This document shows, in pieces, positions 1 through 64,000 of a stretch of DNA of 64,000 nt. Below the pieces are notes generated by a model. The model was not told the origin of the DNA. It was given only the letters and a program-made list of their open reading frames with translations, and did not search any database. The DNA comes from Pseudoxanthomonas sp. PXM01 (GTDB lineage Bacteria > Pseudomonadota > Gammaproteobacteria > Xanthomonadales > Xanthomonadaceae), in NCBI RefSeq assembly GCF_014851815.1, contig NZ_JACVAJ010000002.1:186001-250000 (forward strand), given 5' to 3'. Each line of letters starts with the position of its first letter. The stretch's first letter is position 1. Made by a program: the position numbers and the translations under genes.

Positions 1-456
1 GCCGCTCAGCGTATCGGCGCGACGCCCGGGTGGCAGATCCGGCAAGCCCTGCGCGTCCAGCGCCAGCGCGAGCCGCTGGCGGATGTCCCAGCGATCGCCC
101 AGCGCCTCGAAGTCGCGCACATCGGTACTGCCGGCTTCGATGCGCGCCAGCGCATCGAGCCAAGCGTCCACGCCGGCGAGCGAGGCGACGGTGGCGCCCG
201 GCGGCACGTGGACCTGCTGCGGCAGGTAGTGGACGCAGCCACTTGCGCTGCGCTTGCCCGAACTCGGCGCGATCTCGCCAGCCAGCAGGCGCGCGAGCAC
301 GCTCTTGCCCACGCCATTGCGGCCGACCAGCCCCGTGGGGCGGCCGTCCAGATGCAGGTCGAGATCGGAGAACAGGATCCTGCCGTCAGGCAGGGACAAC
401 GACGCGCGGTCGAGCGTCAGGAACGGATGCGTCATGCGGATTCCACGGGATGCCAT
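1..456 (-). CDS. ABC-F family ATP-binding protein (N-terminal part, cut by window edge)
   Basis: This is the first 152 residues of an ATP-binding cassette protein with no membrane segment. The Walker A motif GRNGVGKS sits at residues 45-52. The window edge falls inside the signature motif (LSG visible at the last residues). The family is soluble ABC-F proteins, which act on ribosomes or translation; that role comes from family knowledge. I chose the ATG at 456 because GGAGG lies seven bases before it. A second in-frame ATG at 435 has no such site. The rest of the gene, including the second ATPase domain, lies outside. Confidence 0.8.
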   Translation of the reverse strand, partial: MASRGIRMTHPFLTLDRASLSLPDGRILFSDLDLHLDGRPTGLVGRNGVGKSVLARLLAGEIAPSSGKRSASGCVHYLPQQVHVPPGATVASLAGVDAWLDALARIEAGSTDVRDFEALGDRWDIRQRLALALDAQGLPDLPPGRRADTLSG

Positions 457-558
457 AGGAATGCCTCCGGCGCGAAGACCGGGAGGAACCTGGGCCGTCA
501 GGCGACGGCGGCATCAATGGCGCATGGGCGTGAACACCTGGGACGAATGCAGGCCGCG

Positions 559-564
559 ATTCTA
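559..564 (-). promoter_or_regulatory. Possible -10 element for the ABC-F gene
   Basis: Read on the minus strand this is TAGAAT, about 100 bases before the chosen ABC-F start, in the only gap upstream of that gene. The -35 candidate (TTCAGA, 19 bases away) is poor, so the call is tentative. Confidence 0.3.
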
Positions 565-608
565 CACGCAAGCCAGGACGTGGTCTGAACGCCACGCCCG
601 CCGTGCGT

Positions 609-1133
609 TCAGAGCGACGCGAGCAACTGGCCGAACGCGCGAGCGGATGCCTCGACATGGTCGGAGAGGCGGTGCGTATCGTTGACCAGCAGCAGGCGCG
701 CGCGACGCGGAAACGCCCAGTCGACCACGGCCTGTGCGGGGATCAGCTCGTCGTCCCAGCCATGGATGATCGACACCGGGATCGCGGCGGCGTCCAGTTC
801 CGGCAGCGGCCCCATCGTGATCGGCGGCGCCATCAGGAACAGGCCGCGCACCGGCACCTCCAGCGAGATGCGCCCGGCGATGTAGGCGCCCAAGCTGGAA
901 CCGGCCAGCACCACCGGTCCGCGCGACGCCGCCGCCTGCGCCAAACCGCGCAGGCGCTCTTGGCGCGCGACGACGTCGCCCAGCGAGCTGACATCGCGGC
1001 GCGCATCCAGGTCGGTGAAGTCCGGCCGCTCGTGCGTCCAGCCAAGACGCTCGGCCACGTCGGCCAGCGCGGTGACCTTGGTCGCGTCCGGCCCGCTCTC
1101 GAAGCCGTGCGACAGGATGCAGTGGCCACGCAT
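609..1133 (-). CDS. Small alpha/beta hydrolase
   Basis: This 174-residue cytoplasmic protein has the alpha/beta hydrolase pattern. It has an N-terminal SHGFE oxyanion region, a nucleophile elbow AGSSLGA with Ser near residue 80, an acid in HGWDDE and a late His in NDTHR. There is no signal peptide or cap domain, as in small YqiA/RBBP9-like esterases; the substrate cannot be told. The ATG shares one base with the TGA of the upstream MOSC gene (TGATG), so the two are probably translated together. An in-frame start further upstream would run deep into the MOSC gene and is less likely. Confidence 0.8.
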   Translation of the reverse strand: MRGHCILSHGFESGPDATKVTALADVAERLGWTHERPDFTDLDARRDVSSLGDVVARQERLRGLAQAAASRGPVVLAGSSLGAYIAGRISLEVPVRGLFLMAPPITMGPLPELDAAAIPVSIIHGWDDELIPAQAVVDWAFPRRARLLLVNDTHRLSDHVEASARAFGQLLASL

Positions 1134-1624
1134 CACAGCGCCTCCACCGTGTCGCCCAGGCGGAACGTGCCGCCTTCGACGATGCGTGCACACAGGCCGC
1201 CGTGGCCGCGCATGGCGTTGTAGCCACCCGGACCCAGCGCGTCTTCCATGCGCGAACAGGGATCGCAGTCCTCCGTGCCTTCGAACACTGCATCGCCGAT
1301 GCGAAAGCGACGGCCCTTCAGCGCGACCAACGGAATGCCCGACACCACCACGTTCCGGCGCAGCAGCGACGGCGCGAGATCCGGACGCTGCGCCAGCGCC
1401 GCAATGACCGGCAGGTGCTCGGCCTGGATCAGGGTGATGCCGCGCTTGCCACTGCCGCCCTTGTAGCGGTCGCCGACCAGACCGCCGCCGGTGACGGCTT
1501 CGACGGCCTCGGCAGCGACCATGACCTCATCGCGTGCGGGACGCAGGCCGATCCATTCGACCTTGCCGGCGCGCGGCAGGGTCGCCATCAGCTTGGCCAA
1601 CGATGATTCAGGATTCAGTGGCAT
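1133..1624 (-). CDS. MOSC domain-containing protein
   Basis: This 163-residue protein has MOSC-family features: GLVGDRYKG near the middle of the N-terminal half, then RGITLIQAEH, and a Cys-containing segment EDCDPCSRME. MOSC domains handle sulfur bound to cysteine in connection with molybdenum cofactor. The protein is stand-alone, like YiiM-type proteins linked to detoxifying N-hydroxylated compounds. No other Moco genes are nearby. I use the ATG at 1624; a GTG at 1636 is also possible, and neither has a clear ribosome site. It is coupled to the downstream hydrolase by a one-base overlap. Confidence 0.85.
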   Translation of the reverse strand: MPLNPESSLAKLMATLPRAGKVEWIGLRPARDEVMVAAEAVEAVTGGGLVGDRYKGGSGKRGITLIQAEHLPVIAALAQRPDLAPSLLRRNVVVSGIPLVALKGRRFRIGDAVFEGTEDCDPCSRMEDALGPGGYNAMRGHGGLCARIVEGGTFRLGDTVEAL

Positions 1625-1702
1625 GGGCGACCGCACGCGACGTGGAAGGTCACCAGTTTACTGGACCGGCCTGGGGCCCGCCGCGCCTGCTAGCATCGGC
1701 GC

Positions 1703-2275
1703 ATGAGCACCGAACGCACCGCCTTCGCACGTATCGTCGATCCGCTGCCCTACGAGGACAGACTCGAGGCGCGTACGCTGGACCAGATCGATCTGGTGGT
1801 CATCCACTGCACCGAACTGCCGGACCTGGCGACCGCGCGCGAGTACGGCGAGCGCATCCTGCACGCCTCAGGCACAGGCAACTGCGGCCACTATTACGTC
1901 GACCGCGACGGCAGCGTGCATGTCTACGTGCGGCCGGAGCGCGTCGCCCACCATGTACGCGGCTACAACCCGCGATCGGTCGGCATCGAACTGGTCAACA
2001 CCGGCCGCTATCCGCACTGGCTGTCGACCGGCAGCCAGAGGATGGAAGAGCCCTACACCGACGCGCAGATCGCTTCGCTGGGCGCGCTGCTGGCGGACCT
2101 GCAGCGCGAACTGCCGTCGCTGCGCTTCATCGCCGGCCACGAGGACCTCGACACCGCCTGCGAGCCGGCCAGCGACGATGCGGACGTGCTCGTCCACCGC
2201 AAGATGGATCCGGGCCCGCTGTTCCCTTGGGACGTAGTGCTGCGTACCACGCCGCTGCAGCGCCTGCTGCCCTGA
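1703..2275 (+). CDS. N-acetylmuramoyl-L-alanine amidase family protein (Amidase_2)
   Basis: This 190-residue protein has the AmpD-type amidase fold: VVIHCTE with the first zinc His near residue 34, GHYYVDRDG, AHHVRGYN and AGHEDLD. Such enzymes cut the bond between N-acetylmuramic acid and the stem peptide. There is no signal peptide, so a cytoplasmic role in muropeptide recycling is plausible. Direct assignment to ampD is not safe. The gene is divergent from the MOSC gene, with their starts about 80 bases apart. Confidence 0.85.
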   Translation: MSTERTAFARIVDPLPYEDRLEARTLDQIDLVVIHCTELPDLATAREYGERILHASGTGNCGHYYVDRDGSVHVYVRPERVAHHVRGYNPRSVGIELVNTGRYPHWLSTGSQRMEEPYTDAQIASLGALLADLQRELPSLRFIAGHEDLDTACEPASDDADVLVHRKMDPGPLFPWDVVLRTTPLQRLLP

Positions 2276-2298
2276 CCGGGCCGCACGCGGCGGGCCGC

Positions 2299-2304
2299 TA
2301 TAAT
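2299..2304 (+). promoter_or_regulatory. -10 element (TATAAT) upstream of tesB
   Basis: A perfect TATAAT lies 29 bases before the GTG start of tesB, just after the amidase stop. The best -35 is weak (CTGACC at 2272-2277, 21 bases away), so recognition may depend on the -10 element. Confidence 0.45.
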
Positions 2305-2333
2305 CGCCGCTCGCCACGCATTCAGGCCCTGCC

Positions 2334-3248
2334 GTGCCCGCTCCCGAACCCGTCGTCTCCGAACTGATCGAACTGCTGTCGCTGGAGCGGCTGGAAGACA
2401 ACCTGTTCCGCGGCCAGAGCCGCGACATCGGCACCAAGTACGTGTTCGGCGGCCAGGTACTGGGGCAGGCGCTGTCGGCCGCCCAAGCGACGGTGGAAGG
2501 TGGCTCCGGCAGCCGACGCGCGCACTCGCTGCACGCCTACTTCCTGCGCGCGGGCAACATCGAGGCGCCGATCGTTTACGAAGTGGACCGCACGCGCGAC
2601 GGCGGCAGCTTCTCGGTGCGGCGCGTGACCGCCATCCAGCACGGCCGCGTGGTGTTCTTCTGCGCCGCCTCGTTCCAGGCCGAGGAAGAAGGCGCGGAAC
2701 ACCAGCTGTCGATGCCGGAAGTGCCGCAGCCGGAGGACATCGCCCCCGCTCCGCCCGTACCGGCCGAGGTGATGGCCACGCTGCCGCCGAAGGTGCAGCG
2801 CTGGATGTCGCGGCGCGGTCCGTTCGAGTTCCGCCACGTCTATCCACGCGACGAACTGAATCCGCCCAAGCGTCCGCCGTTCCAGCAGGTGTGGTTCCGC
2901 CTGAGCGAGCCGGTCGGCGATTCGCCGGAGTTGCATCGCGCACTGCTCGCCTACGCGTCCGATTTCCAGCTGCTGGGCACGGCGACCTATCCGCACGGCA
3001 TCAGCTACTACCAGCCGAACGTGCAGATGGCCTCGCTCGACCACGCGCTGTGGTTCCACCGCCCCTTCCGCGCCGACGACTGGCTGCTGTATTCGATCGA
3101 CAGCCCCAGCGCGAGCGGTTCGCGCGGGCTGGCGCGCGGCCAGATCTTCGACCGCCAGGGCCGACTGGTCGCCAGTACCGCGCAGGAGGGCCTGATCCGC
3201 GTGGTACCCGATGCCGAAGCGGCATCGGCCGTTCCCGCCAAGGACTGA
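2334..3248 (+). CDS. tesB: Acyl-CoA thioesterase II
   Basis: This 304-residue protein has the double-hotdog TesB fold and cleaves acyl-CoA to free fatty acid and CoA in the cytoplasm. The N-terminal hotdog has FRGQSRDIGTKYVFGGQVLGQAL. The C-terminal half has YASDF with the catalytic Asp, SLDHALWFHRPF, and GLARGQIFDRQG with the catalytic Gln region. Its length is close to that of E. coli TesB (286 residues). The start is a GTG at 2334. The DUF2007-like gene begins nine bases after the stop, so the two are probably co-transcribed. Confidence 0.93.
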   Translation: MPAPEPVVSELIELLSLERLEDNLFRGQSRDIGTKYVFGGQVLGQALSAAQATVEGGSGSRRAHSLHAYFLRAGNIEAPIVYEVDRTRDGGSFSVRRVTAIQHGRVVFFCAASFQAEEEGAEHQLSMPEVPQPEDIAPAPPVPAEVMATLPPKVQRWMSRRGPFEFRHVYPRDELNPPKRPPFQQVWFRLSEPVGDSPELHRALLAYASDFQLLGTATYPHGISYYQPNVQMASLDHALWFHRPFRADDWLLYSIDSPSASGSRGLARGQIFDRQGRLVASTAQEGLIRVVPDAEAASAVPAKD

Positions 3249-3257
3249 GGAGCCAGC

Positions 3258-3752
3258 ATGCGCCAGGTGTTTTCCAGCCAGCGGATCGAGACCGTCGAGG
3301 GCGTGGCCAAGCTGCTGACCGATGCCGGCATTCCCGTGCACATCAGCAACGGCCGCTCGTACCACAGCAAGCGCGGCGGGCAATTCAGCTATACCGAACC
3401 GGTGAAGGCACAGCTGCAACCCTCGGTCTGGGTACGGCACGCCGACGACCAGCCGCGCGCGCGCGAACTGCTGCGCGAGGCCGGCCTGCTGGAAACCACA
3501 CGTCCCGGGTATGCGTCCACGCTGACGTTCAACAGCCCTCAGGAAGAGGCCACCGCGCCGCGGCCCTGGGCCTGGCGCATCCGCCTCGTCCTGCTGGCAC
3601 TGATCGCCCTGGCGGCCGTCGTGATGTGGATGCGCCGTCCGGTGCCGCCACCGGCCGCCGTGCCGCAGCTGGAGCAGGCGCCGCCCGTCCAGCCTGCCCC
3701 GGCGGAGGAAGAGGAAGACCGCATCCGCATCCAGCCCGCCACCGGCGGCTGA
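3258..3752 (+). CDS. DUF2007-like protein with C-terminal membrane anchor
   Basis: This 164-residue protein begins with a ferredoxin-like DUF2007-type domain (about residues 1-85). It is followed by one membrane segment (about 110-128, LVLLALIALAAVVMW) and a proline- and glutamate-rich tail. DUF2007 domains are called putative signal-transducing domains, and similar Xanthomonas proteins have been labelled pathogenicity-like; neither is a demonstrated function. A GGAG ribosome site precedes the ATG. It follows tesB closely, but no functional tie is evident. Confidence 0.75.
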   Translation: MRQVFSSQRIETVEGVAKLLTDAGIPVHISNGRSYHSKRGGQFSYTEPVKAQLQPSVWVRHADDQPRARELLREAGLLETTRPGYASTLTFNSPQEEATAPRPWAWRIRLVLLALIALAAVVMWMRRPVPPPAAVPQLEQAPPVQPAPAEEEEDRIRIQPATGG

Positions 3753-3848
3753 GCACCCGGGTGGCATGCAAAGGCGCGTTGCGCAGTCCGGTCACATCCT
3801 GCTCGCAGGACCGTCTCGGTCATCACTCCCATCGATGACCCCGACGCC

Positions 3849-5075
3849 ATGAACGCGATCGCCCTCGACCTGATGCTGCAGACCGAACTGCCCGCCGCCA
3901 CCCGCGGCAGCCAGGAAGCCTATGGCCGCATCGTCCACGCCTGCCAGAACACGGTCACCGCCATCGCCTTGGCGATCACCCGCGACGTGCAGGCCAGCGA
4001 GGACATCGCGCAGGAGGCGTTCCTGAAGGCCTGGCAGCAACTCGACCGGCTGAAGAACAGCGCCAGCTTCCTGCCGTGGCTGCGGCAGATCACCCGCAAC
4101 CTAGCACGCGACTGGCTGCGCGCGCAGCATGGCCGGCCGATGTCGGGCGAGGTGGCCGAGATCGCCATCGGCATGGCCGCCGATCCCGGTCCGACGCCGG
4201 CCGAACGCCTGTTGCAGACGGAAGAGGAAATCGTCGCCACCGAGATCATCTCGTCGCTGCCGGAAGACAGCCGCGAGACGCTGTTGCTGTTCTACCGCGA
4301 AGGCCAGAGTTCGCAGCAGGTCGCCGACCTGCTGGGCCTCAGCGATGCCGCCGTGCGCAAGCGCCTGTCGCGCGCCCGTGCGATGGTCCGCGACGAACTG
4401 CTGCAGCGCTTCGGCGAGTTCGCGCGATCCACCGCGCCGACCGCGGCCTTCACGATGATCGTGCTGGGCGGCCTGGTCGGCGCGATGCCGGCCGCGAGCG
4501 CGGCAACGGTGATCGGTTCCGGTGTCCTGGGCAGTGGCCTGGCCGGCAAGCTGGGAACGGGGGGACTCACCACCGGCGGCGTCACCGGCGGCGTCACCGG
4601 CGGCGTAGCCGGCGGTTCGCTGGGCGTGATCTTCGAGCAGGTCACCCAGCATCCCGCCGCACTGTGGGGCGCCATGGGCGGCGTACTCGGCGGCCTGATC
4701 GGTTATGCCTTCACCTGGTGGTACCTGGCACGCTTCTGCCAGACCGCGCAGGAGCGGCAGCAGGTGCGGCGTTTCATGGCGCTCAACACCATCACCGGCT
4801 CGGCCTGGCTGTTCTGCCTGATGCTGGCATCGCTGCTGGCAACCGGCTGGCAGGCCCTCGCGATCATCACGGTCGCGGGACTGTCAGCGGTCAACTACCA
4901 GTACCTCGTCATGCTGCCGAAGATCATGGACCCGATCCTCGCCTACCCCGTCAACGAGCGGCGGCGCCGCGGCTACGGCTACCTGATCGGTAAACAGGCG
5001 ATCGTGCTCAGCAGCGTGCTCGCCGTAGGCGCTGTCGTGTTCGTCCTCATCCGCACGGGTCGCCTGGTCTTCTAG
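3849..5075 (+). CDS. ECF sigma factor with C-terminal membrane domain
   Basis: The first ~190 residues are an ECF sigma-70 factor. Region 2 includes DIAQEAFLKAWQQLDRL and WLRQITRNLARDWLR. Region 4 includes REGQSSQQVADLLGLSD and AVRKRLSRARAMV. The remaining ~220 residues hold about five hydrophobic segments and a glycine/threonine repeat (near residues 237-260). Most ECF factors are about 190 residues, so this is a sigma factor with an attached membrane module. The fused part may replace a separate anti-sigma factor (inference). No anti-sigma gene is next to it. Confidence 0.85.
   Translation: MNAIALDLMLQTELPAATRGSQEAYGRIVHACQNTVTAIALAITRDVQASEDIAQEAFLKAWQQLDRLKNSASFLPWLRQITRNLARDWLRAQHGRPMSGEVAEIAIGMAADPGPTPAERLLQTEEEIVATEIISSLPEDSRETLLLFYREGQSSQQVADLLGLSDAAVRKRLSRARAMVRDELLQRFGEFARSTAPTAAFTMIVLGGLVGAMPAASAATVIGSGVLGSGLAGKLGTGGLTTGGVTGGVTGGVAGGSLGVIFEQVTQHPAALWGAMGGVLGGLIGYAFTWWYLARFCQTAQERQQVRRFMALNTITGSAWLFCLMLASLLATGWQALAIITVAGLSAVNYQYLVMLPKIMDPILAYPVNERRRRGYGYLIGKQAIVLSSVLAVGAVVFVLIRTGRLVF
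4571..4606 (+). repeat. 12-bp tandem repeat inside the ECF sigma-membrane gene
   Basis: Three exact copies of CACCGGCGGCGT encode a TGGV repeat in the linker that leads into the membrane part. Because the unit is four codons long, copy-number change would alter length and keep the reading frame. Confidence 0.85.
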
Positions 5076-5085
5076 CCAACACGCG

Positions 5086-5115
5086 CGCGCACCGGCCGCG
5101 AAGGACCGGTGCGCG
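5086..5115. terminator. Stem-loop between convergent genes
   Basis: A perfect 10-bp inverted repeat (CGCGCACCGG, ten-base loop, CCGGTGCGCG) fills the gap between the convergent ECF and EF-hand genes. There is no T-run on either side, so it may act as a weak or Rho-assisted stop for both. Confidence 0.45.
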
Positions 5116-5127
5116 ATGATGCGCTAC

Positions 5128-5850
5128 TCAGCGACGGGTCGGCCGGCCCGCAGCCAGCTCGTCCTTGGACAGGAAGCCATCCTTGTTGGTGTCGAGCGCA
5201 TCGAAGCGCGAGGCGAAACGGCCCTTGTCCTTCACCTCGTCGCGCGACAGGCGTCCGTCCTTGTTCGCATCCAGCGCCGTGAAACGCTCGTCCATGCGCG
5301 CCTGCATGCGCTGCTGGAACTCGGCACGGCGTGCGACATCGGCCTGGTCGATCTCGGCACGCGTCAGCTTGCCATCCTTGTCGGCGTCGGCCTTTGCGAA
5401 CCATTCGTCACGACGCTGCTTGCCGCGCAACTCGCGGTCGGCACGGTCGATCACACCATCCTTGTTCGCATCCAGCGTCTCGAAGCGTGCAGCGAAACGC
5501 GGGTTCGCGGCGGCCTCGGCCTTGCTGATCCGGCCATCGCCGTCGGTATCGAGCTTCCCGACGCCGTCGCCGTGGCGCGGGCCGCCATGACGGCCATGGC
5601 CACGCATGCCCTTGCGCTGCGGACGCTCGTCGGCGGTCAGTTTGCCGTCGCCGTTCTTGTCCAGTTCGGCGAAACGCTCCGCCAGACGCGGATGCGCGGC
5701 GGCTTCGGCCTTGTCGATGGCGCCGTCGTTGTTCTTGTCGAGGCTGGCGCGCGCCGGCTTCGCGGCATCGCCGGTCTGCGTGGCGGCGAACGCGGATCCG
5801 GCGCCGAGGGCGGCCAGCACGGCCACGAAAAGCAGGGTCTTGCGGTTCAT
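5128..5850 (-). CDS. Exported seven-EF-hand calcium-binding protein
   Basis: This 240-residue protein has a signal peptide (residues 1-22, cleaved near SAFA-A). Seven EF-hand loops of the form D-x-[ND]-x-DG-x-[IL]-x-x-x-[ED] follow, for example LDKNNDGAIDKAE, LDTDGDGRISKAE and LDTNKDGFLSKDE. Between loops 2 and 3 lies a basic Arg/Gly/His stretch. It probably buffers or senses calcium in the periplasm; the partner is unknown. The start at 5850 has AGGAGA upstream. It stands alone, convergent with the ECF gene. Confidence 0.88.
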   Translation of the reverse strand: MNRKTLLFVAVLAALGAGSAFAATQTGDAAKPARASLDKNNDGAIDKAEAAAHPRLAERFAELDKNGDGKLTADERPQRKGMRGHGRHGGPRHGDGVGKLDTDGDGRISKAEAAANPRFAARFETLDANKDGVIDRADRELRGKQRRDEWFAKADADKDGKLTRAEIDQADVARRAEFQQRMQARMDERFTALDANKDGRLSRDEVKDKGRFASRFDALDTNKDGFLSKDELAAGRPTRR

Positions 5851-5994
5851 CGTGTTCTCCTGAAGACGCGGCGCCACCTGCGCCACTGGCAGGGAAAACG
5901 CGCCTGCACCCCGGCGGTTGACGCGCGGACGGACGCGTTCAGGCAGCGGACGGTCGCGATGCCCGAGACCGGGGCGCCGCAGTATGCTGGCCGC

Positions 5995-6579
5995 ATGTCA
6001 CTTCCGCTCGCCCGTGCCCTGTCGATCTTCGGCCATCCCATGCTGGTGCTGCCGATGGCCGTGCTGGCGATCGCGTTGGCCCAGGGCGATGCGCGGACAG
6101 CCGCATGGTCGGCGGCGGGCTTCGGCGCATTCGCTGCGCTGGTGATGGGCTACTCGTGGTGGCAAGTGCGTCGTGGGCGCTGGGGCCACGTGGATGCCAG
6201 CGCAACACACGAACGCAGCGCGTTGAACCGTTTCCTGCTGGTGGCCCTCACCGCCGGTGCCATCCTGGTCGCGTGGCGCGGCGGTCAGCCGCTGTTCGCA
6301 CTGGGACTCGCGCTGTCCGCGGCCATGATCCTGGTCGCGATGCTGACGGCGCGCTGGTGCAAGCTGTCGCTGCATCTGGCATTCGTCGTCTTCGCGGCAT
6401 GCCTGTTGCGCGAACTCGGCACCGTGTGGATGCTCGCGGCGTTGCTCTTCGCCGCCGCCGTGGCCTGGTCGCGTCTCGCGCTGCAGCGGCATACGCATCG
6501 CGACCTGGTCGCCGGCGCGGTGGCCGGCACGCTCGCGGGCCTCGCCTTCTGGCCATTGGCTGCCCACTGGACGCACTGA
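5995..6579 (+). CDS. PAP2-like integral membrane protein
   Basis: This 194-residue protein has about six hydrophobic segments. Near the C-terminus [17 protein letters not shown] resembles phosphatase motif 3 of the PAP2 family (SR-x5-H-x3-D). LSLHLAF stands where PSGH is expected, and the first motif (KxxxxxxRP) is not clear. It may therefore be a degenerate or inactive lipid phosphatase-like protein. The bpt start follows its stop by one base, so the two are one transcription unit. Confidence 0.7.
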
Positions 6580-6580
6580 C

Positions 6581-7303
6581 ATGGGCGAGAACACACAGCC
6601 CATCGACGACCTGCGCCTGTTCCATACCGGCGAGCATCCGTGCGGCTACTGGCCCGACCGCGTCGCCCGCGATCTGGTGCTGGATCCACGCGATCCGCGT
6701 CTGCCGCAGCTTTATCCGGATGCGCTGGGCTGGGGCTTCCGCCGCTCCGGCGACATCGTCTACCGGCCGCACTGCCGGCAGTGCCGCGCCTGCGTCGCCG
6801 TGCGGATCCCGGTGGCCGACTTCGTCCCCGACCGCAGCCAGCGGCGCTGCGCGGCACGCAACGCGCACGTGGACACGCGGATCGTCGCTGCGCTGCGCGA
6901 CGAGGAACACTTGGCCTTGTACCAGCGCTATCTCGCCGCGCGCCATCCGCTCGGCGGCATGGACGACCACGGCGCGACCGAGTTCGACCAGTTCCTGGTG
7001 GGCAGCTGGTCGCGCGGGCGCTTCGTCGAGCTGCGCGAAGACGGTCGCCTGCTGGCGGTCGCGGTGACCGACGTCATTCCCGGTGCGCTGTCCGCGGTCT
7101 ACACGTTCTACGATCCCGCACTTGAATCGCGCAGCCTGGGCACACTGGCCATCCTGCGCCAGATCGAATGGGCGCGACGCGACGGCTACGCTCATCTGTA
7201 TCTCGGCTACTGGATCGATGGCCATCGCAAGATGGACTACAAGCGCCGGTTCGCGCCGCTGGAATGCTTCGACGGACGGAGCTGGGTGCCTGCCGATCTG
7301 TGA
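6581..7303 (+). CDS. bpt: Aspartate/glutamate leucyltransferase (Bpt)
   Basis: This 240-residue enzyme moves leucine from Leu-tRNA onto proteins that begin with Asp or Glu, marking them for ClpS/ClpAP degradation (N-degron pathway). N-terminal features are CGYWPDR and the cysteine cluster HCRQCRAC. C-terminal ATE-family features are [24 protein letters not shown] and [15 protein letters not shown]. Its length matches the bacterial family. It starts one base after the stop of the PAP2-like gene. Confidence 0.95.
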
Positions 7304-7360
7304 GTCGAGCGTTGCACCCGGGCGTCTAATGTGAGGCGCAAATGTAAATGGCAACTCCGT

Positions 7361-7424
7361 GATTGAGTGCACAGAATGTTCCACCGACGCGACTGCGTGT
7401 CGGCGCTGGAACATCCACTCAATC
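7361..7424 (+). promoter_or_regulatory. Large imperfect hairpin in the leader of a lipoprotein gene
   Basis: Nested inverted repeats lie just before the lipoprotein start. GATTGAGTG (7361-7369) pairs with CACTCAATC (7416-7424). ATGTTCCA (7376-7383) pairs exactly with TGGAACAT (7407-7414). CCGAC (7384-7388) pairs with GTCGG (7399-7403). There is no T-run, so it is not a standard terminator. It ends 13 bases before the ATG and could shield or protect the start region of the mRNA. Confidence 0.75.
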
Positions 7425-7437
7425 GCTTGGAGCTTTC

Positions 7438-7827
7438 ATGAAGTTCAACATTCTTGCCCTCGCGGCGCTGACCACCCTGGCGCTGGCCGCCTGCAAACCG
7501 GCCGACGATGCCGCGCCTGTTGCCGATGCGCCGACCGTCGAAGCCCCTGCTGCCTCCGGTGACATCGCCGCTGCTCCCGCAGACGCCACGACCGGCACCG
7601 TCGATGCCGGCACCGGTGTGCCCGAGTGCGACCAGTACCTGGAAAAGGTCTACGCCTGCATCAGCGACAAGGTGCCGGAAGCGCAGCGCGAGATGATGAA
7701 ACAGGGCATCGAGCAGTCGAAAGCCGGCTGGTCGGCCCTGACCGACAAGACGGCACTGGCCGCCCAGTGCAAGACCGCGATGGACCAGGCCAAGACCGCC
7801 TACGCGGCGATGGGCTGCACGTTCTAA
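7438..7827 (+). CDS. Small lipoprotein of unknown function
   Basis: This 129-residue protein has a lipoprotein signal peptide ending in LALAAC (Cys at residue 19). A low-complexity Ala/Pro/Asp linker (about 20-60) leads to a compact C-terminal part with four cysteines, likely disulfide-bonded. The globular part includes CDQYLEKVYACISD. I do not recognise a named family; Xanthomonadaceae carry similar short proteins. GGAG precedes the ATG. A hairpin leader and a strong terminator frame it as a monocistronic gene. Confidence 0.8.
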   Translation: MKFNILALAALTTLALAACKPADDAAPVADAPTVEAPAASGDIAAAPADATTGTVDAGTGVPECDQYLEKVYACISDKVPEAQREMMKQGIEQSKAGWSALTDKTALAAQCKTAMDQAKTAYAAMGCTF

Positions 7828-7860
7828 GCGTTTCCCGGGCCAACTCGTCGTTAGCCTGCA

Positions 7861-7888
7861 GCGCCCCGGTTTTCCGGGGCGCTTTTTT
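7861..7888 (+). terminator. Rho-independent terminator
   Basis: A perfect 9-bp stem (GCGCCCCGG / CCGGGGCGC) with a TTTT loop is followed by six T residues, 33 bases after the lipoprotein stop. Confidence 0.95.
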
Positions 7889-7921
7889 ACGCCTGTCATC
7901 GTGACGTGACAGAATCCGCGC

Positions 7922-9121
7922 ATGCGTACCCTCTTCCTCGTGTTCACGATGACCCTCGCCGCCTGCAGCTCGCCCGCCAAGATGGATGAGCCCGCCAGCC
8001 GGCAGGCCATGCCGCTGCGTGTGGCGACCTACAACACGTCGCTCTTTTCCGACGATGCGGGCGGCGTGATCCGGCAGCTTGAAGGCGATGACGCGCACGC
8101 GCGCAAGATCGCCGCGGTACTGCAGAAAGTGCGGCCCGACCTGGTGCTGCTCAACGAGTTCGACTACGACGAAGCGCATCGCGCTGCGGACCTGTTCCAG
8201 CGGCGCTACCTCGATGTCGCCCAACCCGGCGGCGGCGAACCGCTGCACTACGCGTACCGGTACCTCGCACCCGTGAACACGGGTGTTCCCAGCGGGCTGG
8301 ACCTGGATCGCAACGGCTCGGTCGGCACCAGCGGCCGCGAGCGCGGCAACGACGCCTGGGGCTACGGCCTGCATCCCGGCCAGTACGGCATGCTGGTGCT
8401 GTCGCGCTTCCCGATCGACGTGGCCAAGGCGCGCACGTTCCAGTTGCTGCGCTGGAGCACGCTGCCGGGCGCCACCAATCCCGTGGACCCGACGTCGAAC
8501 CAGGCGTTCTATCCTGACGCGATCTGGAAACAGCTGCGCCTGTCGTCGAAGTCGCACTGGGACGTGCCGGTGCAGACGCCGGGCGGCGTGGTGCACTTCC
8601 TCGTCTCGCATCCGACGCCCCCGGTGTTCGACGGTCCGGAGAACCGCAACGGCTTGCGCAATGCGGACGAGATCCGGTTGTGGCGCGAATACCTGACGTC
8701 ACGCGATGCGCCCTGGCTTTGCGATGACCAGGGACGCTGCGGCGGACTGGCACCCGACGCGCGCTTCGTCATCGCAGGCGATCTCAACAACGACCCGGCC
8801 GACGGCGACGGGCATCACGAAGCGATCATCGAACTACTGGAGCACCCGCGCGTGATGCGCATGGCCACGCCGCGCAGCGAAGGCGGCGAAGAGACCGCGC
8901 TCGCCTACGCGGCCAAAGGACTGCAGCGTCGTGGTTCACCTGCGCATGTCACGGGCGATTTCGGCCGCCGCAACGGTGCGCTGCGGCTGGATTACGTGCT
9001 GCCGTCGACCGGCTTCAGCCTGACCGGCAGCGGCGTGTTCTGGCCGAAGAAGGATCACCCGGACGCCGCCATCGCCGACGGCAGCGACCATCACCTGGTG
9101 TGGGTGGACCTTACGCTGTAG
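7922..9121 (+). CDS. Exported endonuclease/exonuclease/phosphatase family protein
   Basis: This 399-residue protein has a short lipoprotein-type signal (LAAC near residue 15). It has the EEP fold: VATYNTSLFS with the first Asn, LLNEFDYDEAHR with the metal-binding Glu, AGDLNNDPADGDG, and a final GSDHHLVW with the catalytic His. Members are secreted DNases or phosphodiesterases. It could serve in phosphate or nucleotide scavenging, but no phosphate genes lie next to it. Its end overlaps the oppositely oriented 100-residue gene by 11 bases. Confidence 0.87.
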   Translation: MRTLFLVFTMTLAACSSPAKMDEPASRQAMPLRVATYNTSLFSDDAGGVIRQLEGDDAHARKIAAVLQKVRPDLVLLNEFDYDEAHRAADLFQRRYLDVAQPGGGEPLHYAYRYLAPVNTGVPSGLDLDRNGSVGTSGRERGNDAWGYGLHPGQYGMLVLSRFPIDVAKARTFQLLRWSTLPGATNPVDPTSNQAFYPDAIWKQLRLSSKSHWDVPVQTPGGVVHFLVSHPTPPVFDGPENRNGLRNADEIRLWREYLTSRDAPWLCDDQGRCGGLAPDARFVIAGDLNNDPADGDGHHEAIIELLEHPRVMRMATPRSEGGEETALAYAAKGLQRRGSPAHVTGDFGRRNGALRLDYVLPSTGFSLTGSGVFWPKKDHPDAAIADGSDHHLVWVDLTL

Positions 9122-9413
9122 GGGCCGACGGCGCCGCACTCACGCGTGGTCCGAAGCCGAACAGCGATTCGTTCTGTGCCGAGACGATCATCCGGATCAT
9201 GCTGCCGGGCACCATCAGTTCCACCTGTACCTCATGACCTTCGGCGTCCTTGCCGACCAGCGTCATTTCGGTGAAGGCGCCGCCGGTGTCGATCTCCTTG
9301 CAGAAGATGTGCGGGCCTTCCGGTTGGTTGGTCAGATAGGGCTTGATCGCGTCGCCCAACGCTTCGAGCGCTTGCGGAAAGAAGAAGACGGCGTAGCCAG
9401 TGTTTCCGTTCAC
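9111..9413 (-). CDS. Conserved hypothetical protein downstream of purT
   Basis: This 100-residue soluble protein has no signal peptide or recognised motif. Notable stretches are GYAVFFFPQALEALG and FTEMTLVGKDAEGHEVQVEL. I start it at a GTG (9413) that follows GAGG by seven bases and lies ten bases after the purT stop, so it is probably co-transcribed with purT. Its last 11 bases overlap the end of the EEP gene on the other strand. Function is unknown. Confidence 0.7.
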   Translation of the reverse strand: MNGNTGYAVFFFPQALEALGDAIKPYLTNQPEGPHIFCKEIDTGGAFTEMTLVGKDAEGHEVQVELMVPGSMIRMIVSAQNESLFGFGPRVSAAPSAPTA

Positions 9414-9423
9414 GGTGCGCGCC

Positions 9424-10608
9424 TCACGCCAGATCGATGGTGATGGCGGCGGCCGCATCGCGCGCCACCGCGCGTGCGGCATCGACGTCTGCGGCGCGCG
9501 CCAGCGTCACGCCCACGCGACGATGACCCTCCACGCGGGGCTTCCCGAACAAGCGCAGCGCGGTGTCGGGCGTCGTCAGCGCGCCTTCCACATTCCCGAA
9601 CACCGGCACGCCGTGGCCGTGCGCCAGCATGGCGCAGGACGCGGACGGACCGCTCTGGCGGATCGCCGGGATCGGCAGGCCAAGGATGGCGCGCGCGTGC
9701 AGCGCGAATTCGGAGAGCTCCTGCGATACCAGCGTCACCAGACCAGTGTCGTGCGGGCGCGGCGAGACTTCGCTGAACCACACCTCGTCCCCCTTCACGA
9801 AGAGCTCCACGCCGAACAGGCCCCAGCCACCGAGGTCGTCGGTGACCGCGCCCGCGATCTGCTGCGCGCGCTCCAGCGCACGCGGCGACATCGGTTGCGG
9901 CTGCCAGCTTTCGCGGTAGTCGCCATCCTTCTGCCAGTGGCCGATGGGATCGCAGAATGAGGTGCCACCGGCATGGCGCACGGTCAGCAGGGTGATCTCG
10001 TAATCGAAGTCGATGAAGCCTTCCACGATGCAGCGGCCCGCGCCGGCGCGGCCGCCGGTCTGCGCGTAGTCCCACGCCGCATCGATATCGGCCTCGCTGC
10101 GCAACGTGCTCTGGCCCTTGCCGGAGGACGACATCACCGGCTTCACCACGCACGGCAGGCCGATCGCCTGCACCGCCTCGCGGTACTCCTCGCGCGTGTC
10201 GACGAAGCGGTATGGCGACGTCGGCAGGCCCAGCGTTTCCGCGGCCAGCCGGCGGATGCCTTCGCGGTCCATCGTCAGTCGTGCGGCGCGCGCGGTGGGA
10301 ATGACCCGCGCGGCGCCTTCGGCTTCCAGCGCGACCAGGGTTTCGGTGTGGATGGCCTCGATCTCCGGCACGACCAGGTGCGGCTGCTCGCGGGCGATCA
10401 GCGCACGGATCGCGGCCGGGTCCAGCATGTCGAGCACGTGCGAACGATGCGCCACCTGCATGGCCGGCGCGTCCGCGTAGCGATCGGCGGCGATCACTTC
10501 CACGCCCAGGCGCTGCAGTTCGATGGCCACTTCCTTGCCCAGTTCGCCCGACCCCAGCAGCAGGACGCGGGTGGCATGAGGCGACAGTGGGGTTCCAAGG
10601 GTGGTCAT
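9424..10608 (-). CDS. purT: Formate-dependent phosphoribosylglycinamide formyltransferase
   Basis: This 394-residue enzyme makes formyl-GAR from GAR, formate and ATP in purine synthesis, the folate-free alternative to PurN. It is an ATP-grasp protein. The N-terminal pre-ATP domain has [19 protein letters not shown] and [16 protein letters not shown]. The ATP-grasp core has [12 protein letters not shown] and [15 protein letters not shown]. The catalytic end has FFGVEL-like LFGVELF and [10 protein letters not shown]. Its length matches E. coli PurT (392). The start at 10608 is the conserved one. Confidence 0.95.
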
Positions 10609-10674
10609 GCGCAGGCGTCCGGAAAAGGGGGCGCCAGTTTAACGGGGCTGCCGACAGGCGGCGCCAACCGCCCG

Positions 10675-10702
10675 TTGACATCTGATATCAAATTGATATC
10701 TT
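10675..10702 (+). promoter_or_regulatory. Promoter of the SPFH operon with an embedded perfect palindrome
   Basis: A consensus TTGACA (-35, 10675-10680) and TATCTT (-10, 10697-10702) are 16 bases apart. Between and over them lies the perfect palindrome GATATCAA-A-TTGATATC (10684-10700). A protein bound there would block RNA polymerase, so this reads as an operator. The ribbon-helix-helix protein encoded in the same operon is a natural candidate for it (inference). Confidence 0.75.
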
Positions 10703-10727
10703 TCAGCCTCAACCAAGGAAAAGTGCC

Positions 10728-11591
10728 ATGAGAGAGAACGCCAAGTCGTCGTTGCCCGGTATTCCGGTCCTGCTGGGTGTCCTGCTGCTGGGCGCGGGGG
10801 CGCTCGCCATCTTCGTGACCGCCGCCGCGGGCAAGCTGCCTGCCGGGCTGATACTCGCCGTCCTGCTCGGCATCATCGCCATCTTCATCATGGCCGGCCT
10901 GTACAAGCTAGAGCCCAACCAGTCCGCCGTGCTCAGCCTGTTCGGCAAGTACGTGGGCACGGTGAAGGACAACGGCCTGCGCTGGAACAACCCGTTCTTC
11001 AGCAAGCGCAAGATCTCGCTGCGCATCCGCAACTTCGAGAGCAGCCGTCTGAAGGTCAACGAGCTGGATGGCAGCCCGATCGAGATCGCCGCGGTGATCG
11101 TGTGGCAGGTGGTCGATTCGGCCGAGGCCGTGTTCAACGTCGACGACTACGAGAGCTTCGTGCACATCCAGTCCGAATCTGCGCTGCGTGCGATGGCCTC
11201 CAGCTATCCGTACGACCAGCACGAAGAGGGCCAGATCGCCCTGCGCAGCCATCCGCAGGAGATCTCGCAGCACCTGCAGGAACAGATTGCCGAACGCCTG
11301 GGCAAGGCGGGCGTGGACGTGATCGAGGCGCGTATCAGCCACCTGGCCTACGCCCCGGAAATCGCCCAGGCGATGCTGCAGCGCCAGCAGGCCAACGCAG
11401 TGATCGCCGCGCGTACGCGCATCGTCGCCGGCGCCGTCGGCATGGTGGAGATGGCGCTGGCGGAGCTGCAGAAGAACGACGTGGTGAAGCTGGACGAAGA
11501 GCGCAAGGCGCAGATGGTCAGCAACCTGCTGGTCGTACTGTGCGGCGAGCGCGGCACCCAGCCGATCGTCAACACCGGCTCCATCTACTGA
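10728..11591 (+). CDS. SPFH/Band 7 domain membrane protein
   Basis: This 287-residue protein has two N-terminal membrane segments (about 9-31 and 37-57). An SPFH domain (about 60-230) follows, including [35 protein letters not shown] and [27 protein letters not shown], then a helical C-terminal part. SPFH proteins form membrane rings or scaffolds that organise other membrane proteins or proteases. It leads an operon with a small membrane protein and an RHH regulator. AAGGAAAA precedes the start. Confidence 0.88.
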
Positions 11592-11606
11592 CGCGGACAC
11601 GTCGGC

Positions 11607-11882
11607 ATGCATGCCCTCGTCCCGCTGGTCCTGGCCATCTCCGGCCTCCCTGCCCTGCTCATCGGCGCATGGATGAGCCGCGAGCCCGACGCGCGCTCGC
11701 GTGCCCTGGCCCTGCACTGGGTGCTGGTAGGCCTGGCGATCCAGGCCGGCGCCGTCGGCGTCTACTGGGCGGGCGATGACGACAGGATCGCGCAGGGCAT
11801 CGTGATCGCGATGGTGGTGCTGGTGAATGCGCTGATCGTGTCGATGGTGCTGCGCCTGCGCCGCAACAGGAAGAACCCGTGA
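11607..11882 (+). CDS. Small three-helix membrane protein
   Basis: This 91-residue protein has three hydrophobic segments (about residues 3-22, 34-53 and 62-82) and a basic C-terminal end (RLRRNRKNP), which suggests a cytoplasmic tail. I do not recognise a family. It lies 15 bases after the SPFH gene, and its stop overlaps the start of the RHH gene by four bases (GTGA), so translation is coupled. A helper of the SPFH protein is plausible from position only. Confidence 0.75.
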
Positions 11883-12076
11883 GCGAGAAGCAGGACAAGA
11901 AGGCCTATCCGCTGCGCATCAATGCCGAGGTGCTGGCGGCGATGCAACGGTGGGCGGACGACGAACTGCGATCGCTCAACGCCCAGATCGAATACGTGCT
12001 GCGCGATGCGCTGCGCAAGGCCGGGCGGCTGCCGAAGGGCGGCGCCCACGACACCGACAAGAAGGAATCGCCATGA
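11879..12076 (+). CDS. Arc-type ribbon-helix-helix DNA-binding protein
   Basis: This 65-residue protein has the Arc/MetJ pattern: a short strand (YPLRIN) followed by two helices ([19 protein letters not shown] and [15 protein letters not shown]). Such proteins bind palindromic operators as dimers of dimers. The GTG start overlaps the preceding stop by four bases, and its own stop overlaps the next ATG. It may bind the GATATCAA-A-TTGATATC site in the operon promoter and repress its own operon (inference). Confidence 0.85.
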
Positions 12077-12252
12077 ACCACCGCTGGAGCCACAAGGTCG
12101 TCGAAGTCCCGTACAAGATGTTCGCCGGCAAGCTGAGCGACCGCATCCAGCAGGAGCTGGACAAGATGAGCGCGCAGGGATGGGAGCTGGTCAGCACCCT
12201 CTTCATCGAACACGAAGTCTCGGTGCGACTGTTCTTCAAGAAGCCTGCCTGA
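12073..12252 (+). CDS. DUF4177-like small protein
   Basis: This 59-residue protein has the DUF4177 pattern: a strand ([10 protein letters not shown]), a helix ending in [13 protein letters not shown], and a final strand pair rich in aromatic and basic residues. The family has no established function. It is often encoded next to SPFH and membrane genes. The ATG overlaps the stop of the RHH gene (ATGA). Confidence 0.8.
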
Positions 12253-12263
12253 GCGGCGGCGCG

Positions 12264-13064
12264 ATGGCCGGCCTGCTCAGACGGATCAAACGCCTCTGGA
12301 TCGCGCTGGGACTGGCGGCCACCATCGTGTTCACCGCCTGGTGCCTGCTGGCCTACCGCGCCAACGCGGATGGCATCCGCGCATCGGTGTCCGATGGCCG
12401 CGTCGACGTCGCGCATGGCGATCACCGGTGGACGTTCCGCCCGCGCAGCATGCGGCCGCAGGCAACGGGGCTGTTGCTGTTCTCCGGCGCGCTGGTCGAT
12501 CCGCGCGCCTACGCCCGGCTGGCACGCGATGCCGCCGCCGCGGGTCATCCCGCGGTCGTGGTCGAATTGCCCAAGCGCGGTGCGCTGGGCGGTGCGGAAG
12601 GATCGGCCGTCCTGCAGCGGGGCCGCGATGCGATGGCCGCCCTGCCCGAGGTGCGCTGCTGGGTCGTCGGGGGCCACTCCCGCGGCGGCGAAGTGGCGTC
12701 GCGTTACGTGCTTGCCTATCCCGACGCTGTCGCGGCCCTGCTGCTGGTCGGCACCTCGCACCCCCGCGACGTGGACCTGTCCGCGCTGACGATACCGGTC
12801 ACCAAGCTGACCGGCGATCGCGACGGCCTCGCCACGCCCGAACGCGTCGCTCGAAACCGCCCCCTGCTGCCATCGACCACGCGCTGGGTCGACCTCCCGG
12901 GTGCCAACCACTCGCAGTTCGGGGACTACGGGCTCCAGCCCGGAGATCGGTTCGCACGACTGCCTCGCGAGCGCCAACACCGTCGACTGACCGAAGAAGT
13001 CCGCCGGCTGCTCACTGGCACGGCCGCCCTTCCCCTCTGCCATCCCTCATCGACTCCGCCGTAG
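12264..13064 (+). CDS. Membrane-anchored alpha/beta hydrolase
   Basis: This 266-residue protein has an N-terminal membrane anchor (about residues 12-32). It has an alpha/beta hydrolase core with nucleophile elbow GGHSRGG near residue 137, an acid in TGDRDGL and a His in PGANHSQFGDYG. The pattern matches the alpha/beta_hydrolase_5 group, with the catalytic part outside the membrane. It starts 12 bases after the DUF4177 gene and likely belongs to the SPFH operon. The substrate is unknown. Confidence 0.8.
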   Translation: MAGLLRRIKRLWIALGLAATIVFTAWCLLAYRANADGIRASVSDGRVDVAHGDHRWTFRPRSMRPQATGLLLFSGALVDPRAYARLARDAAAAGHPAVVVELPKRGALGGAEGSAVLQRGRDAMAALPEVRCWVVGGHSRGGEVASRYVLAYPDAVAALLLVGTSHPRDVDLSALTIPVTKLTGDRDGLATPERVARNRPLLPSTTRWVDLPGANHSQFGDYGLQPGDRFARLPRERQHRRLTEEVRRLLTGTAALPLCHPSSTPP

Positions 13065-13072
13065 GAACCGCC

Positions 13073-13618
13073 ATGCAGCAGAAGCACGAATTCGATGTCG
13101 CTCCCTTGCCCTCCCATACCACCTGGTGGTTGTGGATCCCGATGCTGGTCGCCATCGGTGCGGCCGTCGCGGCGATCAGCATGGATTCGCATACCCCGCC
13201 TCCCGTGGCCGCCTGGCTGGTCGTGCCGTTCGTGTTGCTGGTCGGCATCGTGCTGACGCTGGCGCTTCGGCGCCGCCAGATCGCTCTCGACAACCGGACG
13301 CTGCTGGTGCGCGCGACGTTCTACTCGAAGACGCTGCCCGTGGAAGCCATCGACGTGGACAAGGCCCGCGTACTGAGCCTGGAGGAGCACACCGATCTGG
13401 CACCCATGTTGAAGACCAATGGCTTCAGCCTGCCGGGTTTCAAGGCCGGCCACTTCCGGCTTCGCAACCTGGGCAAGGCGTTCTGCCTGGTGACCGATCG
13501 CACCCGCGTGCTTACCCTGCCGCTGCGCGACGGTGGCATGGTGCTGCTGAGCCCAGCGCGTCCCGCCGACCTGCTCGCCCGGTTGCGCGAACTGGCGGCC
13601 CCCACGCCGCATCGCTAA
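13073..13618 (+). CDS. Membrane protein with bacterial PH-like domain
   Basis: This 181-residue protein has two membrane segments (about 19-38 and 45-65), then a strand-rich domain typical of bacterial PH-like proteins: LDNRTLLVRATFYSKTLP, GFKAGHFRLRNLGKAFCLVTDRT and the closing helix PADLLARLRELA. The role is unknown. It starts nine bases after the hydrolase stop, so it may be the last gene of the SPFH operon. Confidence 0.75.
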   Translation: MQQKHEFDVAPLPSHTTWWLWIPMLVAIGAAVAAISMDSHTPPPVAAWLVVPFVLLVGIVLTLALRRRQIALDNRTLLVRATFYSKTLPVEAIDVDKARVLSLEEHTDLAPMLKTNGFSLPGFKAGHFRLRNLGKAFCLVTDRTRVLTLPLRDGGMVLLSPARPADLLARLRELAAPTPHR

Positions 13619-13627
13619 GCTGCGGCC

Positions 13628-14449
13628 ATGCACCGCCTGCCCGCCCGCGTCCTGACAACGCTGCTGCTCAACACGCCGCAGGTGGAGTTGTGGCCCGCCG
13701 ACCTGCTGCGCGCGCGCGGCAATGCGGATGCGCGCGCGCTCGCCGGCGCACACACCGTACTGCGCCGCAAGCAGGATGGACGCTACCTGGCCGCCGTGTC
13801 GGCACACGCCGTCATTCCGATGGTGCCGGGCCTGCGCCGTGAGCCCGGGCTCGACGACGCGTGGGACGCGCTGGACCGGCTCGAGGGCGCCTCACGCGGC
13901 TTGGATGCGGATGCACAGGGCGTGCTGCCGCTGCATGCGCTGCAGGAGCGCCTGCACGCCCTCGGGCTCGACGACAGCTACGGCGAGCGCAGCGGCCTGG
14001 CCCTGGTCGCCGAGCCGGCCGCGCTGGCGTTCGCCGGACGCGACCGCTATCGCAGGCCGTTGTGGCTGACGGCTGCCGCCGCACGCGCCTGGCTCGCCAT
14101 GCAGCGCGCGGCTTACGGGGAAGGCATCGTCCTCGACGCGATCTCCGGCTACCGCAGCCACGACTACCAACTCGGCATCTTTACCCGCAAGCTGGCGCGC
14201 GGGCAGACGGTCGAAGAGATCCTCACCGTCAACGCCGCACCCGGCTACAGCGAACACCATGGCGGTTGCGCGCTCGATATCGGCACACCCGGCGAGCCGC
14301 CGGCCGAAACGTCCTTCGAGAACACGCCCGCCTTCGCCTGGCTCACGCGGCACGCCGGCGACTTCGGCTTCGCCATGAGTTATCCGCGCGACAATCCGCA
14401 CGGCATCGTCTACGAACCGTGGCACTGGTGCTATCGGCCGGCGGCCTGA
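13628..14449 (+). CDS. D-alanyl-D-alanine carboxypeptidase family protein (VanY/M15B)
   Basis: This 273-residue protein has a C-terminal M15B zinc peptidase domain (about 130-273): ISGYRSHDYQ, the zinc motif SEHHGGCALDIG (SxHxxGxAxD pattern) and EPWHW with the last zinc His. Such enzymes trim peptidoglycan stem peptides. The N-terminal half is a divergent domain with no clear signal peptide, so export is uncertain. It follows the PH-like gene by nine bases and precedes the FAD oxidoreductase by five. Confidence 0.82.
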   Translation: MHRLPARVLTTLLLNTPQVELWPADLLRARGNADARALAGAHTVLRRKQDGRYLAAVSAHAVIPMVPGLRREPGLDDAWDALDRLEGASRGLDADAQGVLPLHALQERLHALGLDDSYGERSGLALVAEPAALAFAGRDRYRRPLWLTAAAARAWLAMQRAAYGEGIVLDAISGYRSHDYQLGIFTRKLARGQTVEEILTVNAAPGYSEHHGGCALDIGTPGEPPAETSFENTPAFAWLTRHAGDFGFAMSYPRDNPHGIVYEPWHWCYRPAA

Positions 14450-14454
14450 GCAGC

Positions 14455-15870
14455 ATGCGTCGTCGCGAAGCGTTGCGCTGCGCACTCGCTGCCGGTACCG
14501 CCGGATGGCTGGCAGCATGCAGCGACCCCGGCGGATCCGACGCGCGGTCGGCCAGCGATGTTGCCAGGCTCGACACTACCTCCCTTGCCGGCATCGTCAG
14601 GCCGACGACCACAGCTGGCGTCGTCGCGGCGCTGCGCGCCTCGCATGGCGCCATCTGCATCGCCGGCGCACGCTTCAGCATGGGTGGGCAGACACGCGAG
14701 CCCGACGCCTTGCAGTTCGATCTCGCCAGCATGGATCGATTGCTGCGGCTGGATCCTGTGGCTGGCATCGCGCGTGTCCAGGCCGGCATGCGCTGGCGCC
14801 GCCTGCAGACGCTGCTCGACCCGCACGACCTGGCGGTCAAGGTCATGCAGAGCTACAGCAACTTCAGCGTGGGTGGGTCCGTGTCGGTGAACTGCCATGG
14901 GCGCTACATCGGCGAGAGTGCGATCGCCAGTACGGTCCGCGCGCTGCAACTCGCCACGGCGGACGGTCGCACGCTGGAGCTCTCCCGCGACAGCGAACCG
15001 GCGCTGTTCGGCGCGGTGCTCGGCGGTTACGGCGGCCTGGGCGTGATCACGGAGGTGGAGCTCGACCTGGCGCGCAACGCGCGCATCGCACGCGCCGTGG
15101 CTGCGGTCCCGCTTGAGGACTACCCGGACTGGTTCGAGGCGAACGTGCTGGCCGGGGAAGGTGTCGTCCTGCACAACGCCGACCTGGTGCCTCCGGATTT
15201 CGACAAGCCGCTGGCCATCACCTGGTCGCGCACGGACGCGCCGCTGACCGATGCGCGCCGCCTCGTGCCGGAAGGGCTGGACTACAGCCGCGAGCAGAAC
15301 CTCATCTGGTCGGCCACCGAGCTGCCGGGCGGCGATGCGCTCCGCGAACGCTACATGACACGGCGCCTGCTGACCGAACCCCGCGTGATCATGCGCAACT
15401 GCGAGGCGAGCCTGGATGTGGCCTCGATCGAACCGCGCACGCGGCGGGTATCGACCTACCTGCTGCAGGAGTACTTCATTCCGACCGGCGCGTTCCGCTC
15501 TTTCGCCGGACGGATGCGTGCCATCCTGCGCGCGGCGGATGCGGATGTCCTCAATGTTTCGATCCGGCATGCCGTCGAAGATACGACCTCGCTCATGCGC
15601 TGGGCCGACCGCGACATGTTCTGCTTCGTCCTCTACCACAAGCAGCGCACGTGGCAGGATGCGCGCGCCGCCAGCTGGACGCGGGCACTGATCGACGCCG
15701 CACTCGACCATGGTGGCCGCTACTACCTGCCCTACCGGCTGCACGCGACACGCAAGCAGTTCGCGCGCGCCTATCCGCAGGCGGAGGCGTTCGCCGCCAT
15801 CAAACACGGCATCGACCCCGACAACCGGTTCCGCAACCTGCTGTGGGACCGCTACCTGCCCCGCGCGTAG
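14455..15870 (+). CDS. Exported FAD-linked oxidoreductase
   Basis: This 471-residue protein begins with a Tat/lipoprotein-like signal (RRREAL then GWLAAC, Cys near residue 21). The FAD_binding_4 (PCMH-type) domain (about 40-210) has ICIAGARFSMGG, VGGSVSVNCHGRY with the His often linked to FAD, and GGYGGLGVITEVEL. The C-terminal substrate domain ends in IDPDNRFRNLLWDRYL. The nearest families are sugar-lactone and cytokinin-type oxidases; the substrate is unknown. It follows the VanY-like gene by five bases. Confidence 0.85.
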   Translation: MRRREALRCALAAGTAGWLAACSDPGGSDARSASDVARLDTTSLAGIVRPTTTAGVVAALRASHGAICIAGARFSMGGQTREPDALQFDLASMDRLLRLDPVAGIARVQAGMRWRRLQTLLDPHDLAVKVMQSYSNFSVGGSVSVNCHGRYIGESAIASTVRALQLATADGRTLELSRDSEPALFGAVLGGYGGLGVITEVELDLARNARIARAVAAVPLEDYPDWFEANVLAGEGVVLHNADLVPPDFDKPLAITWSRTDAPLTDARRLVPEGLDYSREQNLIWSATELPGGDALRERYMTRRLLTEPRVIMRNCEASLDVASIEPRTRRVSTYLLQEYFIPTGAFRSFAGRMRAILRAADADVLNVSIRHAVEDTTSLMRWADRDMFCFVLYHKQRTWQDARAASWTRALIDAALDHGGRYYLPYRLHATRKQFARAYPQAEAFAAIKHGIDPDNRFRNLLWDRYLPRA

Positions 15871-15877
15871 CGCGGCC

Positions 15878-16552
15878 TCAGTCCTGCGACCGCCTAGTGG
15901 GCGTCTTCGCCTCGGTGCCGGCATCGGCGATACGCCACAGGTACTGCGCTGCATACGTGCGGTAAGGCCCCCACGTCTCGCCGCGCGCCGCCAGTTCCTT
16001 CCGCGTCGGCATGGCGTCCAGCTTGTCGACGAACTGCGCGCCCTTGCGCACGCCCAGATCATCGATCGGCAGCACATCCGGGCGACCCAGCCGGAACATC
16101 AGCATCATTTCCACCGTCCAGCGGCCGATGCCGCGCACGGGCACCAGCGCGGCGACGATCTCGTCTTCGTGCATCGTCGACATCTGCCGCAGCGTGGGGA
16201 TTTCGCCACGCCGCTCGCGCGCCGCCAGATCGCGCAGCGCCAGCGTCTTGTTGCCGGACACGCCGCAGGCGCGCAGCGCCGCGTCGTCGATGCGGTCCAG
16301 GGTGTCGAAGTGGAGGCGCGCGCTGGCGATGACGGCTTCGACGCGACCGACGATGGTCGCCGCCGCCTTGCCGCTCAGTTGCTGGTAAAGGATCGCCCTG
16401 GCCAGCGCGTCGACCGGGTCGAAGGTTTTCTTCCAGGTGGGCTGCGGCTCGATGTAGCCGATCCGCTTCATCCACGCACCCAGCTTGCGGTCACGCCGGG
16501 TCAGGTGGTCCCAGGCGTGCTCCGTGTCGAAGCCGCGCGCGTGCCGGGGCAT
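15878..16552 (-). CDS. DNA-3-methyladenine glycosylase II-like protein (HhH-GPD)
   Basis: This 224-residue enzyme removes alkylated bases from DNA. It has the HhH-GPD fold: AILYQQLSGKAAATIVGR, the helix-hairpin-helix VPVRGIGRWTVEMMLMF and the catalytic Asp in LPIDDLGVRKG. It lacks the N-terminal extension of E. coli AlkA, as in short bacterial members. No iron-sulfur cysteine cluster is present. It lies four bases downstream of the DUF423 gene and is convergent with the FAD oxidoreductase. Confidence 0.9.
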   Translation of the reverse strand: MPRHARGFDTEHAWDHLTRRDRKLGAWMKRIGYIEPQPTWKKTFDPVDALARAILYQQLSGKAAATIVGRVEAVIASARLHFDTLDRIDDAALRACGVSGNKTLALRDLAARERRGEIPTLRQMSTMHEDEIVAALVPVRGIGRWTVEMMLMFRLGRPDVLPIDDLGVRKGAQFVDKLDAMPTRKELAARGETWGPYRTYAAQYLWRIADAGTEAKTPTRRSQD

Positions 16553-16556
16553 GGTG

Positions 16557-16925
16557 TCAGCGACGGATGGCGTCGATCGCCCACAACACCCAGCCCAGCA
16601 TCAGGGTGATGCCGCCGGCGGGCGCCAACCGGGTCAGCAGGCCGAAGAGCGCCCCGCCCACCAGGCTTCCCGCGAACAGCAGCGTGCCCAGCAGCAGCAG
16701 ACAGAGCGCCCCGGTTCCGAGACGCCGGGTCGTACCGGGCGCCAGTGCGGCCAGCGCCAGCCCGTGACCGAATGCGAACAGGGCAGCCATCTGCACATGC
16801 GACTGCGCCTGGGCAACCGCTATCCCGTGCGAGGCGTAGGCGGATAGACCCACCGCGACGGCCGCCAGTAGGCCGCCACTCAAAGCGAGGAACGAGGGTT
16901 TGCGTTGGCGTCGGTCGTAGTTCAT
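16557..16925 (-). CDS. DUF423 family membrane protein
   Basis: This 122-residue protein has about four membrane helices with the DUF423/YgdD pattern: LSAYASHG near the first helix, ALFAFGHGLALAAL, GTLLFAGSLVG and the C-terminal PAGGITLMLGWVLWA. The function is not established. The chosen ATG at 16925 has no strong ribosome site. It is probably co-transcribed with the glycosylase gene. Confidence 0.85.
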   Translation of the reverse strand: MNYDRRQRKPSFLALSGGLLAAVAVGLSAYASHGIAVAQAQSHVQMAALFAFGHGLALAALAPGTTRRLGTGALCLLLLGTLLFAGSLVGGALFGLLTRLAPAGGITLMLGWVLWAIDAIRR

Positions 16926-17005
16926 CGGTTCGCGGGTCCCGGGATCGGGCGGGCATCCTGCCAGGGGAAGGACGTGCGATCCGGGAATCGCAACCCCACA
17001 AACAC

Positions 17006-17030
17006 AACGCGCCGCATGAAGCGGCGCGTT
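17006..17030 (-). terminator. Rho-independent terminator of the SRPBCC gene
   Basis: A perfect 10-bp stem (17006-17015 with 17021-17030) has a five-base loop. On the minus strand it is followed by a T-rich stretch (TTGTGTTTG). It lies 41 bases after the SRPBCC gene stop. Confidence 0.8.
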
Positions 17031-17070
17031 GGGGTGGAGCGGGTCATCCGGGACAGGCGTCCGGGAAGGT

Positions 17071-18231
17071 TTACTGCTTGACGGCCCAGTAGACGTCGAA
17101 CTTGCCGTCTTCCAGGAACGCGCCATCGACGCCGGACTTCCAGGACTCGTACGGACGGTCGACGACTTCGTGACCGGCGGTGACCGCCCAGGCACGCAGT
17201 GCATTGCGCTGGTTGTCCAACTGCGACATGTAACCCGTGTAGCTGCCGTAGGCCGACTTGCGGGCCTGCGTACGGACGTACTCCACCGGCGCACCGGACG
17301 GGATGGTGACCTTCAGTTCACCCGTGGAGGCGACCGGCGCCGACGGCGGCGTGACCGGAGCGGCACCCTCGGCGGCGGCGTCGGCCTTCGGCGCGGCGCT
17401 GCCCTTGCGGACCGGCTGGGCGACATCGAAGGCGTACTTCTCGGTGCCGAAGTCGGTGGTGATGATGCGCAGCGGGCCGGCGGCGACCAGGCCGTTGGCG
17501 TCCATCACGCGCTTGATCCATTCCTGGTTCGACTTGATCGAGCCCTTGATGGCGTCGTTGTTGCGGTCGATGTTGCCGGCGTTGACGACCAGCAGGTCCT
17601 CGGCGGGCACGTCGACGATCTTGAGGTCGCTCAGCGTGCTGCCCGCTTCGCGGTAATCGATGTTCGGCACGGTGGCGAGCATGTTGCTCAGCTTGCCCAG
17701 GCCGGCCTTGACGGCGTCGCCGACGTGGCGGCTGACGTACATGCCGGCATAACGGCCGATCAGGTTGAAGCCGTACGAGACCTCATAGCTCTGCGTGACC
17801 TTGACGTTGCGGTTGTTTTTGCCGCTCGGCTCCAGCGCGAAGGTGCTGCGCTTGTCGGTGCCCATGCGCTTGTCGACGATCGAGTAGACGATCTTGCCCG
17901 GGCCGCCGGTCGGCGCGGGGCGCTCGCTCTCGGTGATTTCCCAGCTGCCCTGTCCCCAGGCCGCGTTGGCGGAATTGAAGTCCACCTTGGCGCCGACACC
18001 CGTGTTGTCTTCGCCGCCGGAGTAGCTCAGCTCGTTGGCCGCGCTCGGAATCAGCGGATTCCAGTCCTTCAGACGACGCACGTTGTTCAGCGTGTCGAAC
18101 ACGATGGTCATGCGACGGTTGGTCTCGATGCTTTCCTGCAGCTGGCGCGAGGACGGCAGGACCAGGCCGATCACCAGAAACAGCGCCAGAACCAGCGCCA
18201 ACGCAATCACGAACTCGATCAAACGGGTCAT
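17071..18231 (-). CDS. Membrane-anchored SRPBCC protein with effector-binding-like C-terminus
   Basis: This 386-residue protein has one N-terminal membrane helix (about 5-25). An SRPBCC/polyketide-cyclase-like domain (about 35-185) includes LKDWNPLIP and WGQGSWEITESE. A C-terminal half (about 205-386) has GyrI/AraC-effector-like features such as WIKRVMDANGL and AGHEVVDRPYESW. A Pro/Ala-rich linker divides the halves. These folds bind small hydrophobic ligands; the ligand is unknown. It is a stand-alone gene with its own terminator. Confidence 0.8.
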   Translation of the reverse strand: MTRLIEFVIALALVLALFLVIGLVLPSSRQLQESIETNRRMTIVFDTLNNVRRLKDWNPLIPSAANELSYSGGEDNTGVGAKVDFNSANAAWGQGSWEITESERPAPTGGPGKIVYSIVDKRMGTDKRSTFALEPSGKNNRNVKVTQSYEVSYGFNLIGRYAGMYVSRHVGDAVKAGLGKLSNMLATVPNIDYREAGSTLSDLKIVDVPAEDLLVVNAGNIDRNNDAIKGSIKSNQEWIKRVMDANGLVAAGPLRIITTDFGTEKYAFDVAQPVRKGSAAPKADAAAEGAAPVTPPSAPVASTGELKVTIPSGAPVEYVRTQARKSAYGSYTGYMSQLDNQRNALRAWAVTAGHEVVDRPYESWKSGVDGAFLEDGKFDVYWAVKQ

Positions 18232-18421
18232 TCAGGAGTCTCCGGGGGCCGGTGCCTCGGCCGTGAAAAAAATGCACCGCGCATCCTAGCAGGGTTGCAG
18301 GGCTTCGGGCAGCCCATCTGACACCGGTTGGCCGCCCCTCTCCGGGACGTACGCGGGCGCATGCCGAGTTGCCGCTGGAAGCCCTGTTGCGCTGCAACGG
18401 CGGGCGTTTCCGCCATCCGGC

Positions 18422-18445
18422 CGGGGGCCTTCGCTACGGCCCCCG
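18422..18445 (-). terminator. Possible stem-loop downstream of the response regulator
   Basis: An 8-bp inverted repeat (CGGGGGCC, eight-base loop, GGCCCCCG) lies 38 bases after the response-regulator stop on the minus strand. There is no T-run. I see nothing else in the 18232-18483 gap. Confidence 0.35.
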
Positions 18446-18483
18446 CGTCGCACGGCGCACCTCGTCGGGCGGGTGTATTCGCC

Positions 18484-19125
18484 TCAGACCAGCTGCAGCT
18501 CGAAGGCCTTCAGCACTGCCCGGGTGCGATCGCGCACGCCGAGCTTGGAGAGGATGTTGGAGACGTGGTTCTTGATGGTGCCTTCGGCCACGCCCAGCGA
18601 GTTGGCGATCTCCTTGTTGGAAAAGCCGCTGGCCATCAGGCGGAGGATCTCGGTCTCGCGGTCGGTCAGCGGGTCCGGCCGGTCCAGGCTGACGAACTCG
18701 TTGCGCATGTGTTCGAGCCCGGACAGCAGGCGCTGGGTGACGGCCGGCTGCACCAGCGAACCACCGTCGGCCACCGTGCGGATCGCGCCGACCAGCTGTT
18801 CCAGCGAGACATCCTTCAGCAGATACCCCTTCGCGCCCGCCTTCAGCCCGGCCAGGACCAGTTGGTCGTCGTCGAAGGTGGTCAGGATGATGGTGGGCGG
18901 CAACTGGCCCGCGCGCGCCAGCGCCTGCAGGGCCTCCAGGCCCGACATCACCGGCATGCGCATGTCCATCAGCACCACGTCGGGCTTGACCTGCGGGACC
19001 AGGTCCACGGCCTGCTTGCCGTCGGCGGCCTCGGCCACGACCTCGATGCCATCGTCCAGCGCCAGCAGGGAGCGGATGCCCTGGCGCACCAGGGTTTGAT
19101 CGTCGACCAGACAGACACGGATCAC
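18484..19125 (-). CDS. LuxR/NarL-family response regulator
   Basis: This 213-residue protein has a receiver domain (about 1-120), with acidic pair DD near residue 8, phospho-acceptor in VVLMDMRMP (about residue 54) and Lys in GAKGYLLKD. A LuxR-type helix-turn-helix follows (about 150-213; LTDRETEILRLMASGFSNKE and GTIKNHVSNILSKL). It starts at a GTG (19125) with GGAGG six bases before it. Its start overlaps the stop of the sensor kinase by four bases, so the pair is one two-component system. The target genes are not evident here. Confidence 0.93.
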   Translation of the reverse strand: MIRVCLVDDQTLVRQGIRSLLALDDGIEVVAEAADGKQAVDLVPQVKPDVVLMDMRMPVMSGLEALQALARAGQLPPTIILTTFDDDQLVLAGLKAGAKGYLLKDVSLEQLVGAIRTVADGGSLVQPAVTQRLLSGLEHMRNEFVSLDRPDPLTDRETEILRLMASGFSNKEIANSLGVAEGTIKNHVSNILSKLGVRDRTRAVLKAFELQLV

Positions 19126-20366
19126 GGGGTTCCTCCGGAGCTGAGCTCGGGTGTGGGTTCGGGTACGGGTTGGGGAGCGGAAAGGGGCGCGAGCGCGGGC
19201 GTCTCGGTCACGGGCAGGGCGATATGCAGGCAGAAGCCGCGCCCCGGCTGCGTTTCGATACGCAGTTCGCCGCCGTACTGGGCCAGGCGCTCGCGCATGC
19301 CGGTCAGACCGTTGCCGGCCACCACCTGCTGGCTGCCGGCACCGTCGTCGCGGGCGTCGATCAGGATCCGGGCGCCGTCGCGCCGGCAGTGCAGCCAGAG
19401 GTGCCGGGCACCGGCATGACGCACGGCGTTGGTGATGATCTCCTGGGTACAACGGAGCAACACGTGGGCGCGGTGCGGATCCTCGAGGGTCAGCGGCTCT
19501 TCGATGTCCATATGGATGGCCAGCGACGGCACCTTCTCGGCCAACGGCAACAGGGCGGCCCCCAGGTCGATCGCCCCACTGTCGCGCAGCTGGCTGACCG
19601 CCTCGCGCACGTCGGTCAGCAACAGACGGGCCAGCGTATGCGCCTGGCGCACGTGTTCCTGCGCACGCCCTTCCGTCATGTGGCCGGCCACTTCCAGGTT
19701 CAGACTGAGCGCGGTCAGGTGGTGGCCCAGCAGGTCGTGCAACTCGCGCGAAATGCGGGTGCGCTCGTTGACGCGGGCACTTTCGGCCAGCAGCACCCGC
19801 GTGGCGCGAAGCTCCGCGTTGAGCCGGCGCTGCTCCTCGCGCGCCTGGGCCTGCTGGCGCGCCACGTAGGTGGTGATGAGCACAAAGGCGGCGAAGCCCA
19901 CGTAGAACATCGACTGGAAGAGCGCCTCCCAGAAATTGAAGTCGTCTCGCGCCATGAACGATGGCACCAGCAACACGTGCGCCGCGAGCAGCCAGGCCAC
20001 CGCGAAGCGCAGTTCCAGCAGCCAGGGCAGCACGCCGGCCATGATCAGCAGCAGCACCGCGCCCAGGCCGGTCTGCGTATAGAAGCCCACGCCGATCGCG
20101 GTGGCCGTCAGCACCATCGCCAGCGGCACGTTCCAGGCCACCGGCAGGCCGTCGCGCCGTCCGTCCAGGGCGCGCGTGGCGAGCCAGTAGACGCCGCCGA
20201 AGCTGAAATAGCACAGGGCCGTCAGCGGCAGGTTCACGCCCTGCCCGTCGGTTCCGCTTGACGGCGGCAGCACCCACACGTTCAGGATGATGGGAATTCC
20301 CACCAGGGCCCACGTATAGAGCCCGGCGGCGCGCAGCAGGCGGGTATGGCTGAGTCGTCCCAACAT
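19122..20366 (-). CDS. Sensor histidine kinase, DesK/NarX-type (HisKA_3)
   Basis: This 414-residue protein has about five or six membrane segments in the first 175 residues and no large periplasmic domain. A coiled-coil linker is followed by dimerisation/phospho-acceptor ERTRISRELHDLLGHHL (His near residue 211) and the ATPase domain (NAVRHAGARHLW, DDGAGSQQV, NGLTGMRERL). Kinases of this layout, such as DesK, often sense membrane state; the signal here is unknown. The tail is Pro/Glu-rich. It partners with the overlapping response regulator. Confidence 0.92.
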   Translation of the reverse strand: MLGRLSHTRLLRAAGLYTWALVGIPIILNVWVLPPSSGTDGQGVNLPLTALCYFSFGGVYWLATRALDGRRDGLPVAWNVPLAMVLTATAIGVGFYTQTGLGAVLLLIMAGVLPWLLELRFAVAWLLAAHVLLVPSFMARDDFNFWEALFQSMFYVGFAAFVLITTYVARQQAQAREEQRRLNAELRATRVLLAESARVNERTRISRELHDLLGHHLTALSLNLEVAGHMTEGRAQEHVRQAHTLARLLLTDVREAVSQLRDSGAIDLGAALLPLAEKVPSLAIHMDIEEPLTLEDPHRAHVLLRCTQEIITNAVRHAGARHLWLHCRRDGARILIDARDDGAGSQQVVAGNGLTGMRERLAQYGGELRIETQPGRGFCLHIALPVTETPALAPLSAPQPVPEPTPELSSGGTP

Positions 20367-20545
20367 CCGGGCATCTTAGGCGGAATCGTCCGGATCCATG
20401 GCCCAACTAAAGTCATGCCGGCGTTGAAGCAAGGGACGGCCGGGTTCATCCCCGGCTCACCCGCGCCTCACCGGTCGCGGCAGCGCCATGCGATAATCCG
20501 CCCTCGGCCACGCGCCGCCCTGCAAGACCCGTTCGGAGTCAGGTA

Positions 20546-21142
20546 ATGTCGATTGTCATCCGCGACGTGCGCGAGCACGAGCTGGATTCCGTCCTAGCCC
20601 TCAACAACAATGCCGGCCTGGCCATCCTGCCGCTGGATTCGGCCAAGGTCCGCCGCTTCTACGAGACGGCCGAATACTTCCGCGTCGCCGAGCGCGACGG
20701 CAACCTCGCCGGTTTCCTCGTCGGCTTCGGCTCCGGCACCGCGCACGACAGCAGCAACTTCGCCTGGTTCCGCGAACGCTACCCGCAGTTCTTCTACATC
20801 GACCGCATCGTCGTGGCCAGTCGCCGCCGCGGCGGCGGTGTGGGCCGTGCGTTTTACGCCGATGTGCAGAGCTTCGCCGAGCTGCGCTATCCGCACCTGG
20901 CTTGCGAAGTCTTCCTCGACCACGGCGCCGACCCGGCCCTGCTGTTCCACGGCAGCTTCGGTTTCCGCGAAGTGGGCCAGAACGTCATGGCCGAGGCGGA
21001 AGTCCGCGCCAGCATGCTGATGAAGGAACTCTGCAGCTATCCGTGGGTACGCGACACCTACGGGGATGCCCTGCCCGACCTCGCGTGGACCCGCACCCGC
21101 CTGCTGGCCGACGCCAGCGCACAACGGCCGACCGGTACATGA
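20546..21142 (+). CDS. GNAT family N-acetyltransferase
   Basis: This 198-residue protein has the GNAT fold: an N-terminal strand-helix (IVIRDVREHELDSVLALNN), acceptor strand FFYIDRIVVA, the acetyl-CoA loop SRRRGGGVGRAFY and C-terminal HGSFGFREVGQ. The acceptor substrate is unknown. Its stop overlaps the minC start (ATGA). This ties the acetyltransferase to the division-site genes at the level of translation, though the link may be only positional. GATAAT at 20492-20497 is a possible -10. Confidence 0.88.
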   Translation: MSIVIRDVREHELDSVLALNNNAGLAILPLDSAKVRRFYETAEYFRVAERDGNLAGFLVGFGSGTAHDSSNFAWFRERYPQFFYIDRIVVASRRRGGGVGRAFYADVQSFAELRYPHLACEVFLDHGADPALLFHGSFGFREVGQNVMAEAEVRASMLMKELCSYPWVRDTYGDALPDLAWTRTRLLADASAQRPTGT

Positions 21143-21912
21143 GCGTGACCCGGGCTTCCATGGACTACGAGCAGGCCGGCGAACTGAAGATCGGCCAGGT
21201 CGGTATCGCCAACCTCCGCATCCGCACCCTCGACGTCGACCAGCTGATCCGGGAGATGCGCGAACGCGTCGAGCGCGCGCCCAAGCTGTTCGGCCGCGCG
21301 GCGGTGATCGTCGATTTCGGCGGCCTGACCCGTCTGCCCGATGCGGACACCGCGCGCGCCCTGATCGACGGCCTGCGCGGCGCAGGCGTCATCCCGGTCG
21401 CGCTGGCCTACGGCACCCGCGAAACCGAAACGCTGTCCGAACAGCTCGGATTGCCGCTGCTGGCCAAGTTCCGCGCCCAGTACGAGCCGGTGGCCACGTC
21501 CGCACCCGCGCCTTCGCGCGCGGCGCCGGAACCCGCCCCGGCCAAGGCGCCCGTCGCGCCGGTCGCGAAAACGGCGGAGACGAAACCCGGGCTGGTGCAG
21601 AAGACCCCCGTGCGTTCGGGCCAGCAACTGTATGCCGAGAACCGCGACCTGACCGTGCTGAGCACCGTGGGCGCCGGCGCCGAAGTCATTTCCGATGGCT
21701 CCATCCACATCTACGGCCCCCTGCGAGGCCGCGCCCTCGCCGGCGCGCGCGGCAATGCCGACGCCCGCATCTTCTGCCGTGAATTCCATGCCGAACTGGT
21801 CGCCATCGCCGGCCACTACAAGGTGATGGAAGAAGTACCCAAGGAACTGCGTGGCAAGGCCGTGCAGATCTGGCTCGACCAGGACCAACTCAAGATCGTC
21901 GCGCAGGACTGA
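21139..21912 (+). CDS. minC: Septum site-determining protein MinC
   Basis: This 257-residue division inhibitor stops FtsZ rings forming at the poles. The N-terminal MinC_N domain (about 15-105) includes AVIVDFGGLTRLPD and VIPVALAYGT. It is joined by a long Ala/Pro linker (about 115-150) to the C-terminal beta-helix (about 155-250; VISDGSIHIYGPLRGRALAG, which binds MinD and forms copolymers). The ATG overlaps the stop of the GNAT gene by four bases. minD follows after 44 bases. Confidence 0.95.
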   Translation: MSVTRASMDYEQAGELKIGQVGIANLRIRTLDVDQLIREMRERVERAPKLFGRAAVIVDFGGLTRLPDADTARALIDGLRGAGVIPVALAYGTRETETLSEQLGLPLLAKFRAQYEPVATSAPAPSRAAPEPAPAKAPVAPVAKTAETKPGLVQKTPVRSGQQLYAENRDLTVLSTVGAGAEVISDGSIHIYGPLRGRALAGARGNADARIFCREFHAELVAIAGHYKVMEEVPKELRGKAVQIWLDQDQLKIVAQD

Positions 21913-21956
21913 CGCGCGGCGCCGACCGAACATAAGAACGACCAAGGAGAACACCG

Positions 21957-22766
21957 TTGGCTGAAATCATCGTAGTCACGTCCGGCAAGGGCGGCGTCGG
22001 CAAGACCACCACCAGCGCCAGCATCGCCTGCGGCCTGGCGCGCCGCGGCAAGAAGGTCGCGGTCATCGACTTCGACGTCGGCCTGCGCAACCTCGACCTC
22101 ATCATGGGCTGCGAGCGCCGCGTCGTGTACGACTTCGTCAACGTCACCCAGGGCGAGGCGACGCTGAAGCAGGCACTGATCAAGGACAAGCGCTTCGACA
22201 CGCTGTTCGTGCTGGCCGCTTCGCAGACGCGCGACAAGGATGCGCTGACCAAGGAAGGCGTGGAGAAGGTGCTGAAGGACCTGGACGCCGACGGCTTCGA
22301 TTACATCGTCTGCGACTCGCCGGCCGGCATCGAGAAAGGCGCGTTCCTGGCCATGTACTTCGCCGATACCGCCATCGTGGTGGTGAACCCGGAAGTCTCC
22401 AGCGTGCGCGACTCCGACCGCATCCTCGGCCTGCTGGACTCCAAGACCCGCAAGGCCGAGAACGGCGAATCGCTGAAGCCGCACCTGCTGCTCACCCGCT
22501 ACAGCCCGTCGCGGGTGGAAGGCGGCGAGATGCTGAGCATCAAGGACGTGGAAGAGGTGCTGGGGCTCAAGACGCTGGGCGTGATCCCGGAATCCGGCGA
22601 CGTGCTCAATGCCTCGAACAAGGGCGAGCCGGTGATCCTTGAACTGGAATCGCCCGCCGGCCAGGCATACGACGATGCCGTCGGCAGGCTGCTGGGCGAA
22701 GACCGCCCGCTGCGCTTCACCACCGTGGAGAAGAAAGGCTTCTTCAGCAAGTTGTTCGGAGCCTGA
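21957..22766 (+). CDS. minD: Septum site-determining ATPase MinD
   Basis: This 269-residue membrane-bound ATPase recruits MinC and oscillates under MinE. The deviant Walker [10 protein letters not shown] is at residues 10-18, [12 protein letters not shown] follows, and the C-terminal amphipathic membrane helix ends in [11 protein letters not shown]. The start is a TTG at 21957: AAGGAGA ends six bases before it, and no ATG or GTG lies at the conserved N-terminus. This rare start may limit MinD output. minE begins two bases after the stop. Confidence 0.96.
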
Positions 22767-22768
22767 GC

Positions 22769-23023
22769 ATGGGCATGTTCGATTTCCTCAAGCCGAAGAA
22801 AGAAACCGCCTCCATCGCCAAGGATCGACTGCGGATCATCGTCGCGCAGGAGCGCACCACCCGTGGCGCGCCCGATTACCTGCCGATGCTGCAGCGCGAG
22901 CTGCTGGAAGTGATCAAGAAGTACGTCAATGTCGATGCCGAAGCGGTCAACGTGAAGCTGATCAAGGAAGGCGAGCACGACGTGCTGGACATCTCGGTGT
23001 CGCTGCAGGAAGGCAGCGCCTGA
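22769..23023 (+). CDS. minE: Cell division topological specificity factor MinE
   Basis: This 84-residue protein drives MinD off the membrane so that MinC/MinD oscillate. The N-terminal FDFLKPKK segment and [14 protein letters not shown] form the membrane- and MinD-contact region. The C-terminal half ([28 protein letters not shown]) is the dimeric topological domain. Its length is typical. It starts two bases after the minD stop. Confidence 0.96.
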
Positions 23024-23029
23024 CCGCGG

Positions 23030-23050
23030 GGGCGGAGCCCCGCTCCGCCC
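23030..23050 (+). terminator. Stem-loop after minE
   Basis: A perfect 9-bp stem (GGGCGGAGC / GCTCCGCCC) with a three-base loop lies seven bases after the minE stop. Only two T residues follow, so it may stop transcription partly or stabilise the 3' end of the min mRNA. Confidence 0.55.
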
Positions 23051-23065
23051 TTGCACCGTTCGACC

Positions 23066-23551
23066 ATGGACGTCGTCGCAGACAGCGTCGAAGCCGAGGT
23101 GATGCGCGTCGACGCGCTGCCCTTTGCCGCGGCGGCGACCCTGCTGTCCCGTTACGGCCTGATGCTGCATCGCGTCGATGATGGCGCGTCCATCCCCGGC
23201 AGTTACTGGGGGGAACCCGAAGCTGGCGTCATCGCGCACAACGTCTATGTGCGCGGCGACACGCCCGTGCACTCGATGCTGCACGAAGCCTGCCACCTGA
23301 TCGTGCTGCCACCGGAACGGCGTGCGCAGGTACACACCGACGCCACCGACTCGGTGATCGAAGAAGACGCCACCTGCTGCCTGCAGATCATCCTGGCCGA
23401 CGACCTGCCGGGCGTGGGCCGTGGACGACTGATGACCGACATGGATGCGTGGGGGTACACGTATCGGCTTGGGTCGACGCAGGCGTGGTTCGAGCAGGAC
23501 GCCGAGGACGCGCGTACCTTCCTCAGGGAACGTGGCCTGCCCCACTGCTGA
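23066..23551 (+). CDS. Small HEXXH-containing putative metallopeptidase
   Basis: This 161-residue cytoplasmic protein contains SMLHEACHLIVLPPERR, which includes the zinc-peptidase motif HExxH (HEACH). An acidic downstream stretch (SVIEEDATCC) could give a third ligand. I do not recognise a named family, and peptidase activity is an inference. I use the ATG at 23066. A TTG at 23051 is in frame but falls right against the post-minE hairpin. Confidence 0.72.
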   Translation: MDVVADSVEAEVMRVDALPFAAAATLLSRYGLMLHRVDDGASIPGSYWGEPEAGVIAHNVYVRGDTPVHSMLHEACHLIVLPPERRAQVHTDATDSVIEEDATCCLQIILADDLPGVGRGRLMTDMDAWGYTYRLGSTQAWFEQDAEDARTFLRERGLPHC

Positions 23552-23652
23552 GGCCGCTCCGCTGCCGGAGGTCGCGCTGTCGCACTTGCACCCCCTGCCC
23601 CGCTCTCACTACCCTTCCGGTTCCTGCGCCCGCGCACCCTGAAGGACGTCCC

Positions 23653-25632
23653 GTGAAGCACCGCCACCTCCTGCTCGCCCTCGCCGTCGGCGCGAGTGTC
23701 GCCACGCTCGCCGCCTGCAAGAAGGACGAGCCTGCCGTCGATACGGCCGCTGCACCAGCCGCACCGAAGGGCGAGACCGCCGACCAGTTCATCGCGCGCG
23801 TCAACTACGAATTCAAGAAGATGTATCCGGAGCTGACCGCCGCGCAGTGGCTGTCGAGCACCTACATCAACGACGACAGCCAGCTGCTGGCGGCCAAGGG
23901 CAACGAGCGCTACCTGACCCAGCTCAACAGCTGGATCGAACAGGCGAAGAAGTTCGAAGGCCAGCAGATGTCGCCTGAAACGGCGCGCGCCATCCAGCTG
24001 CTGAAGCTGGCCACCGCGATGCCGGCACCGAAGGATCCCGCCAAGCTCGCCGAGCTGACCCAGATCGCCACCAGGATGGAAGGCACCTACGGTGCGGGCA
24101 GCTATTGCACCGGCGAAGGCGATGCGAAGAAGTGCCGCCAGCTCGGCGAACTGGAAGACGTGCTGCGCAGCAGCCGCGACTACGATGCGCAACTCGATGC
24201 GTGGCAGGGCTGGCACACCATCGCCCAGCCGATGCGCAAGGACTACACGCGCTTCGTCGAACTGGTGAACGAAGGCTCGAAGGAAATGGGCTTCGCCGAC
24301 GCCGGCGAAATGTGGCGCAGCGGCTACGACATGACCCCCGCCGAGATCGCCGCCGAGACCGACCGCCTGTGGGGCCAGGTCAAGCCGCTGTACGAGCAGC
24401 TGCACTGCTACACGCGCACCAAACTGCAGACCACCTACGGCGTGGAGAAGGGCCAGGTCAATGGCCTGCTGCCGGCGCACCTGATGGGCAACATGTGGCA
24501 GCAGGACTGGGGCAACCTGTGGGACGTGCTGGAGCCGTACAAGGGCGCCGGCGACCTCAACATCACCGCCGCACTGGAGAAGCAGTACCAGGCGGACTAC
24601 CAGGCCGCGCTGGCGAAGGCCGGCCCCGGCCCGAACACCGATACGCTGTTCAAGGCCGAACGCGACGCGCAGCTGCAGGTCGCCCGGCAGATGACCGAGC
24701 GCGCGCAGGACTTCTATACCAGCCTCGGCATGCCCAAGCTGCCCGAGAGCTACTGGTCGAAGACGCAGTTCATCAAGCCGATGGACCGCGACGTGGTCTG
24801 CCACGCCAGCGCATGGGACATGAACATGACCGGCGATGTGCGCACCAAGATGTGCATCAAGCCAAACGAGGAAGATTTCACCACCATCTACCACGAGCTG
24901 GGCCACGTCTATTACTACCTGGCCTACAACAAGCTGCCGCCGCTGTTCCAGACCGGTGCGCACGACGGCTTCCACGAGGCGATCGGCGACACGATGGTGC
25001 TGGCGATGACTCCGGACTACCTGAAGTCGATCGGCATGATCGATGCCACGACGCAAAGCAACGAAGCGCTGATCAACAACCAGATGCGCATGGCGCTGGC
25101 CAAGGTCTCGTTCATGCCGTTCGGCCTGATGATCGACCGCTGGCGCTGGGGCGTGTTCGACGGCAGCATCAAGCCGGCCGACTACAACAAGGCGTGGTGG
25201 GAACTGAAGGCGAAGTACCAGGGCGTGGCGCCGGCCACCGCGCGCGGCGAGGACTTCTTCGATCCGGGCGCGAAGTACCACGTGCCGGGCAACACGCCGT
25301 ATACGCGCTACTTCCTCTCGCACGTGCTGCAGTTCCAGTTCTACAAGGGCCTGTGCGATGCGGCCGGCTACAAGGGCCCGCTGTACAACTGCAGCTTCTA
25401 CGGCAACAAGGCGGCGGGCCAGAAGTTCTGGGCGATGCTCGAGAAGGGCGCCAGCCAGCCGTGGCAAGGCACGCTGAAGGAACTGACCGGCACCGAGAAG
25501 ATGGATGCCGGCGCGGTGCTGGAGTACTTCGCCCCGCTGCAGGACTGGCTGAAGCAGCAGAACGAGGGCCAGACCTGCGGCTGGCAGACGCCAGCGCCCG
25601 CGGCCGCCGCCGCAGCGCCCACGAAGTCGTAA
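23653..25632 (+). CDS. M2 family peptidyl-dipeptidase (ACE-like), lipoprotein
   Basis: This 659-residue exported enzyme resembles bacterial angiotensin-converting enzymes known from Xanthomonas. A lipoprotein-type signal ends in TLAAC (Cys near residue 23). The zinc motif is TTIYHELGHVYYY, with the third ligand in GFHEAIGD. M2 markers DRWRWGVFDG and PGNTPYTRYFLSHVLQFQFY follow. Such enzymes remove C-terminal dipeptides, here at the cell surface or in the periplasm. It starts at a GTG (23653). An Ala/Pro tail ends the protein. The next gene is also an exported peptidase. Confidence 0.94.
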   Translation: MKHRHLLLALAVGASVATLAACKKDEPAVDTAAAPAAPKGETADQFIARVNYEFKKMYPELTAAQWLSSTYINDDSQLLAAKGNERYLTQLNSWIEQAKKFEGQQMSPETARAIQLLKLATAMPAPKDPAKLAELTQIATRMEGTYGAGSYCTGEGDAKKCRQLGELEDVLRSSRDYDAQLDAWQGWHTIAQPMRKDYTRFVELVNEGSKEMGFADAGEMWRSGYDMTPAEIAAETDRLWGQVKPLYEQLHCYTRTKLQTTYGVEKGQVNGLLPAHLMGNMWQQDWGNLWDVLEPYKGAGDLNITAALEKQYQADYQAALAKAGPGPNTDTLFKAERDAQLQVARQMTERAQDFYTSLGMPKLPESYWSKTQFIKPMDRDVVCHASAWDMNMTGDVRTKMCIKPNEEDFTTIYHELGHVYYYLAYNKLPPLFQTGAHDGFHEAIGDTMVLAMTPDYLKSIGMIDATTQSNEALINNQMRMALAKVSFMPFGLMIDRWRWGVFDGSIKPADYNKAWWELKAKYQGVAPATARGEDFFDPGAKYHVPGNTPYTRYFLSHVLQFQFYKGLCDAAGYKGPLYNCSFYGNKAAGQKFWAMLEKGASQPWQGTLKELTGTEKMDAGAVLEYFAPLQDWLKQQNEGQTCGWQTPAPAAAAAAPTKS

Positions 25633-25704
25633 GCGAACGCGATGGGCGGGTCGATGACGGCCCGCCCTTCCCCGGCACCAGACCCTGGAAAGGACGTCCT
25701 ACCC

Positions 25705-27309
25705 ATGACACATCCCATGACCTTCCGCCTGCTGGCGAGCCTGCTGCTCGCCGTGCCGTTGGCCGCGAGCGCCGCCGTCACCCAGGTGGCGGGTGAGGCC
25801 AGTCGCACCCCGGTCCAGACCGCGCCCGGCTGGAAGCTGGCGCAGTTCCCCGCACGCACCGCCACCCACGTCGGCTACCGCGAGATGGCGCTGGACCGGC
25901 TGGTGAAACTGCAGCAGTACAACGCCTCCGCCCGACCCAAGGCCATGCAGATCGGCATCGGTCGCCAGCTCGCGGGCGAAGGCATCGGCAGGACGACACC
26001 GGCCTTGCGCTGGGTACCGCTGGCATCCGGCGGCGCCGTCGCCCGCCTGCAGGTCAGTTCACCGGATGCGCTGGGATTGCGCGTGGGCCTGCAGGTGGCT
26101 GGACTGCATCCGCATGTCGAACTGAGATTCGGCGGCTCGGACGCGCCCACGCGTGTCGTTGCCGCGATCACCGCGGCCGAGGCCCGCCTGGCCGCCGACG
26201 CCCAGGGCATCTACTGGAGCCCCGCGACCGACGGCATCAGCCAGGTCATCGAGGTCTATCGCCCGGCGCACGTCACGGCGGCGCAGGCGCGGCTGCAGGC
26301 GCCGCAGGTGTCGCACCTGCTGGCCAACAGCGAAAACAACTTCAAGATCGTCGAGAAGATCGGCGAATCCGCGAGCTGCAACATCGATGCGGTGTGCCGC
26401 GTCGACAGCCTGGGACCCGCCTACGTGCAAGCGAAGAATGCCGTGGCGCACATGGTCTTCAATGTCTACACCACCGCCGGCGGCATCTACGGCACCTACA
26501 TCTGCACCGGCACCCTGCTCAACGACACCACGCCAGGCACGCAGGTGCCGTGGTTCTACTCGGCGGACCACTGCTTCGCCGGTGGCAGCGACGGCGTACC
26601 GGTGCAGGACCGCGCCAAGGTCGCGCTCAGCCTCAACACCTACTGGGGTTACGAGAACTCGGTCTGCGGCACCAACAATGGCGTGCGCGCCAATCCGCTG
26701 ACCGGCGGCGCGGACGTCATGTTCCACGACGCCAACGTCGACGCCCTGCTGCTGCGTCTTCGCAACGCTCCGCCGGCGTCGGCGACGTTCGCCGGCTGGG
26801 ATGCCAGTCCGCTGGCCGCCAATGCCAGCGTGATCGCCCTGCACCATCCGTCCGGCGATGCCAAGAAGTACTCGCGTGGCCAGCATCTCACCGACGTCTA
26901 TCCGGAGAACTTCACCGTCGGCTGGCAGGAGGGCACCACGGAGGGCGGCAGCAGCGGCTCCGGCCTGTTCACCCTGTATCGCGACAACAGTTACCGCCTG
27001 CGCGGCGGCCTGTACGGTGGAAGCGCGAGTTGCGCCAATGCCGGCAACCTCTCCAACCCGGGTAACCGCGACCACTACTCCCGTCTCGACCTGGTGTTCC
27101 CGCAGATCAAGCAGTGGCTCGCCGCCGATCCGGTCCGCGAGCACGGCACGCAGCCCCTGGTGCGTTCCGCCGGCGCGGTCGCACAGGGCCAGGGCGCACG
27201 GACCTCGCCCGCCACGGCTGCACCGGTACCTGCCGCCGTAACCGATCCGGCCGTACGCCAACGTCAGTCGCAGGCGGTGCCGTTGCGGGCCGGCACGCTC
27301 GAGCGCTGA
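25705..27309 (+). CDS. Secreted lysyl-endopeptidase-like serine protease
   Basis: This 534-residue protein has a signal peptide (about 1-20), a propeptide-like region up to about residue 190 and a trypsin-fold domain. The triad is visible as SADHCFAG (His), DANVDALLL (Asp) and EGGSSGSGLF (Ser). Cysteines such as CNIDAVC and YICTGTL fit the disulfide pattern of Lysobacter/Achromobacter lysyl endopeptidases. A Pro/Ala-rich tail follows. I use the ATG at 25705, behind AAGGAC; an earlier ATG at 25642 would add residues before the signal peptide. Confidence 0.88.
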   Translation: MTHPMTFRLLASLLLAVPLAASAAVTQVAGEASRTPVQTAPGWKLAQFPARTATHVGYREMALDRLVKLQQYNASARPKAMQIGIGRQLAGEGIGRTTPALRWVPLASGGAVARLQVSSPDALGLRVGLQVAGLHPHVELRFGGSDAPTRVVAAITAAEARLAADAQGIYWSPATDGISQVIEVYRPAHVTAAQARLQAPQVSHLLANSENNFKIVEKIGESASCNIDAVCRVDSLGPAYVQAKNAVAHMVFNVYTTAGGIYGTYICTGTLLNDTTPGTQVPWFYSADHCFAGGSDGVPVQDRAKVALSLNTYWGYENSVCGTNNGVRANPLTGGADVMFHDANVDALLLRLRNAPPASATFAGWDASPLAANASVIALHHPSGDAKKYSRGQHLTDVYPENFTVGWQEGTTEGGSSGSGLFTLYRDNSYRLRGGLYGGSASCANAGNLSNPGNRDHYSRLDLVFPQIKQWLAADPVREHGTQPLVRSAGAVAQGQGARTSPATAAPVPAAVTDPAVRQRQSQAVPLRAGTLER

Positions 27310-27332
27310 GCCGGGCACGCACGCGAAGAGAC

Positions 27333-27358
27333 AAGGCCGGCACCCGCCGGCCTTTTTT
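27333..27358 (+). terminator. Rho-independent terminator
   Basis: A 9-bp stem (AAGGCCGGC / GCCGGCCTT) with a four-base loop runs into six T residues, 23 bases after the protease stop. Confidence 0.93.
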
Positions 27359-27432
27359 CTGCGTACGCACCCGCTTCATCGTGCGCACACGGAACGCAGC
27401 GAACCTGCGCACGACACCCTGCGGACCTGCCC

Positions 27433-27963
27433 ATGCCGACGATCTTCACTCACGCGCTCATCCCGCTGGCGGCGGGCGTCGCGCTCGGCAGCAGACGAAT
27501 CCCGCCCCGTCTGGTCGGCGCCGGCATGCTGGCCGCGATGCTGCCGGACGCGGATGTCCTGGCGTTCAAGCTGGGCATCGACTACGCGCATGCCTTCGGC
27601 CATCGGGGCGCCAGCCATTCCCTGGTGTTCGCGCTGGCCTGCGGTGCGCTCGCCGGCGCCGGTGCACGCGGGCTCCGGACATCGGCGATGACGGCGTTCC
27701 TGTTCATCGCGCTGTCGGCCGCGTCGCATCCGCTGCTGGATATGCTGACCGACGGCGGCCTGGGCGTCGCGCTGCTGTGGCCCTGGTCCGACGCCCGCCA
27801 CTTCGCGCCGTGGCGGGTGATCGAGGTGTCGCCGTTCGCGAACCGCTTCTTCAGCGCGCGCGGCGTGGCCGTGCTGCTGTCGGAGTTCCGCTGGGTGTGG
27901 TTGCCGGTGTTGGCGCTCGCTGGCGCCACCGCCTGGTTGCGCCGTCAGCGCGTTCTTCCGTAG
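27433..27963 (+). CDS. YdjM-like (DUF457) membrane-bound metal-dependent hydrolase
   Basis: This 176-residue inner-membrane protein has about four or five helices and the conserved polar motifs of the YdjM family: FTHALIPLAAG, LPDADVLAFKLG, HAFGHRGASHSL and SHPLLDMLTDGG. The His/Asp set could bind a metal, which is the basis of the family name; the substrate is unknown. The stop codon overlaps the left arm of an inverted-repeat element. Confidence 0.85.
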   Translation: MPTIFTHALIPLAAGVALGSRRIPPRLVGAGMLAAMLPDADVLAFKLGIDYAHAFGHRGASHSLVFALACGALAGAGARGLRTSAMTAFLFIALSAASHPLLDMLTDGGLGVALLWPWSDARHFAPWRVIEVSPFANRFFSARGVAVLLSEFRWVWLPVLALAGATAWLRRQRVLP

Positions 27964-28087
27964 GAGCGACGTCGGTCGCGACCGTGCCGCCTGAGGACTC
28001 GATCACCAGGAAGACCAGCACGGGAGCCGCCGTCATGTCCCCTGCTGGCGCGCCAAGGGCATGTCGCGACTGACGTCGCTGCTACGG
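27958..28087. repeat. REP-type inverted pair, GTAGGAGCGACG family
   Basis: Two ~30-base arms (27958-27988 and 28058-28087) are inverted near-copies, differing at a few positions. Each contains GAGCGACGTC or its close variant followed by GTCGCGAC, which can fold by itself. The motif resembles a repeat common between genes in Xanthomonadaceae. The element sits between two gene 3' ends, as expected for REP doublets. Confidence 0.8.
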
Positions 28088-28101
28088 AAGGAATCCGCCG
28101 C

Positions 28102-28512
28102 TCAGTTCACGTCAGGCGCAGGATCCGGCTTGCGGTCCTTCATCTGTGCGGCCAGTTGTTCCTCGAACTGCTCAAGCGTCAGCCCTTGCGTGGCGGCCTC
28201 GATCACCGCGGTATCGCGCAGTTCGTCCGAATACACCAGCCGCACCGCATTGCCCTGCGCCTCGTGCAACGCGGCGGCCTGCTTGATCATTGCCAGCACT
28301 TCGGCGGCGCTGTCGGAGCTGCCGGCGATGCGGCCATCCATGCCCAGCACCCACACGCCCGCCTGGCGCACCACGCCCGCCAGCAGTTCGCCCTGGGGAT
28401 TGCGCAGCTCGGCATGCGGCTCGATAGCGGGCGCATTCGCGCGCGCCTGGTTGTGCGCCTTGATCGCCTTGCGTTTCTTCGCTTCGCGGCGGGCCTTGGA
28501 CTGGATCGACAT
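28102..28512 (-). CDS. Conserved hypothetical protein
   Basis: This 136-residue soluble protein has a very basic N-terminus (KARREAKKRKAIKAHNQAR), which suggests nucleic-acid or ribosome contact. A strand-rich middle (GVWVLGMDGRIAGSSDSA) and a helix-rich end (TLEQFEEQLAAQM) follow. There is no recognised family, signal peptide or membrane segment. It lies 18 bases downstream of the efflux pump gene and is likely co-transcribed with it. Confidence 0.75.
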   Translation of the reverse strand: MSIQSKARREAKKRKAIKAHNQARANAPAIEPHAELRNPQGELLAGVVRQAGVWVLGMDGRIAGSSDSAAEVLAMIKQAAALHEAQGNAVRLVYSDELRDTAVIEAATQGLTLEQFEEQLAAQMKDRKPDPAPDVN

Positions 28513-28530
28513 GGGAGTTCTCGCGGACGG

Positions 28531-29784
28531 TCAGAGTTGATCGGTGGGTTCGAGCGCGGCGGCGTTCTTCGGGCATGCCAGCCGCCGACGATGGGCCTGC
28601 GCCTCCCATTGCCACATCAGCCAGCCCAGCAGCGTGAATCCCGCCATGCCGAGCGCCAGGTGCAGGCCATGATGGCTCAATAGCGGCGACAGCACACCGG
28701 CGACCACGGCATTGACGATCAGATTGCTGAACGCCTGCAGCGACGACGCCGCGCCACGCTGCCGCGGGTACATGTCGAGGATGGCCAGGGTCAGGATCGG
28801 GAACACCAGGGCCACGCCCAACGCCGCCAGCATCATCGGCAGCACCGCCCACGGCACCCGGATGTCGTCGCCGGCCCAGGCGTTGTAGCCCACGTTCGCC
28901 ACCATGGCCAACGCCATGCAGGCGTAGCCGATCTTCACCAGCCGCGTGCCTTCGATGCGCCCGGCGGCGCGCCCGGACAGGAACGCGCCCAACACCATGC
29001 CGCCGATCGTGGGCAGGAACAGCCAGGCGAACTGCTGCTCGTCCAGGTGCAGCAGGTCCATCACGAACGCCGGTGCCGATGCGATGTACAGGAACAGGCC
29101 GGCGAAGCTCAGCGAACCGGCCAGCGCCAGCCGCAGGAAGCGCGGATTCCGCGCGATGCCCACGTAGTCGCGCAGCAGATGGCGCGGCGAGACCCGGTGG
29201 CGCACTTCCGGCGGATGCGTCTCCGGCAGCCAGCCGACCACCGCGACGATCAGCAGCAGCGAGAAGCCGGCCAGGAACCAGAAGATCATCGGCCATGCGC
29301 TCCAGCCGAGGATCCAGCCGCCCACGATCGGCGCGATGGCCGGGGCGATGCCGAAGATCATCGACACCTGGCTCATCAGCCGCTGGGCGTCGTCGCCATC
29401 GCGCGCATCGCGGATCACCGCACGCCCGACGATGAAGCCGACGCCGGCGGACAGGCCCTGCACGCCACGGAACAGCAGCAGCGTGCCCATGTCGGTGGCC
29501 ATCGCGCAGCCCACCGACGCCAGCAGGAACACCACCAGCCCGCCCAGGATCACCCGCCGGCGGCCGAACGTGTCCGACAGCGGACCGTGCACCAGGCTCA
29601 TCAACGCGTAGGTCAGCAGGTAGACGCTGATGGTCTGCTGCATCGCCACCTTGTCGGCACCCAGCTGCGCGGCCATGGCCGGGAACGCCGGAAAGATGGT
29701 GTCGATGGAGAACGGGCCGAACATCGCCAGTCCGCCCAGCAGCAGGGCCAGGCGCCGGTTCGAGATCGTGTGGGGGGCACTCAT
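28531..29784 (-). CDS. Bcr/CflA family multidrug efflux MFS transporter
   Basis: This 417-residue inner-membrane protein has 12 predicted helices. The first helix region PFSIDTIFPAFPAM and motif A, HGPLSDTFGRRRVI, are typical of drug:proton antiporters of the Bcr/CflA group. RGVQGLSAGVGFIVGRAVIRD is also characteristic. It probably exports drugs or metabolites with proton uptake. It is divergent from the riboswitch-gcvP unit, and the two share the 29785-29883 upstream region. Confidence 0.92.
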   Translation of the reverse strand: MSAPHTISNRRLALLLGGLAMFGPFSIDTIFPAFPAMAAQLGADKVAMQQTISVYLLTYALMSLVHGPLSDTFGRRRVILGGLVVFLLASVGCAMATDMGTLLLFRGVQGLSAGVGFIVGRAVIRDARDGDDAQRLMSQVSMIFGIAPAIAPIVGGWILGWSAWPMIFWFLAGFSLLLIVAVVGWLPETHPPEVRHRVSPRHLLRDYVGIARNPRFLRLALAGSLSFAGLFLYIASAPAFVMDLLHLDEQQFAWLFLPTIGGMVLGAFLSGRAAGRIEGTRLVKIGYACMALAMVANVGYNAWAGDDIRVPWAVLPMMLAALGVALVFPILTLAILDMYPRQRGAASSLQAFSNLIVNAVVAGVLSPLLSHHGLHLALGMAGFTLLGWLMWQWEAQAHRRRLACPKNAAALEPTDQL

Positions 29785-29883
29785 TGCGGGAAAACTCCGG
29801 ACGGGCGCGGTGCGGCTTCATGAACAGGCCGCGCCGGGCTGCCCATGGTACGCCCAAACCGCCGGCCGGCCGTCCCGCCGGGC

Positions 29884-29889
29884 TATACT
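29884..29889 (+). promoter_or_regulatory. -10 element upstream of the glycine riboswitch
   Basis: TATACT lies about a dozen bases before the first riboswitch stem, the right distance for transcription to start at its 5' edge. No good -35 is visible in the GC-rich stretch upstream. Confidence 0.5.
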
Positions 29890-29901
29890 CCGCGGGCAAG
29901 A

Positions 29902-30101
29902 CCCGGTGGGAGAAGCCCGTCGCCCGCGACGTGCTGCCGAAGGCGCAAACGCCCGTAATCGCTCAGGCCCGATACCACCACTGCAACGACACTCTGGAGA
30001 GACCGGCCGCCCATGCGGCAGCGCCGGCGCCGAAGGGGCACGAAGCGCGCGACCTCCTCGTCGGCGCGCTTCCAAACTCTCAGGCAAAAGGACAGAGGGG
30101 C
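29902..30101 (+). ncRNA. Tandem glycine riboswitch controlling gcvP
   Basis: Two glycine aptamers lie head to tail. The first has GCCGAAGGCGCAAACGCCC and later GCTCAGGC, closing near CTGGAGAGACCGG. The second has GGCGCCGAAGGGGCA and ends with the hallmark ACTCTCAGGCAAAAGGACAG followed by AGGGG. This arrangement is the classic two-aptamer form, which usually turns on glycine-cleavage genes when glycine is abundant. About 55 bases separate it from the gcvP start. No clear terminator hairpin is seen, so control may act on translation. Confidence 0.93.
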
Positions 30102-30156
30102 ATCCCACGCGCGGTTTCCGCGCGCCGGTCCCCATTGCCCTTCCCGGATGCCTTCC

Positions 30157-33051
<2,895 letters not shown>

Positions 33052-33076
33052 GCACCCGCTTCTCCCCGCTGGTCCG

Positions 33077-33109
33077 GCGAGGCCCCGCATGTCGGGGCCT
33101 CGCTTTTTT
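33077..33109 (+). terminator. Rho-independent terminator of gcvP
   Basis: A perfect 11-bp stem (GCGAGGCCCCG / CGGGGCCTCGC) with a five-base loop is followed by six T residues, 25 bases after the gcvP stop. Confidence 0.96.
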
Positions 33110-33225
33110 CACGGGCCCGTATCGCGAGATGCCGCCCGCGCCATCGCGCGCGTAAAGAGGTCTTCACGCCACACTGTGATATCACGTCAACGGGGCACTT
33201 GGCTCCGCAAGCACGCACGGCCGGC

Positions 33226-35076
33226 ATGCAGACGACGGGATCGTGGCCCCGCCCCTTCTGGATTGTTCTCGCCTGTCTGGCGAGCCTGCTGGTCTCCGCT
33301 GTCGCCGACGCCTCCACCCTGGTCCGGGGCTACACCCCGCGCTACAGCGTCACTGCGCGTGGCGATCTGCTGCTCATCGGCAACACACTGATGACCTGCC
33401 CTGCCACCGCAGCGAACTGCACGGCTGCCCAGGGCGGCGGCAGTTTCAACAACAACAGTTTCTCGATGGACTGGGTGAACGCCGACAACGTCACCACCGC
33501 GCCTCAGAATTCCTCGACCGCCACCCTCAACATCCCGGCCGGCAGCACGGTGGTGTTCGCCGGCCTGTACTGGGGTGCCGACACCAGCGGCAGTGGCGCC
33601 GCCGCCGCGCCGACGCCCGCCAGTCGCAACGTGGTGCGCTTCGCCACGCCGGCGTCCGGCTATGCCAACACCACGGCGACCACGGTGGACGTGAGCGGCA
33701 CCCGCTTCTCCGCGATGGCCGACGTGACCTCGCGCGTCCAGGCCGGCGGCTCCGGCGTCTACAAGGTCGCCGGCATCCAGGCCGGCCGCGGCACCGACCG
33801 CTACGCCGGCTGGTCGCTGGTGGTGGTGGTGACGAATCCCACCCTGCCGCCCCGCAACATGGTGGTGTTCGACGGCTACGCCACGATCAACAGCAGCGCG
33901 CCTACCGCCATCACCACCTCTGTCGCCGGCTTCCGCACGCCACCGACCGGCACCGTCGCATCGCGGGTCGGGTTCATCGCCTACGAAGGCGACCTCGACA
34001 GTACCGGCGACAGTTTCCAGGTCAACGGCACCAACCTCAGCAACGGCCTCAACCCCACCAGCAACGCCTTCAACTCGACGATCAGCAGCGGCGGCACCCA
34101 CTTCACCTCGAAGAGCCCGCACTACCTCAACCAGCTCGGCTTCGATGCCGACCTGTTCGACACCACCCTGTTGCCCAACAACGCGACCTCCGCCACGCTG
34201 ACGTTCACCACCGGCGGCGAAACCTATTTCCCTGCCGCCATCCTGTTCTCGACCCTGGTGTTCGAGCCGGTGATCGACTCCAACTTCAGGAAGTCGGTGA
34301 CCGACCTCAATGGCGGCACCGTGGGCACGGGCGACATCCTCGAGTACACCCTCGCCTACGGGAACACCGGCAACGATGGTGCGTTGCAGGTGGTGGTGAC
34401 GGATGCGATCCCTCCCAACACCACCTACGTGCCCGGCTCGCTGCAGATCGTCGCCGGCCCCAACGCGGGCGCCAAGAGCGATGCCATCGGCGACGATCAG
34501 GCCAACTTCGACAGTGCCAACAACCGCGTCGTGTTCCGCCTGGGCACGGGCGCGAACGGCCTGGTCGGCGGCACGCTGTCGCCGGGCACCAGCGGCAGCG
34601 TGCGCTTCCGTGTGCAGGTCAATGCCACGGCGCCGCAGAACACCACCATCCCCAACACTGCGGAAACCGCCTACGTGTCGGCCTCGCTCAACGAGGCGAA
34701 GACGGCCACCTCCAATACGGTATCGGTCACGGTGTCCAACCAGGCGGATGTGTCCATCACCAAGACCACCAGTGCGGCACAGGTCGTCGCCGGCGAACCG
34801 ATGGAATTCACCCTGACCATCGACAACGCCGGCCCTGCTGCCGCCAACGGCACGGTGCTGCGCGACCCCGCGGTGGCGAATCTGGAATGCCTGGCCGCGC
34901 CGGCGCCTGGCAGCGCCACCTGCGAGGGCACCGGAGGCGCGCTGTGCCCCGGCGGCGTGGCCAGCGGACCGGTGTCGGTGGCGGCGCTGCAATCCGCGGG
35001 CGGCGTCGCACTCCCCGCGCTGCCTGCTGGCGGCCGCATCGTGGTCGAGCTGACCTGCATTCCCGCAAGTCCCTGA
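33226..35076 (+). CDS. Secreted DUF11-repeat protein
   Basis: This 616-residue protein has a signal peptide (about 1-30, ending near ADAS). The N-terminal part (about 35-340) has adhesin-like features such as VVFAGLYWGADTS and YAGWSLVVVVTNPT. Two DUF11 beta domains follow: one from FRKSVTDLNGGTVGTGDILEY, the second from ADVSITKTTSAAQVV. DUF11 repeats occur in large surface proteins. The end has four cysteines and no anchor motif. I prefer the ATG at 33226; a TTG at 33199 is in frame. Its role is unknown, possibly surface or matrix. Confidence 0.8.
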   Translation: MQTTGSWPRPFWIVLACLASLLVSAVADASTLVRGYTPRYSVTARGDLLLIGNTLMTCPATAANCTAAQGGGSFNNNSFSMDWVNADNVTTAPQNSSTATLNIPAGSTVVFAGLYWGADTSGSGAAAAPTPASRNVVRFATPASGYANTTATTVDVSGTRFSAMADVTSRVQAGGSGVYKVAGIQAGRGTDRYAGWSLVVVVTNPTLPPRNMVVFDGYATINSSAPTAITTSVAGFRTPPTGTVASRVGFIAYEGDLDSTGDSFQVNGTNLSNGLNPTSNAFNSTISSGGTHFTSKSPHYLNQLGFDADLFDTTLLPNNATSATLTFTTGGETYFPAAILFSTLVFEPVIDSNFRKSVTDLNGGTVGTGDILEYTLAYGNTGNDGALQVVVTDAIPPNTTYVPGSLQIVAGPNAGAKSDAIGDDQANFDSANNRVVFRLGTGANGLVGGTLSPGTSGSVRFRVQVNATAPQNTTIPNTAETAYVSASLNEAKTATSNTVSVTVSNQADVSITKTTSAAQVVAGEPMEFTLTIDNAGPAAANGTVLRDPAVANLECLAAPAPGSATCEGTGGALCPGGVASGPVSVAALQSAGGVALPALPAGGRIVVELTCIPASP

Positions 35077-35143
35077 TCGACACCCGGGCCACGGTCCGCG
35101 CCGGATGTGAGGCGAGCAGCGGAATCGCCGCTATCATCCGCCC

Positions 35144-36385
35144 ATGCCCGATCTTGCCGCCCTCGCCCTCGACGCCCTGATCTTCATCGGTCTTGCCTGG
35201 GTCGCATGGCGTGCGCTGGGGCGGTCGATTCCGATCGCGGTCATCCCGATCATCATCGGCCTGTTGCTGGCGGCCACCGGCGTGCTGCCGGCCAGTTGGG
35301 GCGTACCGTCGAAGCTCGGTGACCAGATCGGCTTCCTCGGCGTGCTGCTGCTCGCGTTCACCGCGGGCCTGGAGACGCGCCAGTCGGCGCATCTGCCGAC
35401 CGCCGCCGATGCCACGCCGCTGCCACGTACGCAGGCACTGCGCTTCGTCGCCAGCGCCGGCATGGCGCTGCTGCTGCCGTTCGCGCTCGGCACGCTGGCC
35501 GCGCACTACTACTTCACCGGCCTGCCGGGCTGGGACGCGCCGAAGGGCGGCGCCTGGATGGGCGCGCTGGCGATCGGCCTGTGCATCGCGGTCAGCGCAC
35601 TGCCGGTGCTGATCGGCATCGTGCGCGAACTCGGTCCGCTGCATCGACCGCTGACCCAGCTCGCGCTGCGCATCGCGGTGATCGACGACGCGGTGCTGTG
35701 GACCGGCCTGGCGCTGTTGCTGCTGGTGGCCGAAGGCGGCTCGCTGCTGGCCGGCGCGTCCACCACGCATGTGTTCGCGGTGGGCGTGATCATCGTGCTC
35801 GCCGCGGCCGGATCGCTGGCGTCGCGCCTGCGTACGCCGCCGACCTGGCTTGTGTGGCTGTCGCTGCCGGTGTTCCTCGTCGCCGGCGCCTGGGCCAGTT
35901 CGCAACTCGGCCTGCATGCGCTGCTCGGCGCGTACTTCGGCGGCGCGATGGTGCCGCCGTCCTGGACGAAGCGCCTGCTGGTCGAACGGTTGGGCCAGAT
36001 CGCCCTGATCGGCCTCGCGCCCCTGTTCTTCGGCCACAGCGGCCTGAAGATCGACGGCAGCGTGCTGGGCTGGGCGTCGCTGCAGGCCTCGCTGGTGCTG
36101 CTGGTGCTGGCGGTGGTCGCCAAGCTGGTCGCGGTGATGCTCTGCCCGCCGGCCTCCACGCTGTCGCGGCGCGAAGCGCTCGCGGTCGGTGCGCTGCTGC
36201 AATGCAAGGGCCTGATGGAAATCGTCGCCGCCACCATCCTGCGCGACCACGGCCTGCTGTCCGAGCACGCCTTCGCTGCACTCGTCACGCTGGCCGTGCT
36301 GTCGACGCTGCTGACCGGTCCGTTCTTCCGCACGCTGGTGAAGCGCCACGCGACCGCGGACGCGCACGGCCGTCAGCCCGCCTGA
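35144..36385 (+). CDS. CPA2-type cation:proton antiporter
   Basis: This 413-residue inner-membrane protein has 11-13 hydrophobic segments. Marks of the Na+/H+ exchanger fold are VIPIIIGLLLAATGVLPASWG, GFLGVLLLAFTAGLE, the acidic pair in RIAVIDDAVLWT and LQCKGLMEIVAATI. It has no C-terminal RCK/TrkA domain, unlike Kef systems. It likely exchanges Na+ or K+ for protons. It ends three bases before the convergent LysR gene. Confidence 0.88.
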   Translation: MPDLAALALDALIFIGLAWVAWRALGRSIPIAVIPIIIGLLLAATGVLPASWGVPSKLGDQIGFLGVLLLAFTAGLETRQSAHLPTAADATPLPRTQALRFVASAGMALLLPFALGTLAAHYYFTGLPGWDAPKGGAWMGALAIGLCIAVSALPVLIGIVRELGPLHRPLTQLALRIAVIDDAVLWTGLALLLLVAEGGSLLAGASTTHVFAVGVIIVLAAAGSLASRLRTPPTWLVWLSLPVFLVAGAWASSQLGLHALLGAYFGGAMVPPSWTKRLLVERLGQIALIGLAPLFFGHSGLKIDGSVLGWASLQASLVLLVLAVVAKLVAVMLCPPASTLSRREALAVGALLQCKGLMEIVAATILRDHGLLSEHAFAALVTLAVLSTLLTGPFFRTLVKRHATADAHGRQPA

Positions 36386-36388
36386 GGT

Positions 36389-37291
36389 CTACGCGTCCAG
36401 ATAAGGACGCGATGTTTCCGTCAGCCAGCCCATGAACGCCTGCACGCGCTGCGGCAGGTGGCGGCGGTGCGCATACAGCAGCGTCACCGGCATCGGTTCG
36501 GCGCGGTAGTGCGGCAGCACTTCCACCAGCTGCCCCTGTTCGATCAACGTACGCAGCCCGGCCATCGGTGCCTGGATCAGGCCCAGTCCCGCCATGCACG
36601 CGGCTTCATAGGCATCGGAACTGTTGACCGTCAGTGCACCGGTCATCGGCAGGCTGGCGAACTGCGTGCCGTCCCAGTACTCCCAGCCGTCCGGCTTGCC
36701 ACCGAAGGTGCTGGCGTAGTGGATCAGCCGATGCCCCTGCAGGTCGTCGAGGGATGTCGGAAGGCCATGGCGCTGCAGGTACGCCGGACTGGCGCACGTC
36801 ACCACCCGCAACTCGCCCAGCGGCCGCGCGACCAGGCTGGTGTCGGCCAGCGTGCCGACCCGCAGCACGCAGTCGAAACCTTCCCGCACCACGTCGACAC
36901 GGCGGTCGGTGCAGCTCAGTTCCAGCTCCAGCTGCGGGTGCGCCTGCAGGAAGTCCGGCAAATGCGGCAGCACGAAGTGCCGCGCGAAACGCGCCGGCAT
37001 GTCCACCCTCAGGCGTCCACGTAGCGCCTGCGGCGTGCGCGCGAACAGATGCTGCACCTCGTCCATGTCGGCCAGCAGGTCGCGGCAGCGCTCGTAGAAC
37101 GCCTGCCCATCTTGGGTCATCTGCACGCGCCGCGTGGTCCGGTGCAGCAGCTGCGTGCCGAGCCAGGCTTCCAGCTGCTGCACGGCGGTGGACACACTGG
37201 CCTTGGGCAGGCCCAGGCTGTCGGCGGCGCGGGTGAAGCTGGCCATCTCGGCGACCCGGACGAAGGCCTGCATGGCGTCGAGGCGGTTCAT
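36389..37291 (-). CDS. LysR family transcriptional regulator
   Basis: This 300-residue protein has an N-terminal winged helix (about 1-60: LDAMQAFVRVAEMASFTRAAD and LPKASVSTAVQQLE) and a C-terminal periplasmic-binding-like effector domain. It belongs to the large group with FDCVLRVG and YASTFGGKPDGWEYW-type effector pockets. It is divergent from the SDR gene, and a 17-base inverted repeat lies between the starts. It probably controls the SDR gene and itself; the inducer is unknown. Confidence 0.93.
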   Translation of the reverse strand: MNRLDAMQAFVRVAEMASFTRAADSLGLPKASVSTAVQQLEAWLGTQLLHRTTRRVQMTQDGQAFYERCRDLLADMDEVQHLFARTPQALRGRLRVDMPARFARHFVLPHLPDFLQAHPQLELELSCTDRRVDVVREGFDCVLRVGTLADTSLVARPLGELRVVTCASPAYLQRHGLPTSLDDLQGHRLIHYASTFGGKPDGWEYWDGTQFASLPMTGALTVNSSDAYEAACMAGLGLIQAPMAGLRTLIEQGQLVEVLPHYRAEPMPVTLLYAHRRHLPQRVQAFMGWLTETSRPYLDA

Positions 37292-37307
37292 GACGGCTCC
37301 GGCGATT

Positions 37308-37324
37308 GTTCGTACATGACGAAC
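37308..37324. promoter_or_regulatory. Inverted repeat between divergent lysR-type and SDR genes
   Basis: GTTCGT-ACATG-ACGAAC is a perfect 6-bp inverted repeat with a five-base spacer. It contains a T-N11-A arrangement (37310 to 37322), the usual LysR-box shape. It is 17 bases from the regulator start and about 95 from the SDR start, as for autoregulated divergent pairs. Confidence 0.75.
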
Positions 37325-37418
37325 GGTCCAATCAGTTTAAGCCGATTTATCCGCCCATTGCCGCTCAATACAGTGGCGCCACGGTGAATCCACCGCCCGT
37401 CCCCACTGGAGCCCCGCC

Positions 37419-38183
37419 ATGACCACGCCCCCTTCCCCCCTCACCCTGATCACCGGCGGCAGCCGCGGGCTGGGCCGCAACATGGCCCTCGCCGTCGCCC
37501 GCCAGGGCCACGATGTGCTGATCACCTACCGCAGCCAGCAGGCCGAAGCCGCGGCCGTCGTCGCCGAGATCGAAGCACTCGGCCAGCGCGCCGCGGCGCT
37601 GCCGCTGGATGTCGGGCAGAGCGGCGGCTTCGACGCCTTCGCCGAGTCGGTGCGTGCGCAGCTCGCCGCATGGCATCGCGATCGCATCGACCACCTGGTC
37701 AACAATGCCGGCATGGGCGTGCACGCCGGCTTCGCCGAAACCACGCGCGAGCAGTTCGACGCGCTGGTCGACGTGCATCTCAAGTGTCCGTTCTTCCTGA
37801 CCCAGACGCTGCTGCCGCTGATCGCCGACGGCGGCCGCATCGTCAACATCTCGTCCGGCCTGGCGCGCTTCGCCCTGCCCGGCTACGCCGCCTATGCGGC
37901 GATGAAGGGCGCAATGGAAGTGCTGACGCGCTACCAGGCCAAGGAACTCGGTGCGCGCGGCATCGCCGTGAACATCGTCGCTCCCGGCGCGATCGAAACC
38001 GACTTCGGCGGCGGTGCCGTCCGCGACAACGCCCAGCTCAATGCCTTCGTCGCTTCGCAGACCGCGCTCGGTCGCGTCGGCCAGCCGGACGATATCGGCG
38101 GTGTGGTCGCCTCGCTGCTGTCGCCCGCCATGGGGTGGGTCAACGCACAGCGCATCGAAGCGTCGGGCGGCATGTTCCTTTAA
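37419..38183 (+). CDS. Short-chain dehydrogenase/reductase
   Basis: This 254-residue NAD(P)-dependent oxidoreductase has the classical SDR layout: ITGGSRGLGRNMALAVA (cofactor loop, about 11-27), NNAGMGV, INISSG-like IVNISSG with the active Ser, YAAYAAMKGA (YxxxK catalytic pair) and VAPGAIETDF. The Arg in TYRSQQ after the second strand hints at NADP preference. The substrate is unknown. It is probably regulated by the divergent LysR protein. Confidence 0.92.
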   Translation: MTTPPSPLTLITGGSRGLGRNMALAVARQGHDVLITYRSQQAEAAAVVAEIEALGQRAAALPLDVGQSGGFDAFAESVRAQLAAWHRDRIDHLVNNAGMGVHAGFAETTREQFDALVDVHLKCPFFLTQTLLPLIADGGRIVNISSGLARFALPGYAAYAAMKGAMEVLTRYQAKELGARGIAVNIVAPGAIETDFGGGAVRDNAQLNAFVASQTALGRVGQPDDIGGVVASLLSPAMGWVNAQRIEASGGMFL

Positions 38184-38195
38184 GCCATCAACGTT

Positions 38196-38344
38196 CCCTC
38201 TCCCCGTGCAACGGGGAGAGGGTGCCGAAGGCGGGTGAGGGGCGAACGGAAGCAGGATGACCGAGTTTCGCGACGCTTCCGCGTTCGGCGCGCTGCCCCT
38301 CATCCGCCCTTCGGGCACCTTCTCCCCGCCATGCGGGGAGAAGG
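38196..38344. repeat. Inverted pair of CCCTCTCCCC-type intergenic repeats
   Basis: The left arm (38196-38243) and right arm (38295-38344) are inverted copies with a few differences. Each has a hairpin (CTCCCCGTGCAACGGGGAG on the left, CTCCCCGCCATGCGGGGAG on the right) and a shared GTGCC(C)GAAGG(G)CGG(G/A)TGAGGGG tail. The element sits between the 3' ends of the SDR and VOC genes. This repeat type is widespread in Xanthomonadaceae genomes. Confidence 0.82.
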
Positions 38345-38353
38345 ATTCGGGCA

Positions 38354-38782
38354 TCAGAACTCGACCTTCACCGACGGCGCACTGCGCTTCGCTTCGCCGT
38401 GGTAGACCGCTTCGATGTTGTTGCCGTCCGGATCCAGCACGAACGCACCGTAGTAACCGGGGTGGTAGTCGCGCAGGCCGGGGGCGCCGTTGTCCTTGCC
38501 GCCATGCGCCAAGGCGACCTCGTGGAAGCGGTCCACCATCGCGCGGTCCTGCGCCTGGAACGCCAGATGGTGCCGTCCGGTGAGCTTGCCGTCCGCCGCT
38601 TCGCTGTCCGCGGTGGAGACGAACAGCTCGTCGGCCCAGAAGTAGTTGTCGCCCTCGCCCGCCATCGGAATGCCGAGCACGTCGAACACGGCGGCGTAGA
38701 AGGTGCGGCTGGCTTCAAGATCGCGTACGACCAGCTGGATGTGGTCGATCAGGCGACCGCGGTGCAGTTCCTGGGTTTCCAT
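38354..38782 (-). CDS. VOC (glyoxalase/dioxygenase superfamily) protein
   Basis: This 142-residue protein has paired beta-alpha-beta-beta-beta units: IDHIQLVVRDLEASRTFYAAVFD, GRHHLAFQAQDRAMVDRFHE and FVLDPDGNNIEAVYH. The His at DHIQ, His in HHLAF and Glu in IEAVYH fit metal ligands of the VOC fold. It may be a metal-dependent lyase, dioxygenase or resistance-type protein; the substrate is unknown. The start at 38782 has GGAGG eight bases upstream. It is divergent from the hemerythrin gene. Confidence 0.85.
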   Translation of the reverse strand: METQELHRGRLIDHIQLVVRDLEASRTFYAAVFDVLGIPMAGEGDNYFWADELFVSTADSEAADGKLTGRHHLAFQAQDRAMVDRFHEVALAHGGKDNGAPGLRDYHPGYYGAFVLDPDGNNIEAVYHGEAKRSAPSVKVEF

Positions 38783-38916
38783 GGCGTGATCCTCCGGTTG
38801 AAGAAACGGCAGTGATGACACGGAATGCGGACAGCGAGTGTCCGCGAGGCGCCGTTAACGCCGTCTCGACGCCGCGTGACGGACGCTGGCGCTCCGCCAG
38901 CCATCGCGAGCGCGCC

Positions 38917-39375
38917 ATGCCCGAGTCCATCTACGACGCCCTGCACGAGAGCCACGAGGCGCAGCGCTTGCTGTGCCGCCGCCTGCTGCGCTCGAAACCC
39001 GGCACGCGCGAGCGGCTGGACCTGTTCACCGCGCTGCGCATCGAACTGGCGGCGCACGCGGCCGCGGAGGAACGCTTCCTCTACGTGCCCATCCTGATGG
39101 ACGACCGCGGCCTGAACTCCTCGCGGCACGCGCTGCACGAACACCACGAGATCGATGAACTGGTGGAAGACATCCAGTCGCTCGATCCCCGTTATGCGGC
39201 ATGGCTGAAGAAGGCGCGCGAGCTGTCGGAAAAGGTGCACCACCACCTGCGCGAGGAAGAGAAGAAGTTCTTCCAGGTCTCCGGCCGCATCCTCAGCACG
39301 ACGAAGAAGGCGCAGTTGGCGCGCCAGTACCGGCGCGACTACGCGCGCATGCGACGCGAACTGGAAGCGGCATAG
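38917..39375 (+). CDS. Hemerythrin-like domain protein
   Basis: This 152-residue four-helix-bundle protein has the hemerythrin HHE pattern: LHESHEAQRLL, LAAHAAAEERFLYVP, ALHEHHEIDELVEDI and VHHHLREEEKKFF. Such proteins bind a di-iron centre and oxygen, or serve in stress and metal handling. The basic C-terminus (RQYRRDYARMRREL) is typical of bacterial members. I use the ATG at 38917 from homology; the ribosome site is weak. Earlier in-frame starts add an unlikely N-terminus. Confidence 0.85.
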   Translation: MPESIYDALHESHEAQRLLCRRLLRSKPGTRERLDLFTALRIELAAHAAAEERFLYVPILMDDRGLNSSRHALHEHHEIDELVEDIQSLDPRYAAWLKKARELSEKVHHHLREEEKKFFQVSGRILSTTKKAQLARQYRRDYARMRRELEAA

Positions 39376-39484
39376 TCCTCGCACTACGCGTTCTTTACGG
39401 GATGCGGCACGGGACGCGGTAGAGGCTTTACGCGCACGCCCCCTATCGTGGCGTCACCGCACTCCGGTGCGCTTCATCGCTCCC

Positions 39485-39937
39485 ATGTCCATCCTGATCC
39501 TGCGCGGCCCGCATGCCGCCATCCCGCCGTTCTCCGCGTCGTCCCATACTTTCTACCGTCCGCTGCGTGAGCGTGCCCGCGCCGCCGGACAGGCGCTGCA
39601 CTGCCGCGCCTTCGCCAGCGTCCGCGAGCTGATCGCCGGCTTGCGGCGCGCACGCCGCGAACGCACCGACCTGCTGCTGCTCGACATCGGCGACCTCGCC
39701 CTGCGCGACACCGCACAGGCCACCGCGCTGCGCGCTGCGCTCGACGACCTGCCGTCGCCCTACATCGAAGTGCACGACGATGCCGCGCATGCACTGGAGC
39801 CGCGCGTGCAGCCGCAGCATGCCCCGCTGGTCACCGTCATCCTGCGCGACGACCTGTCGCGCGCCTATGCGATGGCGCTCGCCATCGCCCTGCGTCGCCT
39901 CGACCGTGCGACCGCGGCGGACGCCTTCCATGCCTGA
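39485..39937 (+). CDS. Type II dehydroquinase-like protein, degenerate (copy 1)
   Basis: This 150-residue protein has the order of parts seen in type II 3-dehydroquinate dehydratase: SILILRGPH where the enzyme has ILVLNGPN, SPYIEVHDD where it has PFIEVHLSN, and a closing AYAMALAIALRRL. Catalytic residues of the true enzyme (Asn of GPN, the Tyr loop, His of the HTS motif) are not visible, so shikimate-pathway activity is unlikely. A paralogue follows directly. The ATG at 39485 is aligned with that of copy 2. Confidence 0.65.
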   Translation: MSILILRGPHAAIPPFSASSHTFYRPLRERARAAGQALHCRAFASVRELIAGLRRARRERTDLLLLDIGDLALRDTAQATALRAALDDLPSPYIEVHDDAAHALEPRVQPQHAPLVTVILRDDLSRAYAMALAIALRRLDRATAADAFHA

Positions 39938-39950
39938 GCCGGAGCCCCTC

Positions 39951-40418
39951 ATGTCCATCCTCGTCATCCGTGGCCCCGAACACCACGATCGCCTGACCTC
40001 GCCGCCGCCTCCGCTGCCGCCGTCCGTACTGGGTGCACTCGTGCAGCGTGCAGCGTGCAGCGTGCAGCGTGCGGGCTGCGCGGGCCAGACGCTGGCCGTG
40101 CGCAGTTGCGGCTCCACCACCGAAGTGCTCACCGCCCTGCGTCTGGCCAACGAATGGGGCGTCCGCGCCACCCTGCTCGATCCCGGCGCACTGTCCGACC
40201 ACCCGCTGCTGCAACGCGCGGTGCAGGGCCTGACGCATCCCTACGTGGAAGTGCACGACGGCCTGGGCGAACAGGAACCTTCCCTTCCTGCCTCCACCGG
40301 ACGCCGCCTCGCGGTGGTCGATGGCTACGGCGCACGCAGCTATGCGCTGGCGCTGGAGATCGCGCTGGAACAACTGGGCTGCGCCGAGTGCGAGTGCGAT
40401 GTGCACGTCGGCACCTGA
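39951..40418 (+). CDS. Type II dehydroquinase-like protein, degenerate (copy 2)
   Basis: This 155-residue paralogue of the preceding gene has SILVIRGPE at the start, VRSCGSTTEVLTALRLANEWGVR (compare the SN..EG.. segment of AroQ), HPYVEVHDGLGEQEP and GYGARSYALALEIALEQL. Catalytic residues are again not evident. A four-copy GTGCAGC repeat lies inside the coding sequence at 40041-40068. I start at 39951 behind GGAG; an ATG at 39930 overlapping the previous stop is also in frame. Confidence 0.68.
   Translation: MSILVIRGPEHHDRLTSPPPPLPPSVLGALVQRAACSVQRAGCAGQTLAVRSCGSTTEVLTALRLANEWGVRATLLDPGALSDHPLLQRAVQGLTHPYVEVHDGLGEQEPSLPASTGRRLAVVDGYGARSYALALEIALEQLGCAECECDVHVGT
40041..40068 (+). repeat. Heptanucleotide tandem repeat (GTGCAGC x4) inside a gene
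   Basis: Four exact copies of GTGCAGC are followed by a partial fifth (GTGC). The unit is not a multiple of three, so gain or loss of one copy would shift the frame of the dehydroquinase-like gene. It encodes VQRAACSVQRA, a stretch with no counterpart in copy 1. Confidence 0.9.
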
Positions 40419-40617
40419 CGCGCCGCGTGAGTACTTCGCCGACTACGAGGTCTACCAGGAAGGTCATGCCGTCGCCTGGGGCCAAGTGACGTACCGCGCG
40501 CGCAACGCTGCGGACGCCACCGCGGCAGACGTGGTGGCGTCGTTGCGCCAACAGGCTGCTTACATGCACGAGGTAGACGCGGGCGCGATCCGGTTGCGTT
40601 GCATCGCACGCCTCTGA
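40399..40617 (+). CDS. Small hypothetical protein overlapping the dehydroquinase-like gene
   Basis: This 72-residue protein has the stretches EYFADYEVYQEGHAVAWGQV and VVASLRQQAAYMHEVDAGAI, which look like a strand-helix protein and not a shadow. It starts inside the end of copy 2 (20-base overlap) in another frame. I do not recognise a family. The three genes 39485-40617 are probably one transcript. Confidence 0.6.
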   Translation: MCTSAPDAPREYFADYEVYQEGHAVAWGQVTYRARNAADATAADVVASLRQQAAYMHEVDAGAIRLRCIARL

Positions 40618-40686
40618 TCCCCCTGTCATGCCGGCGTCATCCCGCTCGCGTACGTTGCCGGGTTTTCCGACAGGCGGGGCGACACG

Positions 40687-41202
40687 TTGGCCGAGCAGGC
40701 GATCCGGGCGCTGACACGCGTCTTCACCGACCAGGCGCCCGCCCTCCGTGGTTTCTTCGCGCGTCGCGGCGCCAACGACGAGGCCGAAGACCTGGTGCAG
40801 GAAACCTATCTCCGCCTGCTGCGTGCCCACCAGGGCGGTGGCGAGCGCATCGCCAATCCGGAGGCCTACCTCTATACCGTCGCCACCAACCTGGCGCGCG
40901 AACAGGCTGCGCGCCGGCAGCGCTCGCCGGTGCCGATCGAAGACGTCGAACAGGTGGCCGCGCTGATGACGAATCCGGAAGGCGTCGAGGACGCGACCGA
41001 GCGCGCGCAGCGCCAGCAGCACATGCACGTCCTGCTCGCCGGCCTGCCGGCACGCACGCGCGCCGTGCTGGTCATGCAGTACCGCGACGGCCTGACCTAC
41101 CGCCAGATCGCCGACCGCATGGGTGTCTCCCCGCACATGGTGAAGAAGCACGTCGTGCGCGGGCTGGCGGTGTGCCGCCGTGCGGTCGGGGACGACCGAT
41201 GA
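40687..41202 (+). CDS. FecI-type ECF sigma factor
   Basis: This 171-residue sigma factor has region 2 (NDEAEDLVQETYLRLLRAH, ANPEAYLYTVATNLAREQ) and region 4 (LPARTRAVLVMQYRDGLTYRQ, SPHMVKKHVVRGLAVC). It is the iron-starvation-type partner of the next two genes and should direct RNA polymerase to the TonB receptor promoter. The best start is a TTG (40687); no ATG or GTG fits the N-terminus and the ribosome site is weak. Its stop overlaps the FecR start (ATGA). Confidence 0.9.
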   Translation: MAEQAIRALTRVFTDQAPALRGFFARRGANDEAEDLVQETYLRLLRAHQGGGERIANPEAYLYTVATNLAREQAARRQRSPVPIEDVEQVAALMTNPEGVEDATERAQRQQHMHVLLAGLPARTRAVLVMQYRDGLTYRQIADRMGVSPHMVKKHVVRGLAVCRRAVGDDR

Positions 41203-42251
41203 GCGACCGCCGCTTCGGCAGGATGAGCGCCACCGAGGAAGCCGCGCACTGGCATCTTTTGCAGCGCGAAGGCGCGTTGAGCGCGACCGACCAGCAGCGC
41301 TTCATGGATTGGCTGGTCGCGTCGCCCGACCATCTGCGCGAATACCTCGCGATGGCACGCGTGACCGCGGAACTGGGTGAAGCCCTGCGCACCCTGCCGG
41401 CCGATGCGGAGACCGATGCACTCATTGCCGGCCGTCCGGCGGATCACGCCAACGTCATCCCGCTGGGCCGTACACGAGCCATCGAGCATCCGCCCGCGCG
41501 CGCGACGCGCCGTACCTGGTTGCCACGCGCGGCTGCCGCGGCGACGCTGCTGCTGGCGGTCACCACCGGCTGGCAAGCGGTATCGCCTTCGCCGCGCCAT
41601 TACCTTGCGCCGCATGGCGAGCCGCGCGTCTTCGCGCTGGATGACGGCACCGTGCTGCACCTCAATGCGGAAAGCGAAGCCAGTGTCTCGCTCGGCCTGT
41701 TCCACCGCCGCGTGGCGCTGACCCGCGGCCAGGCGAGCTTCGTGGTCGCGCCCGGCCGACGACCCTTCACCGTCCGCGCGGCCGGCATGGAGGTGCGCGA
41801 CATCGGCACCACATTCGATGTTTCGCTGCAACGCGACCAGGCGCGCTTCGGTGTCACCGAAGGCCGCATCCACGTGGTCGATGAGGACGGCGCCGGACGG
41901 CTGCTGGCCGACCTGCAGGCGGGCCAGGCCGCGCGCATCGCGCAGGCGGATCGCCGGGTACACATCAGCCAGGAAGACAGCGACGTGCTGACCGCCTGGT
42001 GGGACCGGCGCGTCGTGTTCCGCGACGAGCCCCTGCGCGACATTGCCGACCGCTTCAACCGCATGAACCGCGTGCGCCTGCACGTGGACGACAACGTGGC
42101 CGGTGCGTTGCGTCTGACCGGCAACCTGCAGGCGAACGATCTCGCCTCGCTGCGCGCCTTCCTCGACGAGCAACCGTCACTGGCCACGACGGCGGACGCG
42201 CGCGAGATCCGCGTGCGTTCGCGCCACGTGCTGGTGCCCGGCGCGTACTGA
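41199..42251 (+). CDS. FecR-family anti-sigma regulator
   Basis: This 350-residue protein spans the inner membrane once. The cytoplasmic DUF4880 part (about 9-50: EEAAHWHLLQREGALSATD and LVASPDHLREYL) is followed by a membrane helix (about 104-120), the FecR domain (EPRVFALDDGTVLHLNAESEA; GQASFVVAPGRRPFTV; IGTTFDV) and a C-terminal STN-contact domain (FRDEPLRDIADRFNRMN). It holds and activates the FecI-type sigma factor on a signal from the TonB receptor. Its start overlaps the sigma stop by four bases. Confidence 0.93.
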   Translation: MSDRRFGRMSATEEAAHWHLLQREGALSATDQQRFMDWLVASPDHLREYLAMARVTAELGEALRTLPADAETDALIAGRPADHANVIPLGRTRAIEHPPARATRRTWLPRAAAAATLLLAVTTGWQAVSPSPRHYLAPHGEPRVFALDDGTVLHLNAESEASVSLGLFHRRVALTRGQASFVVAPGRRPFTVRAAGMEVRDIGTTFDVSLQRDQARFGVTEGRIHVVDEDGAGRLLADLQAGQAARIAQADRRVHISQEDSDVLTAWWDRRVVFRDEPLRDIADRFNRMNRVRLHVDDNVAGALRLTGNLQANDLASLRAFLDEQPSLATTADAREIRVRSRHVLVPGAY

Positions 42252-42372
42252 TCCAGCTGCTGTAAGAAAAAATTCACGAAGAAATCGGTGCCCGATCTTC
42301 TTCGTCGGGAATCGTAGGGAGGTGAGCACGCGTTGATCGCGCTGCCGCCACCCCACCCCACTGGACTCCCCG

Positions 42373-45300
42373 ATGCGCCGACTCCTCGCTCTTTCCATCG
42401 CCCTCGCGCTGCAGGCCGCGACCGCCAATGTCGCGGCCCAGCAGGCGAACGTCGCGACCGACGCCATCCCGCCGCAGTCGCTCGATACCGCGCTCAACAC
42501 GCTGTCGCGCCAGACCGGCCTGCAGTTCGTCTACAACGCGCAGGCCGGCAACCCGCGCACGCGCGCCGTGCCCGCCGGGCTGTCGTCCGAACAGGCGCTG
42601 ACGCAACTGCTCGACGGCACCGGACTGCGCTACCGCTACCTCAACGCCAGCACCGTCACCATCGAAGCCGACGCGGCACCGGCTGCGCCCGCCGCGCCTG
42701 CTGCGGAACCTGCCCGCGCGCCTGCCGCCACAGCACCCACCGCACAAGCGGTGGACACGCAGGAGCTGGAAAGCATCGAAGTGGTCGGCAGCTACAGCCG
42801 CAGCCTGGAGCAGGCAGTCGACATCAAGCGCTACACCGTGGGCTTCTCGGACTCCATCGTGGCCACCGACGTCGCCGACTTCCCCGAACAGAACCTCGCC
42901 GAGGCGCTGCAGCGCATGCCCGGCGTGACCATCGAGCGCAACAAGGGCATGGGCAGCAAGGTCAACGTGCGCGGCCTGCCGTCCGAGTACACCCATGTGT
43001 CGATCAACGACCTGGCCACCGCCTCCGGCAGCGGCGGCCGCGACGTGGAGTTCGACCTGTTCGCCTCCGAGATCATCCAGCAGGTCACCGTGCAGAAGTC
43101 CCCCACCGCGGCGGACGAGGAAGGCGGCATCGCCGGCTCGGTGAAGATCTCCACTGCACGCCCGTTCGACTACAACGGCCGCAAGCTGGTGTTCTCGGCC
43201 GAGGGCGCACACAACTCGATCTCCGAGGAGACCGACCCGAAGTTCGCCTTCCTCGCCAGCGACACCTGGGGCGACTGGGGCGCACTGGTGTCGTTCTCGC
43301 ACGCCGAGCGCACCAACCGCACGGATTCGACCTCCGGCATCAACTTCCGACCGATGTCGCGCTTCCTCGGCGCCTCCGGCACGCGCGGCTCGCAGGCCGA
43401 AGCGGTGATCGAGCGCGATACGGGCTGGGTGATCGACAACCGGGCGAACACCGCCGAGAGCAACCTGATCGTGTTCCAGGACAAGGTCGGTGACCGCGTC
43501 TACCTCAACGACCAGGACAAGTGGGGCGCCACCGCCTCGCTGCAGTACAAGCCCAGCCGCACCTTCAGCCTGACCTTCGACGCGATGGTCGGCGGCTACG
43601 ACACCACCGAGGACGAGTACGACGCCGCCGCCTACTCGGCCTCCAGCCGCAGCACACTGGAGACGATCCACGAATACGACGACACCACCCTGTCCGACTA
43701 CGGCATGCTGGTGCTGCGCGACGTGTCCTACACCGCGACCCAGCACGAGTTCCTGAGCAAGGAGCGCATCAACAAGACCGACTACGGCCAGTACAGCGTG
43801 GCCCTGGACTGGAACAACGACCTGTGGGACGTCGAGGCGATGGCCGGCTACTCGGGTGCCGAGAAGACGCTGGACTACTCCAATCTCAAGCATGTGGCCT
43901 ACGCACCGTCGCGCACGCGCTGGACCGGCCGCAGCGGCGAGACCCTTCCCAGCGCCACCTCCGGCGGCTTCGACATGTACGGCTCGCCCGAGCGCTACCT
44001 GTTCGAGGCCTACGAGACCACGCTGGAGAAGATCAACGACGACAAGTACGCCGCCAAGGTCGACGTGACGCGCAAGCTGGAACTGCCGTTCCTCCCCGCG
44101 CTGCGCAGCGTGCAGTTCGGCGGCCGCTACACCGACCGCAGCAAGGAACGCCAGTACGGCGAGCTGAAGATCACCGGCCCGTCCGCCGGCAACACCTCGT
44201 GGGTGAACGTCCGCACGCTGGCCGACAGCCCTCTGCAGTGGATCGGCGACATCGTGCCGGGTGGCAACTACAGCGTGAAGGATCTCGACTGGCGACAGGT
44301 CTCCAACGACTTCGCCCGGGGCTACTTCCGCTATCCCGGCTTCTCCACGCCGTTCGACGACGCCCAGTACTACCGCGTCGACGAGGAAGTCGCCGCGCTG
44401 TACGCGATGACCAATTTCGACTTCACCCTCGGCCGCGTGCCGGTCACCGTGAACGCGGGCGCACGCTACGTCGATACATCGGTGACCTCGTTCGGCTACC
44501 ACCCCGTGCAGAACCCCGACGGCAGCACCGGCTACACCGACACGCCGGTGTCGAAGGACGGCGGTTACACCGACGTGCTGCCCAGCTTCAACCTGACCGC
44601 CGAACTGGCCGACGGCCTGCTGCTGCGCGCCGCGGGTTCGGAAACGCTGATCCGTCCGGCGCTGGGTGACGTGGCCTACAAGCGCACGGCGAGCTGGAGT
44701 TCGTTCCGCTTCACCGACGGCAACCCGGACCTGAAGCCGACCTACGCCAAGCAGTGGGAAATCGGCCTGGAGAAGTACCTGGAGAACGGCGGCCTGCTGG
44801 CGGCGTCGTACTTCCGCAAGAAGATCGACGGCGTGGTGGTCAGCGCGCTGACCGGTGTGGTCGAGGACGTGGCCGTGTACAACGCCAACGGCACGCTCAA
44901 CGGCTACTACGACTTCGACGTCTACCAGCCGGTGAATGCCAAGGGTTCGTACGACGTGGATGGCATCGAGCTGATCGCCAACCTGCCGCTGGCCACGTTC
45001 CACCCGGTGCTGGAAGGCTTCGGCCTCAACGCCAACTACACGATGCTGGACAGCTCGCTGGCCGGCGAGTCCGACCTCGGCATCCGCACACCGATGCCGG
45101 GCCTGGCGGAGAAGACCTGGAACCTGACCGCGTACTACGAGAACGCGCGCTTCGACGCCCGCGTGTCGTACAACCACAAGGACGAGTACGTGGAGTCGAT
45201 CGGCTACAACATGTACCCGATCTGGCGCGATGCCTATGGCCAGCTCGATGTCTCGATCGGCTACCGGATCAGCGATCACCTGAAGCTGAGCCTGAAAGGC

Positions 45301-45411
45301 ATCAACCTGACCGACGAAGAGACCAGCGGCTACACCATGGATCCATCGTTCCCGACCATGTACGAAAAGTCGGGCCGCCGCATCAGCCTGGGGCTGCGCG
45401 CCGACTTCTGA
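42373..45411 (+). CDS. TonB-dependent receptor with N-terminal signalling (STN) domain
   Basis: This 1012-residue outer-membrane transducer has a signal peptide (about 1-22) and an STN domain (about 30-95: IPPQSLDTALNTLSRQTGLQ). An Ala/Pro linker, a TonB-box-like ESIEVVGSYSR, a plug (DFPEQNLAEALQRMPGVTIER, GLPSEYTHVSINDL) and a long beta barrel ending in ISLGLRADF follow. The STN domain passes the ligand signal to FecR. Its plug type resembles receptors for sugars or phosphorylated organics as well as siderophores; the ligand is unknown. An exported PHP enzyme follows. Confidence 0.95.
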   Translation: MRRLLALSIALALQAATANVAAQQANVATDAIPPQSLDTALNTLSRQTGLQFVYNAQAGNPRTRAVPAGLSSEQALTQLLDGTGLRYRYLNASTVTIEADAAPAAPAAPAAEPARAPAATAPTAQAVDTQELESIEVVGSYSRSLEQAVDIKRYTVGFSDSIVATDVADFPEQNLAEALQRMPGVTIERNKGMGSKVNVRGLPSEYTHVSINDLATASGSGGRDVEFDLFASEIIQQVTVQKSPTAADEEGGIAGSVKISTARPFDYNGRKLVFSAEGAHNSISEETDPKFAFLASDTWGDWGALVSFSHAERTNRTDSTSGINFRPMSRFLGASGTRGSQAEAVIERDTGWVIDNRANTAESNLIVFQDKVGDRVYLNDQDKWGATASLQYKPSRTFSLTFDAMVGGYDTTEDEYDAAAYSASSRSTLETIHEYDDTTLSDYGMLVLRDVSYTATQHEFLSKERINKTDYGQYSVALDWNNDLWDVEAMAGYSGAEKTLDYSNLKHVAYAPSRTRWTGRSGETLPSATSGGFDMYGSPERYLFEAYETTLEKINDDKYAAKVDVTRKLELPFLPALRSVQFGGRYTDRSKERQYGELKITGPSAGNTSWVNVRTLADSPLQWIGDIVPGGNYSVKDLDWRQVSNDFARGYFRYPGFSTPFDDAQYYRVDEEVAALYAMTNFDFTLGRVPVTVNAGARYVDTSVTSFGYHPVQNPDGSTGYTDTPVSKDGGYTDVLPSFNLTAELADGLLLRAAGSETLIRPALGDVAYKRTASWSSFRFTDGNPDLKPTYAKQWEIGLEKYLENGGLLAASYFRKKIDGVVVSALTGVVEDVAVYNANGTLNGYYDFDVYQPVNAKGSYDVDGIELIANLPLATFHPVLEGFGLNANYTMLDSSLAGESDLGIRTPMPGLAEKTWNLTAYYENARFDARVSYNHKDEYVESIGYNMYPIWRDAYGQLDVSIGYRISDHLKLSLKGINLTDEETSGYTMDPSFPTMYEKSGRRISLGLRADF

Positions 45412-45507
45412 TCCCCTGCGCGCCGTCGGCCCGTGCCGCGGCGCGCTTCTCTTTCCCGCGATCCTGCCGCACCCGCGGCGGCATCGCCGTGTCCTGCGAG
45501 GTTCACC

Positions 45508-46908
45508 ATGCGCTCCTTCCTGTTGCTGGCCCTGCTGGCGGCTCCGCTCCCTGTCCTCGCCGCCGAAGGCGACACCGGCCGTGCCTGGCAACCCGGCGAC
45601 CACCACGTGCACAGCGAATGGAGCGTCGACTGGAACCGCACCACTTCGCCGCCGACGCCGATCCGCGGCGGCGATTCACCGTACACGCGCAGCGACAACG
45701 CACGCCAGGCAGCGAAGTTCGGACTGACCTGGATGGTGCACACCGATCACGGCGGCCCCGGCCATTCGGTGGTGACGCGCGACCACGCCTGGCCCGCGCT
45801 GGAACAGGCGCGTCGCGACGTGCCCACGCTGATCCAGTTCAACGGCGCCGAATTCGACGTGCCCGCGGCGGAGCACGCGTCGTTGATCATCGCGCCATCG
45901 CCGCGCGAGCGCGATGAACTGGTGGAAATCGAACGCCGCTTCGGCCGCAGCGAACCTATCGACGGCGTGCAGCGCGACGATGGCCAGACCATGCTCGACG
46001 CACTGGCGCACATGCGCAGCCTGCCCGCGCCGCCACTCGTGTTCGTCAACCATCCCTCGCGTACCGCCAGCGGCGTCGGCATCTGGGGCGATGTGGATCC
46101 CACCGAACTGCGCGGCTGGCACGACACCGCACCACGCGTGCTGGTCGGCATGGAAGGCGCACCCGGCCACCAGGCCATCCGCAGCGAGCGCGGCCTGTAC
46201 CGCAACGCCGCGGCACCGACCTTCGGCGGCTTCGACCAGATGACCGCGCAGGTCGGCGGCGTATGGGACACGTTGCTGGCGGAAGGACGACGCTTCTGGA
46301 TCACCGCCACCTCCGACTCGCACGTCAACCTGCGCGATGGCGGCCGCGACTACGATCCCGGCGAATACAGCAAGACCTATGTGTGGGCGCGCCACGACGC
46401 GGACGACATCCTCGATGGCCTGCGGAACGGCCGCATGTTCGCGGTGACGGGCGACCTGGTCGACCGGCTCGAACTGCGCGTGCGCGCGGGCGGCAAGCGC
46501 GCGCCTTCCGCCACGCTCGGCGAGACGCTGGCGATGACGCCCGGCGACACGATGCGCATCGAACTGCGCGTGCGCCAACCCGCGCGCCCGAACACGCACG
46601 GCGACATGCCCGTGCTGGCGCAGATGGAAGTGATCGTCGGCTCGCCCGGCGATGACGGCGCGCCGGTGATGCAGACCCGGCGCTGGACCGCGGAGCAGTG
46701 GCGTCGCGACGGTGACTGGCGCGTCGTCACGTGGGAACTGCCTGTCCCGGCACGCGGCGCCTTCGTGCGTGCACGCGGCAGCAACACAGGGGAAGCGGCG
46801 CCGCTGGCCGACGTGCCCGGCGAGGATCCGTGGCAGGACCTGTGGTTCTATTCCAATCCGGTGTTCATCGACACCGCCGGCCCGCAGGCGCAACGCCCTG
46901 CACGTTGA
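45508..46908 (+). CDS. Exported PHP-domain phosphoesterase
   Basis: This 466-residue protein has a signal peptide (about 1-19). Its PHP domain has GDHHVHSEWS (HxH metal motif, about residues 31-38), MVHTDHGGPGHS, QFNGAEFDVPAAEHASL, VFVNHPSR and the late ATSDSHVN. PHP enzymes are metal-dependent phosphoesterases. A C-terminal beta domain (about 310-466) follows. It lies 96 bases after the TonB receptor and may process the same ligand before or after uptake (inference). No lipid anchor is seen. Confidence 0.88.
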   Translation: MRSFLLLALLAAPLPVLAAEGDTGRAWQPGDHHVHSEWSVDWNRTTSPPTPIRGGDSPYTRSDNARQAAKFGLTWMVHTDHGGPGHSVVTRDHAWPALEQARRDVPTLIQFNGAEFDVPAAEHASLIIAPSPRERDELVEIERRFGRSEPIDGVQRDDGQTMLDALAHMRSLPAPPLVFVNHPSRTASGVGIWGDVDPTELRGWHDTAPRVLVGMEGAPGHQAIRSERGLYRNAAAPTFGGFDQMTAQVGGVWDTLLAEGRRFWITATSDSHVNLRDGGRDYDPGEYSKTYVWARHDADDILDGLRNGRMFAVTGDLVDRLELRVRAGGKRAPSATLGETLAMTPGDTMRIELRVRQPARPNTHGDMPVLAQMEVIVGSPGDDGAPVMQTRRWTAEQWRRDGDWRVVTWELPVPARGAFVRARGSNTGEAAPLADVPGEDPWQDLWFYSNPVFIDTAGPQAQRPAR

Positions 46909-47193
46909 GCACAAGACAGCGGGTGTTCACGCCCGCGCGTGATCCGGCCCGCAGTTCCCGCCATCGGCGCCCCATGCGTTGACGCGGTCTTTGCGAAACG
47001 CACGCGACACTTCACGTGTGGTCGATGCCGCAACCGCGGCGTGCCGGATCCAGGTGAAACAGCCACGGCGGCCACACCGGTACCGTTGTACGAAGCCCTA
47101 GCTTCGTCCAGCCTAGCTGCAAGTGCGTCCCCGTCCGAAGGATCGCTGGCGCGGTACCTGCTTCATCGCAGAAGGACGACGGAACGCGTGGCC
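46909..47193. other. 285-base gap without a recognised gene
   Basis: This lies between the 3' ends of the PHP gene and the 75-residue minus-strand gene. Open frames here have no ribosome sites or protein-like composition. I see no terminator with a T-run after the PHP gene. A short hairpin (GAAGC..GCTTC at about 47093) is the only structure noticed. Confidence 0.5.
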
Positions 47194-47218
47194 TCAGCCG
47201 CGCGTTCCGTCTTTCTGC
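47168..47218. terminator. Hairpin over the end of the 75-residue gene
   Basis: GACGGAACGCG pairs with CGCGTTCCGTC across a 12-base loop, and flanking GCAGAA/TTCTGC extends it with mismatches. The minus-strand stop codon lies in the loop. T-rich sequence follows only weakly on either side. Confidence 0.5.
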
Positions 47219-47421
47219 GGATCGGCGGAGGTACGGACATCGCAACGCGTGTCCGCGAACGCCTTCGACCCGGACAAAGAACCGGGTGCCGTCAATGTCG
47301 CGACCGCCAGCGTGGCCGCTGCAAGCAGCCCCGTGGCGCAATGCGGCACCAGGTCCATGGAGGTCATCGCTTCGCGCCGGAGCACGCGCCGGCGTCCGGC
47401 ATCGGGCGAAAAGCGCTTCAT
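47194..47421 (-). CDS. Small putative exported or membrane protein
   Basis: This 75-residue protein has a basic N-terminus (KRFSPDAGRRRVLRRE), one hydrophobic segment (about 30-47: GLLAAATLAVATLTAPG) and a polar end with one cysteine. The ATG overlaps the stop of the preceding 102-residue gene by four bases, which supports a real, coupled gene. No family is recognised. The stop is inside a hairpin. Confidence 0.5.
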   Translation of the reverse strand: MKRFSPDAGRRRVLRREAMTSMDLVPHCATGLLAAATLAVATLTAPGSLSGSKAFADTRCDVRTSADPQKDGTRG

Positions 47422-47726
47422 ACGTTCCTCGGCGGCAGCGGCACGCGCACGCGCGGGGTGACGTCGGCGGGCGACGCCAGCGACTGCATCTGGCAGAAGG
47501 TGGCGTCGTAGGCGGCGACCTCTTCTTGGTACTGGCAGAGCGCGCGGAACGGGTTGCGCGCCGACAGCGCCTGGGCCGAGGCACGCAGGCGTTCGCCGTC
47601 GGGATGGGTCTGCACCAGTGCGGCGACCCATACGGTCAGGGCTTCGAGTTGCCCCGTGGCGCGGGCGTCGCTGGTTTCCAGTCTTTCCAGCAGGGAATGC
47701 AAATGGGTCTGTGTGTACAACAGCAT
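47418..47726 (-). CDS. Small hypothetical helical protein
   Basis: This 102-residue, mostly helical soluble protein includes TQTHLHSLLERLETSDARAT, LTVWVAALVQTHPDGERLR and NPFRALCQYQEEVAAY. There is no signal or membrane segment and no recognised family. I chose the ATG at 47726; an upstream in-frame ATG adds a low-complexity Ala/Gly stretch. The next gene starts inside its stop codon. Confidence 0.62.
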   Translation of the reverse strand: MLLYTQTHLHSLLERLETSDARATGQLEALTVWVAALVQTHPDGERLRASAQALSARNPFRALCQYQEEVAAYDATFCQMQSLASPADVTPRVRVPLPPRNV

Positions 47727-47869
47727 GGGGCAAGCGTCCGGTGCGTGATCACCGCGTCCTGGCCCCTGTTCCGGCTGCGGTTTCCCCTGATCACGCGCAG
47801 ATGATGCGGCGGCGGCCAGGGCCGCCGCCGCGCGAGTCATGCGCCGTTAGGGAAAACGTGACTTGTGGC

Positions 47870-48361
47870 CTACCCGCGCAGGTTCACCTCGGCGACCTTG
47901 TCTTCGTAGTCCTCCTTGGGATCCACGCCCAGCAGCATCTTCACGCCGGCCAGCAGACTCTGCTCGTTGAGCCAGATCTCCGCGTGCTCGGCATCGAAAC
48001 GCAGCAGCGCGAGTTTGGGATCGTCCTTGCCGCCTTCGTACCACGCGGCGATGAAGGGGTTCCACAGCCGCTCGATCACCGCGCGGTCGTCGTCGCGCAC
48101 CAGCGACCCCTGCAGGCTGGCGAAGATGTCGTGTCCCATCGACGCGAAGGTGGCGATGGCGCGCTGCGGCGCTGACGTGCGCTGCGCGAGCAGGTTGTCG
48201 GTGGCAGTGAAGATCCACAACGGCCCGCGTCCCTCATGTTCCAGCAACGCCGTCATCGGACGCGTATGCCCGTCCTCGGCGCCGTCCAGGCCCAGCATCA
48301 TCGTGCGATCGGACTTGATCGCCTTCCACAGCTTCTTCTCGAGTTCCTCGGGCGTATGCAT
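47870..48361 (-). CDS. Pyridoxamine 5'-phosphate oxidase-like stress protein
   Basis: This 163-residue protein has the split-barrel flavin-binding fold of general stress proteins such as Xanthomonas FMN-binding stress protein: SDRTMMLGLDGAEDGHTRPMTALL, GPLWIFTATDN, and FIAAWYEGGKDDPKLALLRF. It probably binds FMN; its substrate is unknown. GAGGAAG precedes the ATG at 48361. It is divergent from the glycine-zipper gene. Confidence 0.88.
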   Translation of the reverse strand: MHTPEELEKKLWKAIKSDRTMMLGLDGAEDGHTRPMTALLEHEGRGPLWIFTATDNLLAQRTSAPQRAIATFASMGHDIFASLQGSLVRDDDRAVIERLWNPFIAAWYEGGKDDPKLALLRFDAEHAEIWLNEQSLLAGVKMLLGVDPKEDYEDKVAEVNLRG

Positions 48362-48570
48362 GGCGCACTTCCTCGTCGGTGGTGCGCGCACGCTAGTCGC
48401 CGGGGCGTCGCGTCGCCGTCAACGGCATCGGCCATCGTCAGCCGTGCGTCATCTTTGTCGCGCCTGCGTCACGGCCGGCGTACTCGCGGATGAACGGTAG
48501 CGGCGTCTTTCACCACGCGTTCGCGATGGCGCGCGCAGGCTGGCCTCGCGATTCCCACAGGAGATCCGCC

Positions 48571-48930
48571 ATGAATACCCCCCGTGTCCTGTTGTCGCTC
48601 GGCCTGATGTCGGTGATGTCGGCTGCCGTCGCGCAGACGTACGGCCCGCAGGACGAAGGCCGCCGCTTCAGCGATGGCAGCAAGATCGAATGCCGCAACG
48701 TGGAAGTGCAGAAGAACAGCCGCGATCCCAACCGCGTCGCCGGCACCGCCATCGGCGCGGTTGTCGGCGGCCTGCTGGGCAACCAGGTCGGCAGCGGCAA
48801 CGGCAAGAAGGTCGCCACCGTCGGTGGCGCCGTAGCGGGCGGCGCAATCGGCCGCAAGGTGCAGGGCAACAGCCAGGAGAACAAGGGCGACCGCATCGTC
48901 GAACGTCGTTGCGAGCGCATCTACCGCTAA
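48571..48930 (+). CDS. Exported glycine-zipper (2TM) envelope protein
   Basis: This 119-residue protein has a signal peptide (about 1-22, ending AAVA-Q). It has a glycine-zipper segment with two glycine-spaced stretches, AGTAIGAVVGGLLGNQVG and VATVGGAVAGGAIGRKV. The C-terminus has ERRCERIYR. The family includes 17-kDa surface antigens and SlyB-like envelope proteins that insert in the outer membrane. CAGGAG precedes the start. It is a single-gene unit with its own terminator. Confidence 0.88.
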   Translation: MNTPRVLLSLGLMSVMSAAVAQTYGPQDEGRRFSDGSKIECRNVEVQKNSRDPNRVAGTAIGAVVGGLLGNQVGSGNGKKVATVGGAVAGGAIGRKVQGNSQENKGDRIVERRCERIYR

Positions 48931-48959
48931 GTGCGTCTGCCCCCGGGACAGGCGCGCCG

Positions 48960-48994
48960 GGCGCCTGCGGTGACGAGGCCGCAGGCGCCTTTTT
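48960..48994 (+). terminator. Rho-independent terminator
   Basis: A perfect 11-bp stem (GGCGCCTGCGG / CCGCAGGCGCC) with an eight-base loop is followed by five T residues, 29 bases after the glycine-zipper stop. Confidence 0.93.
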
Positions 48995-49035
48995 CTTTCC
49001 CTGACTGCGGTCATCGCCGCCGGGTCAGCGCATCG

Positions 49036-50538
49036 TCACAGTTCGTCCTGGCACGCCCGCTTCAGCCTGTCGTCGCCGCTGCCTGCGCAGCGGGCGGCGT
49101 AAAGGCGTGCCGCGTCGGCCTTGCCTGCACGACGGTTCAGGCGCACGCCATACGGCAGCAGTTCCGGCGGATCACCCAGGCTCTTGCGGCTGGTTTCCAG
49201 CACCTGCAGTGCCTGCTCGCGGTTGCTGCTGCGGCTGGCCATGTCCAGCGTGAGCTGGTGCAGCGCGAACAACGAGTCGTTGCGTCCGAGCTCGCCCTGC
49301 AGCACCGGCAGTGCCTTGTCGCGATCCATCTGCGACTCCATCAACCGCATCGCGGTGTAACGGATCAGCGGCGTTTCCGCTGCCGGACTCCGCACCAGCG
49401 CCTGCAGCACCGCATCCTGCTGGGGACGCGTCAGGCGCGTGGCATCGGCAGCCAGAACCTGGTGCGCCAGTTGCATGGACGCGAACATCGCATCCACCTG
49501 CGTGTCCCCCGCCCACGACAGCGCGCGCATGTCGGGCCGCTCCAGGTCGGCGTGTTTCGTTTCGATGTGCGCGCGCACCCGCTCGATGCGCTGCGCGGAG
49601 TCACGGTGCGTATTGCCGCCGGCCTGCTGCACGCGCTGCTGGGTGGCGCCGACCAGCGCGGTGATCAGATTGTCCACGCCCTTGTTGTCGTCGAGCCGAC
49701 GCTTGGCCGAGCGCGCCTGGTCACTGTTCTGCAGGTAACGGCCCAGCGTCGCCGCCACACCCTGCTGCATGGCGGTGGACGGCGTACCCGCCTGCCGGCG
49801 TTGCTGCTCCCACAGTTCCATGCGGCCCAGCATGTCCATCATGGCGATCGGGTTGTAACCGGCAGCGACCATCAGGTCGGTCCCCATCCGATCGGCTTCA
49901 TCCTCCTGCGCGCGTGCCCGCGTGGGCACGATGCCGGCCTGCACCGACTGCATCGCCGTCTCGCGCAGCAGCGCGTGGCGCACGTAGTCGGTGCTCGGGC
50001 GCGAGGTGCTGACGCCGGCGTACTCGCGGTCCAGGTAGATCGAGGTCAGGCCGGCGCCCACGCCCTTCGCGGTTTCCAGCGCGCTCTTGCCCGGGTGCTT
50101 GCGCAGCACATGCACGTATTCGTGCGCCAGCAGCGCGGCGATCTCGTCCTGGCTCTCCAGGCTCTGCAGCATGCCGGCCGCAACGAAGATGGACCCGTCC
50201 TCCGCCGCGTACGCCTGGAAGGTGGGGTCGGGAATCACGTAGACGCGCGCCGCCGGCGCCCTGGGCCCGGCGGCACGCCGGATCTCCTGCAATACCCGGT
50301 CCAGCGCGCCGTCCAGCTGCGGCTGCTGTACCACGCCATAGGCCCACCGTTGCCGTTCCACCGGCGTCATCGTGCGGTTCTGGCGGAACGACTGCAGCAC
50401 GCCACCCAGCAACTGCGCGTTGCGGTTCAACCGCTCCAGGTCCTTGTCGCTGATCAGCGGCTTGCCCGCCTGCGCGGCCGGCGACGCGCAGGCCAGTGCG
50501 AACACCAGCAGCGCGCAGGCGCCGCGGCGCGCGTTCAC
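49036..50538 (-). CDS. Exported M48 family metallopeptidase
   Basis: This 500-residue protein has a signal peptide (about 1-25). Its zinc peptidase domain has ALLAHEYVHVLRKHPG (HExxH near residue 150) and the downstream EDEADRMGTDLM with the third ligand. The C-terminal half is helical and TPR-like. The layout resembles BepA/YfgC-type periplasmic proteases that handle outer-membrane proteins, an inference from fold. It starts at a GTG (50538) that overlaps the stop of the SH3-like gene by four bases. Confidence 0.88.
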   Translation of the reverse strand: MNARRGACALLVFALACASPAAQAGKPLISDKDLERLNRNAQLLGGVLQSFRQNRTMTPVERQRWAYGVVQQPQLDGALDRVLQEIRRAAGPRAPAARVYVIPDPTFQAYAAEDGSIFVAAGMLQSLESQDEIAALLAHEYVHVLRKHPGKSALETAKGVGAGLTSIYLDREYAGVSTSRPSTDYVRHALLRETAMQSVQAGIVPTRARAQEDEADRMGTDLMVAAGYNPIAMMDMLGRMELWEQQRRQAGTPSTAMQQGVAATLGRYLQNSDQARSAKRRLDDNKGVDNLITALVGATQQRVQQAGGNTHRDSAQRIERVRAHIETKHADLERPDMRALSWAGDTQVDAMFASMQLAHQVLAADATRLTRPQQDAVLQALVRSPAAETPLIRYTAMRLMESQMDRDKALPVLQGELGRNDSLFALHQLTLDMASRSSNREQALQVLETSRKSLGDPPELLPYGVRLNRRAGKADAARLYAARCAGSGDDRLKRACQDEL

Positions 50539-50957
50539 GGACAGCCCTCGCCCGCACCGCGCACGCCGGCGGTAGCCGCGTCGCGGCTGGCGGTGACGCC
50601 GCTGCCCGTGCGCGCGGGTGCACAACGCACGCCGGGCGCCAGGCTCAGGTCGCCTTCGATGCGCAGCTTCAACTTGTCCACCCACACCGGGCCTGCGGCG
50701 GTCTGCACCTGCACATAGCCCTTGCGCGACACATCGAGCACCGGCGCGTTGGCCAGCGACGCCCCCGCTACGCTCTGGCCGGTACGCTTGAAGCGCTCGC
50801 CGTCCTGCTCGAACGTGGCCACCTGCTCACTGGTGGCCTGGATCACCTTCGCCTTCAGCGGCGTGCCGCCGTTCCCTGCCCACGCTGTCGCTGTCGCCGC
50901 CACCAGTACCGCCCGCAGCGCCCACGCCCGGCGCATCTTCGCTTTCGCCTTGTCCAT
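50535..50957 (-). CDS. Small exported SH3-like protein
   Basis: This 140-residue protein has a signal-like N-terminus (about 8-27: RRAWALRAVLVAATATAWAG). A strand-rich SH3b-like part (about 35-105) ends in GYVQVQTAAGPVWVDKLKL, followed by a polar tail with two cysteines. It probably binds cell-wall or protein ligands in the periplasm. GGGAG precedes the ATG at 50957. Its first 131 bases lie inside the end of the CHASE2 gene in another frame. Confidence 0.72.
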   Translation of the reverse strand: MDKAKAKMRRAWALRAVLVAATATAWAGNGGTPLKAKVIQATSEQVATFEQDGERFKRTGQSVAGASLANAPVLDVSRKGYVQVQTAAGPVWVDKLKLRIEGDLSLAPGVRCAPARTGSGVTASRDAATAGVRGAGEGCP

Positions 50958-52446
50958 TGCCCTGCTCCCGCTTGTCGGGGCCCTGCGGCCCGAGGTTTGC
51001 CACGTACCACGTCACGGCCAGCGCAAGTCCCAGCAGACCGATCCAGTCCTGCGGCGGCTGGTGCAGCACGCCCTGCGCGAACACCGCCACACCCAGCCCC
51101 AGCAGCACCGACAGCGCCGCCATCAACACCAGGCGTTTGATCGTGCCGCGCACCGTTACCAGGACGATGCCTGCCGCCAACGACAACAGCACCGCGTTGA
51201 GCAACGCCAGGCGATTGTTCGCGCCGTCGGTGCGGTGCGTGCGGCGTTCGCCCCAGGTCATCAGGTTGTCCAGCGCCATCGCATGCAGGTAGACGCCGGG
51301 AATCTGCTGGTGCACCGGCGACAGCACGCGGTCGTTGAGACCGGTCAGATGGGTGCCGACCAGAACTACGCGATCGGTCAATGCATCGCGCATCGCCTCG
51401 TCGTCCAGCTGTTCCTCGAACACGGTGAACGTGTACGCGCACTGCGCGCGATGGCGGTCCTCCACCTGCTCGTCGCGACCGCTGTTGAAGCTGTCCCACA
51501 GCAGCCGCGCCGAAGCGGCCAGCCGCGTGCCGAGGGCGACGTCACCGGTGCGCGTGCAGGCGCCGTTGCCGCCGCTGCCCCGCGGCAGTGTGCTGCCCCA
51601 GCGCACCACCATCGGCTGCGCCCGCGCCTGCGCGGACAGTGCCGAGACCGGCGCGCTGCATCCCGTCCCGCGCTCGGCGCACGCTGCTTCATACAGCGCC
51701 AACGCCACACTGCGCGCGTCGGCACCCCCGGTTCCGCCCACGTCCGTGCGCATCGCCGCGCCCTGGGCATTGATGTAGTCGCCGCGGATGCTCAACGGGT
51801 AATCGCTGCCCGCCCCCTGCCAACTGGTCACCACGTCGCGCGCACCGCCCGCGCCGGAAAAGATCGAACGTCCGCCCGGCGCGGCGACGCCGAAGTACAC
51901 CGGAATCCCCGCCGCCGCGATTTCCTCGCCGATGCCCAGGCGTGCGTCCTCGTAGCTGTCGTCGTAGTCGCGACGCTGCTGCATCAGGATGTCCAGGTAC
52001 ACCGCGCGCGGACGCTGGGCCAGGATGCGGCGCAGCAGTTCGTCGTAATAGGTGTACTGCGGCGGCCACCCCACGCCGCGTGCCGCCAGCGTGTGGTCGT
52101 CGATCATCACCACCGCCACGTGGTCCTGCGCATCGCTGCCGTAGAACGGCGCCATCACGCGCGCGGTGATGCGCTGCGACTGCGCCTTGCTGGCGTTGTC
52201 CAGGCCGAACGGCTCGATCAGGTTGAACAGCAAGCCCAGCAGGAACACGCAGAAGAACACCAGCACGGTCGCGTCAACGACTTGCCCCGCGATACTGCGC
52301 GGACGCCAGGCGATGCCGTGCAGCCATGCCAATCTTGGATGCTTCGCGGCCAGTTGCGCCAGCCACGCACCCAGCCCCACCCCATCCCCGCGCGCGTCCG
52401 CGCCAGGCGGCGTGTCCTGTCCCTGCGGTGTGGCCTGCTCCGCCAC
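50827..52446 (-). CDS. CHASE2-domain membrane protein
   Basis: This 539-residue protein has one N-terminal membrane helix (about 55-77), then a large extracytoplasmic CHASE2 sensor (about 90-380: VAVVMIDDHTLAARG, RPRAVYLDILMQQRRDYDD, DRVVLVGTHLTGLNDRV, PGVYLHAMALDNLM). Two or three membrane helices (about 415-490) and a Gly/Asp/Glu-rich tail follow. No kinase or cyclase output domain is attached. The last 43 codons overlap the SH3-like gene, so that tail may be recent or non-functional. It leads the CHASE2/SH3/M48 operon. Confidence 0.87.
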   Translation of the reverse strand: MAEQATPQGQDTPPGADARGDGVGLGAWLAQLAAKHPRLAWLHGIAWRPRSIAGQVVDATVLVFFCVFLLGLLFNLIEPFGLDNASKAQSQRITARVMAPFYGSDAQDHVAVVMIDDHTLAARGVGWPPQYTYYDELLRRILAQRPRAVYLDILMQQRRDYDDSYEDARLGIGEEIAAAGIPVYFGVAAPGGRSIFSGAGGARDVVTSWQGAGSDYPLSIRGDYINAQGAAMRTDVGGTGGADARSVALALYEAACAERGTGCSAPVSALSAQARAQPMVVRWGSTLPRGSGGNGACTRTGDVALGTRLAASARLLWDSFNSGRDEQVEDRHRAQCAYTFTVFEEQLDDEAMRDALTDRVVLVGTHLTGLNDRVLSPVHQQIPGVYLHAMALDNLMTWGERRTHRTDGANNRLALLNAVLLSLAAGIVLVTVRGTIKRLVLMAALSVLLGLGVAVFAQGVLHQPPQDWIGLLGLALAVTWYVANLGPQGPDKREQGNGQGESEDAPGVGAAGGTGGGDSDSVGRERRHAAEGEGDPGHQ

Positions 52447-52493
52447 GCTTTCCCCCGGTCTGCGCCGGCACCCCCGTCCCGGCTCCGTGCACC

Positions 52494-52506
52494 ATAACGG
52501 CCGTTA
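52494..52506. promoter_or_regulatory. Palindromic site upstream of the CHASE2 operon
   Basis: ATAACG-GC-CGTTA contains the perfect palindrome TAACGGCCGTTA. It lies 48 bases before the CHASE2 start. It matches the core of the toxin-antitoxin operator at 54829-54844 (ATAACG-AC-CGTTA) at all but one of 13 positions. Confidence 0.5.
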
Positions 52507-52531
52507 CGCAGGGCAGCAACCTCGACGCGCG

Positions 52532-54637
52532 CTACCCGTGCGTACGCCGGGCCACCGGCGGTTCCTGCGGCGCCAGCGCCGGCATGTCTTCCACCGCGCG
52601 TGGCTTGCCGATGTAGTAGCCCTGCAACCGGCTGCACCCCATGGCCGCCAGCATCTGTTTCTGCTCGAGCGTCTCCACGCCTTCGGCCACCACTTCCAGG
52701 CCGAGTTGCTGGCCCAGCATCACCACCGATTGCACGATGGCGGCGTGACGCGAGCCGGTGGTCATCTGCCGCACGAACTGGCGGTCGATCTTCAGTTCGT
52801 GCGCCGGCAGGTAAGCCAGGTACGACAAGCTGGAATACCCGGTACCGAAGTCGTCCAGCGAAATGCGCGCGCCCACCGCCTCCAGTTGCGTGAGAACCTC
52901 CACCGTGCGCTCGGGCTCGAGCATCGCCATCGATTCGGTGATCTCCAGCGTCAGCGCGCCCGGCGGCAGGCCGTGCCGGCGCATGGCCGAGGCGACCTGC
53001 GCCACCAGATAGTCGCCACGCACCTGTACCGGCGACAGGTTCACCGACACCGTGGGAACGCGCGCGCCGGCGCGACGCCACACCGCCCACTGGCGGCAGG
53101 CTTCATCCAGCACCCATTGGCCCAGGTCCACGATCAGGCCCACGCGCTCGGCCAGTGCGATGAAGCGGTCCGGCATCACCAGGCCCAGGCGCGGATGCTG
53201 CCAGCGCACCAAGGCCTCCATGCCGGCCATGCCGTTGTCCTGCGCACGCACCTGCGGCTGGTAGTGCAGCACCAGCTGTCCGCGTTCCAGGGCCTTGCGC
53301 AGTTCGTAGGTCAGTTGCAGCTGCCCCTGCACCTCGTCGCCCATCGACGGCGCGTAGAGGGCAAGGCCGTTGCGGCCGGCCTGCTTGATGTAATACATCG
53401 CCACGTCCGCGTGCGCGATCATCGACTGCGCATCCTCGCCGTCACCGGGATACTGCGCGATGCCGATACTCGCGCTCACCGTGACGTCGTCGTTCTCCTG
53501 CAAGCGGGTCGATTCCAGCAGCGCCGCCAGCAGGCGCTCGCCGCGCGCCGTGGCCTCGCCCACCTCGGTCACGCGCGTGACCATGACGAACTCGTCGCCG
53601 CCCAGCCGCGCCACCGTATCGTCGGCGGCCGCCATGCGCCGCAACGTGTCCGCCACGCGGACCAGCAGCGCGTCGCCCACGTGGTGGCCGAAAGCGTCAT
53701 TGACGCCCTTGAAGCCATCCAGGTCGATGAACAGCAACGCGAACCGCTCGCCCTGCAACTGCGCGCGCAGGATGCGCTCCTGCAACTCGTCGGTCAGCAT
53801 CATCCGGTTGGGCAGGCCGGTGAGCGCGTCGTGCATCGCCAGATGGGTCAACTGGCGGTTGGCCAGCTGCAGCGAATCCGACAGCCGCGCCGTGCGTTCG
53901 TGCAGCAGCCGGTCCAGCGCGCTCGCACCTATCGCGGTGCCCAGCACCGCGGTGTTCACCACCACCACCAACCAGGCCAGCGAATCGGGCGACAGCCCGT
54001 CGCGCAGCGCCGCACTGCAGATCGAGCCTTCGGGGAAGTGCGCCGCGGCCATGCCGGTGTAATGCATGCCGACGATGGCCACGCCCATCACGCCCGCAGC
54101 GAGCAGGCGGTGCAAGCGTTCGTGATGCGCGTTGTCACGCAGGCGATAGGCGATGGCGAGCGCGGCGCCGGCGGCGACGATGGCGATCAGCAACGAGGCG
54201 GCGAACCAGAGCGGCTTGTAGATGATATCCGGGTCCATCCGCATCGCTGCCATGCCGATGTAATGCATGGCCGCGATGCCCAGCCCCATCACCACCGCGC
54301 CGCTCACCAGGCGCAACCGGGTGACGTGGTCGCGGGTGACCAGCCACAACGCATAGCCGCTGGCCGCCACCGCCAGCAGCAGCGACAACAGGGTGATGCC
54401 GATGTCGTAGCCCAGCCGGATGGGCAGGCGCAGCGCGAGCATGCCGATGAAGTGCATCGACCACACGCCGATGCCCATCGCCAGCGCGCCGCCGGCCAGC
54501 CACCAGCGACGGGCGACCGGGTCGCTGGCGCGGATGCGTCCGGTGGTCTTCAGCGCGGCATACGAGGCCACGACGGCCACGACGAACGACGTGACCACCA
54601 GTTCCGGCACATAGGTCGCAACAAGCCCTGCTTCCAT
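52532..54637 (-). CDS. MHYT-GGDEF-EAL cyclic-di-GMP protein
   Basis: This 701-residue inner-membrane protein has seven helices with three MHYT motifs (MHFIGM, MHYIGM, MHYTGM; about residues 61, 124, 188) that may bind copper and sense gases. An intact GGDEF domain (ARLGGDEFVMV, about residue 350) and an intact EAL domain (MEALVRW, EITES, DDFGTGYSSLSYL, EGVET) follow. No RxxD inhibitory site is seen before GGDEF. It could make and break cyclic-di-GMP; which activity wins cannot be read. It is divergent from the toxin-antitoxin genes. Confidence 0.95.
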   Translation of the reverse strand: MEAGLVATYVPELVVTSFVVAVVASYAALKTTGRIRASDPVARRWWLAGGALAMGIGVWSMHFIGMLALRLPIRLGYDIGITLLSLLLAVAASGYALWLVTRDHVTRLRLVSGAVVMGLGIAAMHYIGMAAMRMDPDIIYKPLWFAASLLIAIVAAGAALAIAYRLRDNAHHERLHRLLAAGVMGVAIVGMHYTGMAAAHFPEGSICSAALRDGLSPDSLAWLVVVVNTAVLGTAIGASALDRLLHERTARLSDSLQLANRQLTHLAMHDALTGLPNRMMLTDELQERILRAQLQGERFALLFIDLDGFKGVNDAFGHHVGDALLVRVADTLRRMAAADDTVARLGGDEFVMVTRVTEVGEATARGERLLAALLESTRLQENDDVTVSASIGIAQYPGDGEDAQSMIAHADVAMYYIKQAGRNGLALYAPSMGDEVQGQLQLTYELRKALERGQLVLHYQPQVRAQDNGMAGMEALVRWQHPRLGLVMPDRFIALAERVGLIVDLGQWVLDEACRQWAVWRRAGARVPTVSVNLSPVQVRGDYLVAQVASAMRRHGLPPGALTLEITESMAMLEPERTVEVLTQLEAVGARISLDDFGTGYSSLSYLAYLPAHELKIDRQFVRQMTTGSRHAAIVQSVVMLGQQLGLEVVAEGVETLEQKQMLAAMGCSRLQGYYIGKPRAVEDMPALAPQEPPVARRTHG

Positions 54638-54828
54638 GGAACGTCCCTGGCACTCCTCTTCTGACAGCTACAACGGCGTGGCCATTCAAGAATGAAGCCG
54701 TGCGCCGACCACCGGCGTCGGCGCGATCGATTGTGCGGACGCTGTCACATTACAGCCGCCGCGTAGGGCTCGGCGGCGGCGATGCCGGGCGTGTGGGCGC
54801 TGTCCTTGCTCATGCCCCCGCCCCCGCG

Positions 54829-54844
54829 TATAACGACCGTTATA
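54829..54844. promoter_or_regulatory. Palindromic operator of the MazE/Doc toxin-antitoxin genes
   Basis: TATAACG-AC-CGTTATA is a perfect 7-2-7 palindrome, 17 bases before the antitoxin start. It includes TATAAC-type -10 sequence on both strands, so a bound protein would cover the promoter. MazE-type antitoxins normally bind such sites alone or with toxin. Confidence 0.8.
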
Positions 54845-54861
54845 ACGTCTGGAGACACCCC

Positions 54862-55083
54862 ATGAAGCTCAAGATCACCGCCATCGGCAATTCCGCCGGC
54901 GTCATCCTGCCCCGCGAGCTGCTGGCACGCCTGCGCCTGGAGAAGGGCGACGAACTGCACGCGCTGGAAACCGCCGACGGCATCCGCCTGACCGTCTACG
55001 ACCCCACGCTGGCCGAGCAGATGGAGATCGCCGAGCAGGTGATGCGGGAGGATCGCCAGGTCCTGCATAAGCTGGCGCAGTAG
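54862..55083 (+). CDS. AbrB/MazE-family antitoxin
   Basis: This 73-residue protein has the swapped-hairpin AbrB DNA-binding domain (about 1-45: LKITAIGNSAGVILPRELL, RLRLEKGDELHALE). A helical, acidic C-terminus (EQMEIAEQVMREDRQVL) probably wraps the toxin. GGAG precedes the ATG. The toxin gene starts eight bases after its stop. The pairing of a MazE-type antitoxin with a Doc toxin, in place of the classic Phd, is a known but less common form. Confidence 0.92.
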   Translation: MKLKITAIGNSAGVILPRELLARLRLEKGDELHALETADGIRLTVYDPTLAEQMEIAEQVMREDRQVLHKLAQ

Positions 55084-55091
55084 AGCGCGCC

Positions 55092-55520
55092 ATGATCATC
55101 TGGATCAGCAGGACACTGGCCTTGGCCATCCACGACCGCCAACTCGCCGAGCATGGTGGGGGCACTGGCGTGCGCGACGACGGATTATTCGAGGCGGCCC
55201 TAGCGCGTCCGCAGCAACGCCATGCCTACGGCGACCCGCCTCCGGATCTTGCCGATCTCGCAGCAAGCCTCGCGTTCGCTCTCGCGCGCAACCATCCTTT
55301 CATCGACGGCAACAAGCGTACCGCCCACGTCTGCTATCGCGTCTTCCTCCGGCTCAACGGTGGCGATCTCGCAGCCAGTGATGAGGAGAAGTACGCGATG
55401 ACACTGGGCCTTGCCGAAGGCTCCATCAGCGAAACCGAGTTCGCCGACTGGCTTCGCCCTCGCATCGGGATGACGGCGACCGGCAAGGTGCAGGAACCGC
55501 CGGCACGCTACGCCCGCTGA
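55092..55520 (+). CDS. doc: Doc-type (Fic/DOC) toxin
   Basis: This 142-residue protein has the Fic fold with the active motif NHPFIDGNKRTAH (about residues 72-84). The Lys in GNKR, where AMP-transferring Fic proteins have Gly, is the mark of Doc. Phage P1 Doc phosphorylates elongation factor Tu and stops translation. The same activity is likely here by homology. N-terminal GVRDDGLFEAALARPQ also fits Doc. It is probably neutralised by the adjoining antitoxin. Confidence 0.92.
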   Translation: MIIWISRTLALAIHDRQLAEHGGGTGVRDDGLFEAALARPQQRHAYGDPPPDLADLAASLAFALARNHPFIDGNKRTAHVCYRVFLRLNGGDLAASDEEKYAMTLGLAEGSISETEFADWLRPRIGMTATGKVQEPPARYAR

Positions 55521-55532
55521 CAGGCTGTCAGG

Positions 55533-55926
55533 TCAAACGGCCCTCCGGCCGGCACTGACATCGGCATCCCCAATGCGCGCCCCGTCGCGTCCGTGCGCCT
55601 GGGCGTCGAGTGCCGCGCGCAGTCCATCCAGGTCAGACGCCCGCGTCGGGCGCACCACGCGGGCACGCTCGCGACCGTCCTCCAGCACGATCACCGTCCG
55701 GCCAGAGCGTCACGCCGAACGAGCGTCCCAGCGGCCGCCCCTTGCCGTCCTCGATCTTGACGTGGGTGGTACCGGCCTCGCCGGCCAGCCAGTCGCGCAG
55801 CAGGGGCTGGGCGAGCCGGCAGCGCCCGCACCACGGCGCGCCGAACTCGAGCACCACGATACCTTCCATGGCATCGACGGCGCTGCGGGTCGGCTCCACG
55901 ACCGCGTAGTCGACGCAGTAGGTCAC
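55533..55926 (-). pseudogene. Thioredoxin-like protein, broken by a one-base frameshift
   Basis: The first ~75 residues are a thioredoxin domain with active site APWCGRCRLAQPLL and SFGVTLWP near the usual cis-proline loop. Directly after CTCTGGCCG the frame fails. Dropping one G there restores ACGGTGATCGTGCTGGAGGA, which continues in a good thioredoxin-like frame (TVIVLEDGRERAR, DLDGLRAALDA) to a TGA at 55533-55535. Unshifted, the protein stops at 55633 after 97 residues. It is either a recent mutation or a sequence error. Its start overlaps the previous stop (ATGA). Confidence 0.8.
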
Positions 55927-56327
55927 GATGCCCTGGCGATCAGCCGCTCGATGTCGTCGAGCCGGCTGTTGGTCAGGTCCTTGCCGATCTCCGCCACGAT
56001 CCGCTGCGCCGCTTCCTTATGCAGCAACGGGCGCATGCGGCCCAGCGTGGCAGGATCGGCGACCAGCACCAGGTGTTCGTACTGCTGTTTCAGCGCGCTG
56101 TCGTTCAGTCCTTGCGCCAATTGTTTCGCGAACGTCGCTTCGTCGATCTGACGGCTGGTGGCTTCGCCGGGCACGCTGCCCGAGGGTCCATCGTCGTTCG
56201 CGTTCATCAGTTCGAGCAGGTCGTACTGGTGCAACGACACCGCGCCGTCTTCGCCGCGGTTGCGGAAGATCCGCGCACCCTCGCCGTCGGCGACCACCAC
56301 CAGCGCATCCACGGGCAGAGCATTCAT
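55923..56327 (-). CDS. Host attachment family protein
   Basis: This 134-residue protein has the pattern of the host-attachment protein family (named from a plant-attachment locus): ALVVVADGEGARIFRNRG at the start, a middle loop with TSRQIDEATFAKQLAQGLND, and EHLVLVADPATLGRMRPLL then NSRLDDIERLI. It resembles archaeal release-factor-like folds. The true role is not established. GAGGAG precedes the ATG at 56327. It is coupled to the thioredoxin gene by a four-base overlap. Confidence 0.85.
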   Translation of the reverse strand: MNALPVDALVVVADGEGARIFRNRGEDGAVSLHQYDLLELMNANDDGPSGSVPGEATSRQIDEATFAKQLAQGLNDSALKQQYEHLVLVADPATLGRMRPLLHKEAAQRIVAEIGKDLTNSRLDDIERLIARAS

Positions 56328-56401
56328 ATCGATCTCCTCGGAAGGTAAGCCCATGCGCAATGCGCCCCGCCGTCTCACGACGGAGCACATCGCGCGGCTG
56401 G

Positions 56402-57154
56402 TCAGTGCGGCTTCTGCCTGTCCAGGGTGAATGCGTCGGCGACCGCATGCTTGGCGCGATCCCACGTCAGCCGCGATCCGCCCTTGAAGCGGCCCCAGCC
56501 GCGTTCCAGGTCGTTCGACAGGCTGTCGTCCCACGGGCGCTCGGCATACTGGCTGCGCGCGTAAGTGCCGTAGCGGTAGGCAGAACGGTAGTCGTCGAAC
56601 TCGTCGCCGTCCTGCCGGTACGGTGCCGTCTGGAAGCGCTGGGCGAACGTGTCGTCGGTGCGCGCGTACGCATCGTACGTGCGGTCGGCACGCTCCCACG
56701 CATCCTGCAGCGCCGGACGCGCGCGCTCCCAGTCAAGGCGCGACTCGCCGCGGCGCGCTTCCCAGCCCGCCTGCAGGCGGCGCTCCGTCTCGTCCCACGA
56801 CTGTTCCGGATACTCGCCGCGCGCCACCGCGCCGGCTTGGTAGACGCCTGCGTAGTCGCGCTGGAAATCGTGCTCGCCCGAATAGTACGGACGCGTGGGT
56901 GCGGCTTCGCGCCAGTAGTCGACCTCGCCCGTCGGATCGATGCGTTCGGCCACGCCTTTGCCTGCCGCGGCGCCTAGCACCGTACCGGCAGCGGCGCCGA
57001 TCAGTGTGCCGATGGGACCGAACACCGTGCCGGCCACGGCACCGGCGGCCAGGCCACCGGCGGCGCCACCGACGCCGACGCCGACCGGGTGCGAACCCGG
57101 TGCGCCACTGATGGGATCGCGGTTCGCATCGCGTTGTGAAGTATCGCGTGTCAT
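56402..57154 (-). CDS. Glycine-zipper protein with repeated aromatic tail
   Basis: This 250-residue protein has a glycine-zipper stretch (about 24-70: GVGVGGAAGGLAAGAVAGTV, GTLIGAAAGTVLGAAAG). A long polar, aromatic part rich in Tyr/Trp/Asp/Arg follows, with repeats such as WEARRGESRLDWERARPAL and WGRFKGGSRLTWDRAKHAV. No signal peptide is visible. The tail repeat resembles that of stress-induced proteins in relatives; function is unknown. GGAGG precedes the ATG at 57154. Confidence 0.78.
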   Translation of the reverse strand: MTRDTSQRDANRDPISGAPGSHPVGVGVGGAAGGLAAGAVAGTVFGPIGTLIGAAAGTVLGAAAGKGVAERIDPTGEVDYWREAAPTRPYYSGEHDFQRDYAGVYQAGAVARGEYPEQSWDETERRLQAGWEARRGESRLDWERARPALQDAWERADRTYDAYARTDDTFAQRFQTAPYRQDGDEFDDYRSAYRYGTYARSQYAERPWDDSLSNDLERGWGRFKGGSRLTWDRAKHAVADAFTLDRQKPH

Positions 57155-57368
57155 CTGGAAAGTCCTCCGAATGCGGACGCCATGCGACATGCATCGCGTC
57201 ATTCTGCGCACGCGCCGCCATGGCGAGTGCAGGGAATGCATTCGATGTTCCGCATCCGGGGTGACAGCGATGTGCACTCGCGTCATGTTGGTGAGTGCAT
57301 CGTGACGGAAAGGTGCGTTTTCCGACAACCGGGCGTGAATGGCTGTCGCCCAGCGCGGCAAGCGTTTG

Positions 57369-58580
57369 CTAGATGCCGACGATGACGCTGTCCCGTGCAT
57401 CGAACATCATGGCCGCTGCATCCGAGCGGCGCGGCAGCACGATGGCGAAGGTCGTGATGCGGCCGCCGGAATGCGCCGTCACCTCGCCGCCATGGGCTCG
57501 TGCGATCTCGCGCACGATGAACAGCCCCAGGCCCAAACTCGCGTGTTCGCCCTTGTGGGCGCTACTGGATCCCCGCCGCAAGGGATCGAACAGCGCGTTG
57601 ATCGTATCGCTCGAGAGCGGCTCGCCGGTATTGCTCACCGAGACGCGCACCTGCACGTCCTCGCCCGTGACGGATACGTCGATCTCACCACGTTCGTCGC
57701 CGTACTTCGCCGCATTGGTCACCAGGTTGTGCACCGCTTCGCGGATACGCACCTCGTCGAAGTCGCCATGCACCGTCCCCGTCACCTGAAGCGTCAGCGG
57801 CGCTTCGGGCAACGCAGCGCGTAGCAGATCGACCTCCTCGGCGACCGCTTTGCCAAGATCGCACACCGATTTTTTTAAACCCATGCCGGCGCCCAGCGTG
57901 CTCCTGCAGTAATCCAACAGACTGTCCACGAGCTGCCCCAGTTGCACGGCCCCCTTGAGGATGCGCTCGGCCTGACGCGCATAGGGTGTATCCCGCGTAC
58001 TGTCCGCCAACAGTTCCGCCGTGCCGATGACGGCGTGCAATGGGCCACGCAGATCGTGCCCAAGCGCGCCCAAGAAGACGTTGCGCCAGGATTCTTCCGT
58101 GCGAGAGAACTCGGCCAGTGATTCGGCGACCGCCTGGTCGATCGCTTCGTTGAAGCGGATCATGTCCTCGATCGACGCGGTGACCAGCGCCTCATCGGCC
58201 GCCCACAGCCGGAGCACCGAGGCCCGCAGGGCACGGTACTCGGCGATCATCTGGTTGACGCCGAAGCCGTCGTCCGCGCGGCTGCGGCCGTGGCTGGTAG
58301 CGGCCGATTCCGGGCCTGCGCGTTCGGGCGCGCGTCCCTCCGCCTTGGCGCGCTGCTGGGCGGGACTCTGCGCGGTGCGCAGGTCCAGTACGATCGCGCG
58401 CAGGATCAGCGGAATGTCGTTGCGCAAGGTCTTGACGTCGAACTTCACGCCGACCGGCGTTTGGGTGGTCGCAAACTCCACGGCGTCATCGAGGATCCGC
58501 TCGGTGTTCGCTTGGATGAAGTCGGCTAGTCGCATGAGCACTCCTTCCTGCTCCAGTCGTGGGGTGACGTCTGCGGTCAT
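57369..58580 (-). CDS. Soluble sensor histidine kinase
   Basis: This 403-residue protein has no membrane segments. The N-terminal helical sensor (about 10-160: LADFIQANTERILDDAVEFA) has RsbRD/globin-sensor-like character. HisKA follows with LGALGHDLRGPLHAVIGTAE (His near residue 199), then the ATPase domain (HNLVTNAAKYGDE, LGLGLFIVREIARAHGG). No receiver gene is adjacent, so its partner is elsewhere. It starts at 58580 behind GGAAGGAA. Four small stress-type genes surround it. Confidence 0.9.
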   Translation of the reverse strand: MTADVTPRLEQEGVLMRLADFIQANTERILDDAVEFATTQTPVGVKFDVKTLRNDIPLILRAIVLDLRTAQSPAQQRAKAEGRAPERAGPESAATSHGRSRADDGFGVNQMIAEYRALRASVLRLWAADEALVTASIEDMIRFNEAIDQAVAESLAEFSRTEESWRNVFLGALGHDLRGPLHAVIGTAELLADSTRDTPYARQAERILKGAVQLGQLVDSLLDYCRSTLGAGMGLKKSVCDLGKAVAEEVDLLRAALPEAPLTLQVTGTVHGDFDEVRIREAVHNLVTNAAKYGDERGEIDVSVTGEDVQVRVSVSNTGEPLSSDTINALFDPLRRGSSSAHKGEHASLGLGLFIVREIARAHGGEVTAHSGGRITTFAIVLPRRSDAAAMMFDARDSVIVGI

Positions 58581-58614
58581 TCGTGTTCCTTCCGTCGCGT
58601 CACAGGGGCGGTGA

Positions 58615-58893
58615 TCAGTCGGCGATGCTGCGCGGATCGCGCGGATCGTCGATATGGGGTTGCGGGTCCGGCGGCTGATCGGGCCCGCCGGGTACGTCGT
58701 CGGGATCCGACGGATCGCGTGGCATCGGCGGCGCCTGCGGATCTTCCGGGCGATACGGATCGCTGGGCGTGCCGGGCTCGCTCGGCTTGCCGGGCTCTGT
58801 CGGTTCACCGGGCGGCGTCGGCGTGCCCGGCGGCGTGGGTTTGCCCGGCTCGCTGGGTTTGGGCGTGCCGTGGGCAGTGATGGGGATCTGCAT
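58615..58893 (-). CDS. Proline-rich low-complexity protein
   Basis: This 92-residue protein is mostly proline, glycine, aspartate and glutamate, with a repeated unit close to P-x-EPGKP-x (for example KPSEPGKPTPPGTPTPPGEP). It has no signal peptide, membrane segment or cysteine and is probably disordered. AGGAG lies seven bases before the ATG at 58893, and the reading frame is clean, so it seems real. It lies 34 bases upstream of the kinase gene's start on the same strand. Confidence 0.72.
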   Translation of the reverse strand: MQIPITAHGTPKPSEPGKPTPPGTPTPPGEPTEPGKPSEPGTPSDPYRPEDPQAPPMPRDPSDPDDVPGGPDQPPDPQPHIDDPRDPRSIAD

Positions 58894-58921
58894 GCGTATC
58901 TCCTGCGCGCCGGCGGCGCGA

Positions 58922-59116
58922 TCAGTCCTTCGCGGTGGAGGCCTGCAGCGCGGCGGCAACACCGGCATCGCCGGAGACCAGATCGGCCCAGCGCACTTCC
59001 ACGCCGTTGCGACGTCCCTTTTCGACCAGCTTCAGGCCGTTGGGATCGATGGTCAGCGTGTACGCCTGTTCGCCGATGGAGAGTTCGCGCCGCAGCGCCT
59101 TGTCGAGAGGGGTCAT
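58922..59116 (-). CDS. Small hypothetical protein
   Basis: This 64-residue soluble protein includes KALRRELSIGEQAYTLTIDP, GLKLVEKGRRNGVEVRW and ADLVSGDAGVAAALQAS, a strand-turn-strand-helix layout. I do not recognise a named family; similar short proteins occur in Xanthomonadaceae. AGGAC precedes the ATG. It is one of a run of small same-strand genes. Confidence 0.7.
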   Translation of the reverse strand: MTPLDKALRRELSIGEQAYTLTIDPNGLKLVEKGRRNGVEVRWADLVSGDAGVAAALQASTAKD

Positions 59117-59124
59117 GGTGCGTC

Positions 59125-59310
59125 CTATATCTGTGCGGGATGGTCGCGGAGCTGGCCTTCCGCAGCGCCGGGCTCCACAGCCGGATCGTTGCGTTCCTCG
59201 TTGGTACGTTTTCCGGGCGATTCGCCGCGCGTCATCGGGCCGTCGGGACGGCGTTGCCGCTCCCATGCATTCGGGGCCACGGGCGTGGCATCAGGGGTTT
59301 TGCGATCCAT
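59125..59310 (-). CDS. Small polar hypothetical protein
   Basis: This 61-residue hydrophilic protein (for example PNAWERQRRPDGPMTRGESP) has no signal or membrane segment and is probably disordered. AGGAC lies before the ATG at 59310. The next gene begins eight bases after its stop, so they likely share a transcript. Confidence 0.6.
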   Translation of the reverse strand: MDRKTPDATPVAPNAWERQRRPDGPMTRGESPGKRTNEERNDPAVEPGAAEGQLRDHPAQI

Positions 59311-59475
59311 GGCGGGTCCTCGCTTGCGAGCGGCCAGCGTGGCCGGCAAAACGTTGAAGATGCGTGATGAGCGCGTGCAGGTTTTCAGCCCGCAGTCACC
59401 CGACGCGTCCTGATCGACTGGACGCTGAACCCGCGCATCGTCTGCGCACGGCGTCTTTACGAATGCGTCAGCAGC

Positions 59476-59715
59476 ATGTCAGTCATGCTCTGCCAAGAAC
59501 GCATCGATGCGCGTCTCTCCGACGCCGAAAGCCTGGTCCGCGCGCATGCCGACATCGGCGATCCGCAGCTGTTCCTGCGCAACCTGTGGACGCAGGTCTA
59601 CGACCAGGCGCCCATGCACTTGCGCTCGGCCGTGCTGCGTCGCCTGCACGCCCTGTCGCGCCATCTCGGCGTGGCATACGTACACGGCGGCGAGGATGCC
59701 GCGCCGTCGTCGTGA
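59476..59715 (+). CDS. Small hypothetical helical protein
   Basis: This 79-residue protein is mostly helical (ERIDARLSDAESLVRAHADI, LFLRNLWTQVYDQAP, LRRLHALSRHLG). Composition is balanced and unlike the shadow frames around it. The ribosome site is weak. It ends 12 bases before the convergent response-regulator gene. No family is recognised. Confidence 0.58.
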   Translation: MSVMLCQERIDARLSDAESLVRAHADIGDPQLFLRNLWTQVYDQAPMHLRSAVLRRLHALSRHLGVAYVHGGEDAAPSS

Positions 59716-59727
59716 GGCGGAAAGGCG

Positions 59728-60093
59728 TCAGTGCGTGGCGTGCAGCCGCGCCAGCGCCGCTTCGATGTCGTTGCGGCGGAACGGCTTGGCCAGCACCGGA
59801 GCGTCGGCGAAGCGCGGCGGCAATCCCTGCTGCCCGTAGCCGGTGGTGAACAGGAACGGCGTGCCGCGCTCGCGCAGCGCATCGGCGACCGGAAAGGACT
59901 CCGTGCCGGCGAGATTGACATCCACCACCGCCAGGTCGATCTGCAGCGCCTGCAGCTGCTCCAGCGCCTGGTCCAACGATGCGGCGGTACCGGCCACCTC
60001 GTAGCCCAGCGTCGGCAGCAGCTCCTCCATCAGCATGACCAGCATGAACTCGTCCTCGACGATGAAAACGCGCTTGGCGGCATCCGGGGTCAT
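59728..60093 (-). CDS. Single-domain response regulator
   Basis: This 121-residue protein is a lone receiver domain with no output domain: VFIVEDEFMLVMLMEELLP (acidic pair), phospho-acceptor in LAVVDVNLAG (about residue 56) and Lys in LAKPFRRND. FIVEDE and NLAG variants are typical of receivers paired with HWE kinases. Its start overlaps the kinase stop by four bases, so the two work together. Confidence 0.93.
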   Translation of the reverse strand: MTPDAAKRVFIVEDEFMLVMLMEELLPTLGYEVAGTAASLDQALEQLQALQIDLAVVDVNLAGTESFPVADALRERGTPFLFTTGYGQQGLPPRFADAPVLAKPFRRNDIEAALARLHATH

Positions 60094-61481
60094 GCGACGG
60101 CTCCTGTGTTGGCGAGGGGGGCGGTGATCTCGCAGACCACGCCGGTGGGCAGGAAGTCCAGCGAGACGTGGCCACCCAGGTCATGGCGCAGGCCGCGTTC
60201 GATCATGCGCGAACCGAAGCCGCGCCGCGCCGGCGTGGCGACCGGCGGCCCGTCGCGTTCTTCCCAGCGCAGCACCAGGCAGTCGCGTCCATCGCGCGTC
60301 TCGCGCGTCCAGCGGATGTCGACATGGCCGTGCTCGCCCGACAGCGCGCCGTACTTCATCGCGTTGGTGCACAGCTCGTGCAGCGCCATGGTCAGCGCCA
60401 GCGCGCGCTGCGGTTCCAGTTCGATGGGAAAGCCCTGCAGGGTGAAGCGGTGGTTGTCGCCCTGCGTGCACGGCGCGATCGCGGTGCGCACGATCGCCTC
60501 CAGCGGCGCGTTCACCCATTGCTTCAGGGTCAGCATGTCGTGGGCTTGGCTCAACGCGTGCAGGCGCGCCTCGAAGCGGTCGTAGGCGGGCGACGCGTCG
60601 CCGTTGGTGCCCAGCGTCTGCAGGGCGATCGACTGCACGATGGCCAGCGTGTTCTTGACCCGGTGGTTGAGTTCGGCGAGCAGCAGGCGCTGGTGCTCTT
60701 CGTGGCGCTTGCGCTCGCTGATGTCGGTGGCCGCGCCGAACCATTCGGTGATCTGGCCGCCGATCGGGCGGATCGGCACCGCGCGCGAGGACACCCACGA
60801 CCAGCCGCCGTCGTCGTTGCGGACGCGGTGCTCGGCTTCGTAGGGCGTCTGGGTGGCGCGCGCATGGGCGATGGCGTCGCGGACCCGGTCGCGGTCGTCG
60901 GGGTGGATCAGCACGTCCAGCCAGTCCGGCGTCAGCGAGCCATGCCGGCCCAGCAGCAGGCTGCCGCCGACGATGTCCACTTCGCTCCAGTCCGCGTTGG
61001 TGCGGTAGACCAGGTCGGTGGTGGCGTCGACCATCGCCGCCAGCCGCTCCTCGCTGCGACGGCGCGCGTCTTCATGCTGCTTGCGGTCGGTGACGTCGCG
61101 GGTGGTGCCGGCGACGGCCTCGACCTGCCCGTCCGGCCCAATCACCGGCATCAGCAGGTAATCGTAGATGCGGCGCCCGTTGGTGCCGTTGAACGGCACG
61201 TCGCCGCGCACCGGCTGGCGGGTGGCGACGACCTGATCGATCTCGCGGTCGTGCAACGCCGCATGCCAGGGCTCGTAGCCGATCTCCAGGCAGTTCTTGC
61301 CGATCGCCTCGTCCCAGGTCATGCCCCACATGGCGAGCAGCGCGGCATTGGCGTAGGTAAAGCGGTGCTGCAGGTCCCACATGTAGACCAGGTCGGGCGT
61401 GACCTGCAGGAGGGTTTCGTACAGCCGGGCTCGCTGCTCCAACGGAGCCGCCGGTCCGGCTGCCATCAACGGATTGTCCAC
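60090..61481 (-). CDS. PAS-containing HWE-family histidine kinase
   Basis: This 463-residue cytoplasmic kinase has two PAS domains (about 20-135 and 145-265: LLQVTPDLVYMWD, WSWVSSRAVPIRPIGG). The HWE/HisKA_2 core follows: LLLAELNHRVKNTLAIVQSI with the phospho-His, and HELCTNAMKYGALSGEHG. WSEVDIVG and GYEP belong to the PAS parts. Many such kinases sense light or redox through a PAS ligand; no LOV cysteine motif is seen. The overlapping receiver gene is its likely partner. Confidence 0.92.
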   Translation of the reverse strand: MDNPLMAAGPAAPLEQRARLYETLLQVTPDLVYMWDLQHRFTYANAALLAMWGMTWDEAIGKNCLEIGYEPWHAALHDREIDQVVATRQPVRGDVPFNGTNGRRIYDYLLMPVIGPDGQVEAVAGTTRDVTDRKQHEDARRRSEERLAAMVDATTDLVYRTNADWSEVDIVGGSLLLGRHGSLTPDWLDVLIHPDDRDRVRDAIAHARATQTPYEAEHRVRNDDGGWSWVSSRAVPIRPIGGQITEWFGAATDISERKRHEEHQRLLLAELNHRVKNTLAIVQSIALQTLGTNGDASPAYDRFEARLHALSQAHDMLTLKQWVNAPLEAIVRTAIAPCTQGDNHRFTLQGFPIELEPQRALALTMALHELCTNAMKYGALSGEHGHVDIRWTRETRDGRDCLVLRWEERDGPPVATPARRGFGSRMIERGLRHDLGGHVSLDFLPTGVVCEITAPLANTGAVA

Positions 61482-61686
61482 GCGTGTCCTTGCCCACCTG
61501 CAACGCGTTCAGCTTATCGTCCGCGCGTGTTGGCAACCCGTGAAACCACGTGCGCCACATACCTGCGGTTAATCCTTCGCGAAACACAGCCTGCCGACGA
61601 CGATGACGATCGCGATGGATAAACCGATGCCGCGGTCGACACGCCGGCACCGTCGATTCGCGTGTCGATGCGCTCCGACGCTGCCC

Positions 61687-62052
61687 TCAGCGGGCCTCCG
61701 TCAGCAGTCCGTACGCCACCAGCCCCCCGAACAGGAGCAGCAGGCCCAGCGCGAACACACCGGTCCCGATCACGCCGCGTTGCCAGCCTTTCAGCGCATT
61801 CCAGCGATCGGACAGGTCGGCGAACGGCACGCCCGTGACCGATTGCACCAGACCCGCCAGCGCGAATCCGCCGGGCACCACCATCGCCAGCAGACCGAAC
61901 GGTCCGCCCGGCAACGCAAAGTCGGGGCTGGCGGCACGCTGCGCCGAATACCACGCGATGATGAAGCCGAACACGGTGCCCGATGCCGCGAACTGCAGGA
62001 AACCCCTGAAGCGGATGCTCACGATGCCGTCCTTGTCGTTCGATGATGTCAA
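61687..62052 (-). CDS. Small membrane protein
   Basis: This 121-residue protein has three hydrophobic segments (about 18-34, 49-68, 90-115). The loop PFADLSDRWNALKGWQRG links the last two. No family is recognised. The ATG overlaps the stop of the preceding exported-protein gene (ATGA), which supports the start and coupling. Confidence 0.75.
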   Translation of the reverse strand: MTSSNDKDGIVSIRFRGFLQFAASGTVFGFIIAWYSAQRAASPDFALPGGPFGLLAMVVPGGFALAGLVQSVTGVPFADLSDRWNALKGWQRGVIGTGVFALGLLLLFGGLVAYGLLTEAR

Positions 62053-62540
62053 CGCGCGTCCGGCGCCGGGACCGGCGGCGCGAAAAGACCCTTCTGGCTA
62101 TCCGCGAATGCGTAGCCGACCCTGCCGCCCTTCTGCGCAGCATGCACGCGCAGCACCAGCCAGTACCCGCCCAGCGACGCCGGCCCCTGCGTGGGAATCC
62201 TGAGGGTCGACGCCCCGGGGGACGCGGACTCGCCGGCCTTCAGCGTGGTCCTGTAGTCGATCGTGGACGAGCACGTCCCCAGGCTCCAGACCTCCACGGA
62301 TTTCTGGTACGCCAGGCACACGCTGTAGCCCACGATCCAGCGCCCGTCGGGCGAGTCGGCGTTGGCGGTCAGGGTGACGTCGTCGAGCGCGATGGTGATG
62401 TCGCGCGCGGACACGGCCAGCGTGCCGGCCGCGGTGGCGCCGACACCCCAGTCGTCGCTGTTCGGCGCGAACGCGACCGGCGTCGCGCCCGCACTCGCAC
62501 TCGCCTGCAGCAGGGCAACAAGGAACACGCTACTGATCAT
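62049..62540 (-). CDS. Exported hypothetical protein
   Basis: This 163-residue protein has a short signal peptide (about 1-18, ending ASAGA). A strand-rich body follows (ARDITIALDDVTLTANADS, GRWIVGYSVCLAYQKSVEVW, GGYWLVLRVHAAQKGGRVGY), with two cysteines that may pair. No family is recognised. GGAGAG precedes the ATG at 62540; an upstream in-frame start gives an unlikely N-terminus. It is followed without a gap by a small membrane protein gene. Confidence 0.72.
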   Translation of the reverse strand: MISSVFLVALLQASASAGATPVAFAPNSDDWGVGATAAGTLAVSARDITIALDDVTLTANADSPDGRWIVGYSVCLAYQKSVEVWSLGTCSSTIDYRTTLKAGESASPGASTLRIPTQGPASLGGYWLVLRVHAAQKGGRVGYAFADSQKGLFAPPVPAPDAR

Positions 62541-62634
62541 CTGCGCACTCTCCAGAAACCGGTGGGACGACAGGCACGAGGACGGAAGGAACGGCCACAC
62601 GCCGGATGACCCCGCACGCCGCACGAGCGACACG

Positions 62635-62910
62635 TCACCTGCGAACCCGCAAGGCGATCATGAGCACCATCAAGGACAGGCCGAGCGCCACCCACACCAG
62701 ACCGAAGACCAGGTTATACAGCGGCTGGCCGAAGAGTGTCAGCAGCGCTTGATCCAGGCCGCACGTGCGACCGCATGGCCCCGTCCCGTCGGGGCGCAGA
62801 AGCAGCATGACGGACCCGTAGCCCACCATCACGAGACCCAGGAAAACACCGAACGCGACAACGGCGCGCGGCGGTTGCTTTCGCATGGCCTTGGAGGATG
62901 TCTTCCGCAT
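62635..62910 (-). CDS. Small two-helix membrane protein
   Basis: This 91-residue protein has a basic N-terminus, two hydrophobic segments (about 16-37 and 63-86) and a CGRTCG motif in the loop, which may form a disulfide. The end is basic (RVRR). I use the ATG at 62910; an ATG at 62886 is also in frame. It begins five bases after the preceding gene's stop. No family is recognised. Confidence 0.68.
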   Translation of the reverse strand: MRKTSSKAMRKQPPRAVVAFGVFLGLVMVGYGSVMLLLRPDGTGPCGRTCGLDQALLTLFGQPLYNLVFGLVWVALGLSLMVLMIALRVRR

Positions 62911-62915
62911 GCCGT

Positions 62916-63317
62916 TCAGCGCGGGTCCGATCCGTGAAGCGGATCCGGCGTAAGGCGGTCGGGCGGCTCCCCACTCCGCTTCACCGAAATCACTGCGAAG
63001 AGGAACGACAGGCTGAGCCACAGGATGAGCAGCGACTCGCACACGCGTCCGATTTCATGCGTGTACCCCATGGCAGCAAGCACTGCCGCGGCGTTGCTGC
63101 CGTCTGTCCCCGCCGGGACCGGCGGAGGCGTGCCGAACAGGAACACGTCCAACCACGTCACGATGGATTCGCTCCAGACAGCCCATATCGCGATCGCGGC
63201 CATGCAGGCGACCAGCGCGCCACCCGCGTATCTGCCGGCGCGCCAGGCAAGCAACAGAAGGCCCGCGAGCGCCGCCAGCCATCCCGCGTTCTGGGCCATC
63301 GTCAGTGCCAGTTGCAT
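62916..63317 (-). CDS. Small four-helix membrane protein
   Basis: This 133-residue protein has about four hydrophobic segments (about 9-26, 33-48, 53-66, 92-112) and a polar C-terminal tail (RSGEPPDRLTPDPLHGSDPR). A loop with TPPPVPAGTDGS lies outside the helices. TAGGAG precedes the ATG at 63317. No family is recognised. It is the second in a run of four same-strand small genes. Confidence 0.72.
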   Translation of the reverse strand: MQLALTMAQNAGWLAALAGLLLLAWRAGRYAGGALVACMAAIAIWAVWSESIVTWLDVFLFGTPPPVPAGTDGSNAAAVLAAMGYTHEIGRVCESLLILWLSLSFLFAVISVKRSGEPPDRLTPDPLHGSDPR

Positions 63318-63349
63318 GCGACGCTCCTATCCGACCTGATGCCTGAGCC

Positions 63350-63628
63350 CTAGAACCGCCACGGCTGCGGATGCAGGAAGGGTTGCGCGATCATCAGCGC
63401 CCACAGCAGCAAGGCCGCGACGAGCGCCAGCTTCGCCGTAGGGCTCCGATAGGAGTCGGTGGCGGCCAGCAGCAGGAAGGACAGCGGCGCCAGCACATCC
63501 ATGGCCAGCTGCAGCGGGTGGCGAAGGTTGAGCGATATCGCCAGGTAGATCGGCACGAGTGCGATGCAGAAATACGCCCCCCGGGCGAGTGGCGATATGC
63601 GCGAGGAAGGCCGGGATTGCTGCGTCAT
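63350..63628 (-). CDS. Small three-helix membrane protein
   Basis: This 92-residue protein has three hydrophobic segments (about 18-34, 42-56, 66-82) linked by short polar turns (SDSYRSPTAK-like). I start at the ATG at 63628 behind GGAGCAGGGG; a further upstream ATG would add a poorly coded extension. No family is recognised. It is the most upstream of the small membrane genes that run toward 61.7 kb. Confidence 0.7.
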   Translation of the reverse strand: MTQQSRPSSRISPLARGAYFCIALVPIYLAISLNLRHPLQLAMDVLAPLSFLLLAATDSYRSPTAKLALVAALLLWALMIAQPFLHPQPWRF

Positions 63629-63731
63629 GCCCCTGCTCCATGTCCGTGTGGAAACGTTCGCGATGCGTCCGGGTACCCGCGTGACGTTCAAGGCGCCCCG
63701 TGATCCGATCATACCCGGCCCGCGGCCACCC

Positions 63732-63860
63732 GTAGGGCGGGCTCAAGCCCGCCGTCGCACGACGTCACCTCGCGTGGAAAGCGGCGAACATGGACTCCCG
63801 CGGGGTCCAATCCATCCAACGGCGCCTGCCGGCACGACGGCGGGCTTGAGCCCGCCCTAC
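63732..63860. repeat. Perfect 26-bp inverted pair (GGCGGGCTCAAGCCCGCC type)
   Basis: The arms at 63732-63757 and 63835-63860 are exact reverse complements over 26 bases. Each arm is itself a near-palindrome (GGCGGGCT-CA-AGCCCGCC). The 77 bases between have no gene. The element begins four bases after the stop of the right-edge gene (minus strand), the usual place for REP-type doublets. Confidence 0.88.
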
Positions 63861-63863
63861 GCG

Positions 63864-64000
63864 CTAGTCGATGTAGGCCTGCTCGGCAGAGACGACGCGT
63901 CCGTCCTTCGCCTTGACCATGCACAGGAATCGCGACAACGGCGGCATGCCCACGTACATGATGGCGAGCGTGTCGAAGCCGCCCGACGATGACCAGCGGG
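63864..64000 (-). CDS. C-terminal end of a gene cut by the right edge
   Basis: The minus strand is open from the window edge to a TAG at 63864-63866. It encodes at least 44 residues ending in KDGRVVSAEQAYID, preceded by GGFDTLAIMYVGMP and RFLCMVKAK. Codon use is like the neighbours. Too little is present to name it. The inverted-repeat element follows its stop directly. Confidence 0.5.
   Translation of the reverse strand, partial: RWSSSGGFDTLAIMYVGMPPLSRFLCMVKAKDGRVVSAEQAYID

Follow-up and report, generated by a model that had tools for sequence, protein, structure and literature searches.

The 64,000-nt stretch of Pseudoxanthomonas sp. PXM01 DNA analysed here (the window) carries, at 40687-46908, a single run of genes encoding an ECF sigma factor, a FecR protein, an STN-bearing TonB receptor and an exported PHP metallohydrolase. 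The genes and the associated sequence elements are as follows:

40623..40640, + strand: Pho-box-like direct repeat CTGTCAT-N4-GCGTCAT (pst-promoter matrix, 16.1 bits)
40651..40656, + strand: -10-like hexamer TACGTT (comparison of the upstream regions of 31 orthologues)
40687..41202, + strand: ECF sigma factor, FecI-like (PF04542, PF08281, TIGR02937)
41199..42251, + strand: FecR-type sigma regulator (PF04773 (FecR) and DUF4880 domains)
42261..42317, + strand: putative ECF promoter element TGTAAGAAAAAATTCAC...GGTGCCCGATC...TCGTAG (near-invariant core in a comparison of STN-receptor orthologues)
42373..45411, + strand: TonB-dependent receptor with N-terminal STN signalling domain (PF07660, PF07715, PF00593, TIGR01782)
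45418..45446, + strand: GC-rich hairpin, then CTTCTCTTT, between the receptor and PHP genes (fold and terminator-like match)
45508..46908, + strand: exported PHP-fold metallohydrolase with a C-terminal beta-sandwich domain (NF038032 below cut-off, structural model, structure matches, metal-ligand positions)

The sigma factor matches the sigma70-ECF model TIGR02937 with 83.5 bits (cut-off 42.9), and its gene shares 4 nt with that of FecR. The receptor combines STN, Plug and barrel domains and matches TIGR01782 with 630 bits (cut-off 310). Sigma factor, FecR and STN receptor are thus encoded together, as in FecI/FecR/TonB cell-surface signalling, and the domain matches bear out the complete signalling unit proposed in the first-pass annotation. 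The adjacency of all four genes, also claimed there, is confirmed by the profile matches and by its retention in 30 of 44 Xanthomonadaceae-type loci, which makes chance adjacency untenable. Synteny was taken from tblastn, since the gene caller set several receptors on the wrong strand. In the sampled genomes the PHP gene adjoins 16 of 16 STN-bearing receptors.

The longest frame of the enzyme begins at 45433, but the likely start is the ATG at 45508, which yields 466 residues with a Sec-type signal peptide, as judged by eye. No Pfam family, PHP included, matches the protein at E 0.001, and the CehA/McbA metallohydrolase model of NCBIfam (NF038032) is matched below its cut-off (E 6e-18, 65.3 bits against 80), with similar scores of 66.1 and 64.2 for the relatives in Firmicutes and LSUCC0112. 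The PHP label is used because of fold matches and conserved metal-ligand positions. The structural model (pLDDT 87.3) finds its best matches in 3e38 (Z 19.8) and 2anu (Z 18.7), both annotated as PHP phosphoesterases, and a further match, 2yb1, contains AMP and phosphate. The metal ligands of PHP enzymes follow the pattern HxH, DH, E, H, DxH; H33, H35, D80, H81, E115, H182 and H272 are invariant in 22 of 22 aligned enzymes, and D270 is kept in at least 90% of them, with Ala in one (L030). Comparison with PDB sequences found no true relative. To our knowledge, PHP enzymes are not usually counted among phosphate scavengers.

The direct repeat located about 61-66 nt 5' of the sigma gene was scored with a matrix of 27 sense-strand sites from pst promoters, seeded with the E. 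coli consensus as CTGTMAY; seed-matching sites were found 5' of pstS2 in 22 of 30 loci and 5' of pstS1 in 18 of 30. The pst sites omitted from the matrix face a phosphate-selective porin gene here (PF07396, 166.9 bits). On both strands of the window the repeat is the second-best matrix position, the best (16.3, at 54247) lying within a coding gene. All 31 sigma-locus orthologues, which are related by descent and hence not independent counts, have their best match at the same place, within one 10-nt slot, with a mean of 12.9 bits; matrices with permuted columns gave a mean of 2.5 and a maximum of 6.3 over the same orthologues, and 0 of 1000 equalled the real mean. Weak sites also occur, with a score of 5.2 in one orthologue (L032). 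Passages of PMC4415409 describe Pho regulon sites as directly repeated 11-nt units in which seven bases are conserved, and pst-like repeats of this kind precede the promoter in 31 of 31 orthologues under the permuted-matrix control. The hexamer TACGTT starts 10 nt after the repeat, and TACCTT or a similar hexamer is found in most orthologues. A genome-wide search for the box with its -10 hexamer returned three matches, against 0 for the reversed control: one is the sigma locus, one lies 5' of an Oar-like TonB receptor, and the third (L094) has no called gene nearby on the right strand. The genome contains PstS-type genes and a gene for PhoB (372 bits, cut-off 296), while a search of it for PhoX (PF05787) found none.

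Similar sites accompany the enzyme in other genomic settings. In eight Xanthomonadaceae-type loci without a receptor orthologue, such a site precedes the PHP gene (six loci) or its operon (two); the six scored directly range from 8.5 to 16.2, all above the 95% control level of 7.7 derived from 510 controls. The receptor-PHP loci of X. codiaei and X. floridensis have no adjoining sigma and FecR genes and carry Pho-like sites of 15.5 and 16.3, respectively, 5' of the receptor, and a four-gene version with diverged proteins in Sphingomonas (L065) has a site of 14.2 5' of sigma. In three genomes (G038, G106, G119) this sigma/FecR module, with its promoter element, stands before a receptor of 31-32% identity and an alternative cassette: a His_Phos_2 histidine acid phosphatase in all three genomes and a PI-PLC-C1-like protein in two, the third contig ending there. 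Purple acid phosphatases are neighbours at two loci (L067, L069), and a metallophosphatase and PhoD at another (L074). In Firmicutes, a three-fold array built on the PhoP half-site TTNAYA scores at least 13 of 15 in 13 of 25 regions upstream of PHP genes, against 8 of 329 controls, and 16 of 24 PstS-family genes in 12 of those genomes have such an array. Seven PHP loci of other groups (L070, L071, L073, L074, L078, L080, L081) have no site by the pst matrix. Eight genomes have STN-less receptor orthologues, 69-83% identical, that lack a neighbouring PHP, sigma or FecR gene; seven have no upstream site above 6.7 and one has a site of 11.2 at -298, so the ligand of the receptor need not be tied to phosphate. 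An STN-less receptor adjoining PHP in G038 likewise has no good site (3.8).

Across 149 genomes, the strict pattern of the putative ECF element before the receptor has a single occurrence in each of 10, with 0 for the reversed control among the matches listed. In two genomes (L162, L163) the sigma and FecR genes are located away from the receptor; these retain degenerate repeats at -63/-64 (6.6 and 7.9), and the receptor at its separate site still has the ECF element. Downstream, the receptor and PHP genes look co-transcribed. Their junction is only 8 nt long in two genomes (L026, L075), the best Pho-like score in 58 receptor-PHP gaps of at least 30 nt (44 distinct) is 6.1, which is not a good site, and 40400-47200 yielded no promoter of the sigma-70 consensus. 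The short junctions and low gap scores support the proposal that one switch serves receptor and enzyme. A separate promoter for the PHP gene, which would have undone that proposal, did not emerge, but the gap in the window contains a terminator-like match at 45432 within a stretch (45409-45510) that folds at -50.3 kcal/mol (z -4.1), and partial uncoupling of receptor and PHP is therefore possible. Orthologue junctions hold hairpin-like stretches of differing sequence, as seen by eye, and the hairpin is possibly an attenuator or a processing site.

Several known systems resemble the locus in part. The Flavobacterium phosphate utilisation systems (PUS) described in parts of PMC8115612 are phosphate-induced clusters that likewise unite a TonB-dependent transporter and phosphoesterases with FecR, an ECF sigma factor or both, and PUSI rows list PI-PLC and pf16670, the family found in the alternative cassette. 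PUS are induced by phosphate depletion, whereas induction of the present locus is inferred from promoter sequence alone. PUSI and PUSII have SusCD-type transporters, in contrast to the TIGR01782 STN receptor and PHP-type enzyme found here; there is no room for a further gene between sigma and PHP, hence no SusD partner, and php and pf02811 are absent from the main text of that paper. The locus would work like a PUS and is not a member of the class. In Pseudomonas aeruginosa, the PUMA3 operon (VreA-VreI-VreR) is, in the sections of PMC4971064 that treat it, a cell-surface signalling operon with a sigma/anti-sigma pair, transcribed with PhoB via a pho box in low phosphate. VreA lacks a beta-barrel and seems not to import, whereas the receptor here is complete, and PUMA3 targets virulence functions, whereas the neighbouring gene here encodes a hydrolase. 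A TonB receptor also adjoins a phosphohydrolase in the phytase loci of Flavobacterium (Fjoh_1367/1368, PMC8115612) and Citromicrobium (PMC3400609), but the enzyme is a phytase (pf02333 for Fjoh_1367) rather than PHP, and the passages on these loci mention no PhoB-sigma-FecR cascade. The first-pass annotation knew of no firm description of the pairing. This holds for PHP in the literature searched, but the general pairing has been described (PMC8115612, PMC4971064, in part). A search of open-licence literature found no link between a PHP enzyme and the Pho regulon, nor, for Xanthomonadaceae, a FecI/FecR system driven by PhoB and accompanied by a phosphatase.

Iron is the usual role of FecI/FecR systems, and the locus might be a FecIRA system of the common iron-siderophore type, followed by a hydrolase gene unrelated to it. 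The ferric-citrate FecI and FecR models do pick up its sigma factor and FecR, though far under the cut-offs (52.9/260 and 75.3/385). However, the consensus Fur box has no convincing counterpart 5' of sigma (at best 11 of 19 positions, in one of 31 orthologues), so Fur control was rejected as unsupported. The conserved Pho-like site stands there instead, PHP adjoins every sampled STN-bearing receptor, and the module is paired with other phosphatases too. This alternative is very unlikely and the least probable of the three. The guess of a phosphorylated organic ligand is upheld to the extent that phosphorus is favoured over iron by the Pho-like site in 31/31 orthologues and the poor Fur match (11/19).

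A phosphate-induced system whose PHP enzyme attacks an ester, amide or carbamate bond rather than a phosphate one, for example to free a phosphorus-bearing part for import, appears unlikely, though less so. CehA/McbA is the nearest named family; its characterised members, according to parts of PMC8292978, cut carbamates, carbamate pesticides among them, and have a shown or proposed periplasmic location in several cases, and cehA of strain CDS-1 has a TonB receptor upstream. On the other hand, the enzyme here scores below the family cut-off in a setting of inferred phosphate starvation, the top structures are annotated phosphoesterases, 2yb1 holds AMP and phosphate, and phosphatases lie under the same promoter element in other genomes. 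Between these two in probability, and also doubtful, is a model in which PhoB acts directly on just the receptor and PHP genes, with sigma and FecR playing no part and hence no ligand gate. The X. floridensis and X. codiaei loci fit this arrangement, as does a weak Pho-like stretch TGTCAAAAAAAATTCAT within the receptor promoter (median 7.7, maximum 12.5 in 57 regions); it is opposed by the co-occurrence of sigma, FecR and STN receptor in 30 loci, by the near-invariant element 5' of the receptor, and by the retention of that element in the two genomes with sigma and FecR elsewhere.

We favour, with a probability of roughly 0.7, the reading of the locus as a putative two-gate organophosphate scavenging system, which leaves the earlier interpretation partly supported. 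The promoter anatomy suggests a first gate in which, at low phosphate, PhoB would occupy the 40623-40640 repeat and join the housekeeping sigma factor in transcribing the ECF sigma and FecR genes. By analogy with the family, ligand binding by the receptor would constitute the second gate: the STN domain would signal via FecR, and the freed ECF sigma factor would transcribe receptor and PHP from the element at 42261-42317. The exported enzyme would then hydrolyse an imported or nearby phosphoester, and the phosphate set free might enter through Pst. Given the AppA-like phosphatase and PI-PLC-like enzyme of the alternative cassette, our guess at the ligand type is an inositol phosphate or a phospholipid headgroup. 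The balance tips slightly towards a broader proposal, that the PHP subfamily makes up a so far overlooked class of phosphate-starvation phosphoesterases, exported by both Proteobacteria and Firmicutes and distinct from PhoA, PhoD, PhoX, PafA, phytases and GlpQ, and that in Xanthomonadaceae it forms one interchangeable cassette in a receptor system armed by PhoB and gated by ligand, the other cassette being the AppA-like phosphatase with the PI-PLC-like enzyme.

If true, this would carry the idea of the phosphate utilisation locus beyond Bacteroidetes into a large family of Gammaproteobacteria, and one branch of "iron-type" FecI/FecR switches would gain a phosphate meaning. The search list for organic-phosphorus mineralisation would gain an enzyme class, and a conserved PHP/CehA-like family would acquire a testable job in two phyla.

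The window lies in a genome of 4.18 Mb (G000:C5:186001-250000). Among named relatives, Pseudoxanthomonas sp. PXM02 is the nearest one found, its PHP protein being 84% identical. The run consists of four genes:

40687-41202, +, ECF sigma factor
41199-42251, +, FecR
42373-45411, +, TonB receptor with STN, Plug and barrel domains
45508-46908, +, exported metallohydrolase (PHP)

Two small proteins at 39467-39937 and about 40137-40418 start alike (MSILILRGP... and MSILVIRGP...). By eye they are reminiscent of type II dehydroquinase; the stretches tested had no Pfam match.

The linkage of the four genes is conserved. A scan of the genome collection found 96 PHP loci, 80 of which were kept. Of these, 44 are of Xanthomonadaceae type, including Steroidobacter L018 and also L084, whose record bears the name Bacillus subtilis. 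The order sigma-FecR-receptor-PHP is present in 30 of the 44; four are interrupted by a contig end (L014, L021, L075, L084), two hold receptor and PHP with no adjoining sigma/FecR genes (L072, L076), and eight have no receptor orthologue (L031, L035-L040, L082). L084 (JAHREJ010000047.1, labelled Bacillus subtilis SK7B5) encodes a receptor and a PHP protein of Stenotrophomonas type (79% and 69%), and this contig is probably contamination of the assembly. Sphingomonas has the four-gene layout with strongly diverged proteins at one locus (L065) and the order PHP-sigma-FecR-receptor at another (L066). The PHP protein itself is patchy, occurring in 17 of 100 genomes searched at E 0.001 (the window's own counted, and one of the 17 a 39% fragment only). 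Among 25 receptors found at E 1e-250 in 247 family genomes, PHP adjoins all 16 that carry STN, against one of the nine that do not (Fisher p 8e-6, uncorrected for ancestry).

At E 0.001 Pfam gives no match for the PHP protein, which scores 65.3 against the NCBIfam CehA/McbA metallohydrolase model, under the model's cut-off of 80. Its AlphaFold model (pLDDT 87.3) matches the PHP phosphoesterases 3e38 (Z 19.8, rmsd 3.0, 221 aligned) and 2anu (Z 18.7, rmsd 2.5, 199 aligned) in a structure search, with RNase AM and 2yb1, which has bound AMP and phosphate, ranking lower; residues about 319-457 match beta-sandwich domains, not PHP phosphoesterases. Across 22 relatives H33, H35, D80, H81, E115, H182 and H272 are invariant and D270 is nearly so. 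In Pseudoxanthomonas suwonensis DSM 17175 (L030) the motif SDSH has become SASH, and a predicted metal ligand is gone from an otherwise complete locus.

The region before the sigma gene carries a Pho-like site. The PHO box consists of two direct repeats of 11 nt, in each of which seven bases are well conserved, CTGTCAT in E. coli (PMC4415409). The window and 30 further sigma upstream regions share the repeat SNGTCAY-N4-SNGTCAY, about 10 nt and TACCTT or similar. The scoring matrix was derived from 27 different sense-strand sites that precede two PstS-type genes in 30 genomes of the genus (seed-matching sites at 22/30 loci before pstS2 and 18/30 before pstS1); a caveat is that its seed was the E. 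coli consensus. Within 250 nt upstream, the best match falls between -66 and -61 in all 31 sigma orthologues, which are related to one another (24 left after thinning at 60% identity). Their scores average 12.9 bits, with a minimum of 5.2 in L032. None of 1000 column-shuffled matrices equals this average (theirs is 2.5, the highest 6.3) or places more than 20 best matches in one 10-nt slot. The window site scores 16.1, second among all window positions to a 16.3 match at 54247 within a coding gene; one site of such a score is therefore weak evidence by itself, and it is conservation that counts. The window genome encodes PhoB and PstS-type genes. A phosphate-selective porin gene (PF07396; L092:12539-13831, minus strand, G000:C4) adjoins pst, pointing away from both PstS-type genes, and in many relatives Pho-like sites are oriented towards it. 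The second genome-wide match of the box-plus-minus-10 pattern precedes an Oar-like TonB receptor (PF25183, CarboxypepD_reg; L093:5367-8876, minus strand, G000:C4), possibly a further Pho-regulated receptor.

STN receptor orthologues are preceded by a near-invariant core, TGTMARAAAAAATTCAY...GGTRCCCGR...TCGTAG, which is probably the target of the ECF sigma factor. Its strict pattern, which misses some variants visible in side-by-side upstream regions, has a single occurrence in each of 10 genomes out of 149 of the family, and the reversed pattern used as control has 0 among the matches listed. TGTMARAAAAAATTCAY (window 42261-42280 and orthologues) also scores weakly as a Pho site (median 7.7, maximum 12.5), and by analogy with the sigma-VreI targets of PUMA3, PhoB may act at the receptor promoter as well. 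The 58 receptor-PHP gaps (44 distinct) reach a Pho-matrix score of 6.1 at best, and in two genomes PHP starts 8 nt past the receptor stop. In the window this gap spans 96 nt and contains two strong hairpins (z -4.1); a T-rich run comes after the first, an arrangement that could reduce PHP expression relative to the receptor.

The same switch appears with other cargo. In G038, G106 and G119, the same element comes after orthologous sigma (68-71%) and FecR (50-58%) genes, and behind it stand a different STN-type receptor (31-32% identity) and then a His_Phos_2 protein. The two of these scanned against NCBIfam (G038, G119) match the AppA phytase/acid-phosphatase model best, under its cut-off, and their cassettes also encode a PI-PLC-C1-like protein. 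The sigma upstream sites of the three genomes score 11.6, 14.0 and 11.1, the third in a shifted register at -56. G038 also has an STN-less receptor adjoining PHP. In two genomes of one genus (G256, G185) sigma/FecR map to another part of the assembly and are preceded by degenerate repeats (-63/-64; scores 6.6 and 7.9), and the element is retained before the PHP-adjoining receptor. One switch thus occurs with two phosphohydrolase sets.

PHP is also found without the switch. Xanthomonas codiaei and X. floridensis have it behind an unrelated STN-less receptor (27-28%) preceded by Pho-like sites of 15.5 and 16.3, and in L038 receptor stop and PHP start overlap. Orphan PHP genes L031, L035, L036, L039, L040 and L082 have direct upstream scores of 11.3, 10.5, 15.5, 16.2, 9.3 and 8.5, against 95% and 99% levels of 7.7 and 12.2 and a maximum of 17.1 in 510 control regions. 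The pst matrix finds no Pho-like site in seven PHP loci of other groups. A purple acid phosphatase precedes PHP in LSUCC0112 (L067; by eye, a GTCAT-like repeat occurs three times with a spacing of 11 nt; matrix score 10.1) and Pseudohongiella (L069), and in an Acidobacteria contig (L074) PHP is flanked by a metallophosphatase and PhoD. In 24 of 24 Firmicutes loci (L042-L053, L055-L064, L079, L083) one protein cluster follows PHP by 64-144 nt; L044, the one scanned, encodes a membrane protein of HupE/UreJ_2 type whose N-terminal part is exported, and which may handle metal or product of the PHP reaction. Three PhoP-like half-sites (TTNAYA) at 11-nt spacing reach at least 13 of 15 in 13 of 25 Firmicutes PHP upstream rows (one gene caller-split) versus 8 of 329 controls (Fisher p 5e-12, uncorrected); six alternative spacings give poorer results on average. 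For the PstS-family genes found in 12 of the genomes, the same test gives 16/24.

The strongest contrary result comes from eight genomes whose close receptor orthologues lack STN and have neither PHP nor sigma nor FecR genes in their vicinity. Seven of the eight have no upstream site above 6.7, the other scoring 11.2 at -298; the ligand may thus have a use outside phosphate starvation too. Beside two of these eight orthologues (L125 in G287, confirmed; L127 in G248, by eye) a dienelactone-hydrolase-like gene stands instead of PHP.

Low-phosphate-induced loci of Flavobacterium combine TonB transporters, FecR, ECF sigma factors and phosphoesterases, with pf16670 among the PUSI rows (PMC8115612), and a receptor adjoining a phytase has been described (PMC3400609). 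PhoB binds the vreAIR promoter and sigma-VreI targets (PMC4971064), so PhoB-driven cell-surface signalling is real in another gammaproteobacterium. The commonest induced scavengers include PhoA, PhoD, GlpQ/UgpQ, PhyC and UshA, and the term PHP does not appear beside them (PMC4415409). Such absence is weak in a literature of open-licence papers, and PHP is plausibly a new enzyme class within a known kind of system. From the observed gene content, promoter elements and linkage we infer that, at low phosphate, PhoB would bind before the sigma gene and arm the sigma/FecR system. Ligand binding to the receptor would open it by signalling to the sigma factor and its target, leading to joint production of the receptor, for import, and of PHP, which would be exported and by its catalysis set phosphate free.
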